A stretch of DNA of 64,000 nt from an uncultured Clostridium sp. (lineage in GTDB: Bacteria > Bacillota > Clostridia > Lachnospirales > Lachnospiraceae), in assembly GCA_945915475.1 (NCBI GenBank), contig CAMEFI010000005.1, forward strand, positions 1 to 64,000. The letters run 5' to 3'. Positions 1-64,000 of the stretch are shown piece after piece. The position numbers and the translations under genes are program-made. The stretch's first letter is position 1. Every line of letters begins with the position of its first letter. A model generated the notes under the pieces. That model was not told the DNA's origin and searched no databases. It saw only the letters and a program-made list of their open reading frames with translations.

Positions 1-1
1 A

Positions 2-253
2 GACGACAGTGAGACTACGCTGCTGGTAGCGGAAGGAGACGACAGTGAGACCACGTTGCTGGTAGGAGAGGGAGATGACAGTGAGACCACGTTGCTGGCA
101 GGGGAGGGAGACGACAGTGAGACCACGTTGCTGGCAGCAGAGGGAGATGACAGTGAGACCACGTTGCTGGTAGCAGAGGGAGATAACAGTGCCACCACAT
201 TACTGGTTGCAGGAGAAGATGACAGTGCCACCACGTTACTGGCTTCGGAGGCA
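2..253 (+). repeat. 36-bp coding tandem repeat, seven visible copies
   Basis: Copies begin at 2, 38, 74, 110, 146, 182 and 218. Copies 1-5 are nearly identical at DNA level and copies 6-7 are more diverged. The unit encodes 12 residues in frame, so copy-number change would keep the frame. The array may extend beyond the window edge. Confidence 0.9.
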
Positions 254-337
254 AGGATGCCGAAGTTTGAACCTGTATTGCAGGAGGACGAGGAGTTAAT
301 GGCTTTATTACAGGGGACACCCGGCAGGGATAGATAG
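2..337 (+). CDS. C-terminal end of an unidentified protein with TTLL tandem repeats (5' truncated by window edge)
   Basis: The reading frame is open from the first bases and stops at 335-337, so only the C-terminal 111 residues are seen. It consists of seven 12-residue repeats of the form DDSETTLLVAEG, then a short tail (MPKFEPVLQEDEELMALL). The last two repeats carry DNSATTLL or DDSATTLL. The repeats are acidic, Thr-rich and probably disordered. Thr followed three residues later by Leu resembles phospho-Thr sites read by FHA domains, as in the ETT motif of GarA; that link is inference. A start inside the repeat (TTG at 56) is unlikely because the repeat continues upstream of it. The gene for the giant surface protein begins 27 bp downstream. 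The identity of the N-terminal part is unknown. Confidence 0.6.
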   Translation, partial: DDSETTLLVAEGDDSETTLLVGEGDDSETTLLAGEGDDSETTLLAAEGDDSETTLLVAEGDNSATTLLVAGEDDSATTLLASEARMPKFEPVLQEDEELMALLQGTPGRDR

Positions 338-364
338 AAAAAGCATAGATAAGGGGAACGACGA

Positions 365-3300
365 GTGAATAGGAATCAGATATATCGCAGGACAATCGCA
401 TATTGTATGGTCTGGATGATGGTATTGCAGCTGTTCACCGGATGGGGAGTAAAGGAAGTTAGTGCCGAAGGTGGAACACCGGTCATAACATTTACCGTAA
501 ATGATGCGGCAATCTACTCAGCAGAGGATTGTGCACAGGTAGATAGTGTGGATGCGTGGGCAATTCCCTATGAGATAGTGGATTTGGCAGCGGACAATCC
601 TGTATATTTGTCGGTTGAGAGCACGCAGACAGGAGGTTCTCCTGTTACGTTGGTAGATAAGATATCATTAACTGGAACAGATTTGACATGGGGAGCCGGA
701 GCCGGTGGAAGTGACCAGGTGGCAGTGCAATTTGCGGAATCCGATGCGGCGAAGGGAACAGTTTATCTTAAGAAACCGGATGCAGAAGCGAAGTATAAGA
801 TAACAATATCAGTGAAGGATGCTTTGGGTGCAGAAATTGCCAGTAAGGATGTTACCGTTACTTATATCACAGCAATCAATGCTCCGACGGTCACATTGAC
901 GGATTTGAACAGCAGTCTGGATCCGTCGGTTGTGGAAGCTGCGGAGAATGGAAGTGTAAGCGGAACCTGGACCAATCAGGATGTGACATTTAACATAAAG
1001 GTACAGGATGCCGTTGTGGGCCTGAAGAGTATCACCTATGAACTGGATGATGTTTCACAGACAGATAAGAACAAAAGTTATTTAGCCGGGAGCTATGAGA
1101 AGAGTGAGGTGCAGCAATCCTTTACGGTTAATACCAGTGCTTCCTCTGCTACAGGCCATAAGCTTGTTGTTACGGCGGTGAATGCAAGAGATAAGAAAAC
1201 TACATTTACCCGTTACATTCTGGTGGATAAGGATGAACCGGGTATTGTCCTGACCATCAAGGAAACCGGTAGTGCCGTGGAAGATAATAAAGTGTATGGT
1301 AATCCGGTCACCATGGCAGCGGCAGTGACGGAATCCTTATCTGCAACCGGCATGGTAGTAACCTATAAAGTGAAAAAAGATGGGGGAAGTGAGGTTGCAA
1401 GTACGGTGACGGCATCTTCTTCCGGAACCTATGAAAAGGCATTTACAGAAGATGGTACCTATCAGGTATCCGTCGTTGCGAAGGATGGAGCCGGGAATGA
1501 GAAGGAGACAACACCGGTGACATTTACCGTGGACGGAACCGGACCGGTCCTTACCCAGACATCCCCCCAGGAGAATGACAAGTATTATAATGCAGATCAG
1601 ACATTCCAGTATAAAGTAACAGATGCGAATCTGGCAGGCGGCAAGGTGTCCGGGAAGATAGAACGGACGTTGGATGGAGTGACTTCAACGGAGCAGACCA
1701 TCGCACAGACTTGTACAGGAAATGAGGTATCGGATTCCCATACCTGTGACAAAGAGGGAGCCTATCAGATTACGGTAAATGCCAAGGATGCAGCGGGTAA
1801 TAGTGCAGCTGCGGCACATGAAATCGGATTCGTGGTGGATAAGACAGCGCCAGTTCTGGGCATTTTGGCAAAGGATACAGCAGACCAGACCGTTACAACC
1901 GGAGGAAAGACAAAAAAGAATGTGAAGGTAACCTATCAGGTAACAGACCGGAACCACCAGTTTGATCAATACAAGATTACCGTGAAGCGTACCGATGCAG
2001 CAGGGAGAGTCTCAAATGATACACAAAGGGTGGCTTCGGCAAACTGGACATTGTCTTCCAACGATACTTCGAAACAGAATAATATAACAGCCAACACAAC
2101 GGTTGAATATTCGGAGGAAGGTTCCTACGAGATTACCTTTGAAGGCGCGGACGCGGCTGGTAATGTAGGGACATCGCAGACCATTTCCTTTGTCATCGAT
2201 CATACAAAGCCGGTCATTTCCGGGGTTTCCTATACAACAAACCAGGTGGCAATTACTCCAAAATATGGAATTATTTTTGGGAATCAGATAATTCAGGTGA
2301 ATTTTACGGTGGAAGATGCGTTCACCGGACTGAAGACGGATAAGCCGGTGCTGGTTACCATTGGAACAGCTGAGGAGCGAGACAACACGCCCATACCTTA
2401 TCTGGCACAGCATGTGTCCGGTAGCAGTTATTATGTGCAATTGCCATTGAAGACGGTTGCTGATTTTGACGATAAAATAACCATCTGGGCCTATGACCAG
2501 GTGGAGAATGAACAGTCCTTTGAGTCGGAACGGACAATCTATAATACCAATTCGTCTACCATTGCCATGACCTGTACAACAGGGAATGAGGGAGTCTGGA
2601 CGAAGGACAATGTTACCTATCATACAAAAGTGACAGATTCCATGTGTGGGATTCGTTCCATTACTTATAAGAAGATTGAGAAAGTAAATGGAACTGACCA
2701 GAGTACAGAAGTATATAAGGTTGATTTTGACCAGCAGCTTGCAGCCGGAACGATTACAGCACCGGTAACGGAATATCAATATGATTTTACCGCAACCGAT
2801 ACGGCATTAACAGGAGATGGATATAAGTTGCTGGTAGAAGTGATTAATAATTGTGGAACCACAACAACCATGGAAAAAACCGTATATGTGGATAAGGTGG
2901 CACCGGTTGTAGAATTAAGCGGTGTTGACAATGGCACCCATTACAAGACAAATCAAAGAATTTGTACGAAGGTTACGGATGTGTCCTACAGTGGAACGAA
3001 GACCAAATATTATGTAACATGTAAGTATGATGGACAGAGTGTCACAATTCCCTGGGATGATTTTGCGTCCACACAGTATACAGATACAACATATAAAAAT
3101 CTGTCGGCAGAAGGAAATTATGAGATTTATGCAGAGACCACAGACAGTGTAGGGTTGACTACCCGATCCAATACATTGCAATTTACTATAGATAAGCAGG
3201 CACCGGTCATTGAGTCAGTGAAAGTGGTGAAAGGTCTTCTTAAGACAGAGCAGAACATGGATGCAGATGACAATTATTATGTGGAGGATGATGCACAGTT

Positions 3301-6300
3301 AGATGTGGTGGCAACGGATCATTTTCCGACGGAGGATGCATCTGTCTGGATTAAGGGAACCCATAGCAGCGCCACTGTACCGGAAGAATCACATGCCATG
3401 ACAACCTCACCACTTATTTTTACCTCTAATACCTATTCTGTGGAGGGACGATATGTTTTAACGGTAGGAGGAAAAGATAAGGCGGGGAATCCAGCTGTAA
3501 ATGTCAACAAAGCAGTTGTGGTGGACAAGACAGCTCCGGAATTATCCATTCATGGGATTTCAAATGGAGAGATGACGAAAGATCCGGTTACCCTGACGTA
3601 TCAGGCAGTGGATAAGAACCATGATTTTGACCGGTATAAGGTAACGGTGCATAGAACAACCCTGGATGGCGTAAATGAAACAACGGTGGAACAAAATGCA
3701 GCGAACTGGAGACAGACAGGATATAACAGGAATGAACAGGTGGATTATACCACTACCAGACAGTCTGTATATTCAGAGGAAGGAAACTATGAGATTACCT
3801 TTGAGGGTAAGGATAAAGCCGGCAATGTGGCAGTGACCAAGAGCATTTCCTTCTCCATTGATCACACAGCACCGGTGATAAAGGATGTGACCTATACAGT
3901 AGGTGGTGAGCTGATTGGACCAAAATACGGAATCATTTTCAACAAACGGGCAATCCGGGTATCTTTCACCGTGAAAGACTCCGTTGTGGGATTAAAAGAT
4001 AGAGATGCTGTACTGGTAACGGTGGGAAAGAAGACAGACAGGAATAATGGAACAAAGCTGTATCCTGCCGCCAGTCTGCAGGGTGAAACCTATTGTGTTA
4101 CAATACCATTAGAAGATGTGTATCATTTTGATAATACCATTACGATATGGGCTTATGACAAGTTATTTAATGAAGCTGCGGTAGAGTCTGTACGAACCAT
4201 ATTTAATACATATAAACCGGATATTTCCATGGAGTGTACCACAGATAATGATGGAGTCTGGACGAATGGGGATGTGACCTATCATACGGTGGTGACTGAC
4301 ACAAGGTGCGGAATCAGCAAGATTACTTATACAAAGATTGAGACCGTGGGTGGAGTGGAACGACGGGATGTTGTGAAAGAGGTCGATTTTGAACAGCAGC
4401 GCCTGCAGGGACAATTGTCTTCCTTTGTGACGGAATATGCCTATGATTTTACAGCAACGGAAACGGCAAAGACGGTGGATGGCTATATATTGCGGGTGGA
4501 TGTAACCAATAACTGTGGCATATCCTCCTTTATGGAGAAGAAGGTGTATGTGGATAAGGTGGCACCGGAAGTTACCCTTTCAGGAATAGAAAATGGAGTA
4601 TATTACAATACCAGTCAGACGGTTCATACCGTGGTAAAGGATCTGTCTTATCCGGATACAAAGACACAGTACTATGTAACCCGTCAGTATGATGGAAGGA
4701 ATGTGGACGTAACATGGGATGATTTCCGGTCTACAAACTATACAGCTGAGACAGATAAGGTGGTATCTGCAGAGGGAACGTATGAGATTTATGCTGTGAC
4801 TACAGATAGTGCAGGCAACCAGACCACTTCGAACACATTGCGGTTTACCATAGATAAAGAGGCACCGGTAATTGTGGAAGCCAGAGTAATAAAAGGAGTT
4901 CATGAAACCGAGCAACCGGTGAATGAGGATGGCATCTATTATGTCAATGAGGATGGCAGATTAGCGGTGAAAGTGACGGATCATTTTCCGTCGCCGGATG
5001 GTCATGTATATGTTGAGGGCAAATTAAAAGATACAGTGATGCAACAGGAGAGATATGTGATGGATTCCTCTCCGTTCTCCTTTGTCACACAGACACCATA
5101 TACCGAAGAAGGGAAATATACGGTTACGGTGGGTGGAAAAGATAAAGCGAATAATACGGCAGTAAATGTATACCGGGATATCGTGGTAGATAAGACCAGT
5201 CCACAACTTACCATTAGTGGAATCGCCCAGGGGCAGATGACCCGGGAACCTGTTACTTTAACCTACCAGTCTGTGGATAAGAACCATGACTTTGAACAAT
5301 ACCGGGTAACAGTGAGAAGAACAACGTTAGATGGTGTGGATGAAACCCTGATGGAACAGAATGCAGCAGATTGGAAACAGACAGGATATGACAGAGACAG
5401 ACAGGAGAACTATACAACCACCAGAACTTCCATGTATAAGGAAGAGGGTAACTATCAGGTTACATTTGAAGGTACCGATAAGGCAGGCAATGTTGCAACG
5501 GTGAAGACCATTTCGTTCTCCATTGATCATACGGCACCGGTGATTTCAGACATCAGCTATTCTGACCCGTCGGGGCTTTTGACACCGAAGTATCAGACGA
5601 TTTTCAGTAATCAGGTGATACAGGTGAAGTTTCGTGTGGAGGACCGGGTAGTTGGCATTGAGGATTCCCTTGTGTATGTCACTTTGGGAACGGCACAGGA
5701 ACGATTGAATGGTGCGCCGATGTATATTGCAAATAAGGATTTGGATGGATATTACCATGTGAATGTGCCATCCGATCTTGCGGTGACAGAATATGACGGG
5801 GCGCTCAGTATCTGGGCAAATGACCGTCTGAAGAATGAGTCAGGTGCGGAGACGGTGCGGATCATTCAAAACGCAGACAAACCGGAAATCGTAATGGACT
5901 GTGATCTGGACTATACCAAATGGCAGAGCCGGAATGTGACATTCCATACCAAGGTATCTGACCAGAAATCCGGATTAAAGGAAGTAAAATATACCATTGA
6001 TGGTAAGGAAGTCAAAACAGTAACCTTTACAGAGTTTGTGAAGGAGTATTCCTATGATCTGACAGCAACAAAGACAGCTGACAAGGTCACAGGTTATAGT
6101 ATGACCATTGAGGTGACGAATAATAATGGAACCGGCAGTTTTGCAAAGAGACAGGTTTATGTGGATAAGAAAGCGCCAAGTGTACAACTTTCCGGCATCC
6201 AGAATGGAACATATTATAATCAGAATCAGAAGATAACCGCAAATGTGGGAGATGTTTCTTTTAAGAACACGAAAACGCAGTACTATGTGGAACGGACTTT

Positions 6301-7672
6301 GGATGGGAAGACATATACAGAAAGTGTTCCATCCTTTACTCTGAAAAAATATGCGGGTAAATGTATAAGAACCTTCCATAAAGAGGGACGATACAAGGTA
6401 TATGCAGTAACAACAGACAGTGCAGGAAACCGAACCAGGTCCAATACACTGCGTTTTGTGATAGATAAGACGTCTCCTAAGCTTGCAATTTCCGGAGTGC
6501 AGGATGGTTCCATGAATGGAACAGATGTGGAGGTACAGTTTGACCTGACAGATTCGTTTTATTCCACAACGGATTCTCTTATCCGGATAGAGAAAACAAT
6601 AGATGGAACAACAACTTCAGAGGAGAAGAAGGATTTCCCTAAGACAGGAAAACATTCTACATGGAATCGTACATTTTCGGAGGATGGAACCTATCAGATT
6701 ACCTTTACGGCAAAGGATAAGGCAGGCAATGTTGCAAAAACACAGACGATTTCCTTCTCTGTGGATAAGACTCAGCCGGTGATTGAGATTACAGGCACTT
6801 CCAATTATCAACAGTGGGATAAGCCGGTTACGGTACGGTTCTCGGTAGAGGAATCATATTATACAGGAGATCAGATTACAATCCGGGGAACACGGCAGGA
6901 TATAAATGGGAAGAAGGAAGAACTGGAGTTTACAACCTTTGCCAATACAGCGAAGGTTTCAAGTATGACACAGCTTTTCAACAAAGATGGCATCTACGAT
7001 CTGGTGCTGCAAGCCAAGGATGAAGCGGGAAATGAAGACCGGAAGGAAATTCATTTTGTACTAGATCAGACAAAACCGGAGGTTTATAAAGTAGGGAATT
7101 ACAATGGTGGATATTATCAGGAATTCAGAATCGCAGATACATTAGCAGATGTGTTTAAGGATCTCACGGTGGTATCTTATCGTATTCTGCTAAATGGAGT
7201 GGAATATGATGGGACCACACCGGTGACAGATGAGGGTAAATACAATCTGTCGGTAGAAGTGGAAGACGAATTGGGACATAAGAACAGGGAGACGGCAGAA
7301 TTTATTATCGATCATACCGCACCGAAGGTAATCTTTACCGGTGTAAAGGATGGACAGGCTGTGACAGAAAGGGGAAAGGTGATTCTTTCTCTCACCAACC
7401 CGGAGGACGAGATTACGGGAGTTTCCATGAATGGTACGGAATATGATGCAGATACCAGGGAATTAGAATATTCGGAATATGGTTTTTATAAGATCAATGT
7501 GGACTGCGTTGATAAAGCCGGTAATAAGGTGACAAGAACGTTACGTTTTACCTATCATAATCCATTGACGACTACTATTTTATTTGCTATTATGGGTGGA
7601 CTTATTGTTATAACATGTATCTGGTTATGGGTAAGGACAATGAAGAAAGAAAAGGAAGAAGAAAAGTTATGA
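365..7672 (+). CDS. Giant membrane-anchored Ig-like repeat surface protein
   Basis: This 2435-residue protein starts at GTG 365 behind an AGGGGAA-type ribosome binding site. It has a signal peptide (residues 1 to about 34, ending SAEG), a very long extracellular part and a C-terminal membrane helix (FAIMGGLIVITCIWLWV) followed by a Lys/Glu-rich cytoplasmic tail. There is no LPxTG sortase signal. The extracellular part is a string of beta-sandwich Ig-like modules, each closing with motifs such as GNxxT, FxIDxTxPV or VDKxAP. Blocks of about 555 residues recur almost intact. It likely acts as an adhesin or structural surface protein; the ligand is unknown. The HAD gene overlaps its stop by ATGA, so the two are probably cotranscribed. 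No catalytic domain is recognised. Confidence 0.85.
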   Translation: MNRNQIYRRTIAYCMVWMMVLQLFTGWGVKEVSAEGGTPVITFTVNDAAIYSAEDCAQVDSVDAWAIPYEIVDLAADNPVYLSVESTQTGGSPVTLVDKISLTGTDLTWGAGAGGSDQVAVQFAESDAAKGTVYLKKPDAEAKYKITISVKDALGAEIASKDVTVTYITAINAPTVTLTDLNSSLDPSVVEAAENGSVSGTWTNQDVTFNIKVQDAVVGLKSITYELDDVSQTDKNKSYLAGSYEKSEVQQSFTVNTSASSATGHKLVVTAVNARDKKTTFTRYILVDKDEPGIVLTIKETGSAVEDNKVYGNPVTMAAAVTESLSATGMVVTYKVKKDGGSEVASTVTASSSGTYEKAFTEDGTYQVSVVAKDGAGNEKETTPVTFTVDGTGPVLTQTSPQENDKYYNADQTFQYKVTDANLAGGKVSGKIERTLDGVTSTEQTIAQTCTGNEVSDSHTCDKEGAYQITVNAKDAAGNSAAAAHEIGFVVDKTAPVLGILAKDTADQTVTTGGKTKKNVKVTYQVTDRNHQFDQYKITVKRTDAAGRVSNDTQRVASANWTLSSNDTSKQNNITANTTVEYSEEGSYEITFEGADAAGNVGTSQTISFVIDHTKPVISGVSYTTNQVAITPKYGIIFGNQIIQVNFTVEDAFTGLKTDKPVLVTIGTAEERDNTPIPYLAQHVSGSSYYVQLPLKTVADFDDKITIWAYDQVENEQSFESERTIYNTNSSTIAMTCTTGNEGVWTKDNVTYHTKVTDSMCGIRSITYKKIEKVNGTDQSTEVYKVDFDQQLAAGTITAPVTEYQYDFTATDTALTGDGYKLLVEVINNCGTTTTMEKTVYVDKVAPVVELSGVDNGTHYKTNQRICTKVTDVSYSGTKTKYYVTCKYDGQSVTIPWDDFASTQYTDTTYKNLSAEGNYEIYAETTDSVGLTTRSNTLQFTIDKQAPVIESVKVVKGLLKTEQNMDADDNYYVEDDAQLDVVATDHFPTEDASVWIKGTHSSATVPEESHAMTTSPLIFTSNTYSVEGRYVLTVGGKDKAGNPAVNVNKAVVVDKTAPELSIHGISNGEMTKDPVTLTYQAVDKNHDFDRYKVTVHRTTLDGVNETTVEQNAANWRQTGYNRNEQVDYTTTRQSVYSEEGNYEITFEGKDKAGNVAVTKSISFSIDHTAPVIKDVTYTVGGELIGPKYGIIFNKRAIRVSFTVKDSVVGLKDRDAVLVTVGKKTDRNNGTKLYPAASLQGETYCVTIPLEDVYHFDNTITIWAYDKLFNEAAVESVRTIFNTYKPDISMECTTDNDGVWTNGDVTYHTVVTDTRCGISKITYTKIETVGGVERRDVVKEVDFEQQRLQGQLSSFVTEYAYDFTATETAKTVDGYILRVDVTNNCGISSFMEKKVYVDKVAPEVTLSGIENGVYYNTSQTVHTVVKDLSYPDTKTQYYVTRQYDGRNVDVTWDDFRSTNYTAETDKVVSAEGTYEIYAVTTDSAGNQTTSNTLRFTIDKEAPVIVEARVIKGVHETEQPVNEDGIYYVNEDGRLAVKVTDHFPSPDGHVYVEGKLKDTVMQQERYVMDSSPFSFVTQTPYTEEGKYTVTVGGKDKANNTAVNVYRDIVVDKTSPQLTISGIAQGQMTREPVTLTYQSVDKNHDFEQYRVTVRRTTLDGVDETLMEQNAADWKQTGYDRDRQENYTTTRTSMYKEEGNYQVTFEGTDKAGNVATVKTISFSIDHTAPVISDISYSDPSGLLTPKYQTIFSNQVIQVKFRVEDRVVGIEDSLVYVTLGTAQERLNGAPMYIANKDLDGYYHVNVPSDLAVTEYDGALSIWANDRLKNESGAETVRIIQNADKPEIVMDCDLDYTKWQSRNVTFHTKVSDQKSGLKEVKYTIDGKEVKTVTFTEFVKEYSYDLTATKTADKVTGYSMTIEVTNNNGTGSFAKRQVYVDKKAPSVQLSGIQNGTYYNQNQKITANVGDVSFKNTKTQYYVERTLDGKTYTESVPSFTLKKYAGKCIRTFHKEGRYKVYAVTTDSAGNRTRSNTLRFVIDKTSPKLAISGVQDGSMNGTDVEVQFDLTDSFYSTTDSLIRIEKTIDGTTTSEEKKDFPKTGKHSTWNRTFSEDGTYQITFTAKDKAGNVAKTQTISFSVDKTQPVIEITGTSNYQQWDKPVTVRFSVEESYYTGDQITIRGTRQDINGKKEELEFTTFANTAKVSSMTQLFNKDGIYDLVLQAKDEAGNEDRKEIHFVLDQTKPEVYKVGNYNGGYYQEFRIADTLADVFKDLTVVSYRILLNGVEYDGTTPVTDEGKYNLSVEVEDELGHKNRETAEFIIDHTAPKVIFTGVKDGQAVTERGKVILSLTNPEDEITGVSMNGTEYDADTRELEYSEYGFYKINVDCVDKAGNKVTRTLRFTYHNPLTTTILFAIMGGLIVITCIWLWVRTMKKEKEEEKL
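2194..6480 (+). repeat. About 1.66-kb internal super-repeat in the giant surface gene
   Basis: The sequence encoding IDHTxPVI followed by PKYGIIF recurs near 2258, 3919 and 5584, a spacing of about 1661-1665 bp. The order of modules between these points is the same in copies 1 and 2: the WAYD block, the GVWT-DVTYHT block, the VYVDKVAP block, the DHFP block and the KNHDF block. The third copy is partial and diverges after about 6480. Boundaries are approximate. Confidence 0.75.
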
Positions 7673-8364
7673 TAAGAGCAGATAACATAAGGGCAGTTGT
7701 GTTTGATATGGATGGTGTTATATTTGATTCGGAGCGGTTGTACCGGAAGCATTGGATGATAACCGGTAAGGAATATGGAATTCCGAAGGATAAGATGGAA
7801 TATCTCTGTGACCGGATGGCCGGGGCAACACGGGAGAATAACGAGAAGCTCATGAAGTCGCATTTCGGTGATGACTTCGATTATGACAGCTTCCGGATGA
7901 AGACCATGGACCGGATGGATGCAGAGATCGAACGGGACGGTCTCGAATTGAAACAGGGAGTGAAAGAGTTATTTGCTTACCTGAAGGAGCAGGATTACAG
8001 GATAGCACTGGCGACATCTACCATAGAAGACCGGGCGAAACGGAATCTTACGAGAGCGGGAATCCTGGAAGTTTTTGACAGCATTGTGTATGGAGGGATT
8101 GTTCCACATGGGAAACCGGCACCAGATATCTATATAGAAGCCTGTAAGCGTCTGGGTGTCCGGCCGGAAGAAGCAATGGGAATAGAAGATTCCATTAATG
8201 GTGTGAAATCTTCTGCCGCAGCGGGATTGTATACGGTGATGGTAATTGATCTGATTCAGCCGACGGAGGAGACGGAAAAGCTGGCTCATGAGATACACAA
8301 TTCTCTTTTGGAGGTGTTGGAACAATTCCAAAACGGACATGTAGGAAGGACGGCAGGTTTGTAG
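7669..8364 (+). CDS. HAD-superfamily phosphatase, beta-phosphoglucomutase-like
   Basis: This 231-residue protein is a member of the haloacid dehalogenase family, subfamily I. The catalytic motif DMDG (Asp13, Asp15) lies at the N-terminus. A helical cap follows, then the conserved GIEDSINGVKSSAAAG motif with the metal-binding acidic pair near residue 180. ATG 7669 overlaps the stop of the upstream surface-protein gene (ATGA), and an AGGAAGAA ribosome binding site lies just before it. An upstream TTG at 7615 lies deep inside the previous gene and is rejected. The substrate cannot be read from the sequence: a sugar phosphate or another small phosphomonoester is typical for the family. Confidence 0.88.
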   Translation: MIRADNIRAVVFDMDGVIFDSERLYRKHWMITGKEYGIPKDKMEYLCDRMAGATRENNEKLMKSHFGDDFDYDSFRMKTMDRMDAEIERDGLELKQGVKELFAYLKEQDYRIALATSTIEDRAKRNLTRAGILEVFDSIVYGGIVPHGKPAPDIYIEACKRLGVRPEEAMGIEDSINGVKSSAAAGLYTVMVIDLIQPTEETEKLAHEIHNSLLEVLEQFQNGHVGRTAGL

Positions 8365-8420
8365 GAATTCTATACGGACAACTGGAATATATACAGGAGA
8401 GCGCTCATATATTGCATTAG

Positions 8421-8475
8421 TTAGACAGTTGCGAAGCTTACATCTGTACAACTTCAGAGTTTCGCAATTACCTAA
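8421..8475. repeat. Short inverted-repeat element with GTTTCGCAATTACCTA end
   Basis: The right end, GTTTCGCAATTACCTAA at 8459-8475, is an imperfect inverted copy of TTAGACAGTTGCGAAGCTT at 8421-8439. The same right-end motif occurs upstream of hisS, the NUDIX gene, rpiB and the beta-helix gene. It lies 40 bp before the next start codon. It is either a small MITE-like insert or a regulatory hairpin. Confidence 0.6.
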
Positions 8476-8514
8476 TTACATTAGTGACAGGTGTAAGGAA
8501 GGGGAGCGTGAAAT

Positions 8515-8877
8515 ATGAGCGTTGGTAGGAAATTTGCAGTTGTTGTGAGAGGATTGATTATTGCATATGCGGTAACAGGTGCGCTGCTGGCACTGTTGGC
8601 ATTTATGGTATTCCGGTTCCGGATAAGTGAGTCTGTTACAGATGCGGCGATTGTTGCCATCTATGTGATTGTGACATTTATTGGAGCTTTTGTGACGGGT
8701 AAGAAGGTACGTGAGAAGAAATTTCTTTGGGGATTGTTATTGGGGACACTGTACATCCTGATTATCTCCGTTGTAGCAATTGCAATAGGGCAGGCATTTC
8801 ACGTAACAAGCACAGCCAATATAACGACAGCAGCACTGTGTGTAGGAGGAGGGCTGTTGGGCGGTATGTTAAGCTAG
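8515..8877 (+). CDS. TIGR04086-type small membrane protein
   Basis: This 120-residue protein has four predicted membrane helices. It has a charged GKKVREKKFLWGLLLG segment between helices 2 and 3 and a glycine-rich last helix (VGGGLLGGML). Size and pattern match the clostridial TIGR04086 membrane family, often found beside the SCIFF peptide, as here. The function is unknown; a role in export or handling of the modified peptide is only a guess from context. ATG 8515 has an AAGGGGAG ribosome binding site 7 nt upstream. A promoter begins 12 bp after its stop, so the SCIFF gene need not depend on its transcription. Confidence 0.75.
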   Translation: MSVGRKFAVVVRGLIIAYAVTGALLALLAFMVFRFRISESVTDAAIVAIYVIVTFIGAFVTGKKVREKKFLWGLLLGTLYILIISVVAIAIGQAFHVTSTANITTAALCVGGGLLGGMLS

Positions 8878-8889
8878 TAAATATAAGCG

Positions 8890-8918
8890 TTGACCTTGGA
8901 AAAAGCATGTGTTATACT
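8890..8918 (+). promoter_or_regulatory. Sigma-A-type promoter for the SCIFF gene
   Basis: The -35 box TTGACC (8890-8895) and -10 box TATACT (8913-8918) are separated by 17 bp. Transcription would begin near 8925, giving a leader of about 55 nt that contains a small CAGGA/TCCTG hairpin near 8941-8953. Confidence 0.75.
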
Positions 8919-8980
8919 TAATGAAATGTGTGTTGGTTCAGGAAGCTCCTGGATACTATTATAAATGAGAGGTATATAAG

Positions 8981-9121
8981 ATGAAACATATTAAGACTTT
9001 AACAGACAAGACATTAAAGAGCACAATGGAAAAGGGTGGATGTGGCGAGTGCCAGACATCTTGCCAGTCAGCATGCAAGACATCCTGCACAGTTGGAAAC
9101 CAGACTTGTGAGAACAAATAA
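8981..9121 (+). CDS. scfA: SCIFF ranthipeptide precursor (six cysteines in forty-five residues)
   Basis: This 46-residue peptide has six cysteines (21, 24, 28, 32, 36, 43) in the conserved pattern CGECQTSCQSACKTSC followed by TVGNQTCENK. It matches the SCIFF family, a precursor on which a radical SAM enzyme forms Cys-to-Thr thioether links. The N-terminal half (MKHIKTLTDKTLKSTM) is the leader read by the maturase. A GAGAGG ribosome binding site lies 8 nt before ATG 8981. The maturase gene follows after 132 bp, and an almost identical AGAGGTATATA ribosome binding region precedes it. Expected products are thioether-bridged peptides whose role in Clostridia is still debated. The call is very secure despite the small size. 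Confidence 0.97.
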   Translation: MKHIKTLTDKTLKSTMEKGGCGECQTSCQSACKTSCTVGNQTCENK

Positions 9122-9147
9122 TTCATTTTCTGGTATAGGAATGGAAT

Positions 9148-9185
9148 AAAGAGGACTGCTTATATTCGGGCCGTCCTCTTTCATT
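9148..9185 (+). terminator. Hairpin between SCIFF gene and maturase gene
   Basis: AAAGAGGAC (9148-9156) pairs perfectly with GTCCTCTTT (9173-9181), followed by a weak T-rich stretch. A partial terminator here would give much more precursor than maturase transcript, as is common in RiPP operons. Confidence 0.6.
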
Positions 9186-9253
9186 TCGTGCTGTAAATTC
9201 GCATGGGTTTCTTGGCTTTAACTTTCTGCGATTAGAATAAGAGGTATATAGAA

Positions 9254-10600
9254 GTGATACATCAGTATAAGAATAATGGATATAACATCGTTTTAGATGT
9301 CTGTAGCGGATCTGTTCATGTGGTAGATGATCTGGTATATGATGTCATTGCCTTATATGAAGAGTGCAGCCTTCCGGAGATAGTGGACAAATTATCACAG
9401 TATCCGGAGAGTGAGGTACGGGAAGCATACGAGGAGATAACAGAGTTAAAGGATGCCGGACAGCTATTTACAGAGGATGTCTACAAAGATGCTATTGTTG
9501 ATTTTAAGAAACGGAAGACGGTTGTCAAAGCATTGTGTCTTCATATTGCCCATGACTGCAACCTTGCCTGCAAATATTGTTTTGCGGAAGAGGGCGAATA
9601 TCATGGCGGAAGAGGGTTGATGAGCTTTGAGGTTGGTAAGAAAGCTTTGGATTTCCTAATTGCGAATTCCGGTAACCGTGTGAATCTTGAGGTGGATTTC
9701 TTTGGTGGGGAGCCATTGATGAATTTCCAGGTTGTGAAGGATTTAGTTGCCTATGGAAGAAGCAAAGAGAAGGAATTCAATAAGAAATTCCGCTTTACTT
9801 TGACAACGAATGGGATGCTGCTTACAGATGAAGTGATGGAGTTTGCCAACAAAGAGATGGCCAATGTGGTCTTAAGCATAGATGGCCGTAAGGAAGTGCA
9901 TGATTTTATGCGTCCTACAAGAAATGGAAAAGGCAGCTATGATCTGATTATTGATAAATTCAAAAAGATGGCCGAGATGCGGAACCAGACGAATTATTAC
10001 GTGAGGGGAACATTTACTCATCATAATCTGGATTTTTCCAAGGATGTTCTGCATTTAGCGGATATGGGATTTAAACAGATCTCGGCGGAACCGGTGGTGG
10101 CACCGGATGATATGGAATATGCAATCCGGGAAGAGGATCTGCCGAAGTTGTTTGAGGAATACGATGCGTTAGCCAAAGAGATGGTCAAGAGAGAGAAAGA
10201 AGGAAGAGGATTCAATTTCTTCCATTTCATGATTGATCTGACAGGCGGTCCGTGTCTATACAAGAGATTATCCGGCTGTGGCTCCGGGACAGAATATCTT
10301 GCGGTAACTCCATGGGGAGATTTGTATCCATGTCATCAGTTTGTTGGAATGGAACAGTTTAAGCTTGGTAATGTCGATACCGGAATTGAGCGGACGGATA
10401 TCGTAGATGAGTTCAAACTTTGTAATGTATATGCAAAGGACAAATGCAAAGATTGTTTTGCAAGATTCTACTGCAGCGGTGGATGTGCGGCGAATTCATA
10501 TAATTTCCATGGTAATCTATTGGATGCATATGATATTGGTTGTGAATTGGAACGTAAACGTGTAGAATGTGCAATCATGATAAAGGCGGCTTTAGCCTAG
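9254..10600 (+). CDS. scfB: Radical SAM SCIFF peptide maturase (thioether-forming)
   Basis: This 448-residue enzyme has three parts. Residues 1 to about 90 form a PqqD-like RiPP recognition element. Residues about 91-320 form the radical SAM barrel, with CxxxCxxC at Cys102, Cys106 and Cys109 holding the SAM-cleaving 4Fe-4S cluster. The C-terminal SPASM region carries the auxiliary cluster ligands (GPC, GCGSG, PCHQF, CKDCFARFYCSGGC). The family binds the SCIFF leader and joins Cys sulfur to the Thr gamma carbon. GTG 9254 is chosen because AGAGG lies 8 nt upstream. Coupling with the precursor upstream and SecDF 18 bp downstream is the usual clostridial arrangement. Confidence 0.96.
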   Translation: MIHQYKNNGYNIVLDVCSGSVHVVDDLVYDVIALYEECSLPEIVDKLSQYPESEVREAYEEITELKDAGQLFTEDVYKDAIVDFKKRKTVVKALCLHIAHDCNLACKYCFAEEGEYHGGRGLMSFEVGKKALDFLIANSGNRVNLEVDFFGGEPLMNFQVVKDLVAYGRSKEKEFNKKFRFTLTTNGMLLTDEVMEFANKEMANVVLSIDGRKEVHDFMRPTRNGKGSYDLIIDKFKKMAEMRNQTNYYVRGTFTHHNLDFSKDVLHLADMGFKQISAEPVVAPDDMEYAIREEDLPKLFEEYDALAKEMVKREKEGRGFNFFHFMIDLTGGPCLYKRLSGCGSGTEYLAVTPWGDLYPCHQFVGMEQFKLGNVDTGIERTDIVDEFKLCNVYAKDKCKDCFARFYCSGGCAANSYNFHGNLLDAYDIGCELERKRVECAIMIKAALA

Positions 10601-10618
10601 AGTAAGGAGAGTAAAGGA

Positions 10619-12841
10619 ATGAAGAAAGCAAAGAGAAACAGTGTGCTGACCATCGTGATCTTTATTCTGGTACTTGCACTTGGTACTTATACAGCGGTGC
10701 AGGGACTTGGTAAGCATCACATTGGTAAGGCTAAGAATATTATCTTAGGCCTTGACCTTGCAGGTGGTGTCAGTATCACGTATCAGATTAAGGAGGATAA
10801 TCCTTCGGAACAGGATATCCGGGATACCATTCAGCGTTTACAACAGCGTGCAGATGTGTATTCAACAGACAGTAGTGTTTACAAAGAGGGAACAGACCGG
10901 ATCAGTATTGAGATTCCGGGAGTGAGTGATGCCAATAAGATTCTGGAAGAACTTGGTAAACCGGGAAATTTGATGTTCTTAGATGAGGAGAATTATTCTA
11001 AGTATGCTTCCGGAGAGGAATATGAAGTGGTATTAACCGGTTCGGATGTTAAGAATGCATCTGCAGCCATTGATAATTCCGGAACGATTCAGGAATATGT
11101 GGTTCAGCTTGCGTTTAATGATGAGGGAACGAAGAAATTCGCCGATGCCACAACAGCAAATGTGGGCAAACGGATTTACATTATATATGATGATGAGATA
11201 GCTTCTGCGCCGACAGTTCAGACAGCCATCACCGGTGGTAGTGCCGTTATCAATGGTATGGAAGATGACGAAGAAGCAGAGAAGCTTGCGCAGACAATCC
11301 GCATCGGTGCACTTCCATTAACATTAGAGGAGTTACGTTCCAATGAAGTAGGAGCAACACTTGGTAAAGATGCTCTTAGCACAACCCTGAAGGCCGGTGC
11401 CATTGGTATGGCGGTGATTGCAGTCATTATGATCGCCCTGTATCTGTTGCCTGGATTTATTTCCGTGCTTGCGTTGATCGCATATGTTGTATTGATGTTA
11501 TTATGTCTGAATGGATTCAATGCCAGCCTGACACTTCCGGGTCTTGCCGGTATCGTGTTATCTGTTGGTATGGCGGTAGATGCCAATGTTATCATCTTTA
11601 CCCGTATCAAGGAGGAACTTGGAGCAGGGGCAACGGTTAAGAATGCCATTGATTCCGGTTTCAACAAAGCGTTATCTGCAATCTTAGATGGCAATATCAC
11701 AACCTTGATTGCAGCTGTCGTATTGTATATCATGGGTATTGGTTCCATTAAGGGATTTGCCCTTACATTAGGTATTGGTATTGCTTTATCTATGTTTACG
11801 GCACTTTTCGTTACCAAGCATCTGTTAAAGGCAGCATATACATTAGGCTTACAGAATCCGAAGTTATATGGTGCGAAGAAGAGTCCGAAGGTTCATGGAT
11901 ATGTGAAGTTCTCTAAGTTTGCATATATCATTTCTTTTGTTGTGATTGCAGCAGGACTGATTGCACTTCCTGTATTTAAGGGTAAGACAGGTTCTACCTT
12001 GAACTTCAGCTTGGAGTTTACCGGTGGTACTTCCATGACAGTTGACTTTGAGGAAAAATATGATCTTGCAAAGGCAGAAAGTGATATCCTTCCGGTCATT
12101 GCAGATGCAGCAGGTATCTCAGAAGCAGATATTCAGGTACAGAATGTACAGAATTCCAATGAGATCGTATTCAAGACTTCCGAACTTGCCAATGACCAGA
12201 GAGAGGCGGTTCAGACGGCATTAGAAGAGAATTTCAAAATAAAAGAATTTAACATGGAGAACATCAGCTCCACCATCAGTAATGAGATGCAGCGTAATGC
12301 AATCGTATCGGTATTGGTGGCAACTGTGTTGATGTTGATCTATATCGCCATTCGGTTTAGCGATATGAAGTTTGGTGCGGCAGCTGTTATTGCATTGTTG
12401 CACGATGTATTAGTTGTATTTGCAGTATATTCCATCGGACGGTTGTCAGTTGGTAATACATTCATCGCTTGTATGCTTACCATTGTTGGTTATTCCATCA
12501 ATGCGACGATTATTATCTTTGACCGTATCCGTGAGAATATGGTCAGCATGAATAAGGAATCTTACGCAACGATTGTAGATACCTCTATTTCCCAGACACT
12601 CACCAGAACAATATATACATCCCTTACTACTTTTGTAATGGTATTCTTTGTATATATCTTAGGTGTACCATCCATTAAGGAGTTTGCTCTTACATTGATG
12701 TGTGGTATCGTCTGTGGTGCATATTCTTCTGTATGTATTACCGGTCCGCTGTGGTATATGCTTAAGACCAGGTTCGGAAAGAATGAGAAGAATACCGGGA
12801 ATAAGAAGATATCGGGTAAGAAGAAAGCAAAGAAAGCATAA
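10619..12841 (+). CDS. secDF: Fused protein-export membrane protein SecD-SecF
   Basis: This 740-residue protein joins SecD (about 1-430) and SecF (about 431-740), as often in Lachnospiraceae. Each half has one N-terminal membrane helix, a periplasmic-type domain and five further helices. SecD signatures LGLDLAGGVSITYQI and GMAVDANVIIFTRIKEEL are present, as are SecF signatures FTGGTSMTV and GYSINATIIIFDRIRENM. The protein uses the proton gradient to complete Sec-dependent secretion with SecYEG-SecA. The C-terminus is a Lys-rich tail. It follows the SCIFF maturase by 18 bp and is probably in the same operon. Confidence 0.96.
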   Translation: MKKAKRNSVLTIVIFILVLALGTYTAVQGLGKHHIGKAKNIILGLDLAGGVSITYQIKEDNPSEQDIRDTIQRLQQRADVYSTDSSVYKEGTDRISIEIPGVSDANKILEELGKPGNLMFLDEENYSKYASGEEYEVVLTGSDVKNASAAIDNSGTIQEYVVQLAFNDEGTKKFADATTANVGKRIYIIYDDEIASAPTVQTAITGGSAVINGMEDDEEAEKLAQTIRIGALPLTLEELRSNEVGATLGKDALSTTLKAGAIGMAVIAVIMIALYLLPGFISVLALIAYVVLMLLCLNGFNASLTLPGLAGIVLSVGMAVDANVIIFTRIKEELGAGATVKNAIDSGFNKALSAILDGNITTLIAAVVLYIMGIGSIKGFALTLGIGIALSMFTALFVTKHLLKAAYTLGLQNPKLYGAKKSPKVHGYVKFSKFAYIISFVVIAAGLIALPVFKGKTGSTLNFSLEFTGGTSMTVDFEEKYDLAKAESDILPVIADAAGISEADIQVQNVQNSNEIVFKTSELANDQREAVQTALEENFKIKEFNMENISSTISNEMQRNAIVSVLVATVLMLIYIAIRFSDMKFGAAAVIALLHDVLVVFAVYSIGRLSVGNTFIACMLTIVGYSINATIIIFDRIRENMVSMNKESYATIVDTSISQTLTRTIYTSLTTFVMVFFVYILGVPSIKEFALTLMCGIVCGAYSSVCITGPLWYMLKTRFGKNEKNTGNKKISGKKKAKKA

Positions 12842-12855
12842 GGAATCAGAAACAA

Positions 12856-12892
12856 ATAGGGGCATGGCATATACCATGTCCCTATCATGTTT
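12856..12892 (+). terminator. Hairpin after secDF
   Basis: TAGGGGCATGG pairs with CCATGTCCCTA around a short loop (one G-T pair). The following T content is low (TCATGTTT), so termination may be partial and recJ may be read through. Confidence 0.5.
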
Positions 12893-12909
12893 CACTAGGA
12901 GATTAGGAT

Positions 12910-14694
12910 ATGGCAGAACAAAATTGGCTTATACGAATGAAACGGGCAGATTTCCATGCTCTTAGCGAACAATTTCATATTGATCCGGTGGTTGCCAGGG
13001 TGTTGGTCAACCGGGATATTCCGGAGAATAAATTTGCAGGTTTTTTACATCCGGATTTAAATGATTTATATGATCCATTTTTAATGGAGGACATGAACCA
13101 GGCTGTTCGAATTATCATCTATGATATAGAGGAGGGGCACCGGATTCGCATTGTGTCGGATTATGATGTAGATGGGGTTATGTCGAATTATATATTGTAC
13201 GCTGGTTTCAGGCGCATTGGAGCAGATGTTGATTATGTCATTCCCCATCGGGTAAGAGATGGCTATGGAATCAATGAAGAGATCATTGAGAAGGCGGCAG
13301 AAGATGGAATCCATACGATAGTAACCTGTGATAACGGAATTGCAGCAAATGCAGCCCTTACCAGGGCAAAAGAATTAGGGATGACGGTGGTTGTCACCGA
13401 TCATCATCAGGTACCATTTATTATGTATGGGGAAGAGAAGAAATACATCCTTCCACCGGCAGACGCTATATTGAACCCCAAAAAAAACACGTGCACCTAT
13501 CCCTTTGATGATCTGTGCGGGGCAGGGGTTGCTTACAAATTAATCGAAGCCCTGTTTTCAAAACGTGAGATTCCGCGGGAAGAGATGCACCAGTTTCTGG
13601 AATTTGTTGCAGTGGCAACCATTTGTGATGTTGTGTCCCTGACGGATGAGAATCGGGTATTTGCCGTGAAAGGATTAGAGAAACTCAATTATTCAGAAAA
13701 TGTAGGCATGCGGGCTCTCCTGCGGGTAAATGAGCTTTCGGATGTTACGGTGAGCGAATATCATGTGGGATTTAAGTTAGGTCCGTGCGTCAATGCCTGC
13801 GGAAGACTGGAAAGCGCTGTGGCGGCGATGGAGCTCCTTACCGAGACGGATTCGGAGATGGCCATTGCGAGGGCAACAGAGTTAAAGAACATGAATGAAG
13901 AGCGCAAGACCATGACAATGGAAGGTGTGGAACGTGCCGAACAGTATATTGAACAGATGGAACCTATGAAGGTTATGGTCATATATTTGTCTAATTGCCA
14001 TGAGAGCCTGGCAGGAATTATTGCAGGAAGAATCCGGGAGAGCTATCATCATCCGGTATTGATTGTAGTAGACAGTGATGTACCGGGGATACTCAAAGGT
14101 TCCGGCCGGTCCATTGAAGGGTATCATATGTTTGAAGCGCTGCAGCAGTGCCGGGAGCATCTTCTCAAGTTTGGGGGGCACGCCATGGCAGCAGGATTTT
14201 CCTTAAAGGCAGATCAATATGATGCATTCGTATCTGCATTGAATGCAAACTGTACTCTGACGGAGGAAGATTTCATACCAACGATACATATTGATGTACC
14301 CATGCCAATGTCCTATGTAACGGAGAATCTGATTGGACAGTTAGACGGACTTGCACCTTTTGGAAAAGGGAATGAGAAACCGGTTTTTGCACAGAAGGAT
14401 CTGAATGTTCTGTCTGCAAAGATTATGGGAAAAGACCGCAATGTTGTCAAACTTGTGTTAGAAGACAAAGACGGATGTGTATCAGAGGGAATCTATTTTC
14501 ATGCACAGGAATTTGAGCAGAATATCGTTAACTGGTTTGGACAGGAAGAATATGACAAACTGCTTCATGGATGGCTCAATAATGTTATTCTGAATATTGT
14601 ATACTACCCCACCGTCAATGAATTCAATGGTAACCGGACCCTGCAGATGCAGGTGAAACGCTACGCAATGGCTACTGTACGCGAAGTGTTATAG
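12910..14694 (+). CDS. recJ: Single-stranded-DNA-specific 5'-3' exonuclease RecJ
   Basis: This 594-residue protein belongs to the DHH phosphoesterase family. Motif I is SDYDVDG (Asp84, Asp86, Asp88), a CDNG motif is at about 140, and the DHH motif is at 164-166. The DHHA1 motif reads GRSIEGYHMFEAL and FGGHAMAAGFSL near residues 400-435. A C-terminal OB-fold region follows. RecJ degrades single-stranded DNA from the 5' end in recombination and mismatch repair. ATG 12910 follows TAGGAGATTAGG. Length is close to the usual 560-600 residues of Firmicute RecJ. Confidence 0.95.
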   Translation: MAEQNWLIRMKRADFHALSEQFHIDPVVARVLVNRDIPENKFAGFLHPDLNDLYDPFLMEDMNQAVRIIIYDIEEGHRIRIVSDYDVDGVMSNYILYAGFRRIGADVDYVIPHRVRDGYGINEEIIEKAAEDGIHTIVTCDNGIAANAALTRAKELGMTVVVTDHHQVPFIMYGEEKKYILPPADAILNPKKNTCTYPFDDLCGAGVAYKLIEALFSKREIPREEMHQFLEFVAVATICDVVSLTDENRVFAVKGLEKLNYSENVGMRALLRVNELSDVTVSEYHVGFKLGPCVNACGRLESAVAAMELLTETDSEMAIARATELKNMNEERKTMTMEGVERAEQYIEQMEPMKVMVIYLSNCHESLAGIIAGRIRESYHHPVLIVVDSDVPGILKGSGRSIEGYHMFEALQQCREHLLKFGGHAMAAGFSLKADQYDAFVSALNANCTLTEEDFIPTIHIDVPMPMSYVTENLIGQLDGLAPFGKGNEKPVFAQKDLNVLSAKIMGKDRNVVKLVLEDKDGCVSEGIYFHAQEFEQNIVNWFGQEEYDKLLHGWLNNVILNIVYYPTVNEFNGNRTLQMQVKRYAMATVREVL

Positions 14695-14788
14695 AAGGTA
14701 TAGCCGTAAATAATACCAATGTGGTTCAAATTTTAAGAGGGTTTTGTTGCATTTTTTACAAAATTGGTTCGGAGGGACATTTTTTTCG

Positions 14789-14816
14789 TTACATCTTAGG
14801 AAATATAGGCTATACT
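14789..14816 (+). promoter_or_regulatory. Promoter for rel
   Basis: TTACAT (14789-14794) and TATACT (14811-14816) are spaced by 16 bp, 47 bp before the rel start codon. Confidence 0.55.
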
Positions 14817-14862
14817 ATTGTTTAACGAATAAGTTGAGATCAAAAGAAAAGAAGGTGGATAT

Positions 14863-17130
14863 ATGGCAGGATTGGTGAATACGGACAAAGAGCTTAGCAC
14901 TCCAAAGGATTTTACACCGCCAGAGGAGTTATATAAGACTTTAATTGAGAAAGTATTAGAATATCATCCGAATACAGATATCACTATGATTGAAAAGGCA
15001 TATAAGATAGCCAGCGAGGCCCACGAGGGACAGCTGCGTAAGTCGGGTGAGCCGTATATCATGCATCCCCTTTGTGTTGCCATTATTTTAGCAGAGTTAG
15101 AGCTTGATAAAGAGACAATTGTTGCGGGAATTCTGCATGATGTAATAGAAGATACCGTTATGACAACAGAGGAGATTTCCAATGAATTCTCTCCGGAGAT
15201 TGCGTTATTAGTAGATGGTGTTACCAAGTTAACACAATTGAATTTTTCCCAGGATAAGATTGAATTACAGGCAGAGAATCTTCGGAAAATGTTCCTTGCC
15301 ATGGCAAAGGATATTCGTGTTATTCTGATTAAGTTAGCAGACCGTCTCCACAATCTGAGAACCCTTCAGTATCAGACGCCGGAGAAGCAGATTGAGAAGG
15401 CAAGGGAGACAATGGACATTTATTCTCCAATTGCCCATCGGCTTGGTATCAGCAAGATTAAGGTGGAGTTAGATGACCTTTCCTTACAGTATCTTGAGCC
15501 AGAGAAATTCAAAGAGCTGAAGACAGAGATTGATGAACGGTTAGAGGAACGGGAGAAGTTCATTGAGACCATTGTACATGATGTAAAGGAATGTATTGAT
15601 GAGGCTGGAATTAAGGCTGAGATTAATGGACGTGTGAAGCATTTCTTCAGCATTTACAAAAAAATGGTTAATCAGAATAAGACACTTGACCAGATTTATG
15701 ATATTTTTGCAGTGCGAATCATTGTAGACAGTGTAAGGGACTGTTATGCAGCATTGGGTATTATTCATGAGAAATACAAGCCGATTCCGGGGCGTTTTAA
15801 GGATTATATCGCTATGCCCAAGTCCAATATGTACCAGTCTCTGCATACCACTCTGATTAGCAAGAGTGGACAGCCGTTTGAGATTCAGATCCGTACCTAT
15901 GACATGCACAAGACGGCAGAATATGGTATTGCTGCCCATTGGAAATACAAAGAGAATCTGTCCGGAACCACCAAGGACAAGGAAGAAGAGAAGTTAAGCT
16001 GGCTCCGTCAGATTCTGGAGTGGCAAAGAGATACGGAAGATAATAAGGAATTTATGAGTACGGTGAAGACGGACCTGGATCTGTTTGCAGAGCAGGTATA
16101 CTGTTTCACACCGAATGGAGACGTGAAGAATCTTCCGGCGGGTTCCACGCCTATTGATTTTGCCTATAGTATTCATTCTGCGGTTGGGAATAAGATGGTG
16201 GGTGCCAGAGTCAATGGACGGCAGGTACCGGTAACCTATAATCTGCAAAATGGTGACCGGGTGGAGATCATTACTTCCCAGAATTCCAAGGGACCAAGCC
16301 GTGACTGGCTCAGTATTGTGAAGTCTGCACAGGCCCGGAGTAAGATCAATCAGTGGTTCAAGCAGGAGTTTAAGGAAGATAATATCAGCCGGGGAAAAGA
16401 ACTGTTATCACAGTATTGTAAGGCTAAGGGTTATAATTATGCAACGTACTCCAAGCCGGAGATGTTAAAGGCGGTTATGGTGAAGTACAATTTCCGTGAC
16501 TGGGATTCTGTTCTTGCGGCAATCGGACATGGCGCTCTCAAAGAGGGTCAGGTCATGAACAAATTGATAGAGGTCTACAACAAGGAAGAAAAGGCTAAGA
16601 TGACCGAGGATCAGCTGTTAGACCAGCTGAACCAGACAGGAGATCTGCATCGGACCAGCCATTCCAAAGGCGGAATTACAGTGCGGGGAATCGATGATGT
16701 GGCAGTTCATTTTTCCAAATGCTGTTCTCCGGTTCCAGGGGATGAGATTGTTGGCTATGTTACAAGAGGACGGGGTATTTCCATTCACCGGACAGATTGT
16801 GTGAATATTGTTGGTATGGGTGACAGTGATCGCTCTCGGCTCATTGATGCCGAGTGGCAGGAGGATGCAGCAAGTAATCCTACAGCAATATACTCTACCG
16901 AGATTCGGATCTTTGCCAATGATCGTACCGGAATGTTGTTTGATGTATCGAAGGTGTTTACGGAAGCCAATATCAACGTGACGGCAGTGAATAGTAAAAG
17001 TAATAATAAAAATGACAGGGCAACCTTTACGGTATCCTTTGACATTAAGACGGTGGATCAGCTCAATCATGTCATTGCGAAGCTGCGGATGATTCCGGGG
17101 GTATTGGATGTAGAGCGAAGTGTTGGCTGA
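14863..17130 (+). CDS. relA: Bifunctional (p)ppGpp synthetase/hydrolase, Rel family
   Basis: This 755-residue protein has the full long RSH architecture. The HD hydrolase domain (about 35-185) includes HEGQLRKSGEPYIMHP and ILHDVIEDT. The synthetase domain (about 235-350) includes GRFKDYIAMPKSNMYQSLHT. The TGS domain (about 415-475), the helical/zinc-finger-like region (CCSPVPGDEIVGY, near 650) and a C-terminal ACT domain (about 685-750) follow. Both catalytic cores look intact, so it likely makes and degrades the stringent-response alarmone. ATG 14863 has AAGGTGG 6 nt upstream. The order rel - MBL hydrolase - hemZ - hisS is typical of Clostridia. Confidence 0.96.
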   Translation: MAGLVNTDKELSTPKDFTPPEELYKTLIEKVLEYHPNTDITMIEKAYKIASEAHEGQLRKSGEPYIMHPLCVAIILAELELDKETIVAGILHDVIEDTVMTTEEISNEFSPEIALLVDGVTKLTQLNFSQDKIELQAENLRKMFLAMAKDIRVILIKLADRLHNLRTLQYQTPEKQIEKARETMDIYSPIAHRLGISKIKVELDDLSLQYLEPEKFKELKTEIDERLEEREKFIETIVHDVKECIDEAGIKAEINGRVKHFFSIYKKMVNQNKTLDQIYDIFAVRIIVDSVRDCYAALGIIHEKYKPIPGRFKDYIAMPKSNMYQSLHTTLISKSGQPFEIQIRTYDMHKTAEYGIAAHWKYKENLSGTTKDKEEEKLSWLRQILEWQRDTEDNKEFMSTVKTDLDLFAEQVYCFTPNGDVKNLPAGSTPIDFAYSIHSAVGNKMVGARVNGRQVPVTYNLQNGDRVEIITSQNSKGPSRDWLSIVKSAQARSKINQWFKQEFKEDNISRGKELLSQYCKAKGYNYATYSKPEMLKAVMVKYNFRDWDSVLAAIGHGALKEGQVMNKLIEVYNKEEKAKMTEDQLLDQLNQTGDLHRTSHSKGGITVRGIDDVAVHFSKCCSPVPGDEIVGYVTRGRGISIHRTDCVNIVGMGDSDRSRLIDAEWQEDAASNPTAIYSTEIRIFANDRTGMLFDVSKVFTEANINVTAVNSKSNNKNDRATFTVSFDIKTVDQLNHVIAKLRMIPGVLDVERSVG

Positions 17131-17181
17131 TGGAGTTACGGTAAGGATAGAAGATGATATAGGAAAGAGAAGGAGAATCAC

Positions 17182-17832
17182 ATGGCAGCAAATTTGGAGA
17201 TTTTTCGCAAGACAGTGGGAGATATGGGAACAAATTGTTATATACTGGTGAATCATGACAGCGGAGAATGTGTAGTATTTGATCCGGCAGCAGAAGGGGA
17301 TGCATTGACAGAGATTTTTCATAATCCGGGATTTCAGTTAAAAGCTATTTTTCTGACACATGGACATTATGACCATATTGGTGCAGTGGAAGAGCTCAGG
17401 GAAGCATTTTCTGTACCGGTGTATGCATCGAAGGCTGAGAATGAGGAAGTATTAAATGATATCCAGGTGAATCTTTCCGGTATGTTTGGTAATCCAATGA
17501 CCCTGCAGGCAGATGAGGTGCTGCGGGATGGACAGAGGATAGAGGTGATTGGAACTACTTTGACATGTATTCTGACGCCGGGGCATACAGCAGGTGGAAT
17601 GTGTTATTACTGTGAGAAATTACAGTCGGCAATCGTAGGGGATACCCTGTTTTGCGGCAGTGTGGGAAGAACGGACTTCCCTACAGGAAATGGAACGGTG
17701 TTGTTGCATTCCATTCGTGAGAAATTATTTACTTTACCGGATGAGACAAAGATCTTTCCGGGACATATGGACAGTTCCACCATTGGTTGGGAGAAGAAGA
17801 CCAATATGGTATGCGGAGAGCACGAGGAATGA
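17182..17832 (+). CDS. MBL-fold metallohydrolase (YqgX/glyoxalase II-like)
   Basis: This 216-residue protein is a stand-alone metallo-beta-lactamase-fold hydrolase. The metal motif THGHYDHIG gives His60, His62, Asp64 and His65. Further ligands are in the GHTAGG motif, GDTLF (Asp) and the final GH pair (PGHMDS). Members of this group often act on thioesters such as S-lactoylglutathione analogues, but the substrate here is unknown. The start has AAGGAGAATCAC before ATG 17182. Its stop overlaps the hemZ start (ATGA). Confidence 0.9.
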   Translation: MAANLEIFRKTVGDMGTNCYILVNHDSGECVVFDPAAEGDALTEIFHNPGFQLKAIFLTHGHYDHIGAVEELREAFSVPVYASKAENEEVLNDIQVNLSGMFGNPMTLQADEVLRDGQRIEVIGTTLTCILTPGHTAGGMCYYCEKLQSAIVGDTLFCGSVGRTDFPTGNGTVLLHSIREKLFTLPDETKIFPGHMDSSTIGWEKKTNMVCGEHEE

Positions 17833-19313
17833 TATATTTAGAGCAAAATGCAGAATATTATAACAATGATATACGTGCAATGCTGCAGGCATTTTTCGAT
17901 AATGAGAAGATTATCACAAAAGAGGAGGGAACCGGACTTTCCTTACAGGTGGTCTATACCATGGACAGGGATGTGGAGACACCACAGGTTGCAAAGGGCG
18001 GTTATGTCACATACACATTAGACGATGAAGAAGGGTACCATTGTGAAAGGACAGTGGTGGTGGATTTCCTGAATCGGAAACTGGCAAGAAATCCTTTGAA
18101 AGCAGAATTGTATCATATGCTTTCGGATTATACGGGTAAGACGTTACCCTGGGGCAGTATGACCGGTGTGCGGCCTACAAAGGTTGCAACGGAGAGGTTA
18201 GAAAATGGTGCCACTGAGGAGGAGATTCGCCGGTTATATACGGATATCTATCTGACGATTCCCCAAAAGGCGGATATCTGTATCGAAGTGGCAAAGCGGG
18301 AGCAGGAACTGTTTCGGGATTTTGATTATGAGAACGAATATTGTATCTATGTCGGAATCCCCTTTTGTCCTACCAGATGCCTGTATTGTTCCTTTACTTC
18401 GTATCCCATCGGGACATATGCAGATAAGGTAGAGGCATATCTGAAGGCACTTTACAAAGAGATGGAATTTGTCGCATCTTCTCCTGCCTGTCAGAAGAAA
18501 CGGTTGGTGGCTGTCTATGTGGGTGGCGGAACACCCAGCGCACTGACGGCAGGACAGATGGAGGCCATGATCACAAAGCTTCGGGAAACCTTTGACATGC
18601 AGTATGTAAGGGAGTTCTGTGTGGAATGCGGAAGACCGGACAGTATTACGACGGATAAGTTAGAGGTTCTGAAAGGGTTGAGGGTAGAGCGGATCAGTAT
18701 CAATCCCCAGACCATGTGGGATGAGACACTTCAACTGATAGGACGGTCGCATACCGTTGAGCAGACAAGACATGCCTATGCATTAGCAAGAGAAGCGGGA
18801 TTTACCAATATCAATATGGACATGATTGTGGGACTTCCGGGGGAGGATATCCGTCATGTGCGCCATACCCTTTCCGAGATTGAGAAATTAGCTCCGGATA
18901 GTCTTACGGTACATTCCCTGGCAATTAAGAGAGCAGCCAATCTGAATATAGAGATGGAGCGGTATCAATCCCTGATTAAGGGAAGTACCAATGAGATGCT
19001 GCTTGCGGTGGATGAATGTGCAAGAGGGTTGCATTTATCCCCGTATTATCTGTACCGTCAGAAGAATATTCCGGGAAAGCTTGAGAATATCGGATATGCG
19101 GCAAAAGGGAAAGAATGTATCTATAATATCTTGATTATGGAAGAGAAATTAGATATTCTTGCAATGGGAGCAGGAGCCTCCTCAAAGTTTGTGTTCCATA
19201 AGGAAAATCGCATTGAACGTGTGGAGAATGTGAAAAATGTAGACGAGTACATCAACCGGATTGATGAGATGATAGAGAGAAAAAGACGTATGTTTGAAGG
19301 GGTGATAGGATGA
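17829..19313 (+). CDS. hemZ: Radical SAM coproporphyrinogen dehydrogenase-like protein HemZ
   Basis: This 494-residue protein starts at ATG 17829, overlapping the previous stop. An earlier start at 17787 lies inside the MBL gene and is rejected. Residues 1 to about 165 are the HemZ-specific N-terminal region. The radical SAM core begins with YVGIPFCPTRCLYCSF (Cys180, Cys184, Cys187) and contains VGGGTPSAL and NMDMIVGLPGE. The family is related to oxygen-independent coproporphyrinogen III oxidase HemN. Whether it makes haem or salvages a porphyrin here is not clear, as no other haem genes are present. It ends in ATGA overlap with the HD-GYP gene. Confidence 0.92.
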   Translation: MIYLEQNAEYYNNDIRAMLQAFFDNEKIITKEEGTGLSLQVVYTMDRDVETPQVAKGGYVTYTLDDEEGYHCERTVVVDFLNRKLARNPLKAELYHMLSDYTGKTLPWGSMTGVRPTKVATERLENGATEEEIRRLYTDIYLTIPQKADICIEVAKREQELFRDFDYENEYCIYVGIPFCPTRCLYCSFTSYPIGTYADKVEAYLKALYKEMEFVASSPACQKKRLVAVYVGGGTPSALTAGQMEAMITKLRETFDMQYVREFCVECGRPDSITTDKLEVLKGLRVERISINPQTMWDETLQLIGRSHTVEQTRHAYALAREAGFTNINMDMIVGLPGEDIRHVRHTLSEIEKLAPDSLTVHSLAIKRAANLNIEMERYQSLIKGSTNEMLLAVDECARGLHLSPYYLYRQKNIPGKLENIGYAAKGKECIYNILIMEEKLDILAMGAGASSKFVFHKENRIERVENVKNVDEYINRIDEMIERKRRMFEGVIG

Positions 19314-19927
19314 TAGATGTGGGCTATGATGACATGGAAGTGGACGAGATGTCTGCTTATTTAACGGAAGATCTGCGCACGGAGATTGCCCATGGGATAG
19401 AGGTCAGCCGGTTAGCAGGAATGCTTGCCAAGGAGTTAAAGTTAGATGCCGAATTCTGTCATGACATTGAAGTGGCAGGGATGTTGCATGACATTGGGAA
19501 ATTACGTGCAAGCACCTACCTTTACGGTGGGGATGATGATACCCTGAATGTAGAGAAAATGCGGTATGTCCGTCTACATGCCGGTCTCGGATATGAGGTT
19601 GTGAAGGCAGAGGGTTATTCAGACCGTGTATGTGAGATGATATTGCATCATCATGAGAATTATGACGGAACCGGTTATCCGGATAATCTGGTGGGGGATG
19701 CCATACCGTTAGGAGCAAGGATTTTGCGGGTGTGTGACGTATTTGTGGCATTGACATCCGACCGGCCGTACCGGAAAGCCTTTGACAGTAAGACTGCGGT
19801 GGAATTGCTCATTGAGGAAGTAAGGCACTTTGATATGAAGGTATTTCTTCCGTTCCAGAGTATTGTATATGATGAGGTGCAACGAAAAGAATTGCAGGGT
19901 GAGACCCGGGACAAACTTGTATATTAG
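19310..19927 (+). CDS. HD-GYP domain protein, putative cyclic-di-GMP phosphodiesterase
   Basis: This 205-residue protein is almost entirely one HD-GYP domain. The HD pair is His60-Asp61 in MLHDIGK, and the GYP signature is HHHENYDGTGYPDN at about 113-126, followed by ARILRVCDVFVALTSDRPYR. No sensory domain or membrane segment is present. HD-GYP enzymes hydrolyse c-di-GMP to pGpG or GMP; some members have other ligands. It overlaps the hemZ stop by 4 bp, so it is probably the last gene of the rel-MBL-hemZ cluster. Confidence 0.9.
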   Translation: MIDVGYDDMEVDEMSAYLTEDLRTEIAHGIEVSRLAGMLAKELKLDAEFCHDIEVAGMLHDIGKLRASTYLYGGDDDTLNVEKMRYVRLHAGLGYEVVKAEGYSDRVCEMILHHHENYDGTGYPDNLVGDAIPLGARILRVCDVFVALTSDRPYRKAFDSKTAVELLIEEVRHFDMKVFLPFQSIVYDEVQRKELQGETRDKLVY

Positions 19928-20098
19928 TCCGGGTATACACCCTGCGTACGAGAGTAGCGAGAGCGTGCCTGTCGCCAACAAGACTACATTCTAAGGCTTG
20001 TGCTCAGACAGCTCTCCCGCATGCGCTTTGCAGCCAGCCGAACAAAGCAGTGAATTTCTAAGAGGCCGCGCGTCAAGAAAAAATATTAGAAACACGTT
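19928..20098. other. Intergenic region with hairpin-rich degenerate repeat sequence
   Basis: No gene is seen. It contains short words shared with the element before rpiB, such as GCGAGAGCGTGCCTGT (compare 37235-37250), suggesting a degraded copy of the same repeat family. Confidence 0.4.
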
Positions 20099-20177
20099 CC
20101 TTGTAGCATCTTTAAGGAATAGTGAATATGTTTTAAAAAGCATACAATCACATACTAGGGGTTTCGCAATTACCTAG
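20099..20177 (+). repeat. Dispersed upstream element, copy before hisS
   Basis: It shares TGTAGCAT, TGTTTTAAAAAGCATACA and a terminal GTTTCGCAATTACCTA (20161-20176) with the copy before the NUDIX gene at 29432-29501. The terminal motif is flanked by ACTAGG and CCTAGT arms. It ends 31 nt before the hisS start codon. Confidence 0.65.
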
Positions 20178-20207
20178 TAAGTATAGAAGAAAGAAGGAGA
20201 GACCAAG

Positions 20208-21476
20208 ATGGCAATGAAGAAGAAACCGGTAACAGGTATGAAGGATATATTACCGAGAGAGATGGAAATCCGGGATTATGTGATTAGTCAGATTAAGGAG
20301 ACATATAAGACATTTGGATTTTCCAGCATGGAGACCCCTTGTGTAGAGCACATTGAGAATTTAAGCTCCAATCAGGGTGGAGAAAATGAAAAGCTCATTT
20401 TCAAGATTCTGAAGCGTGGAGATAAATTATCGGCAGCAATTCCCAAGGCAACGGAGGAGGATGCAAATGTATTAGTAGATGGAGGGCTTCGCTATGACCT
20501 TACACTACCACTTTCAAGGTATTATGCCAACAATGCCAATGAGTTACCAAGCCCATTTAAGGCATTGCAGATGGGAAATGTATGGAGAGCAGACCGTCCC
20601 CAGAGAGGCCGTTACCGCCAGTTTATGCAATGTGATATTGATATTTTAGGAGAGCCAACCATATTGGCTGAGATTGAATTGATTACGGCGACGACTACGC
20701 TCCTTGGAAAGATTGGTTTTGAGAAATTCACCATCCGTCTTAACAACCGCAAGATGTTAAAGGCAATGGCAGCTTACAGTGGATTCGGAGAAGAGGATTA
20801 TGACAGCGTCTTTATTACATTGGACAAGATGGATAAGATTGGCTTAGACGGTGTGAAGGAAGAATTATTAGAGCAGGGTTATGCAGCAGAGTCTGTGGAG
20901 AAGTGCCTTTCCCTGTTTGAGAATGTCAGTCAGGATACTGCCGGTGTCCGTTATCTGAAGGAGACTTTAGGAGATTTCTTAGAGGCAGGGGTTGCAGAAG
21001 ATTTGGAGACCATTATGACAAGTGTGGATGCCACCAAGTCTGCTGATTTCAAGATTATATTCGATCCTACACTGGTAAGAGGAATGGGTTATTATACCGG
21101 ACCGATTTTTGAGATTTCCATGGATGAGTTCGGTGGTTCCGTTGGTGGCGGTGGACGCTATGATGAGATGATCGGTAAATTTACCGGGCAGAACACACCG
21201 GCATGCGGATTCTCCATTGGATTTGAGCGAATCGTCATGTTGTTGTTAGAGAAGGATTACCAGGTGCCTGGCAAGGGTGAAAAGACTGCCTATCTTGTGG
21301 AGAAGAACATGCCTCAGGATAAGATGCTTACCATTTTACAGCAGGCAAATGAGAAGCGGAAGAATGGCGAGCAGATTAACATAGCCATTATGAAGAAGAA
21401 TAAGAAATTCCAGAAGGAGCAGTTGGAGAAAGAAGGCTATACTGCATTTGAGGAGTTCTTCACAGACCGGATGTAG
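20208..21476 (+). CDS. hisS: Histidyl-tRNA synthetase
   Basis: This 422-residue class II synthetase charges tRNA-His. Motif 1 lies near the N-terminus (GMKDILPREMEIRDYV). Motif 2 contains VWRADRPQRGRYRQFMQCDIDILGE, shown here in pieces as RPQRGRYRQF and QCDIDILGE. The histidine-specific motif GMGYYTGPIFEIS and motif 3 GFSIGFERI are also present. A C-terminal anticodon-binding domain follows. ATG 20208 is preceded by AAGGAGAGACCAAG; an alternative ATG at 20214 is possible. No T-box leader was found upstream. Confidence 0.93.
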   Translation: MAMKKKPVTGMKDILPREMEIRDYVISQIKETYKTFGFSSMETPCVEHIENLSSNQGGENEKLIFKILKRGDKLSAAIPKATEEDANVLVDGGLRYDLTLPLSRYYANNANELPSPFKALQMGNVWRADRPQRGRYRQFMQCDIDILGEPTILAEIELITATTTLLGKIGFEKFTIRLNNRKMLKAMAAYSGFGEEDYDSVFITLDKMDKIGLDGVKEELLEQGYAAESVEKCLSLFENVSQDTAGVRYLKETLGDFLEAGVAEDLETIMTSVDATKSADFKIIFDPTLVRGMGYYTGPIFEISMDEFGGSVGGGGRYDEMIGKFTGQNTPACGFSIGFERIVMLLLEKDYQVPGKGEKTAYLVEKNMPQDKMLTILQQANEKRKNGEQINIAIMKKNKKFQKEQLEKEGYTAFEEFFTDRM

Positions 21477-21479
21477 AGA

Positions 21480-21511
21480 AAAGGAGTGGTGCTTACCACT
21501 CCTTTATAAAT
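21480..21511. terminator. Bidirectional terminator between hisS and SGNH gene
   Basis: AAAGGAGTGGT and ACCACTCCTTT form a perfect 11-bp stem with a GCTT loop. It overlaps the last codons of the convergent minus-strand gene. Confidence 0.8.
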
Positions 21512-22515
21512 TCCTGTAGTTTTTTGTAGGTGGCATCATAGCCGGATTTGCTCCAGTGGATGCCATCGCCGCCGCCGTAACCGGATTGAAGAGCACCGGA
21601 TCCGTCTGCTAAGACAGAGCATGTGTCAAAGTAATGAATATAATTTCTGTTCTTAACAGATGCTTTTAATTTCTTGTTGAATCGTACCACAGTGGAATTC
21701 TTTACAGTGGCATTGCCCCGTGTAGGACTAACGCCCATTACAATGATTTCCATATTAGGATTTTTCTTGTGGCAGGCATTTAATATCTTATTATAGGAAG
21801 ACAAAATGCCGTCTAAGTGAGAATCACTTGGGCTACCTACCAAACTGTTCATGCCCAGCATAATGAACATGCGGTCAGGTTTGTATTTTAATAGGTTTTT
21901 CATGTAATCGCTTGTATAGAAGTTACCGGCATGGATACCGACTTTGGCAAATGCCCGGTTTTCTTTTCCTGTTACAACGTGATAACCTCGGAAACCCACC
22001 ATAATGGAATCGCCAACGAAGGCGATTTTTTTTGCTTTCTTACGAACCTTTATGGATACAGCTTTGCTAAGGGCACTGTCGTTAAAGGTCTGTGGCGCAT
22101 TGGAAATGGCTTTGATTCTGTAATAATATGTAACAAGGGCCTTGCCGGATCTGTCGGTAAAGGAAGTTTTCTTCGTTGCTGCAATCTTTTTATAATTACC
22201 CTTTTTGGACGTGCAACGGTATATCTCGTATTTGGCAGCCTGGTCAATTTTATCCCAGGTTAATTTTACCCTGGAATCAGAGGTGGCAGTGCAGGAACGA
22301 ATCTTCGTTGTATCAATGGACTGTGTTGGTGTCTGCGTGTTGTCACTGGTGACCGGTATTTCTGTGGTTTGTTCGGCAACGGCAGCAGTGCCATATGTAA
22401 GGCATTCTTTTGCAGATGTGTTCTGGGCATGGACATAGGATGCACAGGACAAACAAAGAGCTGCACAAAGAACAGTCGTTGACAGACCAGTGGTTCGGTA
22501 TTTTGCTAATTTCAT
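21493..22515 (-). CDS. Secreted SGNH/GDSL hydrolase with fibronectin-like domain
   Basis: This 340-residue protein has a signal peptide (about 1-30, ending VHAQN). A Thr-rich linker and a fibronectin type III-like domain (about 70-157; YEIYRCTSKKGNYKKI, YYYRIKAI) come next. The SGNH hydrolase domain begins at about 162. The nucleophile motif is FVGDSIM (Ser170), the Asn block is LGMNSL, and the Asp-His pair is in DGIHWSKSGY near the C-terminus. Such enzymes remove acyl groups from cell-wall or polysaccharide substrates. It is convergent with hisS and has its own promoter. Confidence 0.88.
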   Translation of the reverse strand: MKLAKYRTTGLSTTVLCAALCLSCASYVHAQNTSAKECLTYGTAAVAEQTTEIPVTSDNTQTPTQSIDTTKIRSCTATSDSRVKLTWDKIDQAAKYEIYRCTSKKGNYKKIAATKKTSFTDRSGKALVTYYYRIKAISNAPQTFNDSALSKAVSIKVRKKAKKIAFVGDSIMVGFRGYHVVTGKENRAFAKVGIHAGNFYTSDYMKNLLKYKPDRMFIMLGMNSLVGSPSDSHLDGILSSYNKILNACHKKNPNMEIIVMGVSPTRGNATVKNSTVVRFNKKLKASVKNRNYIHYFDTCSVLADGSGALQSGYGGGDGIHWSKSGYDATYKKLQEFIKEW

Positions 22516-22602
22516 ATCATATCCTCATTTCTATTCTGTTTTTGGAGCTCACGAATCCGTCAGGATTGTAAGCTTTACCAATTCCTTTTTGCATGCAGGT
22601 TC

Positions 22603-22631
22603 ATTATAGGCGGTTCATTTTCCTGCGTCAA
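22603..22631 (-). promoter_or_regulatory. Promoter for the SGNH hydrolase gene
   Basis: On the minus strand TTGACG (22626-22631) and TATAAT (22603-22608) are spaced by 17 bp, giving a leader of about 80 nt. Confidence 0.75.
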
Positions 22632-22690
22632 GAAGATTAGAACTAGAAACGTAAGCAAATTTCAACGGGTTCCGACAGAGATTTTGATTC

Positions 22691-22764
22691 AAAACTTCCA
22701 TTTATTACGAGAAAACTTCCAATTATTACAAGATACGGCATAAAGCGATTTTTTGTGATATGAT
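22691..22764 (+). promoter_or_regulatory. Tandem 21-bp direct repeat upstream of a -10 box (possible activator sites)
   Basis: AAAACTTCCATTTATTACGAG (written here as AAAACTTCCA plus TTTATTACGAG) at 22691-22711 is repeated with three changes at 22712-22732. A TATGAT -10 box lies at 22759-22764 without a good -35 box. Two direct repeats about two helical turns apart, placed before a weak promoter, is the layout of LytTR-type regulator sites. That assignment is inference. Confidence 0.4.
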
Positions 22765-22815
22765 GAGGCACAATAGGCAATTCATGGTTGTCCTAAGAGG
22801 AGCGGAACAGAGCCT

Positions 22816-24717
22816 TTGAAAAGCAGCTTTCCGACAGCCGGGGAGGAATCTGCACCAGAAGCGGAGAAGGAAGAACCGGAGGCTTTCAGTGAGGAAGAAC
22901 TGTCTGCACTGCTGGTGACAGAGGGCGACACAGAGCTGACGGAAGCGGTAAAGAAGAAGGCGGAGGAACTTGGTACGCCTCTTGCCGTATATAATTATCT
23001 GAAGAATAATATCGGCTATGAATTCTATTATGGCAGCCGGAAAGGGGCGGCAGGCACGTTAGATGCCATGGGCGGTAACGATCTTGACCAGGCAAGTCTT
23101 TTAATTGCCATGTTACGTCATCTGGGGATGGAAGCGGAGTATGTCCGGGGAACCATATATCTGACAGAGGAACAGGCAGTATCCCTTACCGGAGCAGATA
23201 ATATCATCCATGCATCCGATGTTCTCGCTGCAGCAGGAACCCCGGTCACCTGTCTTACTCTGGACGGAGAGGTAGTACAGCTTTCCATGGAGCATGTCTG
23301 GGTTCGGGCACATATCCCTTACACCGATTACCGTGGGGCAGGAAATGCATCCGGAGATAAGGTGTGGATTGACCTGGATACCGGCATTAAGGATTATGAA
23401 GCGGTAACCAATATCTATGATACCCTGGATGAAGAAGGATTCTCCGAACAGATCCAGGGTATAACAGAAAGTGGTGATACGACAGGAATAGAATCCCTGC
23501 TTTCTGAATGGGAAGAGAGATTAGAATCCGAGGATCTAAGTGACACCTATGCAAGAAAGCGGATTATCAAGCAGGAAGAGGTAAGTTATTTACCACTTTC
23601 TCTGCAATATACAGTGGAGCAGGAAACAGGCACCTTTACCCAGGTGGCAGATTCCGAAAAGGATTCTGTCAGCTTTGAAATAGGCGGGGAGGTACTTGCC
23701 AGCTTTAAATCCAGTGATATTCAGGGAAAGGATATTCTGTTATCCTTTAAACCTGCAAGCAGTTCAGATCAGGAAATCTTTGACAGTTACAGCAGCATTT
23801 TTGACGTTCCTGCCTACGCTGTTTATATGAAACCGGTTTTGCTGGTGGATGGCAAGGTTGCTGCAGAGGGTGAGGAATATCTGGAAACCACTCTTGGAAC
23901 AAAGAGCAGCTTTACCATTCATATCTCTTCCGGTGGACAGAATACCAGTGTAACCAATGATGTTACCACCGGCTCCATGTATATCGTGACCAATCCGGAG
24001 ACTGGTGCCGGGGCATACATGATTAGTGGTGGACTGAATGGGGGTAGTACTTCAGAAAAAGTTACGCTTGCATATATGGCGGATATCGGTTTTTCCATCT
24101 GGGACATGGCAGAATCCATTCTTCTTATTTCCAATGCCATGATGGCATTGGCGGCAGGAGCAACTGCGGCAGGTGGAGTATTTTTAGTGCTGGGAGTTGT
24201 CGGATTTGGATTTGCACTATATTCTTATATACGTTCTGTAGAACTGATGTGTGCCTATGTAAGCGGGGATGAAGAAGAGGGGCAGCAACTAATCCAGGAT
24301 ATATGGATGAACATGATTCTGACTGTAGGACTGACAGTACTGAGTGCCATAGCAAAACCAATCATCAGGGTGACGCTGAAGAATAAGCTGGTCCGGGAAC
24401 TGGGCGAAGATTTTGTAAACCGGATGCTGCGCGAGACAGATGATATCACAGAGCTGGGTAAATATATAAAACAGCTGCGCAAGATGAAAATCAATGATGA
24501 TGTAATCAAAGAATTTGCTGACAAGTTTGGAAAAGACGGTCTGGACTGGCTGTTAAGCAAAAAGAATCTGGGACTGACGGATGACCTGATAAGAAAGCTG
24601 TTGAAAGCAGACCATCTGGATAACTTTACGGATGATGTTCTGAAAGCCCTTAAGAATTTGGTTCGGCTCCTGCTATCGTATGTGGTTTGGAAAAGAATAT
24701 TATCAATACATAAGTAA
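22816..24717 (+). CDS. Transglutaminase-like domain protein, probably truncated at both ends (toxin-like relic)
   Basis: The frame gives up to 633 residues from TTG 22816, but no signal peptide or good ribosome binding site is present. It begins in an acidic linker typical of the middle of a large secreted protein. Residues about 50-190 form a transglutaminase-like domain (NYLKNNIGYEFYYG, DQASLLIAMLRHLG, HVWVRAHIPY, WIDLDTG). A beta-rich region follows, then two hydrophobic segments (about 430-480 and 500-520) and a charged helical region. This order is like the carrier part of a polymorphic toxin or RHS-type protein. Near 24657 a one-base change would restore KNFGSAPAIV instead of KNLVRLLL, so the C-terminus is likely frameshifted and its effector tip lost. 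Confidence 0.55.
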   Translation: MKSSFPTAGEESAPEAEKEEPEAFSEEELSALLVTEGDTELTEAVKKKAEELGTPLAVYNYLKNNIGYEFYYGSRKGAAGTLDAMGGNDLDQASLLIAMLRHLGMEAEYVRGTIYLTEEQAVSLTGADNIIHASDVLAAAGTPVTCLTLDGEVVQLSMEHVWVRAHIPYTDYRGAGNASGDKVWIDLDTGIKDYEAVTNIYDTLDEEGFSEQIQGITESGDTTGIESLLSEWEERLESEDLSDTYARKRIIKQEEVSYLPLSLQYTVEQETGTFTQVADSEKDSVSFEIGGEVLASFKSSDIQGKDILLSFKPASSSDQEIFDSYSSIFDVPAYAVYMKPVLLVDGKVAAEGEEYLETTLGTKSSFTIHISSGGQNTSVTNDVTTGSMYIVTNPETGAGAYMISGGLNGGSTSEKVTLAYMADIGFSIWDMAESILLISNAMMALAAGATAAGGVFLVLGVVGFGFALYSYIRSVELMCAYVSGDEEEGQQLIQDIWMNMILTVGLTVLSAIAKPIIRVTLKNKLVRELGEDFVNRMLRETDDITELGKYIKQLRKMKINDDVIKEFADKFGKDGLDWLLSKKNLGLTDDLIRKLLKADHLDNFTDDVLKALKNLVRLLLSYVVWKRILSIHK

Positions 24718-24916
24718 AGAAAAACTGCAATCCTTTACGAACTGTTATGAAAATTGTGAGTTGGAAAATGAAGTCACGCGAATCACATTATATGAAAATA
24801 TGTGGGATTATGCAAAAACGGAGAATCGGGAGATTCAATGGGATTTTCGTAGAAGTGTTGGAATGGATGAAGTGGCGCATAAGATACCGTTCCGCAATAT
24901 ATCAAAAATGAATTGA
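24680..24916 (+). pseudogene. Fragment overlapping the end of the toxin-like gene
   Basis: This 78-residue frame overlaps the previous gene by 38 bp in another frame and has no ribosome binding site of its own. It is open upstream only to 24644, close to the proposed frameshift. The sequence (FGKEYYQYISKEKLQ, ENMWDYAKTENREIQW) matches no family that I recognise. It may be the detached toxin tip or an immunity-gene remnant. Confidence 0.3.
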
Positions 24917-24992
24917 TAAATTGCGGAATAATATGTATAATATGCGTTAGTAAGATATATATATTAAATAAAAACGATTGGAGATGATTAGG

Positions 24993-26861
24993 ATGAAAAC
25001 CTGCAAGCAATTAGCTTTTGAGTGGGGGCTATCAGTGCGTACCATTAATGATTTGTGCAAAAAAGGGAAAATAAATGGTGCTATTAAAGTCGGAAAAATA
25101 TGGCAGATTCCAGATGACGCGCAAAAGCCTGTTGATGGCAGAGTTTCATCTGGGAGATATGTAAAGAAAGCTACGAATCTGGAAGCAAAACCACTTCCTA
25201 TTGGAATCTCAGATTATGTGCGTGCGCAGTCTGAATATTACTATGTCGATAAGACACTGCTGATTAAGGAGCTTCTGGATCAGAAGCCCTTAGTGTCTCT
25301 GTTTACAAGACCAAGAAGATTTGGAAAAACACTTAACATGGATATGCTTAGAGTGTTCTTTGAGATATCAGATGAAGATACAAGTAAGTATTTTACGGAT
25401 AAGGCTATTTGGAAATGTGGCGTAGAATACCGTTCACATCAGGGGAAATATCCGGTTATTTTTATTACATTTAAGGATGTTAAGTTTGATACATGGGAAG
25501 CAACAATTGACAAGATTCGAGGACTTCTTCAGGAAGAGTATGGTAGACACCAGGAGTTAGCTACAAGTGACAAGCTCGCAAAGTATGAAAAGGAATATTT
25601 TTCGAAAATTCTTGCTGGGACAGCAGGAGAGGTGGCTCTAACTTCTGCACTTGAAAAGCTCTCTAAGATGTTAGCAAAGCACTATGGAAGGGCTCCGATT
25701 ATTATTATTGATGAGTATGATACTCCTATTCAGGAGGGTTATTCAAAGGACTTCTATGAAGAAATAGTTGGATTTATGAGGAATTTTTTCTCGGGAGCTT
25801 TTAAGGATAATAAGAATCTGACCTATGGGTTTCTTACCGGTATTCTTCGAATTGCGCAGGAGAGCATTTTCAGTGGGCTTAATAATTTAACAGTGAATTC
25901 TGTGATGGATGAAGACTATGATAATTACTTCGGATTTACCGGGGAAGAAGTTCATGACATGTTGGAATACTACGAAGCATCAGAAAAGGAAGATGAACTA
26001 AAAGATTGGTATGATGGATATTTATTCGGAAACGAAGAGATCTATAATCCTTGGTCTGTAATTAATTATATTTCAAAGGGCTGTGTTCCTCAAGCTTATT
26101 GGGTTAATACGGGAAAGAATGAAATTCTTGAAGATGTTCTGAAGGTTGCAACGGAAGATATAACAGAAAAGCTCTTTGCTCTTATGCAAGGAGAAAGAGT
26201 AATTGCAAGGATTGATCAAAATGTTGTATATAGATCACTTTTAGAGGATCCTGCTAATATTTACAGCTTACTGTTAGTAGCAGGTTATTTAAAAACACTA
26301 AAGAAGGAACTGCAGGCAGATGGCTCATATTTGTGTGAGGTTTCTATTCCAAACAGAGAAATCGCTGCAGTATATAAGGGTGAAATATTATCACATTTAT
26401 TACAGATTGGTGCAATTACAAGAACAACTGCTAACAAGATAGCAGAAAGTCTTTATACAAATGAGTATAAGAAGTTGCAGAAAGCGATTGCAGAATATAT
26501 GGATAAAACCATTAGCTTCTATGATGCCGGGGCAGAGGGATTTTATCATGGCTTAGTTCTTGGGCTGATAGCACTTATGGATAATCAGTATAAGATTAAA
26601 TCCAATAGGGAGTCTGGAGATGGAAGATATGATATCAGCCTGATTCCGAGAGAGGATAGATATCCGGCAATTATCATGGAGCTTAAATGGAGAAAGGATT
26701 TGAGTGCAGATGAACTTGATGAACTTGCAGATGAGGCTTTCGCTCAGATTGAGGATAAGAGATTTGATTCAGAAATGAAGGAAGATGGTATCATGGATAT
26801 ATTGAAATTTGGAATAGCATTTTCCGGTAAGAAAGTAAGTGTGAAAACAGAAACCATTTAA
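24993..26861 (+). CDS. HTH - AAA ATPase-like - PD-(D/E)XK nuclease-like protein
   Basis: This 622-residue protein starts at ATG 24993, 9 nt after GGAG; upstream starts at 24978 and 24984 lack spacing. Residues 1-42 look like a MerR/excisionase-type helix-turn-helix (QLAFEWGLSVRTINDLCKKG). Residues about 65-330 are the PF09820 AAA-ATPase-like domain, with RPRRFGKT (106-113) and IIIIDEYDTPI. The C-terminus is a PF08011-type PD-(D/E)XK domain with MELKW near 563. Such proteins are abundant in gut Firmicutes and Bacteroidetes; a mobile or defence role is suspected but unproven. The gene is richer in A/T codons than its neighbours, suggesting acquisition. The added HTH is unusual for the family. 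Confidence 0.85.
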   Translation: MKTCKQLAFEWGLSVRTINDLCKKGKINGAIKVGKIWQIPDDAQKPVDGRVSSGRYVKKATNLEAKPLPIGISDYVRAQSEYYYVDKTLLIKELLDQKPLVSLFTRPRRFGKTLNMDMLRVFFEISDEDTSKYFTDKAIWKCGVEYRSHQGKYPVIFITFKDVKFDTWEATIDKIRGLLQEEYGRHQELATSDKLAKYEKEYFSKILAGTAGEVALTSALEKLSKMLAKHYGRAPIIIIDEYDTPIQEGYSKDFYEEIVGFMRNFFSGAFKDNKNLTYGFLTGILRIAQESIFSGLNNLTVNSVMDEDYDNYFGFTGEEVHDMLEYYEASEKEDELKDWYDGYLFGNEEIYNPWSVINYISKGCVPQAYWVNTGKNEILEDVLKVATEDITEKLFALMQGERVIARIDQNVVYRSLLEDPANIYSLLLVAGYLKTLKKELQADGSYLCEVSIPNREIAAVYKGEILSHLLQIGAITRTTANKIAESLYTNEYKKLQKAIAEYMDKTISFYDAGAEGFYHGLVLGLIALMDNQYKIKSNRESGDGRYDISLIPREDRYPAIIMELKWRKDLSADELDELADEAFAQIEDKRFDSEMKEDGIMDILKFGIAFSGKKVSVKTETI

Positions 26862-26948
26862 TTCTTTCTTGCACTTTCCAGTATCTTACAGTATAATAAT
26901 AGACACTTCAGGTTTATTCTGAAGAAAAATATGAATGAGGTGGAGGAT

Positions 26949-27380
26949 ATGAATATGGATTCAACCGTATTAGCTGCAGTTATGGGAGTAATAGGTGTAA
27001 TTGCAGTGATCGCACTGGTATGGTGCGTTATCGTAATTATTGCAAACTGGAAGATTTATACGAAGGCAGGGGAAGCTGGTTGGAAGTGTCTGATTCCGTT
27101 TTACAGTCAGTATGTGTTATTCAAGATTACATGGGATACAACATTTTACTGGATTGTACTTGGAATTGCCGTTGTAAGCTGTATCGTTGCAGCAATTGAG
27201 ATTCCGGTAGTGGGAACTCTTTTAAGTCTTGCATCTATGGTAATCAATATTATTCAGCTTCATAAGATGTCTAAGGCATTCGGACATGATATTGGATTTA
27301 CATTAGGATTGATTTTCCTGAATCCAATCTTTGTTCTGATTCTTGCATTTGGCGGTTCTGAATATATCGGACCACAGTAA
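26949..27380 (+). CDS. DUF5684-type small membrane protein
   Basis: This 143-residue protein has about four membrane helices. The conserved region NWKIYTKAGEAGWKCLIPFYSQYVLFKI sits after the first helix, seen as KAGEAGWKCLIPFY. This pattern matches the DUF5684 family of uncharacterised membrane proteins. ATG 26949 is chosen because AGGTGGAGG ends 2 nt before it; an in-frame ATG at 26931 has no ribosome binding site. The function is unknown. Confidence 0.75.
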   Translation: MNMDSTVLAAVMGVIGVIAVIALVWCVIVIIANWKIYTKAGEAGWKCLIPFYSQYVLFKITWDTTFYWIVLGIAVVSCIVAAIEIPVVGTLLSLASMVINIIQLHKMSKAFGHDIGFTLGLIFLNPIFVLILAFGGSEYIGPQ

Positions 27381-27420
27381 GAAATTACTGTACAAATAAT
27401 TTGAAAAAAGCTATAATAGT

Positions 27421-27450
27421 GCGTGAGTGTGAAATGCTCACGCATTTTTT
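27421..27450 (+). terminator. Hairpin and T-run before aspS
   Basis: GCGTGAG (27421-27427) pairs with CTCACGC (27437-27443), followed by ATTTTTTATTT. A TATAAT box at 27412-27417 lies just upstream. The hairpin could therefore end the upstream gene or form the very 5' end of an aspS transcript. Confidence 0.65.
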
Positions 27451-27468
27451 ATTTGTAGGAGGACAATC

Positions 27469-29259
27469 ATGGCAGAGTCAATGAAGGGTTTACACAGAAC
27501 CCACAGATGTACGGAAGTCAGTAATAAGAATGTAAATGAAACCGTTACCGTGATGGGATGGGTGCAGAAGAGCCGGAATAAGGGAGGCATCATCTTTGTG
27601 GATTTAAGAGACCGTAGCGGTATTTTACAGGTTATTTTTGAAGAGGATAAATGTGGAAGTGAAAGCTTTGCAAAGGCAGAGAAGTTAAGAAGTGAATTTG
27701 TGGTTGCCATTACCGGTGAAGTTGCACTTCGTGCCGGAGGAATCAACAAGAATCTGGCAACCGGAGATATTGAGATCATTGCAAAGGATATCCGGATTCT
27801 TTCTGAGGCAGAGACACCACCATTTCCAATTGAGGAGAATTCCAAGACCAAGGAAGAGGTTCGTCTGAAATACCGTACTTTGGATCTGAGAAGACCGGAT
27901 TTACAGAGGAATTTGATTCTGCGCAGTAAAGTGGTAAGCATTATCCGGAATTTTCTTGCGGAGGAAGGATTTCTGGAGATTGAGACACCAATTCTCAACA
28001 AGTCAACGCCGGAAGGAGCAAGAGATTATCTGGTGCCAAGCCGTGTGCATCCGGGCAGCTTCTATGCGTTGCCACAGTCACCGCAGATTTTCAAGCAGCT
28101 TTTAATGGCAGCCGGATATGACCGTTATTATCAGGTGGCAAAATGTTTCCGTGATGAGGATCTGCGTGCAGACCGTCAGCCGGAGTTTACACAGATTGAT
28201 ATGGAGTTATCCTTTGTGGATATCGAAGACGTATTAGATGTCAATGAGCGTCTCCTTGCAAGGGTATTCAAGGAAGCCATAGGAGTAGAGGTTCCACTTC
28301 CGATTCAGAGAATGACCTGGGCTGAGGCGATGGAACGGTTTGGTTCCGATAAACCAGATATCCGGTTTGGCATGGAGCTTGTCAATGTCACAGAGGTAGT
28401 GAAGGATTGTGAGTTTGTTGTATTTAAGGGTGCAGTTGAAAATGGTGGTTCCGTTCGGGGCATTAATGTCAAAGGACAGGGTGCGATGCCGAGAAAGAAG
28501 ATCGATGCACTGGTTGATTTTGCCAAGGGATATGGGGCAAAAGGTCTTGCCTACATTGCCATCCAGGAGGATGGAACCGTGAAGTCTTCCTTTGCAAAGT
28601 TCATGAAAGAGGAGGAGATGGATGCCTTAGTGAAGGCAATGGATGGTCAGCCGGGAGATTTGTTATTGTTTGCGGCAGACCGGGATAAGATTGTATTTTC
28701 CGTACTTGGTGCTTTGCGTTGTGAGATGGCAGATCAGTTAGGCTTGGTAAGCAAGGATGATTACCGTTTCTTATGGGTAACGGAGTTCCCTGTATTTGAG
28801 TGGTCTGACGAGGAGAACCGTTATATGGCAATGCATCATCCATTTACCATGCCAATGGAAGAGGACCTTGACCTGTTAGATACGGATATGGGTAAGGCAA
28901 GAGCCAAGGCATATGATATTGTATTAAATGGTGTGGAGCTTGGTGGTGGTTCTGTCCGTATCCATCAGGACGACATTCAGGAGAAGATGTTCAAGCTTCT
29001 TGGAATCAGTGAGGAAGATGCACATGACCGTTTTGGCTTCCTGCTGACGGCATTTCAGTATGGTGTTCCGCCACATGCAGGACTTGCATTCGGATTAGAC
29101 CGTATGATTATGCTGATGACAGGTGCAGATTCCATCCGTGATGTCATTGCATTCCCGAAAGTGAAGGATGCAAGCTGTCTCATGAGTAACGCACCGGATA
29201 AGGTAGATGAGAAGCAGTTAGAAGAACTTTGCATTAAGGTGGAAATACCGGAAGAATAA
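27469..29259 (+). CDS. aspS: Aspartyl-tRNA synthetase (bacterial type)
   Basis: This 596-residue class II synthetase charges tRNA-Asp, and tRNA-Asn too if the organism uses the indirect Asn pathway. An N-terminal OB-fold anticodon-binding domain (about 1-105) has VMGWVQKSRNKGGIIFVDLRDRSG, seen as WVQKSRNKGG. The catalytic core has RTLDLRRPDLQRNL, motif 2 CFRDEDLRADRQPEFTQID (as FRDEDLRADRQPEF) and motif 3 GLAFGLDRM. The bacterial GAD insertion lies at about 290-410. The ribosome binding site is TAGGAGG before ATG 27469. Confidence 0.97.
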   Translation: MAESMKGLHRTHRCTEVSNKNVNETVTVMGWVQKSRNKGGIIFVDLRDRSGILQVIFEEDKCGSESFAKAEKLRSEFVVAITGEVALRAGGINKNLATGDIEIIAKDIRILSEAETPPFPIEENSKTKEEVRLKYRTLDLRRPDLQRNLILRSKVVSIIRNFLAEEGFLEIETPILNKSTPEGARDYLVPSRVHPGSFYALPQSPQIFKQLLMAAGYDRYYQVAKCFRDEDLRADRQPEFTQIDMELSFVDIEDVLDVNERLLARVFKEAIGVEVPLPIQRMTWAEAMERFGSDKPDIRFGMELVNVTEVVKDCEFVVFKGAVENGGSVRGINVKGQGAMPRKKIDALVDFAKGYGAKGLAYIAIQEDGTVKSSFAKFMKEEEMDALVKAMDGQPGDLLLFAADRDKIVFSVLGALRCEMADQLGLVSKDDYRFLWVTEFPVFEWSDEENRYMAMHHPFTMPMEEDLDLLDTDMGKARAKAYDIVLNGVELGGGSVRIHQDDIQEKMFKLLGISEEDAHDRFGFLLTAFQYGVPPHAGLAFGLDRMIMLMTGADSIRDVIAFPKVKDASCLMSNAPDKVDEKQLEELCIKVEIPEE

Positions 29260-29278
29260 AAGTATGTATTAAAAATAC

Positions 29279-29316
29279 GAAAGGGATTATCTCAGAGGAG
29301 ACAATCCCTTTCTTTA
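29279..29316 (+). terminator. Rho-independent terminator after aspS
   Basis: AAAGGGATT (29280-29288) pairs with AATCCCTTT (29303-29311), with an inner TCTC/GAGA stem and a following CTTT run. It abuts the first copy of the 29.3-30.5 kb repeat. Confidence 0.75.
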
Positions 29317-29400
29317 AATAAGGGGGAGGAGTGCTTATGCACTCGATATGAAAAGTTTATGGTTATAATATACGGGATAAATGTGTTGAAAAAGTGAATA
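29312..29400 (+). repeat. Structured intergenic repeat, copy 1
   Basis: It follows a terminator hairpin and reads CTTTAAATAAGGGGGAG, then GAGTGC-TTAT-GCACTC (a 6-bp hairpin), then GATATGAAAAGTTTATGG. Copies 2 and 3 at 30131-30480 keep the same order: hairpin, TTTAATGAGGGGGGAG, GAGT...GCACTC, ATATGAAAAGTTCTTAC. Confidence 0.65.
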
Positions 29401-29431
29401 AATAATAGAAAAATATAGAAATATCGTCCTG

Positions 29432-29501
29432 TAGCATTTTAAGAAAACCAATGTGTTTTAAAAAGCATACATTTTACGATAAAGAGTTTCGCAAATGCCT
29501 A
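29432..29501 (+). repeat. Dispersed upstream element, copy before the NUDIX gene
   Basis: TGTAGCAT, TGTGTTTTAAAAAGCATACA and GTTTCGCAAATGCCTA (29486-29501) match the copy before hisS. It ends 31 nt before the start codon. Confidence 0.65.
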
Positions 29502-29532
29502 TAGTATAACCAGGAGGAAAGGAGCTTATCGG

Positions 29533-30093
29533 ATGGAATTTAATGGTATCGAGAAAAAGGAAGAAGGAAAATATATTACCCGGTATGATATTACGTATAC
29601 GACGGCAGATCATAAAAAGAAGGTTTATGAGATGATCAGCCGGAATCATAATCTGACTACACGAGAAGAGCTTTCTCAACATCCGGCGGATTCCGTTGTT
29701 CTCATCATGCATGATGAAACGGGAGAAAAGTTATTACTTAACCGGGAATTCCGCATGGCATGCGGTGATTTTGTGTTTAATTTTCCTGCGGGGCTGATTG
29801 ACCCTGGTGAAGAATTTATGGAGAGTGCACGGCGGGAGCTGAAAGAGGAAACGGGACTTGACCTGGTGCGGATTGATGATATTCTTGGGGAAAGTTTTTC
29901 TGCCATTGGATTTTCCAACGAGAAAAATGTTTGCGTGGTTGGCGTGGCAGAGGGTGAATTTTCACCAAGCACATCCACGGTGGAAGAGATTGAGGCACGC
30001 TGGTACACGAAATCAGAGGTTCGAAACCTTCTTAAGACATCGTATTTTGCAGCTCGTACACAGAGTTATTGTTATCTGTGGAGCAAAGAATAG
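29533..30093 (+). CDS. NUDIX hydrolase, ADP-ribose pyrophosphatase-like
   Basis: This 186-residue protein has a complete Nudix box, GLIDPGEEFMESARREL followed by KEETGLDL, at about residues 95-118. The upstream strand REFRMACGDFVFNFPAG is typical of the ADP-ribose/ADP-sugar pyrophosphatase group, which recycles ADP-ribose. GGAG lies 8 nt before ATG 29533. The N-terminal 50 residues form the usual dimerisation strands. The exact substrate is not certain. Confidence 0.85.
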   Translation: MEFNGIEKKEEGKYITRYDITYTTADHKKKVYEMISRNHNLTTREELSQHPADSVVLIMHDETGEKLLLNREFRMACGDFVFNFPAGLIDPGEEFMESARRELKEETGLDLVRIDDILGESFSAIGFSNEKNVCVVGVAEGEFSPSTSTVEEIEARWYTKSEVRNLLKTSYFAARTQSYCYLWSKE

Positions 30094-30130
30094 GGAATCC
30101 GTAACAAATTCAATGGAAGACAGAAAATAA

Positions 30131-30164
30131 AAAGAAGCGGAGGCATTCACCTTCGCTTCTTTTA
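30131..30164 (+). terminator. Rho-independent terminator after the NUDIX gene
   Basis: AGAAGCGGAGG (30133-30143) pairs with CCTTCGCTTCT (30150-30160), one pair being G-T, followed by TTTT. The same stem recurs 180 bp later with that pair changed to A-T. Confidence 0.75.
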
Positions 30165-30480
30165 ATGAGGGGGGAGAATTCGAGTACAAGTTAATGCACT
30201 CATATGAAAAGTTCTTACGATACGTAGTATAGGAAAAAAGTGTGAACAAACGGTGAAGAAAATCTTTCTGTTTTGTGAAATTTTTAATCATCAGGAATCC
30301 ATATAACGTACAAGAAGCGAAGGGACAAGTCCTTCGCTTCTTTAATGAGGGGGGAGAATTCGAGTACAAGTTAATGCACTCATATGAAAAGTTCTTACAA
30401 TACATAGTATATTTAGAAACTGTGAAAAAAGCGTGTCCGAATTGTATAGGTTTTGTGAATGATTTCTTAAATTATCCTTA
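30131..30480 (+). repeat. Structured intergenic repeat, copies 2 and 3 in tandem (180-bp period)
   Basis: Copy 2 runs from 30131 to 30310 and copy 3 from 30311 to about 30480. From about 30152 to 30228 the two are nearly identical. Each has an AGAAGCG-type hairpin, TTTAATGAGGGGGGAG, GAATTCGAGT, TTAATGCACTC, ATATGAAAAGTTCTTAC and an ATAC-TAGTATA segment. The stems keep pairing despite base changes. No coding frame or known RNA family was recognised. This fills most of the 485-bp gap before sppA. Confidence 0.8.
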
Positions 30481-30516
30481 AGAAATCTGGAAATACAGTG
30501 TTTTACCATTGTTGAA

Positions 30517-30545
30517 TTGACATTTGTAACAATTTCTTCTACAAT
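30517..30545 (+). promoter_or_regulatory. Promoter for sppA
   Basis: TTGACA (30517-30522) and TACAAT (30540-30545) are spaced by 17 bp, 33 bp before the start codon. Confidence 0.8.
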
Positions 30546-30578
30546 TATTTTATTACATATATAGAAGGGATGAGAAAA

Positions 30579-31613
30579 ATGTCAAAAAAACAGACAACCG
30601 GTCTTGTAATAGCAGCTGTCATTTTTGTAGTTGCAGGTATTATTAGTGTTGTGACAAATGCGCTTTCTGCCAAATTTACAAGGGAGCAGGAGGAGAGTGT
30701 TAATTCCGGACTAGACAGTGTGATGGATATGTTCTATGGAAGCAACGAAAAAGCATTGGCGGATATGCCGATGAATCATGATTTTATTGCGGTGCTGCCG
30801 ATTGAGGGAACGATTCAGGCAAGCTCCGGTACGGATTTGTATGGTACGGACGCCGGATATAACCACGACCTGCTGATGGAATATGTGGATAAGCTTATGG
30901 ATAATGGCTACAACAAAGGAATCATTTTGCGATTGAATACACCGGGGGGAACCGTGTATGAGGCGGATGAACTTTATTTAAAGCTTGAGGAATATAAGGA
31001 GAAGACAGGGCGTCCGGTCTATGCATATATGGAAAATACCTGTGCGTCCGGTGGTGTGTATCTGGCATCTTCTGCGGATGAGCAGTATGCCAACCGGATT
31101 ACAACAACGGGTTCTATCGGTGTAATTATGACAACATATGATATGTCCGGTCTCTATGAAAAGTTAGGAATTAAGGAAGTGAATATTGTATCTGCAAAGA
31201 ATAAGGATATGGGAACCAGTAGTAAGCCGTTAAGTGCAGAACAGGAGGCAATCTACCAGTCCTTTGTGGATGAATATTACAACCGTTTTGTGGAGATCGT
31301 GGCAAAGGGCCGGAATATGTCGGTAGAACAGGTGAAGAAGTTAGCGGATGGGCGTGTCTATACAGCAACACAGGCAGAACAAAATGGTCTGATTGATGGT
31401 ATTAAAACAGAGGAAGAATTCGATGCATATGTGAAGGAGCAGACGGGAGTAAAAGAGTTCTATGAGCCAAATACAACCGGAGGCTATCTGGCGAGTCTGT
31501 TGGGCTCCATTGCGCAGACCAAAGAGAAATCTGAATCTGAGGTGCTGGTTGACTTGGTGAATCGATTAGGAAGCGGGGTGCCGATGTATTATGCAGAACC
31601 AATTGGACAATAG
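30579..31613 (+). CDS. sppA: Signal peptide peptidase SppA (S49 family)
   Basis: This 344-residue membrane serine protease degrades signal peptides left after secretion. An N-terminal membrane helix (about 8-28) anchors an outward-facing ClpP-like domain. The likely catalytic dyad is Ser157 in CASGGVYLASS and Lys209 in AKNKDMGTSS. The motifs RLNTPGGTVYEADELY and TTTGSIGVIM are family hallmarks. ATG 30579 is preferred since AGAAGGGA is 8 nt upstream; ATG 30570 overlaps that site. It is the short single-domain form as in Bacillus. The RDD gene overlaps its end by 23 bp. Confidence 0.93.
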   Translation: MSKKQTTGLVIAAVIFVVAGIISVVTNALSAKFTREQEESVNSGLDSVMDMFYGSNEKALADMPMNHDFIAVLPIEGTIQASSGTDLYGTDAGYNHDLLMEYVDKLMDNGYNKGIILRLNTPGGTVYEADELYLKLEEYKEKTGRPVYAYMENTCASGGVYLASSADEQYANRITTTGSIGVIMTTYDMSGLYEKLGIKEVNIVSAKNKDMGTSSKPLSAEQEAIYQSFVDEYYNRFVEIVAKGRNMSVEQVKKLADGRVYTATQAEQNGLIDGIKTEEEFDAYVKEQTGVKEFYEPNTTGGYLASLLGSIAQTKEKSESEVLVDLVNRLGSGVPMYYAEPIGQ

Positions 31614-32232
31614 AGTGTATGCCGGTTTTTTTGTAAGACTGGTTGCCTATGGAATTGACAGTCTGCTGGCAATGATTGCTGCGTCAATTGTAAAAATGCC
31701 CCTTTCCCTTATGGCGATGGCGGGAGTAAGCGCATTGAAGGCAAATTTCATTTTCCAGTATTCCGTATTAGATGTACTCGGATATGTGGGAGTGGCAGCA
31801 TATTTTGTACTGCTCACATATTTCACACATTCCACTCCAGGTAAGATGCTGATGCGCTTAGAGGTGGTAACGGCAAGTGGTGAGTGGACGTTTCTCAATG
31901 TACTTTATCGGGAAACGGTAGGGCGTTTCTTATCATCCCTGCTGTGTATCGGATATCTTGCGGTTATGGTGCAGGAGAAGAAACAGGGATTTCATGATAT
32001 GTTATGTGACACTTATGTTGTGTACAGGAATATGATACCGGAATCAGAGAGGAAAGACGTACAACCGGTTATGCCGGATGAATCTTCCGAAATGGTTTCG
32101 GCTTTCGAAATGACAGAGAGCCATCCGATTGATACAATGAAGACAACACAACCGGATACACCAACAGCAGGTTCTTTTGATGGGTTGAATCCGGACTCAT
32201 CGAATCTGTATAACAACGATACAACTGAATAA
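31591..32232 (+). CDS. RDD family membrane protein
   Basis: This 213-residue protein has an RDD domain at about 8-140: FFVRLVAYGIDSLLAM holds the first Arg-Asp pair, and GKMLMRLEVV and YRETVGRFLSSLL follow. Three membrane helices are predicted. The last 70 residues are acidic, Ser/Thr-rich and probably cytoplasmic and disordered. RDD proteins are proposed to act in ion or solute transport or as partners of membrane proteases; none is shown here. The overlap with sppA suggests translational coupling and a shared role in the membrane. Confidence 0.85.
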   Translation: MQNQLDNRVYAGFFVRLVAYGIDSLLAMIAASIVKMPLSLMAMAGVSALKANFIFQYSVLDVLGYVGVAAYFVLLTYFTHSTPGKMLMRLEVVTASGEWTFLNVLYRETVGRFLSSLLCIGYLAVMVQEKKQGFHDMLCDTYVVYRNMIPESERKDVQPVMPDESSEMVSAFEMTESHPIDTMKTTQPDTPTAGSFDGLNPDSSNLYNNDTTE

Positions 32233-32239
32233 ATTCGAA

Positions 32240-32297
32240 AATGCCGTCAATCCTATATAAAAAGCAATAGTGATATTTATAGGATTGGAGGCATTTT
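32240..32297 (+). terminator. Terminator-like hairpin whose 3' arm contains the next gene's ribosome binding site
   Basis: AATGCC and CAATCCTATA (32240-32257) pair with TATAGGATTGGAGGCATT (32277-32293), followed by TTTTTT... The GGAGG Shine-Dalgarno at 32287-32291 lies in the 3' arm, and GTG 32300 follows the T-run directly. Confidence 0.7.
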
Positions 32298-32299
32298 TT

Positions 32300-33049
32300 G
32301 TGACAAAAAAAGCAAAAATCAGTTTCTTGATCGTTGTCTGGAGTATTGTGGCCATCCAGATGTATGTGAATTATAAGCAGCATGTACAAATGCAGGAGGA
32401 TGCCATTTCAGCATTTTCTGTGGTGGAGGATAGCCGGATAGAAGGAAATATCCGGGGTTATGGTAAATTTGGAGAGATGGAACTATCAGCCGCAAGCAGG
32501 AAAAAAATGTTGGAAAATCTTGCGAACAAGCTTGGCATAACGGACGGGTACACATATAGTACGGGAAGGGGAGACGGCTTTCAAAAGATGGTTCTCACAA
32601 AGGAAGGGAAACACGCAAAGACAGTGATACAGATTATTAGTATGGAGCAAAAGGATGGAGAGCCGGAACAATATATTGTGACAGAGATCACCACAAAGCA
32701 GAAGGCAGAAGCGGTGGTTTCTTTGTACCGCAAGCTGCAACGGGTATATGAGGAGATAGGGGTAGAAGCAGAGGTGAGTGTTGAAATATCGGGAAGCGAA
32801 GATGGCAATCAAATGTCTGTAGAAAAAGGAAGTCTCCCGGATCAGATTTTTACCCTTGTGAGGGCAAAAAAAGTAGATGAGATTACGGAAAATGGAATTT
32901 GTACGGTCTACGGGTATACCCGGCTGGAGGATCAGTACCTCACTTTACATGGTAAGAAGGTGAATATCCAGATGGTGATGTCTTATGATGAGAAACAGGA
33001 TAAAACCTATGTAAAAATAGGAGTTCCCATTGTAAATTCGTCCTATTAA
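32300..33049 (+). CDS. YwmB/TATA-box-binding-like secreted or anchored protein
   Basis: This 249-residue protein has an N-terminal membrane helix (about 5-22). A domain follows with pattern and size like the YwmB (DUF1779) family, which has a TBP-like fold. Motifs include EGNIRGYGKFGEM, TVIQIISMEQKDG and DKTYVKIGVPIVN. YwmB-type proteins are found near cell-wall and spore genes in Firmicutes; the function is unknown. GTG 32300 is chosen by the GGAGG 8 nt upstream. Earlier frame positions to 32270 lie within the hairpin and are rejected. Confidence 0.7.
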   Translation: MTKKAKISFLIVVWSIVAIQMYVNYKQHVQMQEDAISAFSVVEDSRIEGNIRGYGKFGEMELSAASRKKMLENLANKLGITDGYTYSTGRGDGFQKMVLTKEGKHAKTVIQIISMEQKDGEPEQYIVTEITTKQKAEAVVSLYRKLQRVYEEIGVEAEVSVEISGSEDGNQMSVEKGSLPDQIFTLVRAKKVDEITENGICTVYGYTRLEDQYLTLHGKKVNIQMVMSYDEKQDKTYVKIGVPIVNSSY

Positions 33050-33177
33050 AAAATTTTTTAAAAATTTAAAAAAAAGATTATATTTTTGCCATGGTTTGGC
33101 AAGGACCCATGATAAGCTTAATTCAGAAACAATGTGATGACATTTTCACATGGAAAAGAAAGGATTAGGTGATTATT

Positions 33178-33285
33178 ATGAGAAAAATTAAGAATGCAGT
33201 GGGAGATGTTTGTGTGTATGTGGTGTGTGGAGTTTCTTTTCTGGTATTTCTAGGGGAGATTATGAACTGGATGATGTATGTATAA
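33178..33285 (+). CDS. Small hydrophobic ORF (35 aa), possible membrane peptide
   Basis: ATG 33178 is preceded by AGGTGATT. The product [20 protein letters not shown]... has one membrane-spanning stretch (about 11-33) and a basic N-terminus, the normal topology of small membrane proteins. It ends 12 bp before a strong promoter. No family is recognised, and the coding status is uncertain. Confidence 0.4.
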
Positions 33286-33297
33286 GCAAAGTGAAGG

Positions 33298-33326
33298 TTG
33301 CATTTTCGTGGAAAACTGTTTATAAT
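33298..33326 (+). promoter_or_regulatory. Strong promoter for the DUF1858 gene
   Basis: TTGCAT (33298-33303) and TATAAT (33321-33326) are spaced by 17 bp, 45 bp before the start codon. Confidence 0.75.
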
Positions 33327-33371
33327 AACCTCGTTATGGGAACACTTATGATAACAGGAGGAATTCATATT

Positions 33372-33584
33372 ATGGCACAGACAGTGAATAAAGATATGTT
33401 AATTGGTGAGATCATTACGATTGATCCGGGTAATGCTGCAATTTTGATGGCGAATGGAATGCATTGTCCAGGTTGTCCGGCTTCTCAGGCTGAGACATTA
33501 GAGGAAGCCGCACAGGTTCATGGAATGGATGTTGATGTATTGATTCACGATATCAATGAGTATTTAGCAAAGAAGGATGCGTAG
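33372..33584 (+). CDS. DUF1858 / redox-disulfide domain protein
   Basis: This 70-residue protein is a single DUF1858 domain, also called the hybrid-cluster-protein-associated redox disulfide domain. The signature is [21 protein letters not shown] with a CPGC pair, shown here as [10 protein letters not shown]. It likely works in thiol or metal-cofactor chemistry, but no partner gene (such as hcp) is nearby. ATG 33372 is preceded by AGGAGG at 33357-33362. The longer frame starting at 33210 would cross the promoter and is rejected. Confidence 0.85.
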
Positions 33585-33632
33585 GATTTGACACAGCGAA
33601 TCCGGAGCGGATCAGAATGGTAATAAGAACAG

Positions 33633-33690
33633 GAAAGTCCCCCATGGAAGAAGTCATGTTACTTCGAATCCATGAGGGACTTTCTTGCTG
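33633..33690. terminator. Bidirectional terminator between DUF1858 gene and mecA
   Basis: GAAAGTCCC-CATGGA pairs with TCCATG-GGGACTTTC around a loop of about 21 nt, with T-rich flanks on both sides. Confidence 0.75.
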
Positions 33691-34512
33691 TTAAATGCTT
33701 GCTAATGTACGGATAGCATCATTTTTAATAATTAACTTAAAATGTTCTGAGAAGTAATATGGCATGGCATAATTCGCCTTTACCTTTGTGCCATATTCGC
33801 TTAACAGATTACATGCACGCTGATAATTCTCTATATTATCAGATTGATTATTCACAATCAGATAATAATGATTGTCAAAAGGACTCTTGTACAAAGAGTT
33901 AGAATCCTTATAAATCGGGGCAACCATGGCAGCTGCTTTGCTGATGTCGTTGATATTCTGGAAAGAGAAAATCCGGTATCCTGTCATCTGGGAACCATCT
34001 TTTTTCTTGTCTTTGTTCTTATCGGCTTTTTTCTTATTGTTGCTCTCACGGATGGCAGCAGATAAAGGAACAAAATTAGGATTCTGTCCGGATTCCGTCT
34101 GCTTCTTGACCTGTTCGATATTCTCCACAATATCGGAAATGGTTTCCAACAAAGATTCCGCACTGGAGGATACAAAGTTATCATTGTCCTCGTCATTGTC
34201 GTCATCATCAATTTCAACATTCGCATATTTGGAAAAACGGGAGAAACGTGTATCTAATTCCTCCGGATCGTCTACCCTTGTTATAATCAGAATCAGACAG
34301 TCTGGAGAAACCGGAATGGCTTCAATCATAAGAGGAATGTCATTTGCCTCAAATCCTAATTCATCAGCAGCCTGTTCCATCATGTCGCGGAATAGTTCCT
34401 TGGCCTTTTCAGTACCATAGGCTAATTCGTTAAGCATAAGCTCTCTGTCTGCTAAATCTTCTTTATTCAGTGTGCAGCGAATCTGATTCTCGCTTAGTCG
34501 TTCTAACTTCAT
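33691..34512 (-). CDS. mecA: Adaptor protein MecA
   Basis: This 273-residue protein has the MecA layout: an N-terminal domain (about 1-85; MKLERLSENQIRCTLNKEDL), an acidic Asp/Asn-rich linker (DDDDNDEDNDN, about 118-128) and Lys-rich stretch, and a C-terminal domain (about 180-273; FSSFQN-like YRIFSFQNINDISKA) that binds ClpC. MecA brings substrates to ClpCP and restrains competence in Bacillus. ATG at 34512 has AAAAGGAG 8 nt upstream. A longer frame to 34551 would include its own promoter region. Confidence 0.9.
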   Translation of the reverse strand: MKLERLSENQIRCTLNKEDLADRELMLNELAYGTEKAKELFRDMMEQAADELGFEANDIPLMIEAIPVSPDCLILIITRVDDPEELDTRFSRFSKYANVEIDDDDNDEDNDNFVSSSAESLLETISDIVENIEQVKKQTESGQNPNFVPLSAAIRESNNKKKADKNKDKKKDGSQMTGYRIFSFQNINDISKAAAMVAPIYKDSNSLYKSPFDNHYYLIVNNQSDNIENYQRACNLLSEYGTKVKANYAMPYYFSEHFKLIIKNDAIRTLASI

Positions 34513-34541
34513 AGAATCATCTCCTTTTATAAGTGACCTAA

Positions 34542-34570
34542 ACAATAACACATTTTCAATTAAATTGCAA
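34542..34570 (-). promoter_or_regulatory. Promoter for mecA
   Basis: On the minus strand TTGCAA (34565-34570) and TATTGT (34542-34547) are spaced by 17 bp. Confidence 0.55.
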
Positions 34571-35086
34571 CTTGCTTATAATTTAGTATAGCATATTCTA
34601 AGTAAAAAATGATTAGATATATATGGATTTCTTTGAAAAATTGCTTTTATCTAAGTGTAACACAAATTGTTTACAAGTAAAGAGGATATCGCTTAATTCA
34701 TAAAAAAAACATATTTATGAATCAAAAAATATAATTATTATAATTTAGTCATAAATGGTACGCAATTGATCATAAAAGAGTTTGTTTTGAACATTGAAAG
34801 TCATAATTTCATTTAGTATAGTTTATGTAGAGTTTTTGAGTAGGGTTCATATAACATAACGGATCCGGGAACGCTATTCCTTAGAATTCTAATAAGATTC
34901 ATGAAACAGGCTCCATGTTATACATCACATATGCACCATTTGGAGTCGCGAAGGGGGGAGATTACCTAGAAGAACAAAAGGATTGCATGTACGCTGAATC
35001 AATAGGAAAATCACGGGTGTGACATATCATACATATAAGATACAGTACAATGCATATTTATATAATTTAATAATCGAAATGCGAAA
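34571..35086. other. AT-rich intergenic region, no gene seen
   Basis: About 500 bp between mecA and the amidase gene. It is rich in A/T and has several short palindromes such as TCATAAATATGA-like arms near 34699-34724. No reading frame with a ribosome binding site, no RNA family and no clear repeat was recognised. Confidence 0.5.
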
Positions 35087-35124
35087 TAAAAAGGATTACG
35101 GGCTGCTCTTGTTGCGGAGCAGCC
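35087..35124 (-). terminator. Terminator of the amidase gene (minus strand)
   Basis: GGCTGCTC and GAGCAGCC (35101-35124) form an 8-bp stem. On the minus strand it is followed by CGTAATCCTTTTTATTT. Confidence 0.8.
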
Positions 35125-35129
35125 TGGTT

Positions 35130-35804
35130 TCATCTGAGGAAACGACAGGTTCCAAGGGCAATGGTATAGGCAATTTCTTTTTGATAATTGGAATCTGTGA
35201 GACGGGCGGCTTCTTCCGGATTGGAGAGGAACCCACATTCCACCAGAATAGAAGGAACGGGACTGTTTTTTAATATATAATAGGAGTCGGTTGACTTGAT
35301 CTGACGGGTATTGTCCGAATCCATGGCGAGAAGGGCTTCCTGAACGGATTGAGCGAATTCTTTATCTGCCGCTCTCCCTTCATAATAGAACGTCTGGGCA
35401 CCATGTTGAAGGGTATCCGGATAACTGTTTTGGTGAATACTAATGAGACAGGTTGCGTTGTGTTCCTGTATGAACTGGATTCGATGAGACAGGTCGGATT
35501 TCTTTTTGTTGGAAACAGATTCATCATATAACCCACAATCGGTTTCCCTTGTCATATATACGGTGTAATCCTGTGCAATCAGATAGTCCTTTAGATAGCG
35601 GGCAATCGCAAGATTGACCTCTTTCTCTTTTATGCCATTGGTACTTACTTTTCCGGGATCGGAACCGCCGTGACCCACATCGATCACAATAATTGTTTTG
35701 TTCCGGTGCAGTGAGATTACCTGCTTGGAAAGATTACGGAAAAACGGAATAAAAGCAATCAGAAAAAGAAAAATACAACTATATAGAAACAGATATTTCT
35801 TCAT
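35130..35804 (-). CDS. cwlD: N-acetylmuramoyl-L-alanine amidase, CwlD-like
   Basis: This 224-residue protein is an Amidase_3 zinc enzyme with one N-terminal membrane helix or uncleaved signal (about 4-22). The zinc and catalytic residues lie in VIDVGHGGSDPG (His), KEVNLAIA (Glu), ISIHQN (His) and LVECGFLSN (Glu). The size fits CwlD, which with PdaA makes muramic delta-lactam in spore cortex. The assignment to cortex rather than vegetative wall is inference from size and the sporulating lineage. It is divergent from the sua5 gene. Confidence 0.85.
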   Translation of the reverse strand: MKKYLFLYSCIFLFLIAFIPFFRNLSKQVISLHRNKTIIVIDVGHGGSDPGKVSTNGIKEKEVNLAIARYLKDYLIAQDYTVYMTRETDCGLYDESVSNKKKSDLSHRIQFIQEHNATCLISIHQNSYPDTLQHGAQTFYYEGRAADKEFAQSVQEALLAMDSDNTRQIKSTDSYYILKNSPVPSILVECGFLSNPEEAARLTDSNYQKEIAYTIALGTCRFLR

Positions 35805-35883
35805 TGTGAAAGTTCCTTTCGTTATGAAACGGAGCTTTGTTGTTTTAAATGTATGAGAAAATGTAGTCTTCTATGCGGAAATC

Positions 35884-35912
35884 TTGCGAAGAATGGGAAA
35901 GTAATATATAAT
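35884..35912 (+). promoter_or_regulatory. Promoter for sua5/tsaC
   Basis: TTGCGA (35884-35889) and TATAAT (35907-35912) are spaced by 17 bp. Transcription would start near 35919, which rules out the upstream ATG at 35853 as the start of the next gene. Confidence 0.75.
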
Positions 35913-35957
35913 AGGCACCGAACAGAATTATTACAGATAGAAAGAAGCATACAGAGA

Positions 35958-37070
35958 ATGGGTGAGAATCGGATAAATAATAAGATAGTCACGAGAATTG
36001 TAGATGTAACAGATTGTGAGCAGAACAATCAGGAGTTGGCAGCAAGATTAAAGGGAGCAGCACAGTCATTAAAGAATGGAGGACTGGTCGCATTTCCAAC
36101 GGAAACGGTATATGGATTAGGAGCAGATGCATTGAATGAAACGGCGGCAAAGAGAATCTATGCGGCAAAGGGAAGACCTTCTGATAATCCGTTGATTGTA
36201 CACATTGCGAAGGTGGAAGACATGGAAGAACTGGGATATCCGAATGATATGGCATATGCGTTGGCACATGCATTCTGGCCGGGACCATTGACCATAATAC
36301 TTCCGAAGAAAGATATTGTACCCCACGGAACTACGGGTGGACTGGATACAGTTGCAATCCGAATGCCATCCCATCCTGCAGCATTGGAATTGATCCGCCA
36401 ATCTGGTGTGTATGTTGCAGCACCAAGTGCGAATACGTCAGGAAGACCTTCTCCTACAAAGGCAGAACATGTGGTAGAGGATATGTCGGGGAAGATTGAA
36501 TATATTGTAGATGGTGGTCCGGTGGGAATTGGAATTGAATCCACCATTGTAGATGTCAGTGGAGACATGCCGGCTATCCTGCGACCGGGATTTATAACAA
36601 AAAAAATGTTAGAGCAGATTATCGGAGAAGTTACAATGGATCCGGCATTGGAAAAGCCAATGGAGGGTTTGCGGCCTAAGGCGCCTGGTATGAAATACAC
36701 TCACTATGCACCCAAGGGACAATTAAGTCTGGTGGAAGCGATGAATGCTGAGGATGCCGATAGTCAGCAGAGGGTAATTCATAAGATTTGCGAATTGGCT
36801 GAGGAACGTAGAAAAGCAGGATACAAGGTTGGAATTATGGCTCCGGAAGAGACGGTTGCTGCCTATGAAGGACATGCGGATACAGTAGTCTGCGTAGGTG
36901 CAAGGAAGGAACGGAATACGGTTGCGGCAGGCTTATATGCAGCGTTAAGGGAGTTTGATGCAGAAGGTGCTGACTACATTTATGCAGAAAGCTTTCGAGG
37001 AGATGGACTCTCCTATGCCATTATGAACCGGCTGCTGAAGGCAGCGGGACAACGTGTTATATACGTATGA
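35958..37070 (+). CDS. tsaC: L-threonylcarbamoyladenylate synthase (Sua5/YwlC type)
   Basis: This 370-residue protein makes threonylcarbamoyl-AMP from Thr, bicarbonate and ATP for the t6A37 modification of tRNAs. The YrdC/TsaC domain (about 25-225) has GGLVAFPTETVYGLGADA, KGRPSDNPLIVHI, AFWPGPLTIIL and APSANTSGRPSPT. The linker GLRPKAPGMKYTHYAP leads to the C-terminal Sua5 domain (about 260-370). ATG 35958 lies 39 nt after the expected transcription start; its ribosome binding site is weak (AGAAAGAAG). The longer frame from 35853 is rejected on promoter grounds. Confidence 0.9.
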   Translation: MGENRINNKIVTRIVDVTDCEQNNQELAARLKGAAQSLKNGGLVAFPTETVYGLGADALNETAAKRIYAAKGRPSDNPLIVHIAKVEDMEELGYPNDMAYALAHAFWPGPLTIILPKKDIVPHGTTGGLDTVAIRMPSHPAALELIRQSGVYVAAPSANTSGRPSPTKAEHVVEDMSGKIEYIVDGGPVGIGIESTIVDVSGDMPAILRPGFITKKMLEQIIGEVTMDPALEKPMEGLRPKAPGMKYTHYAPKGQLSLVEAMNAEDADSQQRVIHKICELAEERRKAGYKVGIMAPEETVAAYEGHADTVVCVGARKERNTVAAGLYAALREFDAEGADYIYAESFRGDGLSYAIMNRLLKAAGQRVIYV

Positions 37071-37088
37071 TAATTTAGGCAATTGACT

Positions 37089-37323
37089 AAATTTATGTTA
37101 TAGGTAATTGCGAAACTCTTAAAAATGCATATTGAGTTGTGCAGATTTGACAAGTATCCTAAGCAGGTGCTTTGAGACCGCCGGTACTTAACGAGTGTGA
37201 AGCACGAGTTTAGTACCGCTGCGAGGCGAGAGCAGCGCAAGCGTGCCTGTGAGGATATTGTCAAATTGCACAACGTTTATAGAAGAAACAGGCGTTTCGC
37301 AAACGCCTAAAATTTATGTTATA
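37089..37323. mobile_element. MITE-like element with 14-bp flanking direct repeats
   Basis: AAATTTATGTTATA occurs at 37089-37102 and again at 37310-37323. Between them the ends are inverted repeats (GGTAATTGCGAAACTCT at 37103-37119 against GGCGTTTCGCAAACGCC at 37292-37308). An inner stem pairs GTTGTGCAGATTTGACAA (from 37136) with TTGTCAAATTGCACAAC (to 37274) with single bulges. A further hairpin GGTACT/AGTACC lies near 37179-37217. It has no coding frame. Its right end is the GTTTCGCAA motif seen before other genes. Confidence 0.65.
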
Positions 37324-37340
37324 AAGAAGGGAGAACCAAA

Positions 37341-37769
37341 ATGATAGCTTTAGGATGTGATCACGGTGGATATGCTTTAATGCAGGAGGTTAAGAAGCAT
37401 TTAGATGACAGAGGATTGGAGTACAAGGATTATGGATGTTATTCAGAGGAATCCGTAGATTATCCAATCTATGCGAAAAAGGCGGCAAATGCAGTGGCCG
37501 ATGGAGAATGTGAGAAGGGAATTCTTATTTGTGGAACGGGAATTGGTATCTCCATTACGGCCAATAAGGTAAAAGGAATCCGTGCAGCACTCTGCCATGA
37601 TTGTTTTAGTGCAAAGGCTACAAGAGAACACAATGACGCAAATATGCTTGCCATGGGAGCCAGAGTAATCGGCCCCGGTCTTGCTCTTATGATTGTGGAT
37701 ACATTTTTGGATACACCATTTTCGAATGATGAGAGACATATTCGTCGTATTCATATGATTGAGGAGTAG
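37341..37769 (+). CDS. rpiB: Ribose-5-phosphate isomerase B
   Basis: This 142-residue protein is a RpiB/LacA/LacB family isomerase joining ribulose-5-phosphate and ribose-5-phosphate in the pentose phosphate pathway. Motifs are LGCDHGGYALMQEVKKHL, ILICGTGIGISITANKVKGIRAAL (as CGTGIGISI with the catalytic Cys) and EHNDANMLAMGAR. GGGAGAACCAAA precedes ATG 37341. It is near the usual family length (145-150). Confidence 0.95.
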   Translation: MIALGCDHGGYALMQEVKKHLDDRGLEYKDYGCYSEESVDYPIYAKKAANAVADGECEKGILICGTGIGISITANKVKGIRAALCHDCFSAKATREHNDANMLAMGARVIGPGLALMIVDTFLDTPFSNDERHIRRIHMIEE

Positions 37770-37776
37770 ATGCCAT

Positions 37777-37986
37777 ATGAAAATGCTTGCATTGATCAGC
37801 CAGCTTGCCATTGCAATGCTTACGGCAATCCTGGTAAGCGGTGGAATCGGCTATGCAATTGATGCATATTTTAACACGAATCTATTTGTTTTTTTTCTAA
37901 TATTAGGGGTGGCAGGTGGTTATAAGGCCTGCTACAACATAATCTGTAAATTTTTAGGAAAGAAAAGTTTGTTTCATGACAAGTAA
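37777..37986 (+). CDS. atpZ: AtpZ/AtpI-like small membrane protein
   Basis: This 69-residue protein has two membrane helices with the ATPase_gene1 pattern GGIGYAIDAYFNTN, FLILGVAGGYKACYNI. AtpZ/AtpI proteins aid assembly or Mg/Ca handling of F-type ATP synthase. No other atp gene follows in the window. ATG 37777 has GAGGAG 10 nt upstream; the frame upstream overlaps rpiB. Confidence 0.75.
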   Translation: MKMLALISQLAIAMLTAILVSGGIGYAIDAYFNTNLFVFFLILGVAGGYKACYNIICKFLGKKSLFHDK

Positions 37987-37997
37987 GGAGGAGTATA

Positions 37998-38267
37998 GTG
38001 GTGATGGAGAATAGTTCCAGATTTTTTTGTAATAAAGAATGTGAATATTTTCCCTGCCATGCAGGTGTGAACCCGGAGCGCTTCAATTGTCTGTTCTGCT
38101 ATTGTCCTATGAATTATTATGATGACTGTCTGGGTAATCCGGAATTTTTCACTCTAGAAAATGGAATCAGAGTGAAAGATTGCAGTCATTGTCTGTTTCC
38201 GCATAATCCGGATCATTATGATGCGATTATGGAGTTTCTTCAGGAAAAACTTTCCAACAAAATGTAA
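37998..38267 (+). CDS. Cysteine-rich small protein (PF04071-like)
   Basis: This 89-residue protein has a dense Cys/His pattern: FFCNKECEYFPCHAG, FNCLFCYCPMNYYDDCLG and KDCSHCLFPHNPDHYD. It resembles the cysteine-rich small domain family, a probable metal-binding fold sometimes fused to or beside cobalamin genes. No such neighbour is here. The start is uncertain among GTG 37998, GTG 38001 and ATG 38004; AAGGAGGAG at 37985-37993 best fits the first two. Confidence 0.8.
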   Translation: MVMENSSRFFCNKECEYFPCHAGVNPERFNCLFCYCPMNYYDDCLGNPEFFTLENGIRVKDCSHCLFPHNPDHYDAIMEFLQEKLSNKM

Positions 38268-38371
38268 CAAATATGTAATAAATATGACAGAATTATGATT
38301 GGAATATTGGGATGATTTGTCAAAAAACCAGGATGAAGGGGATAAGAAGTTGACATAATCATAATTTAGGG

Positions 38372-38400
38372 TTGACATAACGGAATTATTATGCAATAAT
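38372..38400 (+). promoter_or_regulatory. Promoter for the SleB-like gene
   Basis: TTGACA (38372-38377) and AATAAT (38395-38400) are spaced by 17 bp. A second TTGACATAA occurs 22 bp upstream at 38350, possibly a duplicated -35 region. Confidence 0.65.
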
Positions 38401-38500
38401 TGTTACGAAATTGTTACAAATCATTTGCAAATGTTATGTTGTAAATATATAAAAATGTAACAAAATTAAGAAAAGGAGAATGGAGTAATCCAAAAGTATT

Positions 38501-39016
38501 ATGAATTTGAAGAAATTAGTAACCGTAATTGCAGCAGTATTTACATTATGTATGATACTACAGCTTCCATGCCAGGCTGCAACCAAAGCTACTACAGATG
38601 AAAAGAAGGTTAGGGAATATACAGAAAGTGAACTTCGTTATATGACAAGTATTATTTACTGTGAGGCAAGGGGAGAGAGTTACGCGGGACAGAAAGCAGT
38701 TGGTATCGTGGTAATGAACCGTAAGAGAAGTGATCTCTTTCCTGACAGTGTGAAAGAAGTAATTTATCAGAGAGGGCAGTTCTCTCCGGTACGGAATGGG
38801 AGTATGAGCAAGGCGCTTGGTTTGTATGATAAACAGACAAAGTCCGGTAAGATGACAAAGACGATGAAGACCTGCCGCAAAGCGGCCATTGAAGCATTAG
38901 AAGGTTCTACCACCATTCAGGTAAATGGTAAGAAAAAAGAGATGAAGAAATATCTGTTTTTCTCTCAGAGAGTCCGTAATGCAAAGTTTACATTAGGTGG
39001 ACATCAGTTTAAGTAA
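38501..39016 (+). CDS. Secreted cell-wall hydrolase, SleB/CwlJ family
   Basis: This 171-residue protein has a signal peptide (about 1-26, ending CQAAT) and a Hydrolase_2 domain (about 45-170). The catalytic region is SIIYCEARGESYAGQKAV with the predicted Glu, followed by VVMNRKRSDLFPDSVKEVIYQRGQFSP (seen as VIYQRGQFSP). The family cleaves spore cortex or vegetative peptidoglycan. There is no LysM or other wall-binding domain, so it is a minimal form. It is transcribed alone with its own promoter and a strong terminator. Confidence 0.9.
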   Translation: MNLKKLVTVIAAVFTLCMILQLPCQAATKATTDEKKVREYTESELRYMTSIIYCEARGESYAGQKAVGIVVMNRKRSDLFPDSVKEVIYQRGQFSPVRNGSMSKALGLYDKQTKSGKMTKTMKTCRKAAIEALEGSTTIQVNGKKKEMKKYLFFSQRVRNAKFTLGGHQFK

Positions 39017-39031
39017 AGATATATGTTTGTA

Positions 39032-39082
39032 AGCTGCCCCATCAGGATAAAAGTTGAATATCCTGATGGGGCAGCTTTTTCA
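39032..39082 (+). terminator. Strong Rho-independent terminator
   Basis: AGCTGCCCCATCAGGATA (39032-39049) pairs perfectly over 18 bp with the arm at 39059-39076, followed by TTTTTC. Confidence 0.92.
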
Positions 39083-39236
39083 TCTGCACAGTGCAAAAGT
39101 CATTTAAACAATCTTTTCTATGTCATATGCCATCCGGTATTTTGAACATGAGCTTATGCCACCCTGTTATCTTATATAGCATGAAATGGCAGGCTGTCTC
39201 ATATATTGGAAAATAAGAAAAGGTTAGAGGTAGCAG

Positions 39237-39656
39237 ATGCGTCGTGCAAGATATGTTTCTATTGTTATAATGTGTATTATTTTCATAATAGCAACTCTGT
39301 CCGGCTGTAAAATGGAGCAGAGCAGCGAAAAGAAAATAAAAGATTTAGATTATACGGTTTGTGACGAGAGCAAGCTTCCGGAGGAATTGAAAGAAATTAT
39401 CAGGGAAAAGCGTAAGGAACCATTTAAGCTTACTTACCGAACAAAGGATTATCTGTATATTGTGGTGGGATATGGAGCCCAGGATCGAACAGATCTGAAT
39501 GTGATTATGACAGAATTATATCTTACGGAGAATGCAATCTATGTTGATACGGATTTAGAGTCTGTGGAGGGAACTACGCTTGCGCAAAATAAAGTTACTT
39601 ATCCGTATATCGCAGTAAAGTGTGAGTTATATGATGTACAGGTGAATTTCCGTTAG
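39237..39656 (+). CDS. Lipoprotein with PrcB_C-like domain
   Basis: This 139-residue protein has a lipoprotein signal with lipobox ATLSGC (Cys24). The rest resembles the PrcB C-terminal domain (PF14343): KLTYRTKDYLYIVVGYGAQ and VTYPYIAVKCELYDVQV. PrcB is a partner of a protease in spirochaetes, but in Clostridia these small lipoproteins have no assigned role. AGAGG lies 9 nt before ATG 39237. Confidence 0.65.
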   Translation: MRRARYVSIVIMCIIFIIATLSGCKMEQSSEKKIKDLDYTVCDESKLPEELKEIIREKRKEPFKLTYRTKDYLYIVVGYGAQDRTDLNVIMTELYLTENAIYVDTDLESVEGTTLAQNKVTYPYIAVKCELYDVQVNFR

Positions 39657-39763
39657 TTCCTGCTATGGGAAAGATATATAGAAATGAAACAGACATATTT
39701 TGAATGTCTTTATCATATAATTGGTTGTAGAGGATATTGTGAGAGAATAATTTAGGAGGATAT

Positions 39764-41314
39764 ATGGAATTTAGTAAAAAGGAAATTGAGAATTATACAT
39801 GGAAAGTGAAAAATACAATGCAATTTACAATAGATGATGCCATTAACGTACCGGAGAGCCAGCTGGACATGGAACGTTTGATCCTTGTGAAGGGTAATGT
39901 TGTGATGGAAGAAACCCAGGCAATGGTGGATCGGTTCCAGGTGAAGGGAACGCTGCATTACCAGATTCTCTACAGCGGAGATAAAGAGGGAAATGTGTTT
40001 GACAGTCTCATTGGCAAGGTACCATTTATTGAGTATGTCAATGCAGACGGAACAAAGGAAACAGACTACATAGAGGTGCATTCCTGTTTAAATGATCTGA
40101 CAGTGACAATGCTGCATTCCAGAAAAATCAGTTTGAAAGCACTCATTGGATTTGATTATCAGGTCAAAGAACGTGAGAGTTTTGAAGCTGTTTGTGATGT
40201 GACAGAAGGAGAAGGTGCAGAGGTTCTGAAAGAAGGTTATTCCATGATGAGCCTGAAGTTGCAGGAAACTCGGAAAATGCAGGTAACAGAGTCAGTAGAG
40301 ATTCCCGCCAATAAACCGGATATATATCAGGTTATCTGGAAGAGTATGTCCGTTACAGGAGCACAGATGAAGGCGATGGATGGGTATGTAGAGGCCGGTG
40401 GAACGATGAATGTGTTCCTTGTGTATACTGCGGAGGAGGAAGGCATGCCACTTCAATATTTTACGGTGGAAGTGCCATTTGAACAGCGGCTGGAGATGGA
40501 CAATGCGAATGCGGATATGATTTCGGGCAGCTTTTTAAGTCTTGATGAGTATCATATTACAGTTGTGCCGGACGAGAGAGGCCATGATCGGTTGATTGAG
40601 TTAGCAGGTGAATTTACAGTGGAACTGAAATTATATGGAACGGAGGAATTATCTCTTGTGAGGGACGCATATTCGACGCAGATGGAAATCATGCCAGAGT
40701 ACAGAAAATTTGTATTACAACATTTACTGGTGCGAAATTGTGCAAAGACAAAGGTTGCAGATACATTTGCTATGCCGAAGCAGCAATCTGTGCTGCAAAT
40801 ATGTAATGTAGAGGGCTCGGTATCGGTGGAAGAGACACAGTCCTCTGCAAAAGGAATCCTTGTGGAAGGCGTTGTGGGAGCACAGATCACGTATCTAAAC
40901 AAGGAAGAAAATGGGGCGCTTGCGTCGGTTAATCTGGATATTCCATTTTCCTATGAGATTGAAGTTCCGGGTATGCGGGAGGGTGTGACCTACTCAATTA
41001 TGCCATTTTTAGACCGTATTCAGGCGATTCAGACAGGGGAAAAGGAAATAGAGGTAAAAGCCGAGGTCTCATTGGAAGTGCTTGCTTTTACAAATGAACA
41101 GGCACGGGCGGTGCTTCATATGGAAAGTAAGCCCATTGATCTTCAACGGAAGAAGGAGATGCCGGGTGTCATCGGCTATATTGTGAAAAAGGATGATACC
41201 TTGTGGAGTATTGCAAAAGCCTACTATACAACGGTTGGCCGGATCAAGGAAATCAATGAATTGGATTCTGACCAGCTGCAGGCAGGGGATAAGCTGGTGA
41301 TTATGAAAGAATAA
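39764..41314 (+). CDS. SPOCS (DUF3794) and LysM domain protein
   Basis: This 516-residue protein has no signal peptide. It carries three DUF3794/SPOCS-type regions (about 35-150, 165-300 and 320-450), marked by VKGNVVMEE, VPFIEYV, VEVPFEQRLEM and VDGVVGAQITYL-like VEGVVGAQITY. A C-terminal LysM domain follows (about 468-514; YIVKKDDTLWSIAKAYYTT). SPOCS-LysM proteins such as SafA/SpoVID relatives attach coat layers to the forespore. Here too it is probably a spore coat morphogenesis protein, by inference. GGAGG precedes ATG 39764 by 7 nt. Confidence 0.88.
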   Translation: MEFSKKEIENYTWKVKNTMQFTIDDAINVPESQLDMERLILVKGNVVMEETQAMVDRFQVKGTLHYQILYSGDKEGNVFDSLIGKVPFIEYVNADGTKETDYIEVHSCLNDLTVTMLHSRKISLKALIGFDYQVKERESFEAVCDVTEGEGAEVLKEGYSMMSLKLQETRKMQVTESVEIPANKPDIYQVIWKSMSVTGAQMKAMDGYVEAGGTMNVFLVYTAEEEGMPLQYFTVEVPFEQRLEMDNANADMISGSFLSLDEYHITVVPDERGHDRLIELAGEFTVELKLYGTEELSLVRDAYSTQMEIMPEYRKFVLQHLLVRNCAKTKVADTFAMPKQQSVLQICNVEGSVSVEETQSSAKGILVEGVVGAQITYLNKEENGALASVNLDIPFSYEIEVPGMREGVTYSIMPFLDRIQAIQTGEKEIEVKAEVSLEVLAFTNEQARAVLHMESKPIDLQRKKEMPGVIGYIVKKDDTLWSIAKAYYTTVGRIKEINELDSDQLQAGDKLVIMKE

Positions 41315-41344
41315 ACGTAAAAATTGATGAAAAATAGCACAATG

Positions 41345-42433
41345 CTATAGAATGGATACAATATTTAATTCCGGATGGACAGTAAGATCCACATATTCTC
41401 CATCTACAAGAAGGCCGGGGCGTGAAACCTTGGCCTTATTTGTTAATATGATCTCTCCCTGTCTGCCGTCATTTAACAAAACAGTATTGTGAAGATAGGT
41501 GTCAGAAATTCCCTGTAAAAACGGAATCAGATACTTCGGGTCATAGCGCTGATATCCGTCATCTTCATACATACGGATCACGGCAAAAGGGCAGATGCCT
41601 TCATGATAACAGCGGTTGGCAGTCATGGCTTCGTAAATGTCAACAATGGTGATCAGTTTGGCAAGGTCGTTAATCTTATCCCCTTTCAGTCCTAATGGAT
41701 AGCCGCTGCCATCGCATTTCTCATGGTGAAGCAGTGCGGCCTGTGCAATTCTTTCGTCTATATTTTTATCCTTTAGAAGCTGATAGCCTTTTAATGGATG
41801 CTGTTTGATCACTTCGAATTCTTCTTTGGTGAGCCGTCCCGGTTTCTGGATGATCTCTACAGGAATTAATACTTTGCCGATATCGTGTAACATACCGGCT
41901 ACGGTTAAGAGTTTCAGATCCTCATCGTCAAAATGCAGCCAACGGCCGAAAATATTAGCCAGCAGGGCAACATTCAGGGAATGGGCATAGGTAGAATCAT
42001 CAAAATACCGGATGTTGCTCAGAATATCCATCAGCTGATAGGTGTTGGTCTCTCCTGCCATAATATTGTTGGCAGACCGGAACAACTCATCCATGTCAAT
42101 GTCTTCATTTCTTCTGGCAACGTCATTCAGCGTGCAGGTGAAGGACTCGGTTGCCTCATTAAAATTCTTCTCAAATTCTTTGAAGGATTCGCTGTTGCGA
42201 ATCTGCTCTGAGTGGGTTGGCTGATCGCCAGGCAGTTCGGCTTCTGTTTGTTTTCGGGAAGCATCTTTGCCGTAGACAGCAACAGAAACGATGGAGGAAT
42301 ACCGAAGGATATTCATAACTTCATTGTTAATAACGGTATTCTTCGTAACAAGGAGCTGGTCGCCCTTATATACATCTTCTGCAAGGGTCATACCCAGTGT
42401 GACTCTGTGAAGCATGATCTGTACAATATTCAT
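41345..42433 (-). CDS. HD-GYP domain protein, putative c-di-GMP phosphodiesterase
   Basis: This 362-residue protein has an N-terminal region (about 1-110) with a SAF/DUF3391-like strand pattern (VTLGMTLAEDVYKGDQLL). An HD-GYP domain covers about 125-300: AGMLHDIGKVLIP, HHEKCDGSGYPLGLKGD and ITIVDIYEAMTANRCYHE. A C-terminal tail (VLLNDGRQGEIIL) is typical of this clostridial subgroup. All metal-binding residues appear present. Strand is opposite to its neighbours. GAAAGGGGGAG precedes the start on the minus strand. Confidence 0.9.
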   Translation of the reverse strand: MNIVQIMLHRVTLGMTLAEDVYKGDQLLVTKNTVINNEVMNILRYSSIVSVAVYGKDASRKQTEAELPGDQPTHSEQIRNSESFKEFEKNFNEATESFTCTLNDVARRNEDIDMDELFRSANNIMAGETNTYQLMDILSNIRYFDDSTYAHSLNVALLANIFGRWLHFDDEDLKLLTVAGMLHDIGKVLIPVEIIQKPGRLTKEEFEVIKQHPLKGYQLLKDKNIDERIAQAALLHHEKCDGSGYPLGLKGDKINDLAKLITIVDIYEAMTANRCYHEGICPFAVIRMYEDDGYQRYDPKYLIPFLQGISDTYLHNTVLLNDGRQGEIILTNKAKVSRPGLLVDGEYVDLTVHPELNIVSIL

Positions 42434-42486
42434 GGCGTAAAGCTCCCCCTTTCTGACATAGATTCGATGTTATTTGTAATGAGTTT

Positions 42487-42515
42487 ATTGTGCCGTTTTT
42501 TCCAGGATATGTCAA
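42487..42515 (-). promoter_or_regulatory. Promoter for the HD-GYP gene
   Basis: On the minus strand TTGACA (42510-42515) and CACAAT (42487-42492) are spaced by 17 bp. Confidence 0.6.
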
Positions 42516-42543
42516 GGGGAATAAAGTCGAATTTTGGAGAAGA

Positions 42544-42572
42544 TTGACGTAAGTGGGAAGGGGTACTATAAT
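42544..42572 (+). promoter_or_regulatory. Strong promoter for glycerate kinase
   Basis: TTGACG (42544-42549) and TATAAT (42567-42572) are spaced by 17 bp. The resulting leader is about 220 nt (42580-42799), AT-rich, with no recognised riboswitch and only a 23-codon frame at 42662 that lacks support. Confidence 0.75.
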
Positions 42573-42799
42573 ACAAAATGACTTCTTACATTACTCAAAA
42601 GAGGAGAATCAAAATAAAAATAAGGGAAAATATACGAAGTATAAAGTAAAGTGATTATAATATGAGTGAAGAGAATCTTAACGTAAAAAACAGTTTGTAT
42701 GAAAGGCAGAATATTAAAGAAACGAATCAATGATTCTGTTCGGAGAATATTACGAATGAAATATAAACGGGGGATTATTCTATGAGAGAGGATAAAAAC

Positions 42800-43960
42800 A
42801 TGAAAAAAGTCATTGTAGCATTAGATTCCTTTAAGGGAAGCATGACCTCTGTTGAGGCGGGAATGGCTGTGAAAGCAGGGATAGAACAGATTCATCCAGA
42901 TTGGGAAGTCTTGGTATATCCGGTTGCGGATGGAGGAGAAGGTACGGTGGAGGCACTTACCTATAAACATAAGGTTACCCAGAGGGTATGTTCGGTGACG
43001 GGTCCTCTGGGAGATCCGGTGGAAGCTTCTTATGTATGGTATGAAAGCAGGCAGGGGAAAACAGCGATTATCGAAATGGCGGCGGCAGCGGGACTGCCGT
43101 TGGTGCCGGAATCCATGCGGAATCCCATGCATACTACAACATTTGGCGTGGGAGAAATGATTGGGGATGCCATATCGGAGGGATGTCGGCATTTTGTCAT
43201 TGGAATAGGTGGAAGTGCCACAAATGACGCAGGTGTTGGAATGTTGCAGGCATTGGGATATCATTTCTGGGATGCAGCGGGAAATGAGGTTCCTTATGGA
43301 GCGAAAGGGCTTTTACAGATTGCAGATATTGGATTGGATGAAGTTATGTTGGAAGTATCCTCTAGTACCTTCGAGATTGCGTGTGATGTGACCAATCCGC
43401 TGACCGGCGAACAGGGCTGCAGTGCTGTCTATGGTCCGCAAAAGGGAGCAGATGCAGATATGGTGAAGGTTATGGATGAGGGCATGGTGCGTTTTGCCAA
43501 TCTGGTAGAGCATATTGCAATGTGCGATGAAGGACCGATTCGGTTTAATGGGAATCGCAATACGCAGGGAACCGGTGCCGCAGGTGGTCTGGGATATGCG
43601 TTTTTAATGTTTTTGAATGGAAAGCTGAAACCGGGAATTGATATCCTGTTTGAAGCAATCGGATTGGAAGATGGGATTGCCGGTGCGGATTATGTGATTA
43701 CCGGAGAAGGACGGCTGGATGCACAGACATTGATGGGGAAGACACCGGCGGGAGTCGCAAGGCTTGCAAAAAAATATGGAAAACCGGTGATTGCCGTTTC
43801 CGGATGTTTTGGTGCAGATGTAGAACAGTGTAGGCAAAGTGGTTTGTTTGATGACTGCTATGCGATAGAAGAGATGTTGTCAGAAGAGGAACAACAGCAG
43901 GCTATGGAAAGAGACCATGCGATTCATAATTTGCAAAAGCTGGTACAAAGGATCATTTAA
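42800..43960 (+). CDS. garK: Glycerate kinase (GarK/GlxK family)
   Basis: This 386-residue kinase phosphorylates glycerate, usually giving 2-phosphoglycerate in this family. Motifs are VIVALDSFKGSMTS, VADGGEGTVEAL, IGIGGSATNDAGVGMLQALG, TGAAGGLGYAF and VITGEGRLDAQTLMGKTPAGVA (the last as GEGRLDAQTLMGK). ATG 42800 follows GAGAGGA by 7 nt and gives the usual MKKVIVALDSFKGS start; ATG 42782 is an alternative. The secreted transglutaminase-like gene follows after 11 bp. Confidence 0.92.
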   Translation: MKKVIVALDSFKGSMTSVEAGMAVKAGIEQIHPDWEVLVYPVADGGEGTVEALTYKHKVTQRVCSVTGPLGDPVEASYVWYESRQGKTAIIEMAAAAGLPLVPESMRNPMHTTTFGVGEMIGDAISEGCRHFVIGIGGSATNDAGVGMLQALGYHFWDAAGNEVPYGAKGLLQIADIGLDEVMLEVSSSTFEIACDVTNPLTGEQGCSAVYGPQKGADADMVKVMDEGMVRFANLVEHIAMCDEGPIRFNGNRNTQGTGAAGGLGYAFLMFLNGKLKPGIDILFEAIGLEDGIAGADYVITGEGRLDAQTLMGKTPAGVARLAKKYGKPVIAVSGCFGADVEQCRQSGLFDDCYAIEEMLSEEEQQQAMERDHAIHNLQKLVQRII

Positions 43961-43971
43961 GGAGGAAGAAT

Positions 43972-44838
43972 ATGAAAAGGAAGATGCTGCAGTTAACATA
44001 TATGGTGGCAGTTATGCTGTTCACGTTTTTGAGCGGAAAGACAGCATTTGCCACAGAGGCCTCCGTTGTATATGTAACGGAGAATACGGAAGCAGCACAA
44101 TCTACCGAGACGGTGGAAGAAGAGAAGACCGAGTATGTGATTAGGAAAAAGAAGGGAAAAACCTATTGCTATGATGCTTCCGGAAAGAAAGTGAAGAAAC
44201 AGTGGGTAACGGTGAAGGGGAAGACCTACTATTTTGACAAAACAGGCAATATGAAAAAGGGCTGGATGAAACAGAAGGGGAAATATTATTATTTTGACCG
44301 GAATACAGGAAAGCAGAAATTCAATTGTAAAGTGGATGGCATCCGTTTGAAGAAAGATGGGACAGCAGTGAAATCTACCTACAATGATAGTAAAATTGAA
44401 ACCATGATAACGGCAAGAAATATTATGCTTAGTAATACAAAAGTATCCGATACGAAGTCTCAAAAACTGAAAAAATGTTTTATGTGGGTGATGAAGCATT
44501 CCTATCACCGGTACCGGACCATTCGGCAGGCAAGAGTCAATAAGGGTTGGGAAATGACTTTCGCAAATGATATTTATCAGAAGGGAAATGGCTGTTGTGT
44601 TTCAGAGGCCTGTGCCTTTGCATTTCTTGCCCATGAATGTGGTTATAAGGATGTATATGTATGTGATGATACCGGACATGCCTGGACAGAGATCAATGGG
44701 AAGGTGTATGATACATTATTTGCGGAGGCAAAGCATGGTGCATCTTATGCACATCCGGATTTTGCCCATTATTACAATGCAAGTTATAAAGCAGCAGGGT
44801 TATATCATGGACCGCTTATGGGGCATAAAAAGATATAA
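43972..44838 (+). CDS. Secreted protein with cell-wall-binding repeats and transglutaminase-like domain
   Basis: This 288-residue protein has a signal peptide (about 1-27, ending AFATE) and an acidic Thr/Glu-rich linker. Three choline/glucan-binding-type repeats (about 56-125; GKTYCYDASGKKVKKQW, GKTYYFDKTGNMKKGW, GKYYYFDRNTGKQKF) follow. The C-terminal transglutaminase-like domain has a Cys in GNGCCVSEACAF, a His in TGHAWTEINGKVYD and an Asp in KVYDTLF, an apparently complete triad. It is likely a wall-associated protease or cross-linking enzyme. It lies 11 bp after garK with AAGGAGGAAGAAT before ATG 43972. Confidence 0.82.
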   Translation: MKRKMLQLTYMVAVMLFTFLSGKTAFATEASVVYVTENTEAAQSTETVEEEKTEYVIRKKKGKTYCYDASGKKVKKQWVTVKGKTYYFDKTGNMKKGWMKQKGKYYYFDRNTGKQKFNCKVDGIRLKKDGTAVKSTYNDSKIETMITARNIMLSNTKVSDTKSQKLKKCFMWVMKHSYHRYRTIRQARVNKGWEMTFANDIYQKGNGCCVSEACAFAFLAHECGYKDVYVCDDTGHAWTEINGKVYDTLFAEAKHGASYAHPDFAHYYNASYKAAGLYHGPLMGHKKI

Positions 44839-44845
44839 TAATAGC

Positions 44846-44874
44846 TTGACCAATATGCTTAGATAGAGTATGAT
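44846..44874 (+). promoter_or_regulatory. Promoter for the SAM riboswitch-metK unit
   Basis: TTGACC (44846-44851) and TATGAT (44869-44874) are spaced by 17 bp, with the riboswitch starting about 40 nt downstream. Confidence 0.75.
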
Positions 44875-44917
44875 AAGAAAGAGCTGTAAAAGCAGCTTCA
44901 CAATTGCAGGAAAACTT

Positions 44918-45082
44918 CTCTTATTCAGAGTGGTGGAGTCAGAAGGGACTGAGAAGCCACGGCAACCCCATGTACATGGAAGGTGCCGGCCTGAGGCGGG
45001 CGATATTTCGCATCGATCAATAAGAGGATTTGAATATAGTGAGCTCATCAACTTCAAATCCTCTCGGATTTGAAGTTTTTTG
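44918..45082 (+). promoter_or_regulatory. SAM-I (S-box) riboswitch with terminator
   Basis: The aptamer (44918-45026) is closed by P1, CTCTTATT with AATAAGAG. It holds the S-box core words GTGGTGGAG, ACTGAGAAGCC-CGGCAACC and GGTGCC. The expression platform has a terminator, ACTTCAAATCC/GGATTTGAAGT plus TTTTTT (45051-45081). An antiterminator pairs GAGGATTTGAA (45024-45034) with TTCAAATCCTC (45053-45063). The antiterminator overlaps the 3' strand of P1, so bound S-adenosylmethionine should favour termination. It controls metK, about 310 nt downstream. Confidence 0.92.
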
Positions 45083-45086
45083 TATA

Positions 45087-45215
45087 GGTTTATTTCCTGA
45101 GAAATGCGTAGCATTTCTCAGGGTTGGAAAGATGTTTTCACACAGGGCAAGCTTGCTTGCATCGTGTGAGAATATCTTTCTAACCTGAGGATGGTACATC
45201 CTTAAGGAATAAACC
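45087..45215 (+). repeat. Large four-way-junction structured element between riboswitch and metK
   Basis: The outer stem pairs GGTTTATTTCCT (45087-45098) with AGGAATAAACC (45205-45215), with one bulge. Three arms branch inside: GAGAAATGC-gta-GCATTTCTC (45099-45119), a 22-bp arm 45122-45143 with 45164-45185 tipped by GCAAGC-TT-GCTTGC, and AGGATG-gta-CATCCT (45188-45202). In the long arm all three departures from Watson-Crick pairing are G-T pairs. No coding frame is present. It may be a mobile repeat or a structured leader RNA. Confidence 0.75.
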
Positions 45216-45279
45216 GGGAGAAGAAATCTTCGCAATCAGTAGCGAAGTTGTGAAGGGGATGAAGCGAACGCACAACACC

Positions 45280-45347
45280 GAGTAAGCTTTGCTTACGAGG
45301 TGAATCAATCTACGAGATGAATCAATCTACGAAGTGAATGCACTTAC
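45280..45347 (+). repeat. Four 17-bp tandem units before metK
   Basis: Units at 45280, 45297, 45314 and 45331 each begin GAG or GAA and end TAC. Units 2 and 3 (GAGGTGAATCAATCTAC and GAGATGAATCAATCTAC) differ at one base. The array is followed by a C7 tract and the metK ribosome binding site. Confidence 0.7.
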
Positions 45348-45388
45348 CCCCCCACTCACAGTTATCACATTTTTTAAGGAGGAATAAA

Positions 45389-46576
45389 ATGGACAAATTA
45401 ATTTTTACATCTGAGTCCGTAACGGAAGGACATCCGGATAAGATTTGTGATCAGATTTCGGATGCAGTATTAGACGCATTAATGGAACAGGATCCCAACA
45501 GCCGTGTTGCCTGCGAGACAGCAATTACAACCGGTCTTGTATTAGTAATGGGTGAGATTTCAACAAAGGGATATGTAGATATCCAGAAAATTGTTCGCGA
45601 AACAATCCGTGAGATTGGATATGACCGTGCAAAATACGGATTTGATTGTGACACTTGTGGAGTCATCACTGCAATTGATGAGCAGTCCAGTGATATCGCC
45701 ATGGGTGTTGACAAAGCATTAGAGGCAAAGGAAAACCAGATGAGCGATGAGGATATCGAAGCAATCGGTGCCGGGGATCAGGGTATGATGTTTGGTTATG
45801 CAACAAACGAGACAGAAGAATATATGCCATATCCAATCAGTCTTGCACATAAGCTTGCAAGAAGACTTACCGAGGTTCGTAAGGATGGAACCCTTCCGTA
45901 TCTGCGTCCGGATGGAAAGACACAGGTTTCTGTGGAGTATGATGAAGCTGGTAAGCCGGTTCGCCTGGAGGCTGTGGTTCTTTCTACCCAGCATGATGCA
46001 GAGGTGACCCAGGAGCAGATTCATAAGGATATCAAGAAGTATGTATTTGATGAGATTCTTCCGGCAGATATGGTAGATGAGAATACCAAGTTCTTCATCA
46101 ACCCAACGGGACGTTTTGTGATTGGTGGACCGAATGGTGATTCCGGTCTTACCGGTCGTAAAATTATAGTTGACACATATGGTGGATATGCCCGTCATGG
46201 TGGTGGAGCATTTTCCGGTAAGGACTGTACAAAGGTAGACCGTTCCGCTGCTTATGCTGCAAGATATGTAGCAAAGAATATTGTAGCTGCCGGATTAGCT
46301 GATAAATGTGAGATTCAGTTATCCTATGCCATTGGCGTTGCCCGTCCAACATCCATCCGTGTGGATACCTTTGGTACAAGCAAGTTAACAGAGACGGAAC
46401 TGGTAGAGATTGTTCGTGAGAATTTTGATCTTCGTCCGGCTGGTATCATTAAGATGCTGAATCTTCGTCGTCCGATTTACAAACAGACAGCTGCGTATGG
46501 TCATTTTGGAAGAACTGATCTGGATCTGCCATGGGAGAAATTAGACATGGTGGATACATTGAAGAAATATCTGTAA
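45389..46576 (+). CDS. metK: S-adenosylmethionine synthetase
   Basis: This 395-residue enzyme makes SAM from methionine and ATP. Motifs are [19 protein letters not shown], the ATP-binding [12 protein letters not shown] and the phosphate loop [19 protein letters not shown], all intact. ATG 45389 has AAGGAGG 6 nt upstream. An upstream in-frame start at 45338 reads through the C-rich tract and is rejected. It is controlled by the SAM-I riboswitch and ends in a strong terminator, so it is a single-gene unit. Confidence 0.97.
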
Positions 46577-46621
46577 AGAGCAGTTTTAATAAAATACTTG
46601 CTAGTAAAGCATAAAAACAGC

Positions 46622-46674
46622 AAAAGAGCTACTGCTTCACGAATTTTTATTTGTGAAGCAGTAGCTCTTTTTTC
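46622..46674. terminator. Strong bidirectional terminator after metK
   Basis: AAAGAGCTACTGCTTCAC pairs with GTGAAGCAGTAGCTCTTT (18 bp), followed by TTTTTC on the plus strand. It also lies just past the stop of the convergent minus-strand gene. Confidence 0.9.
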
Positions 46675-46694
46675 ATGCCTTCTGACACAGAGTA

Positions 46695-48455
46695 TTATTT
46701 AATCTTTGCCTTTTTCACATTGCTATATGCACCATATACACGCTTATCACCTACCGTAATATATGGACGAACCTTAACATAATAGGTTCCTTTCTTCACA
46801 TTTACATAAGTTGTGTTGCTGGATGTGACAGTGCGTTTGTATACTTTCTTGAAATTCTTTTTCTTGGAAATCACAATCTGGTAGCCGCTTACATTAGATA
46901 CCTTATTATACTTGATATAAATGTATCTTGTAGAAGAATATCTGCTCTTGTAACGTTTTGCGGTCTTAAGTTTGGTTGCAGACGGAACAACTGTAATTTC
47001 ACAGGTTGCAAAAATCTTGTCAGATTCCTTGGAGGTCACTGTGATGGTAGCAGTTCCCGGTGCCACAGCGGTTACATGACCGTTTGCAACTTTGGCAACG
47101 TTGGTGTTGCTGGATTTCCATTCATATGCAGGGTTGGTTGCATCGGCCGGAACAACAGTTGCAACTAAGTTGACGCTCTTTCCTTTCTTTAAGGATACTT
47201 TCTGCTTATTCAGGGCAATGGAAGTAACCGGTACAAAGGTGTCTACGGTTAAAGTATAAGATCCCTTTGAAGTTGCCCAGTTGCCTTTTCCCACATAGAT
47301 GTAATAGGTTCCTGCTGAAACGGAAGCGTCGCTATCGTTATAGTTAATCATTCCGGTAGTAGAATTTCTACCCGGCTGTTTAGAATAGACTTCATCACCA
47401 TTTGAATTAAATACAGTCACGCGGACCTCATCCATTTCGGATGATAATAACTGGATGTTTAAGTTTCTTGCAGATGGAACCTGTAATCTATAATAATCAC
47501 AATCATCATTAATGGCAAGATGTCCGGAAACGGTCTGCTTAAATTCCAGCGGCGAAGCAGTGGCAATGGCATTGTTTACACCGCCTTTGCCTTCCGGGTA
47601 GGTTTCTGCTGCAGGGGCAAAATTGAAGCTGAATGTGTATTTACCTGCCCAGTCAACCCAACCGCGTCCTTTTACAACTAAGTAGTAGTCACCACTTGCT
47701 AATTGATTACTTTCCACATAGGACTGCATATGAGAAGTAGAGTTCCAATTTGTATTAAATGACCAAATTTCATCACCATCGGCATCATAGAAGACAACAG
47801 ATTGTCCTTCACAATAGAGAACATAGTTAAAGGTTAATTTGCCGGAAGATGGCAAATTGAACTTGTAATAGTCAATACTGTCGTTGTCGGCTAGTTGACC
47901 AACATATGATGCGCCATTGACAGCAACTGGCTGGGATAATGGGAGTTCGTTATAGGTAGTATTTTGGTTTTCCGGAAATGTTTCTTCAGCTGATTCAAAA
48001 CTATATGTAAAATCATAATTTCCAGTATAACAAGGACCATATGTATCATCCCATCCGTCATAAACTTGTTCAATTGAAAAATAGTAAGCACCTGCCAATA
48101 AGTTATGGGTGAAGGTTGCTCCCCCCTTTTTAGTTGTAGAACTATTCCATTCAACGACTTGGTTCCACTGTTCCTTTGAACGATCGGCATAATAGAATCT
48201 AATCCGGACTTTTCTGGCACCAGAAGTGTTTAAGTTTATACTAAATAAGCCGGATTTTGGCAAATCTACTTTGTAAAAATATGCATCAAGAGAATCTCTG
48301 CTAGTGCCTGTCATCGCACCAGAATATTTTACCCCTGGTGAACAAGAATAAGCGGTGTCAATTGTGTTACCAGCTGCCTGTGCCTGAATGCCCGGAATTA
48401 AAAATACGGATAGCATCAGACATAAAGTAAATAAGTGTCGTAAATGTTTTTTCAT
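46695..48455 (-). CDS. Secreted protein with PPC-like domains, Ig-like Big_2 domain and Fn3-like end
   Basis: This 586-residue protein starts at ATG 48455 (minus), 6 nt after CGGAGGAGA; the longer frame to 48557 lies inside degV. It has a signal peptide (about 1-30, ending AQAAG). Three bacterial pre-peptidase C-terminal-like beta domains follow (about 35-170, 175-300 and 305-415), with motifs DYYKFNLPSSGKLTFN and YYLVVKGRGW. A Big_2 Ig-like domain (about 418-495; IALNKQKVSLKKGKSVNL, VAPGTATITVTS) and a basic Fn3-like C-terminal domain complete it. No protease domain is present. It is probably a surface-binding protein. It follows degV by 25 bp. Confidence 0.85.
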   Translation of the reverse strand: MKKHLRHLFTLCLMLSVFLIPGIQAQAAGNTIDTAYSCSPGVKYSGAMTGTSRDSLDAYFYKVDLPKSGLFSINLNTSGARKVRIRFYYADRSKEQWNQVVEWNSSTTKKGGATFTHNLLAGAYYFSIEQVYDGWDDTYGPCYTGNYDFTYSFESAEETFPENQNTTYNELPLSQPVAVNGASYVGQLADNDSIDYYKFNLPSSGKLTFNYVLYCEGQSVVFYDADGDEIWSFNTNWNSTSHMQSYVESNQLASGDYYLVVKGRGWVDWAGKYTFSFNFAPAAETYPEGKGGVNNAIATASPLEFKQTVSGHLAINDDCDYYRLQVPSARNLNIQLLSSEMDEVRVTVFNSNGDEVYSKQPGRNSTTGMINYNDSDASVSAGTYYIYVGKGNWATSKGSYTLTVDTFVPVTSIALNKQKVSLKKGKSVNLVATVVPADATNPAYEWKSSNTNVAKVANGHVTAVAPGTATITVTSKESDKIFATCEITVVPSATKLKTAKRYKSRYSSTRYIYIKYNKVSNVSGYQIVISKKKNFKKVYKRTVTSSNTTYVNVKKGTYYVKVRPYITVGDKRVYGAYSNVKKAKIK

Positions 48456-48480
48456 GTGTTTCTCCTCCGTGTATAATATT

Positions 48481-49368
48481 TTATTCTCCCCGTTCCTGTC
48501 CCCAGAAGAACAAAGCAACTGTTCCAGGACCGGTGTGACTTCCGATAACGGTTCCAATGTTGTTAATCACAACCTTACCGTCTAAGTTCGGAAATTTGGC
48601 TTCAATCAGGTCAGCAACAGCACGGGCATCCTCGTAGCAGGCTGACTGGCTGATATAGCATTTGCCATTATAGTTAAGACCGTCTCTTGCTAGTTCTTCC
48701 ATTTTACCGGCAATGGCCTTAATTACCTTTTTCTTTGAACGTACTTTTTCGCGGACAATCAGTTTGCCCTCGTTGTTTACGTTCATTAAAGGACAGATAT
48801 TTAACATATTGCCAATGGTTCCTGCGGTTTTGGATATGCGCCCGCCCTGGATAAAGAAGGTTAAATCGCCGGAGAAAAACCAATGGTTCAATTGTAAAAG
48901 ATGTGCATCTGCCCACTCTTTGAGAGAATCAATATCAAGCCCCTCATCCCGCTTGTCAGCTAAAGCATCCATTAAGAGACCATAGCCGGAAGAAGCGGCC
49001 AGTGAATCGATAATATAGATCTTACGATCAGGAAATTCCTCCATCAACATGTCCCTTGCAATGCAGGCGGAATTATACACTCCGGAAATGCCGGAAGAAA
49101 GGGTTAAATGAAGAATGTCCTTTCCATCCTGTAAAAAGGGACGAAAATATTCCACAAACTCATCGGCATTCACCTGAGAAGTTCTTGTCATGGCACCATC
49201 TGTCATTTTCTGATAAAAATCTTCAAAAGATATAGATTGTCCCAGATCATCGGGATAAGTAACATCATCCAACATAAAATGAAAACATATATAATGGATA
49301 TTCCGCTGCTCAAAGTGTTCCTTTGTTAAATCTGCTGTGGAACAGCAGGAAAGAATATAATCACTCAT
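48481..49368 (-). CDS. DegV family fatty-acid-binding protein
   Basis: This 295-residue protein has the DegV fold, which binds a fatty acid. Motifs are ILSCCSTADLTKEHFEQRNI near the N-terminus (seen as DYILSCCSTADL), TSQVNADEF, LTLSSGISGVYNSA and FFIQGGRISKTAG. In Firmicutes these proteins (FakB) work with FakA to phosphorylate exogenous fatty acids; fakA is not in the window. ATG 49368 is chosen because GGGAGG lies 5-6 nt upstream; ATG 49383 would place this site inside the gene. Confidence 0.9.
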   Translation of the reverse strand: MSDYILSCCSTADLTKEHFEQRNIHYICFHFMLDDVTYPDDLGQSISFEDFYQKMTDGAMTRTSQVNADEFVEYFRPFLQDGKDILHLTLSSGISGVYNSACIARDMLMEEFPDRKIYIIDSLAASSGYGLLMDALADKRDEGLDIDSLKEWADAHLLQLNHWFFSGDLTFFIQGGRISKTAGTIGNMLNICPLMNVNNEGKLIVREKVRSKKKVIKAIAGKMEELARDGLNYNGKCYISQSACYEDARAVADLIEAKFPNLDGKVVINNIGTVIGSHTGPGTVALFFWGQERGE

Positions 49369-49507
49369 GGTAACCTCCCTCATAAATTATGCATCTTATT
49401 ATATGTAATTTGTGTCTAATCCATACCTACTATATCATATTTTTTCATAGAATTCTAGAAAAAAATCCGTCTGTCGTCCAATATATAAAGGATGCCGGCA
49501 TATTTAT

Positions 49508-49536
49508 TTGCTATATAAACAATTAATTGTTATACT
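49508..49536 (+). promoter_or_regulatory. Promoter for the membrane transglutaminase gene
   Basis: TTGCTA (49508-49513) and TATACT (49531-49536) are spaced by 17 bp, 50 bp before the start codon. Confidence 0.7.
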
Positions 49537-49586
49537 GTGTGTATCTGTAAATTGTTTTTATAGAAAGTAATAGAGAGGATATACAT

Positions 49587-50582
49587 ATGAGACAGGGGTT
49601 ATGGAAAGGATGCGCAGTTGGATTATGGATACTTTGTCTTTGCTGGATATGGGCAGTACCGGTGCATGCTGAAGAGACGGAGGGCAATGTTGTTGCAAAC
49701 AGACAGGAGTTTTATAAAGGATTATCCCAGCAGATATTAGCACATAATGAAAGTGAGATATACATAACGGATGTAGGATCGCTAGGGAATGACATGCAGG
49801 AGGTTTTAGATGGATATTGTTATTTTCATGATGTGGATAATCCTTTAGCAAGTGGAAGTTATCTATGTAACTATTTAGACAGCTACTCCATGGAATGGCG
49901 GGAGGGAGGCCGGTATGGAGATAATCACAATTGTAAGATAGAGGTAATGGTGGAGTATAAGTATTCCAAAGAAGAAATGGACGCATATTTTGGGAAGATG
50001 CATGAGTTGGCGCTAACGCTTAAGAAGGATACGGATTATAAAAGTGTGAAAGCGGTGCATGATTATATTATCAAGGAGTATGAGTACGATAGAAGCAAGG
50101 AGAACCGTATCGATTATGAAGGTTATAAGACGGGAAAGATGGTGTGTGTGGGATATTGTATGGCAGCATTTTATCTGTTATCCGATATGGGAATTCCGGT
50201 TAGAATTGTGCTTGGGGCGTCAGAAGATTATCAAAAAGATCCGGATCATGCATGGAATGTTGTGAAAGTAGAAGGAAAATGGTACAACATGGATGTTACA
50301 TGGGATGATCAGGGAAGATGGAGATTGCCATCCTATAACTTTTTCCTGAAAAATGATGTGGATTTTTATAAACATACAAGAGAGGGAAGATATGATTATG
50401 ACAACGATATGGCATTATCCTCTTATTCCATGACGAATCCGGCAGATGTGTTTTACGGCTGTATTGGTTGTGTTGTCATTGCAGCGGTGGGGATATCCGT
50501 ATGGATACAGAGGAAGAAAAAAGAGCAGGAAAAAATGGGACAGGTAATAATTGTTGAGGATGATCTGCATCTGGAGGAGTAG
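49587..50582 (+). CDS. Membrane-anchored transglutaminase-like protein
   Basis: This 331-residue protein has a signal peptide (about 1-28, ending PVHAEE). Its transglutaminase-like domain runs about 130-240: the Cys is in GKMVCVGYCMAAFYLL, the His in DPDHAWNVVKVEGKWY and the Asp in NMDVTWDD. A membrane helix (about 290-310; FYGCIGCVVIAAVGISVWI) and a charged cytoplasmic tail end it. Such proteins usually act as cysteine proteases or transamidases at the cell surface. GAGAGGATATACAT precedes ATG 49587. Confidence 0.87.
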   Translation: MRQGLWKGCAVGLWILCLCWIWAVPVHAEETEGNVVANRQEFYKGLSQQILAHNESEIYITDVGSLGNDMQEVLDGYCYFHDVDNPLASGSYLCNYLDSYSMEWREGGRYGDNHNCKIEVMVEYKYSKEEMDAYFGKMHELALTLKKDTDYKSVKAVHDYIIKEYEYDRSKENRIDYEGYKTGKMVCVGYCMAAFYLLSDMGIPVRIVLGASEDYQKDPDHAWNVVKVEGKWYNMDVTWDDQGRWRLPSYNFFLKNDVDFYKHTREGRYDYDNDMALSSYSMTNPADVFYGCIGCVVIAAVGISVWIQRKKKEQEKMGQVIIVEDDLHLEE

Positions 50583-50771
50583 CAAAATGCTTGAGATTCT
50601 GCCGAGTTTTGAAAAAAAGGGCTTGCTTTTTTTTCATTTAATTATACAATAATAAATAAGTATGCATAATTGTCTAATGGTATGACGGATACGAGTGCAA
50701 CGTGTGTACGAAAGGAAGTAATTGTAATAGGTCAGGTGATGTCAGGAATCGCTTGAGGTTAGGAGATTAGC

Positions 50772-51608
50772 ATGAACAAATTAGAGCTTCAGAAGAAAGC
50801 AAACCAGCTAAGAAAGCACATTGTGTCTTCTTTGCATGCTGCAAAATGCGGACATCCGGGTGGATCACTTTCTGCAGCAGACATTATTACGTATTTGTAT
50901 TTTGAGGAGATGAATATTGACCCGAAGAATCCACAGAAGAAGGATCGGGATCGTTTTGTATTGTCTAAGGGTCATGTGGCGCCTGCACTTTATGGTGCAC
51001 TTGCTATGAAAGGTTATTTTCCGGAGGAAGAACTTTTGAAACTTCGCAAAACCGGACAGATGTTACAGGGACATCCGGATATGAAGGGAACTCCTGGTGT
51101 GGATATGTCAGCCGGTTCCTTGGGACAGGGTATTTCCGTGGCAGTGGGAATGGCATTATCTGCCAAGCTTTCCAATGAAAGTTACCGGGTATATACGCTT
51201 CTTGGAGATGGCGAGATTCAGGAAGGACAGGTCTGGGAGGCTTCCATGTTTGCCGGACACCGCAACTTGGATAATCTGGTAGTGATCGTTGATAATAATA
51301 ACTTGCAGATTGATGGTAGTGTGGAAGATGTTTGCTCTCCGTATCCGATTGCAGAGAAATTTAAAGCATTTAATTTTCATGTGATTGAGATAGATGGACA
51401 CGATTTTGATGCCATAGATGCTGCATTTAAAGAGGCAAAGGCAACAAAAGGAATGCCAACCGCTATTATTGCAAAGACAATCAAAGGCAAGGGTGTTTCC
51501 TTCATGGAGAACCAGGCTTCATGGCATGGTGCAGCACCAAATGATGAGCAGTATGCAGTAGCAATGGAAGATTTGGAAAAGGAGGCAGCCGCATTATGTC
51601 AGAAGTAA
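50772..51608 (+). CDS. Transketolase, N-terminal subunit
   Basis: This 278-residue protein is the thiamine-pyrophosphate-binding half of a split transketolase. Motifs are KCGHPGGSLSAADIITYLYF, SKGHVAPALYGAL, GSLGQGISVAVGMAL and the GDG-NN thiamine motif LLGDGEIQEGQVWEA...VDNNNLQIDG. It transfers two-carbon ketol units in the non-oxidative pentose phosphate pathway. The C-terminal subunit gene overlaps its end by 13 bp, so translation is coupled. TTAGGAGATTAGC precedes ATG 50772. Confidence 0.94.
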   Translation: MNKLELQKKANQLRKHIVSSLHAAKCGHPGGSLSAADIITYLYFEEMNIDPKNPQKKDRDRFVLSKGHVAPALYGALAMKGYFPEEELLKLRKTGQMLQGHPDMKGTPGVDMSAGSLGQGISVAVGMALSAKLSNESYRVYTLLGDGEIQEGQVWEASMFAGHRNLDNLVVIVDNNNLQIDGSVEDVCSPYPIAEKFKAFNFHVIEIDGHDFDAIDAAFKEAKATKGMPTAIIAKTIKGKGVSFMENQASWHGAAPNDEQYAVAMEDLEKEAAALCQK

Positions 51609-52534
51609 AGAAGATTGCAACAAGAGAAAGCTATGGTAATGCTTTGGTTGAGTTAGGAAGAGAGCATGACAATGTCGTTGTTTTGGATGCAGACCTTGCG
51701 GCAGCAACGAAGACGGGTATCTTTAAAAAAGAATTTCCGGACAGACATATTGACTGTGGTATTGCAGAGTGTAATATGATAGGTATTGCAGGCGGATTAT
51801 CCTTAACAGGTAAAGTTCCATTTGCATCCAGCTTTGCCATGTTTGCGGCAGGACGTGCATTTGAGCAGGTGCGTAATACAGTGGGTTACCCAAAGTTGAA
51901 TGTAAAAATAGGTGCGACCCATGCAGGAATTTCTGTTGGAGAAGATGGTGCAACCCATCAATGTAATGAAGATATTGCATTAATGCGTACCATCCCGAAT
52001 ATGGTAATTATTAATCCGGCTGATGATGTGGAGGCTAGGGCAGCTGTAAGAGCGGCTTATGAGCATATGGGTCCGGTATATCTTCGTTTTGGAAGATTAG
52101 CAGCGCCGGTAATTAATGATAATCCGGATTACAATTTTGAACTTGGTAAGGGTGTGACATTACGAGATGGGAAAGATATCACAATTGTTGCAACCGGGTT
52201 AGAAGTTTCTTTCGCATTAGAGGCGGCTAAAATGTTGGAACAGGATGGTATTGATGCGAGAGTGATCAATATTCATACGATTAAACCGATTGATGAAGAT
52301 ATTATTGTAAAGGCTGCATCGGAAACGAAAAAGATATTCACCGTAGAAGAACATTCTGTGATTGGCGGACTTGGTTCTGCAGTATGTGATGTTGTATGTG
52401 ATAAGCATCCGGCACCGGTATATAAGATTGGTATGAGAGACCGCTTTGGTGAATCCGGTCCTGCAGTTGAGCTGCTTCATAAATATGAGTTAGATGCAGA
52501 GGGTATCTATAAACAGGTAAAAGAGAATCTTTAG
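51596..52534 (+). CDS. Transketolase, C-terminal subunit
   Basis: This 312-residue protein is the pyrimidine-binding and C-terminal half of the split transketolase. It has VVLDADLAAATKTGIFKKEF, DCGIAECNMIGIAGGLSLTG (with the Glu that activates thiamine), ATHAGISVGEDGATHQCNEDIALMR (as HAGISVGEDGATHQ) and a C-terminal domain with TVEEHSVIGGLGSAV. Together with the preceding subunit it forms the active enzyme. The gene overlaps the first subunit and ends in a terminator. Confidence 0.94.
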   Translation: MSEVKKIATRESYGNALVELGREHDNVVVLDADLAAATKTGIFKKEFPDRHIDCGIAECNMIGIAGGLSLTGKVPFASSFAMFAAGRAFEQVRNTVGYPKLNVKIGATHAGISVGEDGATHQCNEDIALMRTIPNMVIINPADDVEARAAVRAAYEHMGPVYLRFGRLAAPVINDNPDYNFELGKGVTLRDGKDITIVATGLEVSFALEAAKMLEQDGIDARVINIHTIKPIDEDIIVKAASETKKIFTVEEHSVIGGLGSAVCDVVCDKHPAPVYKIGMRDRFGESGPAVELLHKYELDAEGIYKQVKENL

Positions 52535-52568
52535 TTCGCGAAAACAATAGGATAAGGAATGAAGTAGG

Positions 52569-52604
52569 ACGGGGCTGCCGGCATGATGTGACAGCCCCGT
52601 TTTT
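52569..52604 (+). terminator. Rho-independent terminator after transketolase
   Basis: ACGGGGCTG (52569-52577) pairs with CAGCCCCGT (52592-52600), followed by TTTTT. Confidence 0.9.
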
Positions 52605-52720
52605 GCGTGTGCATTTTATATAAATATACAGTGACAAAGCTAGAAATATTTGTTAATATAGGAGCAGGAGATTGTTAATTAAGTGAGCGGAGATAGTTGA
52701 TGAATTAGGGGGTTGTTACC

Positions 52721-54373
52721 ATGGCAGCGAGTGCGGATATATTGGACGTGATTCAGTCTATGGAAGATGTGCTGGTAATGTTTTGGGATGTACATCAAGG
52801 ATGGCATGTTGTGAATGAGAACAGTCATTTGCTCTTCGGAAGGACAAATACTGTGAATGCTTTGGTAGAACTGGTGGATTGTGTACAGGAAGAAGACCAG
52901 GAGACATATCAGGTGTTTCTTCGGAAGCTTACAGCCGGGATGAAGCATAGTACATCTTTTGTTCCGGTACAGGGAGACCGCCTTGGGGTATCTGTACATA
53001 TGAGGACACAGGATAACAGATATACCTATCATAAGGTGGAATGTTTTTTAAAGAAAGATGATTCAGACGCCATTGTCAGGATGAGTGTGGTGGTAACAGA
53101 GTTGAATGCAGAAGAGATCTATCGTCTGCAACTGGCACAGAATATTACAAATGATCGTACCCCTGCCATGTTTTTGCGGGTGGCAGATGAGATTGTCCGT
53201 AAGAATCCCGATGAAAAGTATGCATTAATACAGTTTGATGTTGTGAAATTCAAAGCAATTAACGAAATGTACGGAGAACAGTTTGGCGATGAGATGCTCA
53301 ATTATTTTATTGAATCTCTGAACGTGATATGCAACAAAGATCAGGTGTTTGTACGTTTGACGGCAGATGTATTTATGATTATGACAGCTTATGAATCGAA
53401 GCAGGATATCCTTCATTTCATTCAGATGCTAAGAGAGAATCTTCAAGGATATAAAGGGATTGCATACCGTATGGTGTTTGGCGTTTCGTATGTGAAGGAT
53501 GTGAAGGAACCCCTTCGAAAATATGGTGACCGGGCAGCCATGGCAAGGCAGAGTATTAAGAATAATGCGTTGCAGTATGTGGAATTTTATGAAGAGAATA
53601 TGACCAGCTCTGTGTTAACTGCAAAATATATAGAAGACCACATGGAGCAGGCATTGCGAAAGAAAGAATTTGTGATGTACCTTCAACCCAAATACAGTAT
53701 GCAAAGCGGTAAGATGGTTGGTGCGGAAGCATTGGTGCGCTGGGTACAGCCGGACAAAGGGATTGTCTCTCCGGCAGATTTCATTCCTGTATTTGAAAGA
53801 AACGGATTTGTGACAAAGTTAGATTATTATATCTGGGATGAAGCAAGTAAAACCATTCGACGCTGGATTGATCTGGGGGTGAATCCTCTTCCCATTTCGG
53901 TAAACGTATCCCGGGTTCATTTAAAGAACGATAGATTTATTCATGTTTTAAATGATTTAATAGATAAGTATCAGATTCCCAAGGAATATTTGGAGATTGA
54001 AATTACAGAAACCATGGATAACCATCAGATCGCCCAGGGAATTGAACTTTTGAAAAATAGTGGATATCGGTTGTTGATGGATGACTTTGGCTCCGGATAT
54101 TCGTCGCTTAATACATTAAAGGATACCCGGTTTGATGTCATTAAGATTGACAGGGGATTCCTGCAGGATTTCATAGGGTCAGAACGGGGGCAGAAGATTG
54201 TGGAACACACAATTCAGATGACGAAAGCCATAGGACTGGATCTGGTTGCAGAAGGTGTGGAGACGAAGGAGCAGGCTGCATTTCTAATGAATTGTGGATG
54301 TGATACGGCACAGGGTTTTTACTATGCGAGACCTATGGATGTGGAATCATTTAACCGGTTGCTGGTAGCATAG
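52721..54373 (+). CDS. Degenerate GGDEF - EAL protein, putative c-di-GMP phosphodiesterase
   Basis: This 550-residue protein is cytoplasmic. Residues 1 to about 125 look like a PAS-type sensor. A GGDEF-fold region follows (about 140-285), where the active-site loop reads LTADVF instead of GGDEF, so synthase activity is unlikely. The EAL domain (about 300-550) is well kept: GAEALVRW, the EITET motif, LMDDFGSGYSSL, IKIDRGF and AEGVETKEQ. It probably breaks down c-di-GMP, with the GGDEF region acting as a regulatory module. It is monocistronic. Confidence 0.9.
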   Translation: MAASADILDVIQSMEDVLVMFWDVHQGWHVVNENSHLLFGRTNTVNALVELVDCVQEEDQETYQVFLRKLTAGMKHSTSFVPVQGDRLGVSVHMRTQDNRYTYHKVECFLKKDDSDAIVRMSVVVTELNAEEIYRLQLAQNITNDRTPAMFLRVADEIVRKNPDEKYALIQFDVVKFKAINEMYGEQFGDEMLNYFIESLNVICNKDQVFVRLTADVFMIMTAYESKQDILHFIQMLRENLQGYKGIAYRMVFGVSYVKDVKEPLRKYGDRAAMARQSIKNNALQYVEFYEENMTSSVLTAKYIEDHMEQALRKKEFVMYLQPKYSMQSGKMVGAEALVRWVQPDKGIVSPADFIPVFERNGFVTKLDYYIWDEASKTIRRWIDLGVNPLPISVNVSRVHLKNDRFIHVLNDLIDKYQIPKEYLEIEITETMDNHQIAQGIELLKNSGYRLLMDDFGSGYSSLNTLKDTRFDVIKIDRGFLQDFIGSERGQKIVEHTIQMTKAIGLDLVAEGVETKEQAAFLMNCGCDTAQGFYYARPMDVESFNRLLVA

Positions 54374-54407
54374 AGAAGATGATAAGAAATAGCCAATTGT
54401 ATAACAC

Positions 54408-54447
54408 CTAGCATACATTCCACGATAGAGAGTTTCGCAATTGCCTA
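54408..54447 (+). repeat. Dispersed upstream element, copy before the beta-helix gene
   Basis: AGCATACATT followed by ACGATAGAGAGTTTCGCAA and TTGCCTA matches the copies upstream of hisS and the NUDIX gene. The GTTTCGCAATTGCCTA motif (54432-54447) ends 32 nt before the start codon. Confidence 0.6.
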
Positions 54448-54479
54448 TGATAAGGAGACAGGAAAGGAGAAATGATGAT

Positions 54480-56165
54480 ATGAAGAAGTATATGAGATGT
54501 GCATTAGGTGTGTTGTTCGTTGCTGCGGGAATAGGTTTACCTGTAAAGGGTGTGCAGGCAGCACCATCTTATGATTATGATGTGACAAAGGCAGAGGTTA
54601 CGGTGAATCCAACGGATAATATTTCAGATTCCAAGGGAATTCAGAGTGTATTGGAAAAAGCCATTGGCGCACAGAATATGGTTACAATATATTTTCCGGC
54701 GGGAACATATTATGTGGACGAGCCCATGCGGGTATATTCCAATACCCACATCATTTTGGACAAGGATGCAACTATCTATAGAATGGATGCAGGAATTAAT
54801 AAAAGTATCCTGCATAACGTAGACCAGCAGGGTAAGATGAATGTGGTTGGTGGTTATGATATGTCCCATGACATAATTTTAGAAGGCGGAACATGGGATG
54901 GGGGGAACACGGCACTTGCAACAGATGCCTCCGATGTGATCCGATTCGATCATGCAAAGAATATTTCTATTAAGGAGTGCACTGTCAAGAACGTGTACGA
55001 TTGTCATTTGATTGAATTGATTGGTGTGCAAAATGGTTCCATAACGGGTTGTACCATGACAGGTTTCCGCTATAGAAAGGGAAAAGAGAAGGACTATACA
55101 TATGCAAGAGAGGCAGTCCAGATTGAGTCGGCATGGACGAATAATGAATCCAATCTGGCAGATAACAAGTCCTGGTGGGCAAATGGATCTGTGATAGACG
55201 GGACATCCTGCCAACAGATTACGGTTACGGGGAATACACTGATAGATATGCCTTGTGGAATCGGACAACATCATTATTCACCGAAAGGGAAAGCACGGAA
55301 TCGGGATATTGTGATCAGCAATAACACATTTCAATTGTCTGCGGCAATGAAGTATAGTAAGACGGCAATTACCTGTTGTGGAATTGATTCTTTGACAGTA
55401 ACCGGTAATGTGATAAAAGGTCCCTATCGGTTTGGCTCCCACGTGATTGCGTCAACGGGTGTAACAATCAATGAGAATCGTTATACGGATATTTCTATGA
55501 ATGCAGTGATGTTAGACCGTGGTGATGTTATCTCCATTCAGAATAATACCATTCAAAATGTGGGCAAACATGGAATCTCTGTGGGAGGAGGAACTGCAGG
55601 GAAGGTGGCAGACAACCGGATTTCCAAAGTAAAGCAGAATGCAATCTGCATTGACGATGGCAAGGTGACGGATATTACAGGCAATGTAATACAGGATGCA
55701 GGAAAGCATGGAATTTCTATTGCAGGGGCAACCAGTGGAAATAAAGGAGGTACGATTCAGAATATCTCCGCTAACAAGATTACAAAGACCAAACAAAATG
55801 GTATCAGTATGGATAAAGGTACGGTTATCAATATCAATAACAATACCGTTAAGAATGCAGGAAAACATGGTATTTCTGTTGTTGGAGGAATGGTTGGAAA
55901 AGGCTCTAAGAGTTCTGTAGGAATTCAGGGAAATCAGGTCACAACCTGTAAGCAGAATGGAATTACGGTTTCCGGCAATGGCAAAGTGTCATCTATTGGG
56001 AAGAATAAGATTACCGGTGCTAAGAATAATGGTATTTCCCTTACCGAGAAAGCAAAAGTAAGCTGGGTTACAAAGAATACCATTAAGAAGTGCAAGAAAC
56101 ATGGAATCTGGAATGGTACGAAGACGAAGACAAAGCTCAAAGGCAATAAAGGGATGACAAAGTAA
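54480..56165 (+). CDS. Secreted right-handed beta-helix repeat protein
   Basis: This 561-residue protein starts at ATG 54480, 9 nt after AAGGAGA. It has a signal peptide (about 1-28, ending VQAAP). An N-terminal pectate-lyase-like segment (FPAGTYYVDEPMRVYSNTHI) leads into a long parallel beta-helix of more than fifteen coils. Later coils alternate GKHGISV and KQNGISM-type turns, each with NNTI or GNxI strands. The C-terminal end is very basic (Lys/Thr-rich). The fold suggests polysaccharide binding or lyase activity; no catalytic residues could be assigned. There is no wall anchor. Confidence 0.85.
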   Translation: MKKYMRCALGVLFVAAGIGLPVKGVQAAPSYDYDVTKAEVTVNPTDNISDSKGIQSVLEKAIGAQNMVTIYFPAGTYYVDEPMRVYSNTHIILDKDATIYRMDAGINKSILHNVDQQGKMNVVGGYDMSHDIILEGGTWDGGNTALATDASDVIRFDHAKNISIKECTVKNVYDCHLIELIGVQNGSITGCTMTGFRYRKGKEKDYTYAREAVQIESAWTNNESNLADNKSWWANGSVIDGTSCQQITVTGNTLIDMPCGIGQHHYSPKGKARNRDIVISNNTFQLSAAMKYSKTAITCCGIDSLTVTGNVIKGPYRFGSHVIASTGVTINENRYTDISMNAVMLDRGDVISIQNNTIQNVGKHGISVGGGTAGKVADNRISKVKQNAICIDDGKVTDITGNVIQDAGKHGISIAGATSGNKGGTIQNISANKITKTKQNGISMDKGTVININNNTVKNAGKHGISVVGGMVGKGSKSSVGIQGNQVTTCKQNGITVSGNGKVSSIGKNKITGAKNNGISLTEKAKVSWVTKNTIKKCKKHGIWNGTKTKTKLKGNKGMTK

Positions 56166-56237
56166 AAGGGGAGGACTATGGAAGCCTCCTGCAAGACAAT
56201 ATGGAATGTAGAATATCAGGTTTGTATTCGCTCATGC

Positions 56238-56284
56238 AATCAAGGGAATTTTAAGCGGGTTATTAGCTTAGGATTCCCTTGATT
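56238..56284. terminator. Bidirectional hairpin between convergent genes
   Basis: AATCAAGGGAAT (56238-56249) pairs perfectly with ATTCCCTTGATT (56273-56284), with an inner TAAGC/GCTTA stem. T-runs are weak on both strands. Confidence 0.6.
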
Positions 56285-56325
56285 TGCTTGCGGACAGCCA
56301 TAGACAGGAACTCCGGTCGTGAAGT

Positions 56326-56868
56326 TTACAGATAGCGTACCAATTCTTCTGTGCCTTTTCGTTTTGGTGCTTCACATTCCTGTGCAGGATAGCCCATGGC
56401 AATGAGAGCAGCAACTTTCTCTCCTTCCGGAAGGGAGATAGTCTCGGCAATCTTGGCTTCGTCAAAGATGCCGAGAATAACAGTGCCAACACCTAAGTCA
56501 TGTGCGGCAAGGCAAAAAGTCTGGGAGGCGATGCCGGCATCAAACATTTCCCAACGGTCTTCTTTGGAAGTGGTATAACTTCCATCTCTTTCGTAACCAC
56601 ACCGTTTCTCCACCATGCTTACCACAACCAGTTGCGGTGCACGGGAAATGGTCTTTTGGTTATATTCAAAATCCAGAACACACTCATTGGCAATGGTGTT
56701 CAAAGTGTCTTTGTTCTCAACAATGTTATATCGAACAATCTGGGTGTTTTTCCAGGATGGTGACATTCGTGCTGCATCGATGATGGCATGAATGGTATCG
56801 TGGCTGACGGGCTCTTCCTTGAACTTTCGAATACTTCTTCTTGTTTTCATACACTCTAATGCTTCCAT
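56326..56868 (-). CDS. Nitroreductase family protein
   Basis: This 180-residue FMN-dependent protein has the family start CMKTRRSIRKFKEEPVSHD (phosphate-binding Arg residues), ARMSPSWKNTQ and FCLAAHDLGVGTVILGIFDEAKI. It is a small single-domain oxidoreductase; the substrate (nitro compounds, quinones or flavin) cannot be read from sequence. The start at 56868 (minus) has GAGGATAAAAT just before it. It is the only gene on the minus strand in the last 14 kb. Confidence 0.9.
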   Translation of the reverse strand: MEALECMKTRRSIRKFKEEPVSHDTIHAIIDAARMSPSWKNTQIVRYNIVENKDTLNTIANECVLDFEYNQKTISRAPQLVVVSMVEKRCGYERDGSYTTSKEDRWEMFDAGIASQTFCLAAHDLGVGTVILGIFDEAKIAETISLPEGEKVAALIAMGYPAQECEAPKRKGTEELVRYL

Positions 56869-57035
56869 ATTTTATCCTCGCTTTCGTACATACAGTATTT
56901 GTAGAATGATTATAACATGATAACAACAAAATAGATATACGTTTTGCAAAACATATCCCTTTTTTGGATGGTTTGGTCACGGCAAGCAAATAGCTGCATA
57001 AATTAGTAGTAAGTAAAGAAGACGCGGGGCGGGTT

Positions 57036-57338
57036 ATGGCAGTTGATCATATTAATATTCGGCAGATTGTTGCTACAGCACTTACGTATGATGCAATTAT
57101 TGTTGATGTAAGAACACCGGATCGTTTCAGGAATGGGCATATTCCCATGGCAGTAAATCTGCCTCTTGAGCGGATAGAGCGTCGGCAGGTTACATTTCCG
57201 AAAAGCAGGACATTGATTGTCTACTGTGATACAGGCGGTGGAAGCATGCAGGCGGCATTTTTACTTTCTGATATGGGCTACAGGGTAATCAATTGTGTGG
57301 GCGGTTTACGAAGTTATAACGGTTCTTTGACGAAATAG
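57036..57338 (+). CDS. Single-domain rhodanese
   Basis: This 100-residue protein is one rhodanese domain. The motif IIVDVRTPDRFRNGHIPMAVNLPL is followed by the active-site loop LIVYCDTGGGSMQAA, with the catalytic Cys near 69. It probably carries persulfide sulfur or acts in thiol redox. The ribosome binding site is weak (GCGGGGCGGG). A promoter for the next gene overlaps its last codons. Confidence 0.88.
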   Translation: MAVDHINIRQIVATALTYDAIIVDVRTPDRFRNGHIPMAVNLPLERIERRQVTFPKSRTLIVYCDTGGGSMQAAFLLSDMGYRVINCVGGLRSYNGSLTK

Positions 57339-57393
57339 AATTATATATGCTACAATGAAGACACTTTCACCTGCTTGCAAAGGTGAAAGTGTC
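57327..57393 (+). promoter_or_regulatory. Promoter with a perfect hairpin at the start of transcription
   Basis: TTGACG (57327-57332) and TACAAT (57351-57356) are spaced by 18 bp. GACACTTTCACCT (57360-57372) and AGGTGAAAGTGTC (57381-57393) form a perfect 13-bp inverted repeat right at the expected start of the transcript. It has no T-run, so an operator or 5' stabilising hairpin is more likely than a terminator. Confidence 0.6.
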
Positions 57394-57491
57394 GAATGGG
57401 ATCATATAATAGAATGGTAGCGTCAAAAATGGGAATTGCCAGGCTATACAACAGATTTTTGCTGGCGTAATTCGAATAAAGTGTGGTAAAG

Positions 57492-59747
57492 ATGAACAGA
57501 AGACAGAAGAAAAAGAAATTAAAACAGCAGGCAGAGAATGCGTTAAGACAACAAAATAATAAAAGTGTTGAATCTGAGGGAAAAACTACAGATTGTGTTG
57601 CGATTGCTGAGCATACCCAAAAGGAGGAACAGGTTTTGCCTGCTGCGATTAGTCAGACAGTGATGTCCCCGATGATGAACGCACCGGACAACTCACAGAA
57701 GAAGGGGAAACTGCTTCGGTTTGCTTTGTTTCCGATTGCTTTACTTCTGATAGAGATTGTAATGGCATGTTCTACAGGGGGACATTTTTTCAGCCATTGC
57801 GGAATCTATATTACATTGTTTTGTATGGGATATGGGTTGATTCTGCAACTGGTAACAACACTTACAAAGTGGGAGCGTGTCAATGGGATATTACAAGTGG
57901 GCTGTCTGTTGCTTTCTTCCATAGTGTTTTGTATCATTTATTTTCTTTATTGCGAATTTCAGTTATTCTATGATTTGAATACCATGCTTGCAGGTGCATC
58001 CGATGCAATGGAAGATTTTTCGGGAGATATTATTGCCATGGTGCTGACGCCGGATGGATTACTGCACATTCTTTTGTTTTTACTGCCGTTCATGTTGTAT
58101 ATTCGATTCTATCGAAAATGCACATTTGCAAAGCCAACAGATTTCAAAACAAAAGGAAGGTTACTTGCGTTAGCAGTTCTGGTCTTGGGGGCAAATGCAG
58201 GAATCATTTTTTTAAACAAAACGGATTACAATGTCTATACAAAGGAATATCATTTTGATTCTGCAATTGCAGATTTTGGCTTGTTAACGGGACTTCGGTT
58301 AGAAATCATCAATGGTATGTCACAAGATCCGCAAAATGTTACATTTGAAGCAGTTGGAATAACAGAAACTACAACCGAAGGTGGGATGGATGCGGAAGCG
58401 TCGTTGTCTCAAAAGGAAGAGACAGAAGAAGAGGCGGATATTCCTGTAGGGAAAAATGAATTGGAGATTGATTTTTCCGCATTGGCAGAGACAGAGGATG
58501 GAAGATATGCTGCCTTAGATGAGTACGTGGCATCCCAGCAGGCTTCTTCCAAAAATGAGTTTACAGGTCTTTTTGAAGGGAAGAATGTAATATTTATGAC
58601 GGCGGAAGCATTTACTGCCGAAGTAATTGACGAACATCTCACTCCAACGTTATATAGATTGGCGAATAAAGGAATACAGTTTACGGATTTTTACCAGCCG
58701 TCTAGTGCCGGAACCACCGGAGGCGAATATAGTAATATTTTTGGAATGTTACCAACAGCGGGAGGAAGTTCCATAAAAAAAACAGCAACACAGTTGAACT
58801 GGACTACCCTGGCTTCCCGTTTATCGGAAAAGGGATATTATGGAAAAGCTTATCACAATAATGATTATACCTATTATGACAGGGACAAAACCCATATCAA
58901 TCTTGGATTTTCCGATGGATATGAGGGCGTGGGAAATGGTCTGGAAGATGTGATCACATCCCAGTGGCCGGAGAGCGATTTGGAGATGTTACAGGGAACG
59001 TTTTCTACTTACATCAATAAAGAACCATTTTGTATTTACTATATGACGGTTAGTGGGCATAGTTTATATAATTTCAGCAAGAATGCAATGGCGGCAAAAC
59101 ATCAGGAACAGGTTGAGGATCTGGAATATTCGGAGCCGGTGAAAGCGTATATCGCCTGTCAGTTAGAGTTAGAGGATGCATTAACCTATCTTGTGGAACA
59201 ATTGGAACAGTATGATATGGCAGACGATACTGTGATTGTGATCAGTGCAGATCATTTTCCGTACGGTCTTGACCAGGATTCCGGTTCTATGACTTATTTG
59301 CAGGAATTGTATGGTATGCCAATTGAAAATGATTTTGTAAGGGATCATAACCGTTTGATCATATGGAGCGGATGCTTAGAAGAACAGGAGCCTGTTGTTG
59401 TGGATACACCTACGTCTGGCATAGACATATTACCGACGCTGTGTAATTTGTTTGCGGTGGACTTCGATTCCCGGTTGTTGCCGGGAAGGGATGTGTTTTC
59501 AGATGCCCAACCGCTGGTGTTTACCCTTGGTTATGACTGGAAAACAGAGAAGGGAACCTATTTTGCTGGCCGGGGGAAATTTATTCCTGCCAAAGAAGGA
59601 CAGGAGGTTTCGGAGGAATATATTGAGAATATGAAAACCATAGTGAAAAACAAAATCACTTACAGTAAGAGTGTGTTACAGCAGGATTATTTCCGCCATG
59701 TATTCGGGTCGGAAGAAGGAACAAACGGTTGTGTCATATCCAGATAA
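57492..59747 (+). CDS. LTA synthase family sulfatase-fold membrane protein
   Basis: This about 751-residue protein has a basic cytoplasmic N-terminus (NRRQKKKKLKQQ) and five membrane helices (about 78-255). A long acidic linker leads to an extracellular alkaline phosphatase/sulfatase domain (about 360-725). The likely catalytic Thr is in SSAGTTGGEYSNIF; metal ligands are in FMTAEAF (Glu) and ISADHFPYG (Asp-His), with SGHSLYNF as substrate-site His. The family adds glycerol-phosphate to build lipoteichoic acid or related polymers. ATG 57492 is preferred to GTG 57483, but ribosome binding sites are weak for both. An alternative role is phosphoglycerol transfer to glycans. Confidence 0.88.
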   Translation: MNRRQKKKKLKQQAENALRQQNNKSVESEGKTTDCVAIAEHTQKEEQVLPAAISQTVMSPMMNAPDNSQKKGKLLRFALFPIALLLIEIVMACSTGGHFFSHCGIYITLFCMGYGLILQLVTTLTKWERVNGILQVGCLLLSSIVFCIIYFLYCEFQLFYDLNTMLAGASDAMEDFSGDIIAMVLTPDGLLHILLFLLPFMLYIRFYRKCTFAKPTDFKTKGRLLALAVLVLGANAGIIFLNKTDYNVYTKEYHFDSAIADFGLLTGLRLEIINGMSQDPQNVTFEAVGITETTTEGGMDAEASLSQKEETEEEADIPVGKNELEIDFSALAETEDGRYAALDEYVASQQASSKNEFTGLFEGKNVIFMTAEAFTAEVIDEHLTPTLYRLANKGIQFTDFYQPSSAGTTGGEYSNIFGMLPTAGGSSIKKTATQLNWTTLASRLSEKGYYGKAYHNNDYTYYDRDKTHINLGFSDGYEGVGNGLEDVITSQWPESDLEMLQGTFSTYINKEPFCIYYMTVSGHSLYNFSKNAMAAKHQEQVEDLEYSEPVKAYIACQLELEDALTYLVEQLEQYDMADDTVIVISADHFPYGLDQDSGSMTYLQELYGMPIENDFVRDHNRLIIWSGCLEEQEPVVVDTPTSGIDILPTLCNLFAVDFDSRLLPGRDVFSDAQPLVFTLGYDWKTEKGTYFAGRGKFIPAKEGQEVSEEYIENMKTIVKNKITYSKSVLQQDYFRHVFGSEEGTNGCVISR

Positions 59748-59925
59748 GTGTTACACATATATCTCATGACTAAAGTTACGTGTGTTTTGTGTCAAATCAT
59801 AAAGCAGAATATCTTAATATTTTTATCTTTTAAGAAACTATAAAATCTGTTATAGTAAGGAATAATAGGATGTGAGTGTCAAAAGGGATGTTTGCCACTT
59901 ACTATGATGTATCAAGGAGAGCGAT

Positions 59926-61089
59926 ATGCAGGAGATGGAATTCATTGCACCCTGTCATTTTGGACTGGAGGCAGTGCTGAAAAGGGAAATTACAGATTTA
60001 GGATACGAGATTGTATCAGTGGAGGATGGACGTGTGACTTTCCGGGGTGGCGTGGATGCATTGGTACGTGCGAATATATTTATCCGGACAGCAGAGAGGA
60101 TTATGTTGAAGATGGGTTCTTTCCGGGCGGTGACCTTTGATGAATTGTTTGAGGGAACAAAAGCATTGCCATGGGAGAATGTGATACCCAAAGACGGTAA
60201 GTTCTGGGTTACCAAGGCAACCACGAATAAGTCAAAATTATTTTCCGGTTCCGATATCCAGTCCATTGTGAAGAAAGCGATTGTGGACCGGTTAAAGGAC
60301 ATTTACCATATCAACTGGTTTGAGGAAAATGGGGCAGAGTATCCCATTCGGGTATTCATTCTGAAGGATGTGGTAACCATTGCGCTGGATACCTCCGGGG
60401 TATCTCTTCATAAGAGAGGATACCGGCAGTTGGTTGGGAAAGCTCCGATCTCTGAGACCCTTGCGGCGGCACTCATTCTGCTGACACCATGGAATAAGGA
60501 CCGGATTTTAGTGGATCCCTTTTGTGGAAGTGGAACTTTTCCCATTGAAGCGGCCATGATCGGGGCACAGATTGCACCGGGAATGAACCGGGAATTCACT
60601 GCCGAGAACTGGAAAAATGTTGTTCCAAAGAAGATATGGTACGAAGCCATAACGGAGGCAGAAGACCGGATTCTAAGAGACATCAAGATGAATATTCAGG
60701 GATATGATGTAGATGGTGGCATTGTGAAATGTGCCATGCAAAATGCCCGTGAAGCAGGTGTGGAGGAACACATTCATTTTCAGCAACGGGATATGAGGGA
60801 ACTTTCCAGTCCGAAGAAATATGGTTTCATTATTACCAATCCACCTTATGGAGAGCGTTTAGAGGAAAAGGCAGATCTGCCAAAGCTTTACAGGGATATA
60901 GGAGTTACTTTTGATAAGTTGGATACCTGGTCTAAGTTCATCATTACCTCCTATGAGGATGCAGAGAAGTATCTTGGGCGAAAGGCCACAAAGAACCGGA
61001 AGATATACAATGGGATGATCAAGTCCTATTTCTATCAGTATATGGGACCGAAGCCTCCGAGAAGAGAGGGAGAGAATCGTATCATATAA
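59926..61089 (+). CDS. THUMP domain class I SAM-dependent RNA methyltransferase (RlmL/YpsC-like)
   Basis: This 387-residue protein has an N-terminal ferredoxin-like and THUMP region (about 1-165) and a Rossmann methyltransferase domain (about 166-380). The SAM-binding motif is LVDPFCGSGTFPIEAAMIG and the catalytic motif is IITNPPYGERL. It resembles the N-terminal half of E. coli RlmL and Bacillus YpsC, which methylate guanine in 23S rRNA. AAGGAGA lies 5 nt before ATG 59926. Confidence 0.9.
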   Translation: MQEMEFIAPCHFGLEAVLKREITDLGYEIVSVEDGRVTFRGGVDALVRANIFIRTAERIMLKMGSFRAVTFDELFEGTKALPWENVIPKDGKFWVTKATTNKSKLFSGSDIQSIVKKAIVDRLKDIYHINWFEENGAEYPIRVFILKDVVTIALDTSGVSLHKRGYRQLVGKAPISETLAAALILLTPWNKDRILVDPFCGSGTFPIEAAMIGAQIAPGMNREFTAENWKNVVPKKIWYEAITEAEDRILRDIKMNIQGYDVDGGIVKCAMQNAREAGVEEHIHFQQRDMRELSSPKKYGFIITNPPYGERLEEKADLPKLYRDIGVTFDKLDTWSKFIITSYEDAEKYLGRKATKNRKIYNGMIKSYFYQYMGPKPPRREGENRII

Positions 61090-61187
61090 AGTTGTTGTAC
61101 AAGGGTGCGTGAGATATGACACAGAATTCAGGTTCGTTTTGAGGGCATAAATTATCGTCGAAGAAAAAATTGATGAAGGAGACACGT

Positions 61188-61769
61188 ATGGAAAAATTAA
61201 TATTTGCCACAGGAAATGAGAATAAAATGAAAGAAATCCGCATGATACTTGGGGATTTGGATTATGAGATTGTATCCATGAAGGAAGCCGGCATCTCGGC
61301 GGATATTGTGGAGGATGGCAAGACATTTGAAGAAAATGCCATTATCAAAGCCACTGCCATTAGCAAGCTAAGCGGATGTCTGGTGTTAGCGGATGATTCG
61401 GGCTTGGAAGTGGATTACATGGACAAGATGCCCGGCATTTATTCAGCACGATGGATGGGGGAGGACACTTCTTACCGGATCAAGAATAAAGCAATCATTG
61501 ATAAGTTGGAAGGGGTGCCGGATGAAAAACGGACGGCACGGTTTGTCTGTGCCATTGCGGCAGCATTTCCGGATGGACGTGTGATTACAAAGCGTGGTAC
61601 AATAGAAGGAATCATCGGCTATGAAGAACGTGGCGAGAATGGATTTGGCTATGACCCAATCTTCTTTCTTCCTGAGTATGGAAAGACCACTGCGGAGCTT
61701 TCTCCGGAGGAGAAGAATCAGATCAGCCATAGAGGAAGAGCGTTGGAATTGATTAAAAATGAACTATAG
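61188..61769 (+). CDS. rdgB: XTP/dITP diphosphatase (RdgB/HAM1 family)
   Basis: This 193-residue protein removes non-canonical purine triphosphates such as ITP and XTP. Motifs are IFATGNENKMKEIR, TFEENAIIKA, LADDSGLEVDYMDKMPGIYSAR and GFGYDPIFFLPEYGKTTAEL (as GFGYDPIF) plus ISHRGRAL. ATG 61188 has GAAGGAGA 6 nt upstream; ATG 61170 does not. The phosphoesterase gene follows closely; the two are a common pair in Clostridia. Confidence 0.94.
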   Translation: MEKLIFATGNENKMKEIRMILGDLDYEIVSMKEAGISADIVEDGKTFEENAIIKATAISKLSGCLVLADDSGLEVDYMDKMPGIYSARWMGEDTSYRIKNKAIIDKLEGVPDEKRTARFVCAIAAAFPDGRVITKRGTIEGIIGYEERGENGFGYDPIFFLPEYGKTTAELSPEEKNQISHRGRALELIKNEL

Positions 61770-61856
61770 ACAATGATGGGATGGAAGAAACAATTCAGAA
61801 AACGGATTTTGCAGATGCTGGGTGAAGAAGCTGGAAGGAACAACAAGGAGATAAAG

Positions 61857-62372
61857 ATGCGGATACTGGTAATAAGTGATTCCCACGGGAAAAATGATGA
61901 CGTCAAACAGGTAATTGAACAGGTTGGAGACATTGATATGTTTATTCATTTGGGTGACATTGAGCGTGGACCGGATTACATCCGGGAGCTGGCAAATTGT
62001 GAGACACATATGATCGCCGGTAATAATGATTATGATATCAATCTGCCGGCAACGGATTCTTTTATGATCGGGGATAAGAAGGTATTTATTACCCATGGAC
62101 ATCGGTTTTATGTGGGTTCCGGGATGGACAGGCTTCGCCAGTATGGAATCGACAATGGCTATGATATTGTGATGTTTGGACATACCCATATGCCGTACCT
62201 TGAGCAAGGGGAGGAGCTTACCATATTGAACCCGGGAAGCATTTCTTATCCGAGACAGGATGGCAGACAGCATACATTTATGATCATTGAGGTGGATGAT
62301 AAGGGCGAATTTCATTATTCCAAGGGATTGTTAAAGTCTTCTCTGAGGGATTTTTATGGGAATTTTTATTAA
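61857..62372 (+). CDS. YfcE/MJ0936-family metallophosphoesterase
   Basis: This 171-residue protein has the calcineurin-like motifs in order: VISDSHG (Asp, His), HLGDIERG (Asp), GNNDYD (Asn), ITHGHRF (His) and FGHTHMP (His pair). It is a small cytoplasmic phosphodiesterase or phosphatase of unknown substrate. ATG 61857 is chosen because AAGGAG is 6 nt upstream. The frame is open to 61773, right after the rdgB stop, but that part lacks a ribosome binding site. Confidence 0.88.
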   Translation: MRILVISDSHGKNDDVKQVIEQVGDIDMFIHLGDIERGPDYIRELANCETHMIAGNNDYDINLPATDSFMIGDKKVFITHGHRFYVGSGMDRLRQYGIDNGYDIVMFGHTHMPYLEQGEELTILNPGSISYPRQDGRQHTFMIIEVDDKGEFHYSKGLLKSSLRDFYGNFY

Positions 62373-62445
62373 AGAGAATTCCAGGTTTTTGAAAATGGGC
62401 TTTTGACACCCTAATCATAATAGAAAAAGAAAGTGAGAAAATAGT

Positions 62446-63957
62446 GTGAAAAAAGGTCAGGTTTGTGAGGGAGTGGTAGAACGATATACCTTTCCCAATA
62501 AGGGATATGTGAATATAGAAGAAAGAAGAGAAACCTCATCTGGTGAAGAGGTAGTGACAAGGGAGATTTGTATCAAGGGAGCATTAAAGGGACAGAAGGT
62601 TCGGTTTTCTTTGAAAAGGCTTAGAAAAGGCGGCGGAGAAGGTCGCCTTTTAGAAGTTTTGGAGCCTTCCTCCATGGAAGACCGTACTCCTCCGTGTCCA
62701 CATTATGGTCAGTGCGGGGGATGTGCGTATCAGACACTTAGCTACGAACATCAGCTTGCTTTAAAGGAAGAACAGGTTAAGGCATTGTTGGAATCTGTGA
62801 TTTTAACTGCGGATAAAATGGACAGTGACACGGCATTTCAATGGGAGGGGATCAAAGGAAGTCCGGTGCAGGAAGGCTACCGGAATAAGATGGAGTATTC
62901 GTTTGGAGATGAATACAAGGAAGGGCCCCTTGCCCTTGGCATGCATAAAAAAGGAAGTTTTCACGATATTGTAACTGTGGACCATTGTACGATTGTGGAT
63001 AGTGACTATGATCAGATTCTTCGACTGATTCTTGATTTCTATGCAGAGAAAGGGGTTCCGTTTTATAAGAAAATGCAGCATGTGGGAGTGCTGCGGCATC
63101 TGGTGGTGCGGCAGGCAGCATGCAGTAAGGATATCCTGGTGAATCTTGTGACAACAACGCAGGATTATGGGGCGTCTGTAATAAAGGCAGATGTGTCAGC
63201 CAGAGAAGGGCAGGCTGTACCGGTTCATCTTCCGAAAGAAGAATTGGAACAGCGGCTTTTCCTGCCGGAGTTAGTGGAACGGTTGTTGGCACTTTCTCTC
63301 CATGGCAGGATTGTCGGCATTTTGCATACACACAATGACAGCTTGTCGGATGCAGTGATTCCGGAAAAGATTGTGACACTGTACGGACAGGATCATATCT
63401 ATGAGAAGATTCTGGGCTTGACATTTAAGATATCACCATTTTCCTTTTTCCAGACGAATTCTAAGGGTGCAGAAGTACTTTATGAAACAGTGCGGTCCTA
63501 TGTAGGGGAAACCAAGGACAAGGTGATCTTTGACCTGTATAGTGGAACCGGAACCATTGCCCAGATGTTAGCTCCGGTGGCTCAAAAAGTCATCGGTGTG
63601 GAGATTGTGGAGGAGGCCGTGGAGGCTGCCTGGGAAAATGCGGCATTAAATGGTCTTACGAACTGTGAATTTATTGCCGGAGACGTGTTGAAGGTCATAG
63701 ATGACATTACCGAAAAGCCGGATATTATTGTGTTAGATCCGCCAAGAGATGGCTGCAATCCCAAAGCCCTGGACAAAATCATTGCATATGGTGTGGAGGA
63801 GATTGTCTACATTTCCTGCAAGCCCACCAGCTTGGCAAGGGATCTAGAGATCTTTCAGGCACGGGGATATCGCGTTGTAAAGGGATGCGCTGTTGATCAG
63901 TTCGTGAATACTTTGCATGTGGAGACGATTGTAGCACTACGTCGAACCAATATGTAG
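62446..63957 (+). CDS. rlmD: 23S rRNA (uracil-C5)-methyltransferase, RlmD/TrmA family
   Basis: This 503-residue enzyme has an N-terminal TRAM domain (about 1-65). Iron-sulfur cysteines follow in CPHYGQCGGCAYQ (near 80-92), with a fourth in VDHCTIVD. The methyltransferase domain (about 290-503) has FFQTNSKGAEVLYE, IFDLYSGTGTIAQML, VLDPPRDG and the catalytic Cys in VYISCKPTSLARDL. It methylates uracil C5 in 23S rRNA, at U1939 or U747 by homology. GTG 62446 has AAAGTGAG upstream. The last 43 bases of the window hold no further feature. Confidence 0.93.
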   Translation: MKKGQVCEGVVERYTFPNKGYVNIEERRETSSGEEVVTREICIKGALKGQKVRFSLKRLRKGGGEGRLLEVLEPSSMEDRTPPCPHYGQCGGCAYQTLSYEHQLALKEEQVKALLESVILTADKMDSDTAFQWEGIKGSPVQEGYRNKMEYSFGDEYKEGPLALGMHKKGSFHDIVTVDHCTIVDSDYDQILRLILDFYAEKGVPFYKKMQHVGVLRHLVVRQAACSKDILVNLVTTTQDYGASVIKADVSAREGQAVPVHLPKEELEQRLFLPELVERLLALSLHGRIVGILHTHNDSLSDAVIPEKIVTLYGQDHIYEKILGLTFKISPFSFFQTNSKGAEVLYETVRSYVGETKDKVIFDLYSGTGTIAQMLAPVAQKVIGVEIVEEAVEAAWENAALNGLTNCEFIAGDVLKVIDDITEKPDIIVLDPPRDGCNPKALDKIIAYGVEEIVYISCKPTSLARDLEIFQARGYRVVKGCAVDQFVNTLHVETIVALRRTNM

Positions 63958-64000
63958 AAATCCTTGAATTTACGCACTTTTGCAGATTTTTCTCATTCGA

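What the first reader, a model, noticed from the sequence alone, without database searches (positions are those of the whole stretch)
45087..45215. Four-way-junction element between the SAM riboswitch and metK
The 129-nt segment folds into a closing stem, two short arms with identical gta loops and a 22-pair arm. All three non-Watson-Crick positions of that arm are G-T pairs, which keep pairing in RNA but not in duplex DNA. It lies in the metK leader, after the riboswitch terminator, so it is transcribed only when SAM is low. It may be a second regulatory RNA or a new type of mobile repeat.
Basis: partly seen in the sequence, partly recalled or inferred. Interest (0 to 1): 0.7.

Follow-up and report, generated by a model that had tools for sequence, protein, structure and literature searches.

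The report
RNA element that follows transcript ends
The folded segment before metK is a diverged copy of a scattered RNA element found across a family of gut bacteria, which tends to sit just after a transcription stop signal or a gene's stop codon; it is probably not a private control switch of metK.

Summary
Observation confirmed: window 45087-45215 (+) folds into a four-way junction (-72 kcal/mol, z -13.5), just behind the SAM-riboswitch terminator. It is not metK-specific.

One other genome (G397) has the fold in its metK leader, 68% identical and partly compensated. A model from these two finds the fold behind rplL in the window's own genome. A family model without metK copies (16 sequences, 58 of 65 pairs changed on both sides) finds the window at 56.2 bits, other strand 20.7, and hits at least 66 of 397 genomes of the family, Lachnospiraceae by a named record of G397.

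Rfam: 0 of 15 strong loci match Clostridiales-1 (RF01699), the nearest relative; one of 14 others does.

Copies sit in sense behind an intrinsic terminator (SAM riboswitch, T-box, tRNA) or at a stop codon: 25 of 34 loci not used to form the rule, reverse strand 7 of 34, random noncoding-like positions 49 of 156.

Best reading: a dispersing RNA element that lands at transcript 3' ends. Movement and any effect on metK are inferred.

The parts
44846..44874 (+). sigma-70-like promoter (TTGACC-17-TATGAT) upstream of the riboswitch
   Evidence: consensus match only
44918..45026 (+). SAM riboswitch aptamer (RF00162)
   Evidence: 64.7 bits (gathering 44.4)
45050..45080 (+). intrinsic terminator of the riboswitch: 12-pair stem 45050-45077, then T-tract; the element starts directly behind it
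45083..45239 (+). span matched by family model R3 (56.2 bits, E 1.4e-14)
   Evidence: filters off (L069 1498-1654); the model was built without metK copies
45087..45096 (+). closing stem, 5' strand (pairs with 45206-45215)
45097..45121 (+). arm 1, 11 pairs, GUA loop
45122..45185 (+). arm 2: 22 pairs, internal loop, 5-pair tip
45151..45156 (+). G-CUUG-C cap of arm 2; in 1.248 Mb of the genome CUUG is the loop of 6 of 42 strong tetraloop hairpins and of 36 of 11965 tetraloop hairpins overall (both strands counted)
45186..45204 (+). arm 3, 8 pairs, GUA loop
45206..45215 (+). closing stem, 3' strand
45262..45302 (+). displaced 3' module: GCGAACGCACAACACCGAG... with the tandem-GA hairpin 45276-45302; by eye like the 3' end of other members
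   Evidence: weak R3 partial match 45245-45304, 19.4 bits, E 0.0013
45294..45327 (+). two 17-nt direct repeats (94% identical) starting in the 3' strand of the tandem-GA hairpin
45389..46576 (+). metK coding sequence; ribosome-binding site aaggagg 45376-45382 read by eye

Best explanation
The segment is a diverged member, or sister branch, of a dispersed structured-RNA element family of Lachnospiraceae. Shown: a common fold (matched spans roughly 100-210 nt: closing stem, short arm, long arm capped by G-CUUG-C in most copies, second short arm, then a tandem-GA hairpin), kept by compensatory changes, with more G-U than A-C on the sense strand; several copies per genome in many genomes; patchy presence at orthologous sites; in most copies sense placement directly behind an intrinsic terminator or at a stop codon. 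Inferred: the element spreads by copying itself to the 3' ends of transcription units, guided by terminator T-tracts or transcript ends, and the RNA fold is needed for that or for its upkeep. In the window it landed behind the SAM-riboswitch terminator, so it should be transcribed only when the riboswitch lets RNA polymerase through; it would then be a structured passenger in the metK 5' leader, not a sensor.
For: R1, from the two metK copies only, finds L180 behind rplL in the same genome (45.5 bits, E 5.4e-10 over 805 kb) and 9 of 18 R2-found loci (E 8e-13 to 3e-5). R2, from three rplL copies only, finds the window (43.4 bits) and G397 (38.8 bits) with filters off. R3, without metK copies, finds the window at 56.2 bits, 20.7 on the other strand. 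Covariation: 15 of 70 pairs changed on both sides in 3 rplL copies, slid controls at most 4; 199 cells in 16 copies, slid controls 23-35. G-U 76, A-C 14. R2 matches 16 of 26 genus genomes at E 0.1, R3 66 of 397 family genomes at E 1e-6. Placement: set 1, 16 of 18, reverse strand 3 of 18; set 2, 25 of 34, reverse strand 7 of 34; random noncoding-like positions 49 of 156. T-box leaders end 14-23 nt before L291 and L338, L348, L349, L350. Patchy sites: metK 2 of 24, rplL 3 full and 1 degenerate of 21.
Against: R2 with default filters missed the window. The window lacks two common features: the 5' motif and a GA hairpin joined to the closing stem. R1 also gives a Clostridiales-1 locus, L037, 25.4 bits (E 5.6e-5), so its weakest matches do not separate the families. 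No partner enzyme was sought, no target-site duplication is visible at the window copy, and copies in G393 are 67-79% identical, so movement is inferred. Nine of 34 set-2 loci fail the placement test; set 2 holds orthologous pairs (L295/L296, L311/L297); the random rate of the loose test is high, and 10 of 19 Clostridiales-1 copies pass it too. In a mixed set of 30 elements, 21 of them Clostridiales-1, the nearest upstream open frame is on the same strand in only 15 of 28 (crude frames). A6 and A7 are fitted to the model, which favours the structure.
Confidence: 0.62

Rival explanations
1. A host-adaptive 3'-end RNA element: a stable fold that genomes keep at the 3' ends of busy genes and behind attenuators, to protect transcripts from 3' exonucleases, act as a fail-safe terminator or damp read-through. 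Copies spread by rare duplication, not by an active mobile system.
For: Upstream genes include ppdK, transketolase-like, EF-P, GroEL, S9 and EF-Tu and rplL; that these are highly expressed is recalled knowledge. Strong compensated structure. At rplL of G409 no simple terminator follows the element (by eye), while most non-carriers have one (by eye).
Against: Missing at most orthologous sites read (22 of 24 metK leaders; 17 of 21 rplL loci). Behind a terminator it lies outside the terminated RNA, so it cannot protect that RNA (inference).
Confidence: 0.25
2. A metK-specific second regulatory RNA acting after the SAM riboswitch.
For: Position in the leader; same locus in two species, 10 of 56 pairs changed on both sides.
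Against: 2 of 24 genus metK leaders; same fold behind rplL in the same genome and at many unrelated loci.
Confidence: 0.05
3. A DNA-level palindromic repeat (miniature transposon) whose paired changes come from palindrome correction, with no role as RNA.
For: Four near-identical Clostridiales-1 copies in the same genome are 202-203-bp units with imperfect terminal inverted repeats and 5-bp flanking repeats. The window also folds as DNA.
Against: G-U 76 against A-C 14 on the sense strand, in a model-fitted alignment. Models score much higher on one strand (141 against 65 bits; 195 against 68). Sense placement. No flanking repeat seen at the window copy.
Confidence: 0.08

Closest known systems
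Clostridiales-1 RNA (Rfam RF01699)
   Same: Four-way layout, long arm capped by G-CUUG-C, GA-rich side arms; dispersed in the same genus, over cut-off in 15 of 26 genomes; present in the metK leader slot of G399 and G405. L342 reaches both models (R3 51.1 bits; RF01699 49.8 bits).
   Different: The window scores 34.8 bits, gathering score 48. 0 of 15 strong family loci match RF01699 at E 0.01. Order and content of the arms differ; Clostridiales-1 copies often match R3 only over the long arm.
Group IIC introns (bacterial retroelements)
   Same: [quoted passage not shown] many family copies sit directly behind terminator T-tracts.
   Different: The element is far smaller; the window scan shows no Rfam intron match, domain V was not searched for as such, and many copies sit at stop codons.
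REP/BIME-type and MITE-type palindromic repeats
   Same: Dispersed, structured, mostly between genes (recalled).
   Different: Multi-branched with compensated arms and placed in sense next to terminators or stop codons; no search was made with REP or MITE families.

Membership tests
New four-way-junction family (model R3) | Matches a model built without metK copies, on the sense strand | tested here: met
   56.2 bits, E 1.4e-14; other strand 20.7
New four-way-junction family (model R3) | Four-way junction with short arm, long arm, short arm in that order | tested here: met
New four-way-junction family (model R3) | Sense placement directly behind a terminator or at a stop codon | tested here: met
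   terminator stem ends at 45077, T-tract follows
New four-way-junction family (model R3) | Common but not universal: 5' motif like RCAATGAGCC, and a GA hairpin joined to the closing stem | tested here: not met
   no such motif at the window start; the GA hairpin begins 60 nt after the closing stem. Other members also lack the motif (L305, L306). Hence a diverged member or sister branch
Clostridiales-1 RNA (RF01699) | Gathering score of 48 bits | tested here: not met
   34.8 bits
SAM riboswitch (second copy) | RF00162 match within the element | tested here: not met
   only 44918-45026 matches in the window; none in 45060-45380 up to E 10
MITE | Terminal inverted repeats with target-site duplication | tested here: inconclusive
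   the closing stem gives inverted ends; no flanking duplication seen by eye; exact ends unknown
Group IIC intron | Domain V and intron-encoded reverse transcriptase | not tested
   no dedicated search; Rfam scan of the window found only the SAM riboswitch

The most novel reading that the evidence does not exclude
A small non-autonomous RNA-mediated mobile element that targets the 3' ends of transcripts: it inserts in sense orientation at intrinsic-terminator T-tracts or stop codons, perhaps through a reverse-transcribed copy. This would explain the placement, the 5'-truncated tandem copies of its 3' module, and two young duplicates that carry about 25 nt of the upstream gene's tail.
Probability: 0.25. 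Interest if true: 0.85.

Novelty: new variant of a known kind. Interest (0 to 1): 0.7.

Why it matters
It gives a strongly compensated RNA fold, spread over many genera of one bacterial family and not covered by an Rfam family in nearly all loci scanned, with a sharp placement tendency. It puts Clostridiales-1 RNA (listed in 2010 as a probable RNA, not cis-regulatory; PMC2864571, passage) in a wider class of dispersing elements. Behind regulated terminators (SAM riboswitch, T-box) such an element enters the leader of the controlled gene, so it could change expression without touching the sensor.

Tried and rejected
Sequence searches with the element alone said little: one copy in its own genome; in 397 genomes only short matches, best other E 4.4e-5 over 23 nt; none in phage or plasmid records. 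R1 through the genome search missed the rplL copy that direct cmsearch found, so the tool's first look loses members; its G410 match there (29.5 bits) is a plain hairpin between convergent genes. R1 in the family matched 7 of 397 genomes including its own; two of the matches (L076, L078) resurface weakly with R3. Tandem-GA hairpins as a mark of their own: rejected, 8 found and 13 in one Markov shuffle per strand in 461 kb of G000, 4 and 3 in 309 kb of G410. An exact pattern for the arm-2 tip over the genome collection gave 5 records, of which only L133 (the G397 sequence) shows the fold. MAFFT alignments of metK with rplL copies misplaced the arms and were not used. The first G-U/A-C count (49:27) held both strands of some elements and was replaced. 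By the repeat test the window's 3' module is not repeated (score 7); it only has the 17-nt repeats. Ten viral contigs sharing a 16-base motif hold no R3 match at E 0.001.

Paper searches for an earlier description (listings) showed none that I recognised. PMC2864571, PMC8040213, PMC2267715 and PMC4424553 were seen as found passages only. PMC8040213 reports 16,482 candidate RNAs from human microbiomes in tables not opened here, so an overlap is possible.

Full report
What was checked. By sequence it is single-copy in its own genome.

Same locus in relatives. metK was matched in 26 of 26 genomes of the genus, in G414 only partly. Of 24 main metK leaders printed (L031-L054; L040 is cut by a contig end, L055 and L056 could not be read), 2 have the element: the window and G397 (L033; its public record is an uncultured Lachnospiraceae bacterium, RUG10817). 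G399 and G405 have a true Clostridiales-1 RNA in the same slot (115-116 bits). The rest have bare leaders (for example L032, L034, L035), other inserts (L042) or no SAM riboswitch, by eye. The two element copies are 68% identical, against 62% at third codon positions of metK and 90% for riboswitch plus terminator. Of 56 pairs 30 are the same, 8 changed on one side, 10 on both and 8 broken in that alignment.

From one locus to a family. R1, built from these two, matched L180, a stretch of the window's own genome directly behind rplL (45.5 bits, E 5.4e-10 over 805 kb); it gave no strong match in a further 823 kb and 400 kb. The rplL protein matched in 22 of 26 genomes. Among 21 rplL loci read the fold follows rplL in G000, G409 and G418, in degenerate form in G397 (58.1 bits with R2), and not in the other 17. 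The three full copies gave R2: 98.5% of cells paired, 15 of 70 pairs changed on both sides, slid controls at most 4. R2 matched 16 of 26 genus genomes at E 0.1. Sixteen strong sense matches gave A6: 94.2% of cells paired, 58 of 65 pairs with a two-sided change, 199 such cells against 23-35 for slid partners. R3 from A6, with no metK copy, finds the window at 56.2 bits and G397 at 41.1 with filters off. It matches 66 of 397 family genomes and 63 of 334 genera at E 1e-6; only 6 candidates per genome were scored, so this is a lower bound.

Rfam. The window gives a sub-threshold Clostridiales-1 match (34.8, gathering 48 bits). Of 15 strong family loci none matches that family at E 0.01; two show sub-threshold matches to unrelated families. 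Of 14 further loci one, L342, passes Clostridiales-1 (49.8 bits) and also R3 (51.1 bits). I read the two families as distant relatives.

Placement. In set 1 (18 loci, from which the rule was formed) 16 pass an automatic test for a same-strand stop codon or intrinsic terminator at the element's start; on the reverse strand 3. The two that fail (L302, L304) follow a ppdK-like tail whose open frame was too short for the test. In set 2 (34 loci from the 36 sources; L298 dropped as the same place as L340, L344 as partial, a second L336 match and reverse matches not used) 25 pass, reverse strand 7. By eye three of the nine failures (L319, L333, L341) follow a T-tract or a tRNA. Random positions in the genome sample: 532 of 3000; noncoding-like ones 49 of 156, terminator alone 8 of 156; terminator alone in set 2 is 10 of 34. 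Clostridiales-1 copies pass in 10 of 19. Upstream proteins named: pyruvate phosphate dikinase, transketolase-like, EF-P, GroEL, S9, EF-Tu, dGTPase-like, a carboxylase subunit; two of ten had no match. Downstream of four terminator-class copies: trpE, asnS, pheS, DAHP synthase. T-box models end 14-23 nt before L291, L338, L348, L349 and L350. tRNAs end within 50 nt upstream of L293 and L313, L325, L333 and one of two L351 copies.

RNA or DNA. In A6 G-U pairs number 76 and A-C 14; one conserved G-U column supplies 15 of the 76, and the alignment is fitted to the model. Models score much higher on the sense strand. CUUG is the loop of 6 of 42 strong tetraloop hairpins in 1.248 Mb, 36 of 11965 overall.

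Signs of dispersal. G393 holds six copies, 67-79% identical, five of six directly behind a terminator by eye. In G221 and G405 a second copy shares about 25 nt of the upstream gene's tail (tuf, ppdK) and then diverges. The 3' module recurs downstream in 9 of 38 members and upstream in 0. Four near-identical Clostridiales-1 copies in the window's genome are 202-203-bp units with 5-bp flanking repeats.

Conclusion. That the window element belongs to this family, as a diverged member or sister branch, is well supported. The placement rule is supported with controls. Movement, its mechanism and any effect on metK are inference.

Noticed in passing
L112-L115 (G000 C9, C23, C11, C1): Four near-identical 202-203-bp Clostridiales-1 units (TGATATA...CACATCA) with unrelated flanks, imperfect terminal inverted repeats and 5-bp flanking repeats (TGATT once, TAATA three times): Clostridiales-1 looks like a MITE here.
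   Followed up: partly
window 59868-59885 and 62400-62417: Near-copies of a recurrent half-palindrome, TGATGTGAGTGTCAAAAG, beside genes; 16 matches in the genome with up to 2 mismatches, 8 of them in the four units above, 1 in the backward control. Operator or small repeat.
   Followed up: no
L360 (G405) and L353 (G221): Second element copies that share the last ~25 nt of ppdK or tuf before diverging.
   Followed up: partly
L038 1301-1492 (-): A further R3 match (39.5 bits) just behind metK in G405, whose metK leader holds a Clostridiales-1 RNA.
   Followed up: no
L042 (G410 metK leader): A large nested palindrome of other sequence between the SAM-riboswitch terminator and metK.
   Followed up: no
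window 57340-57410: A strong hairpin holding GCTTGC in its loop region, without the four-way fold.
   Followed up: no
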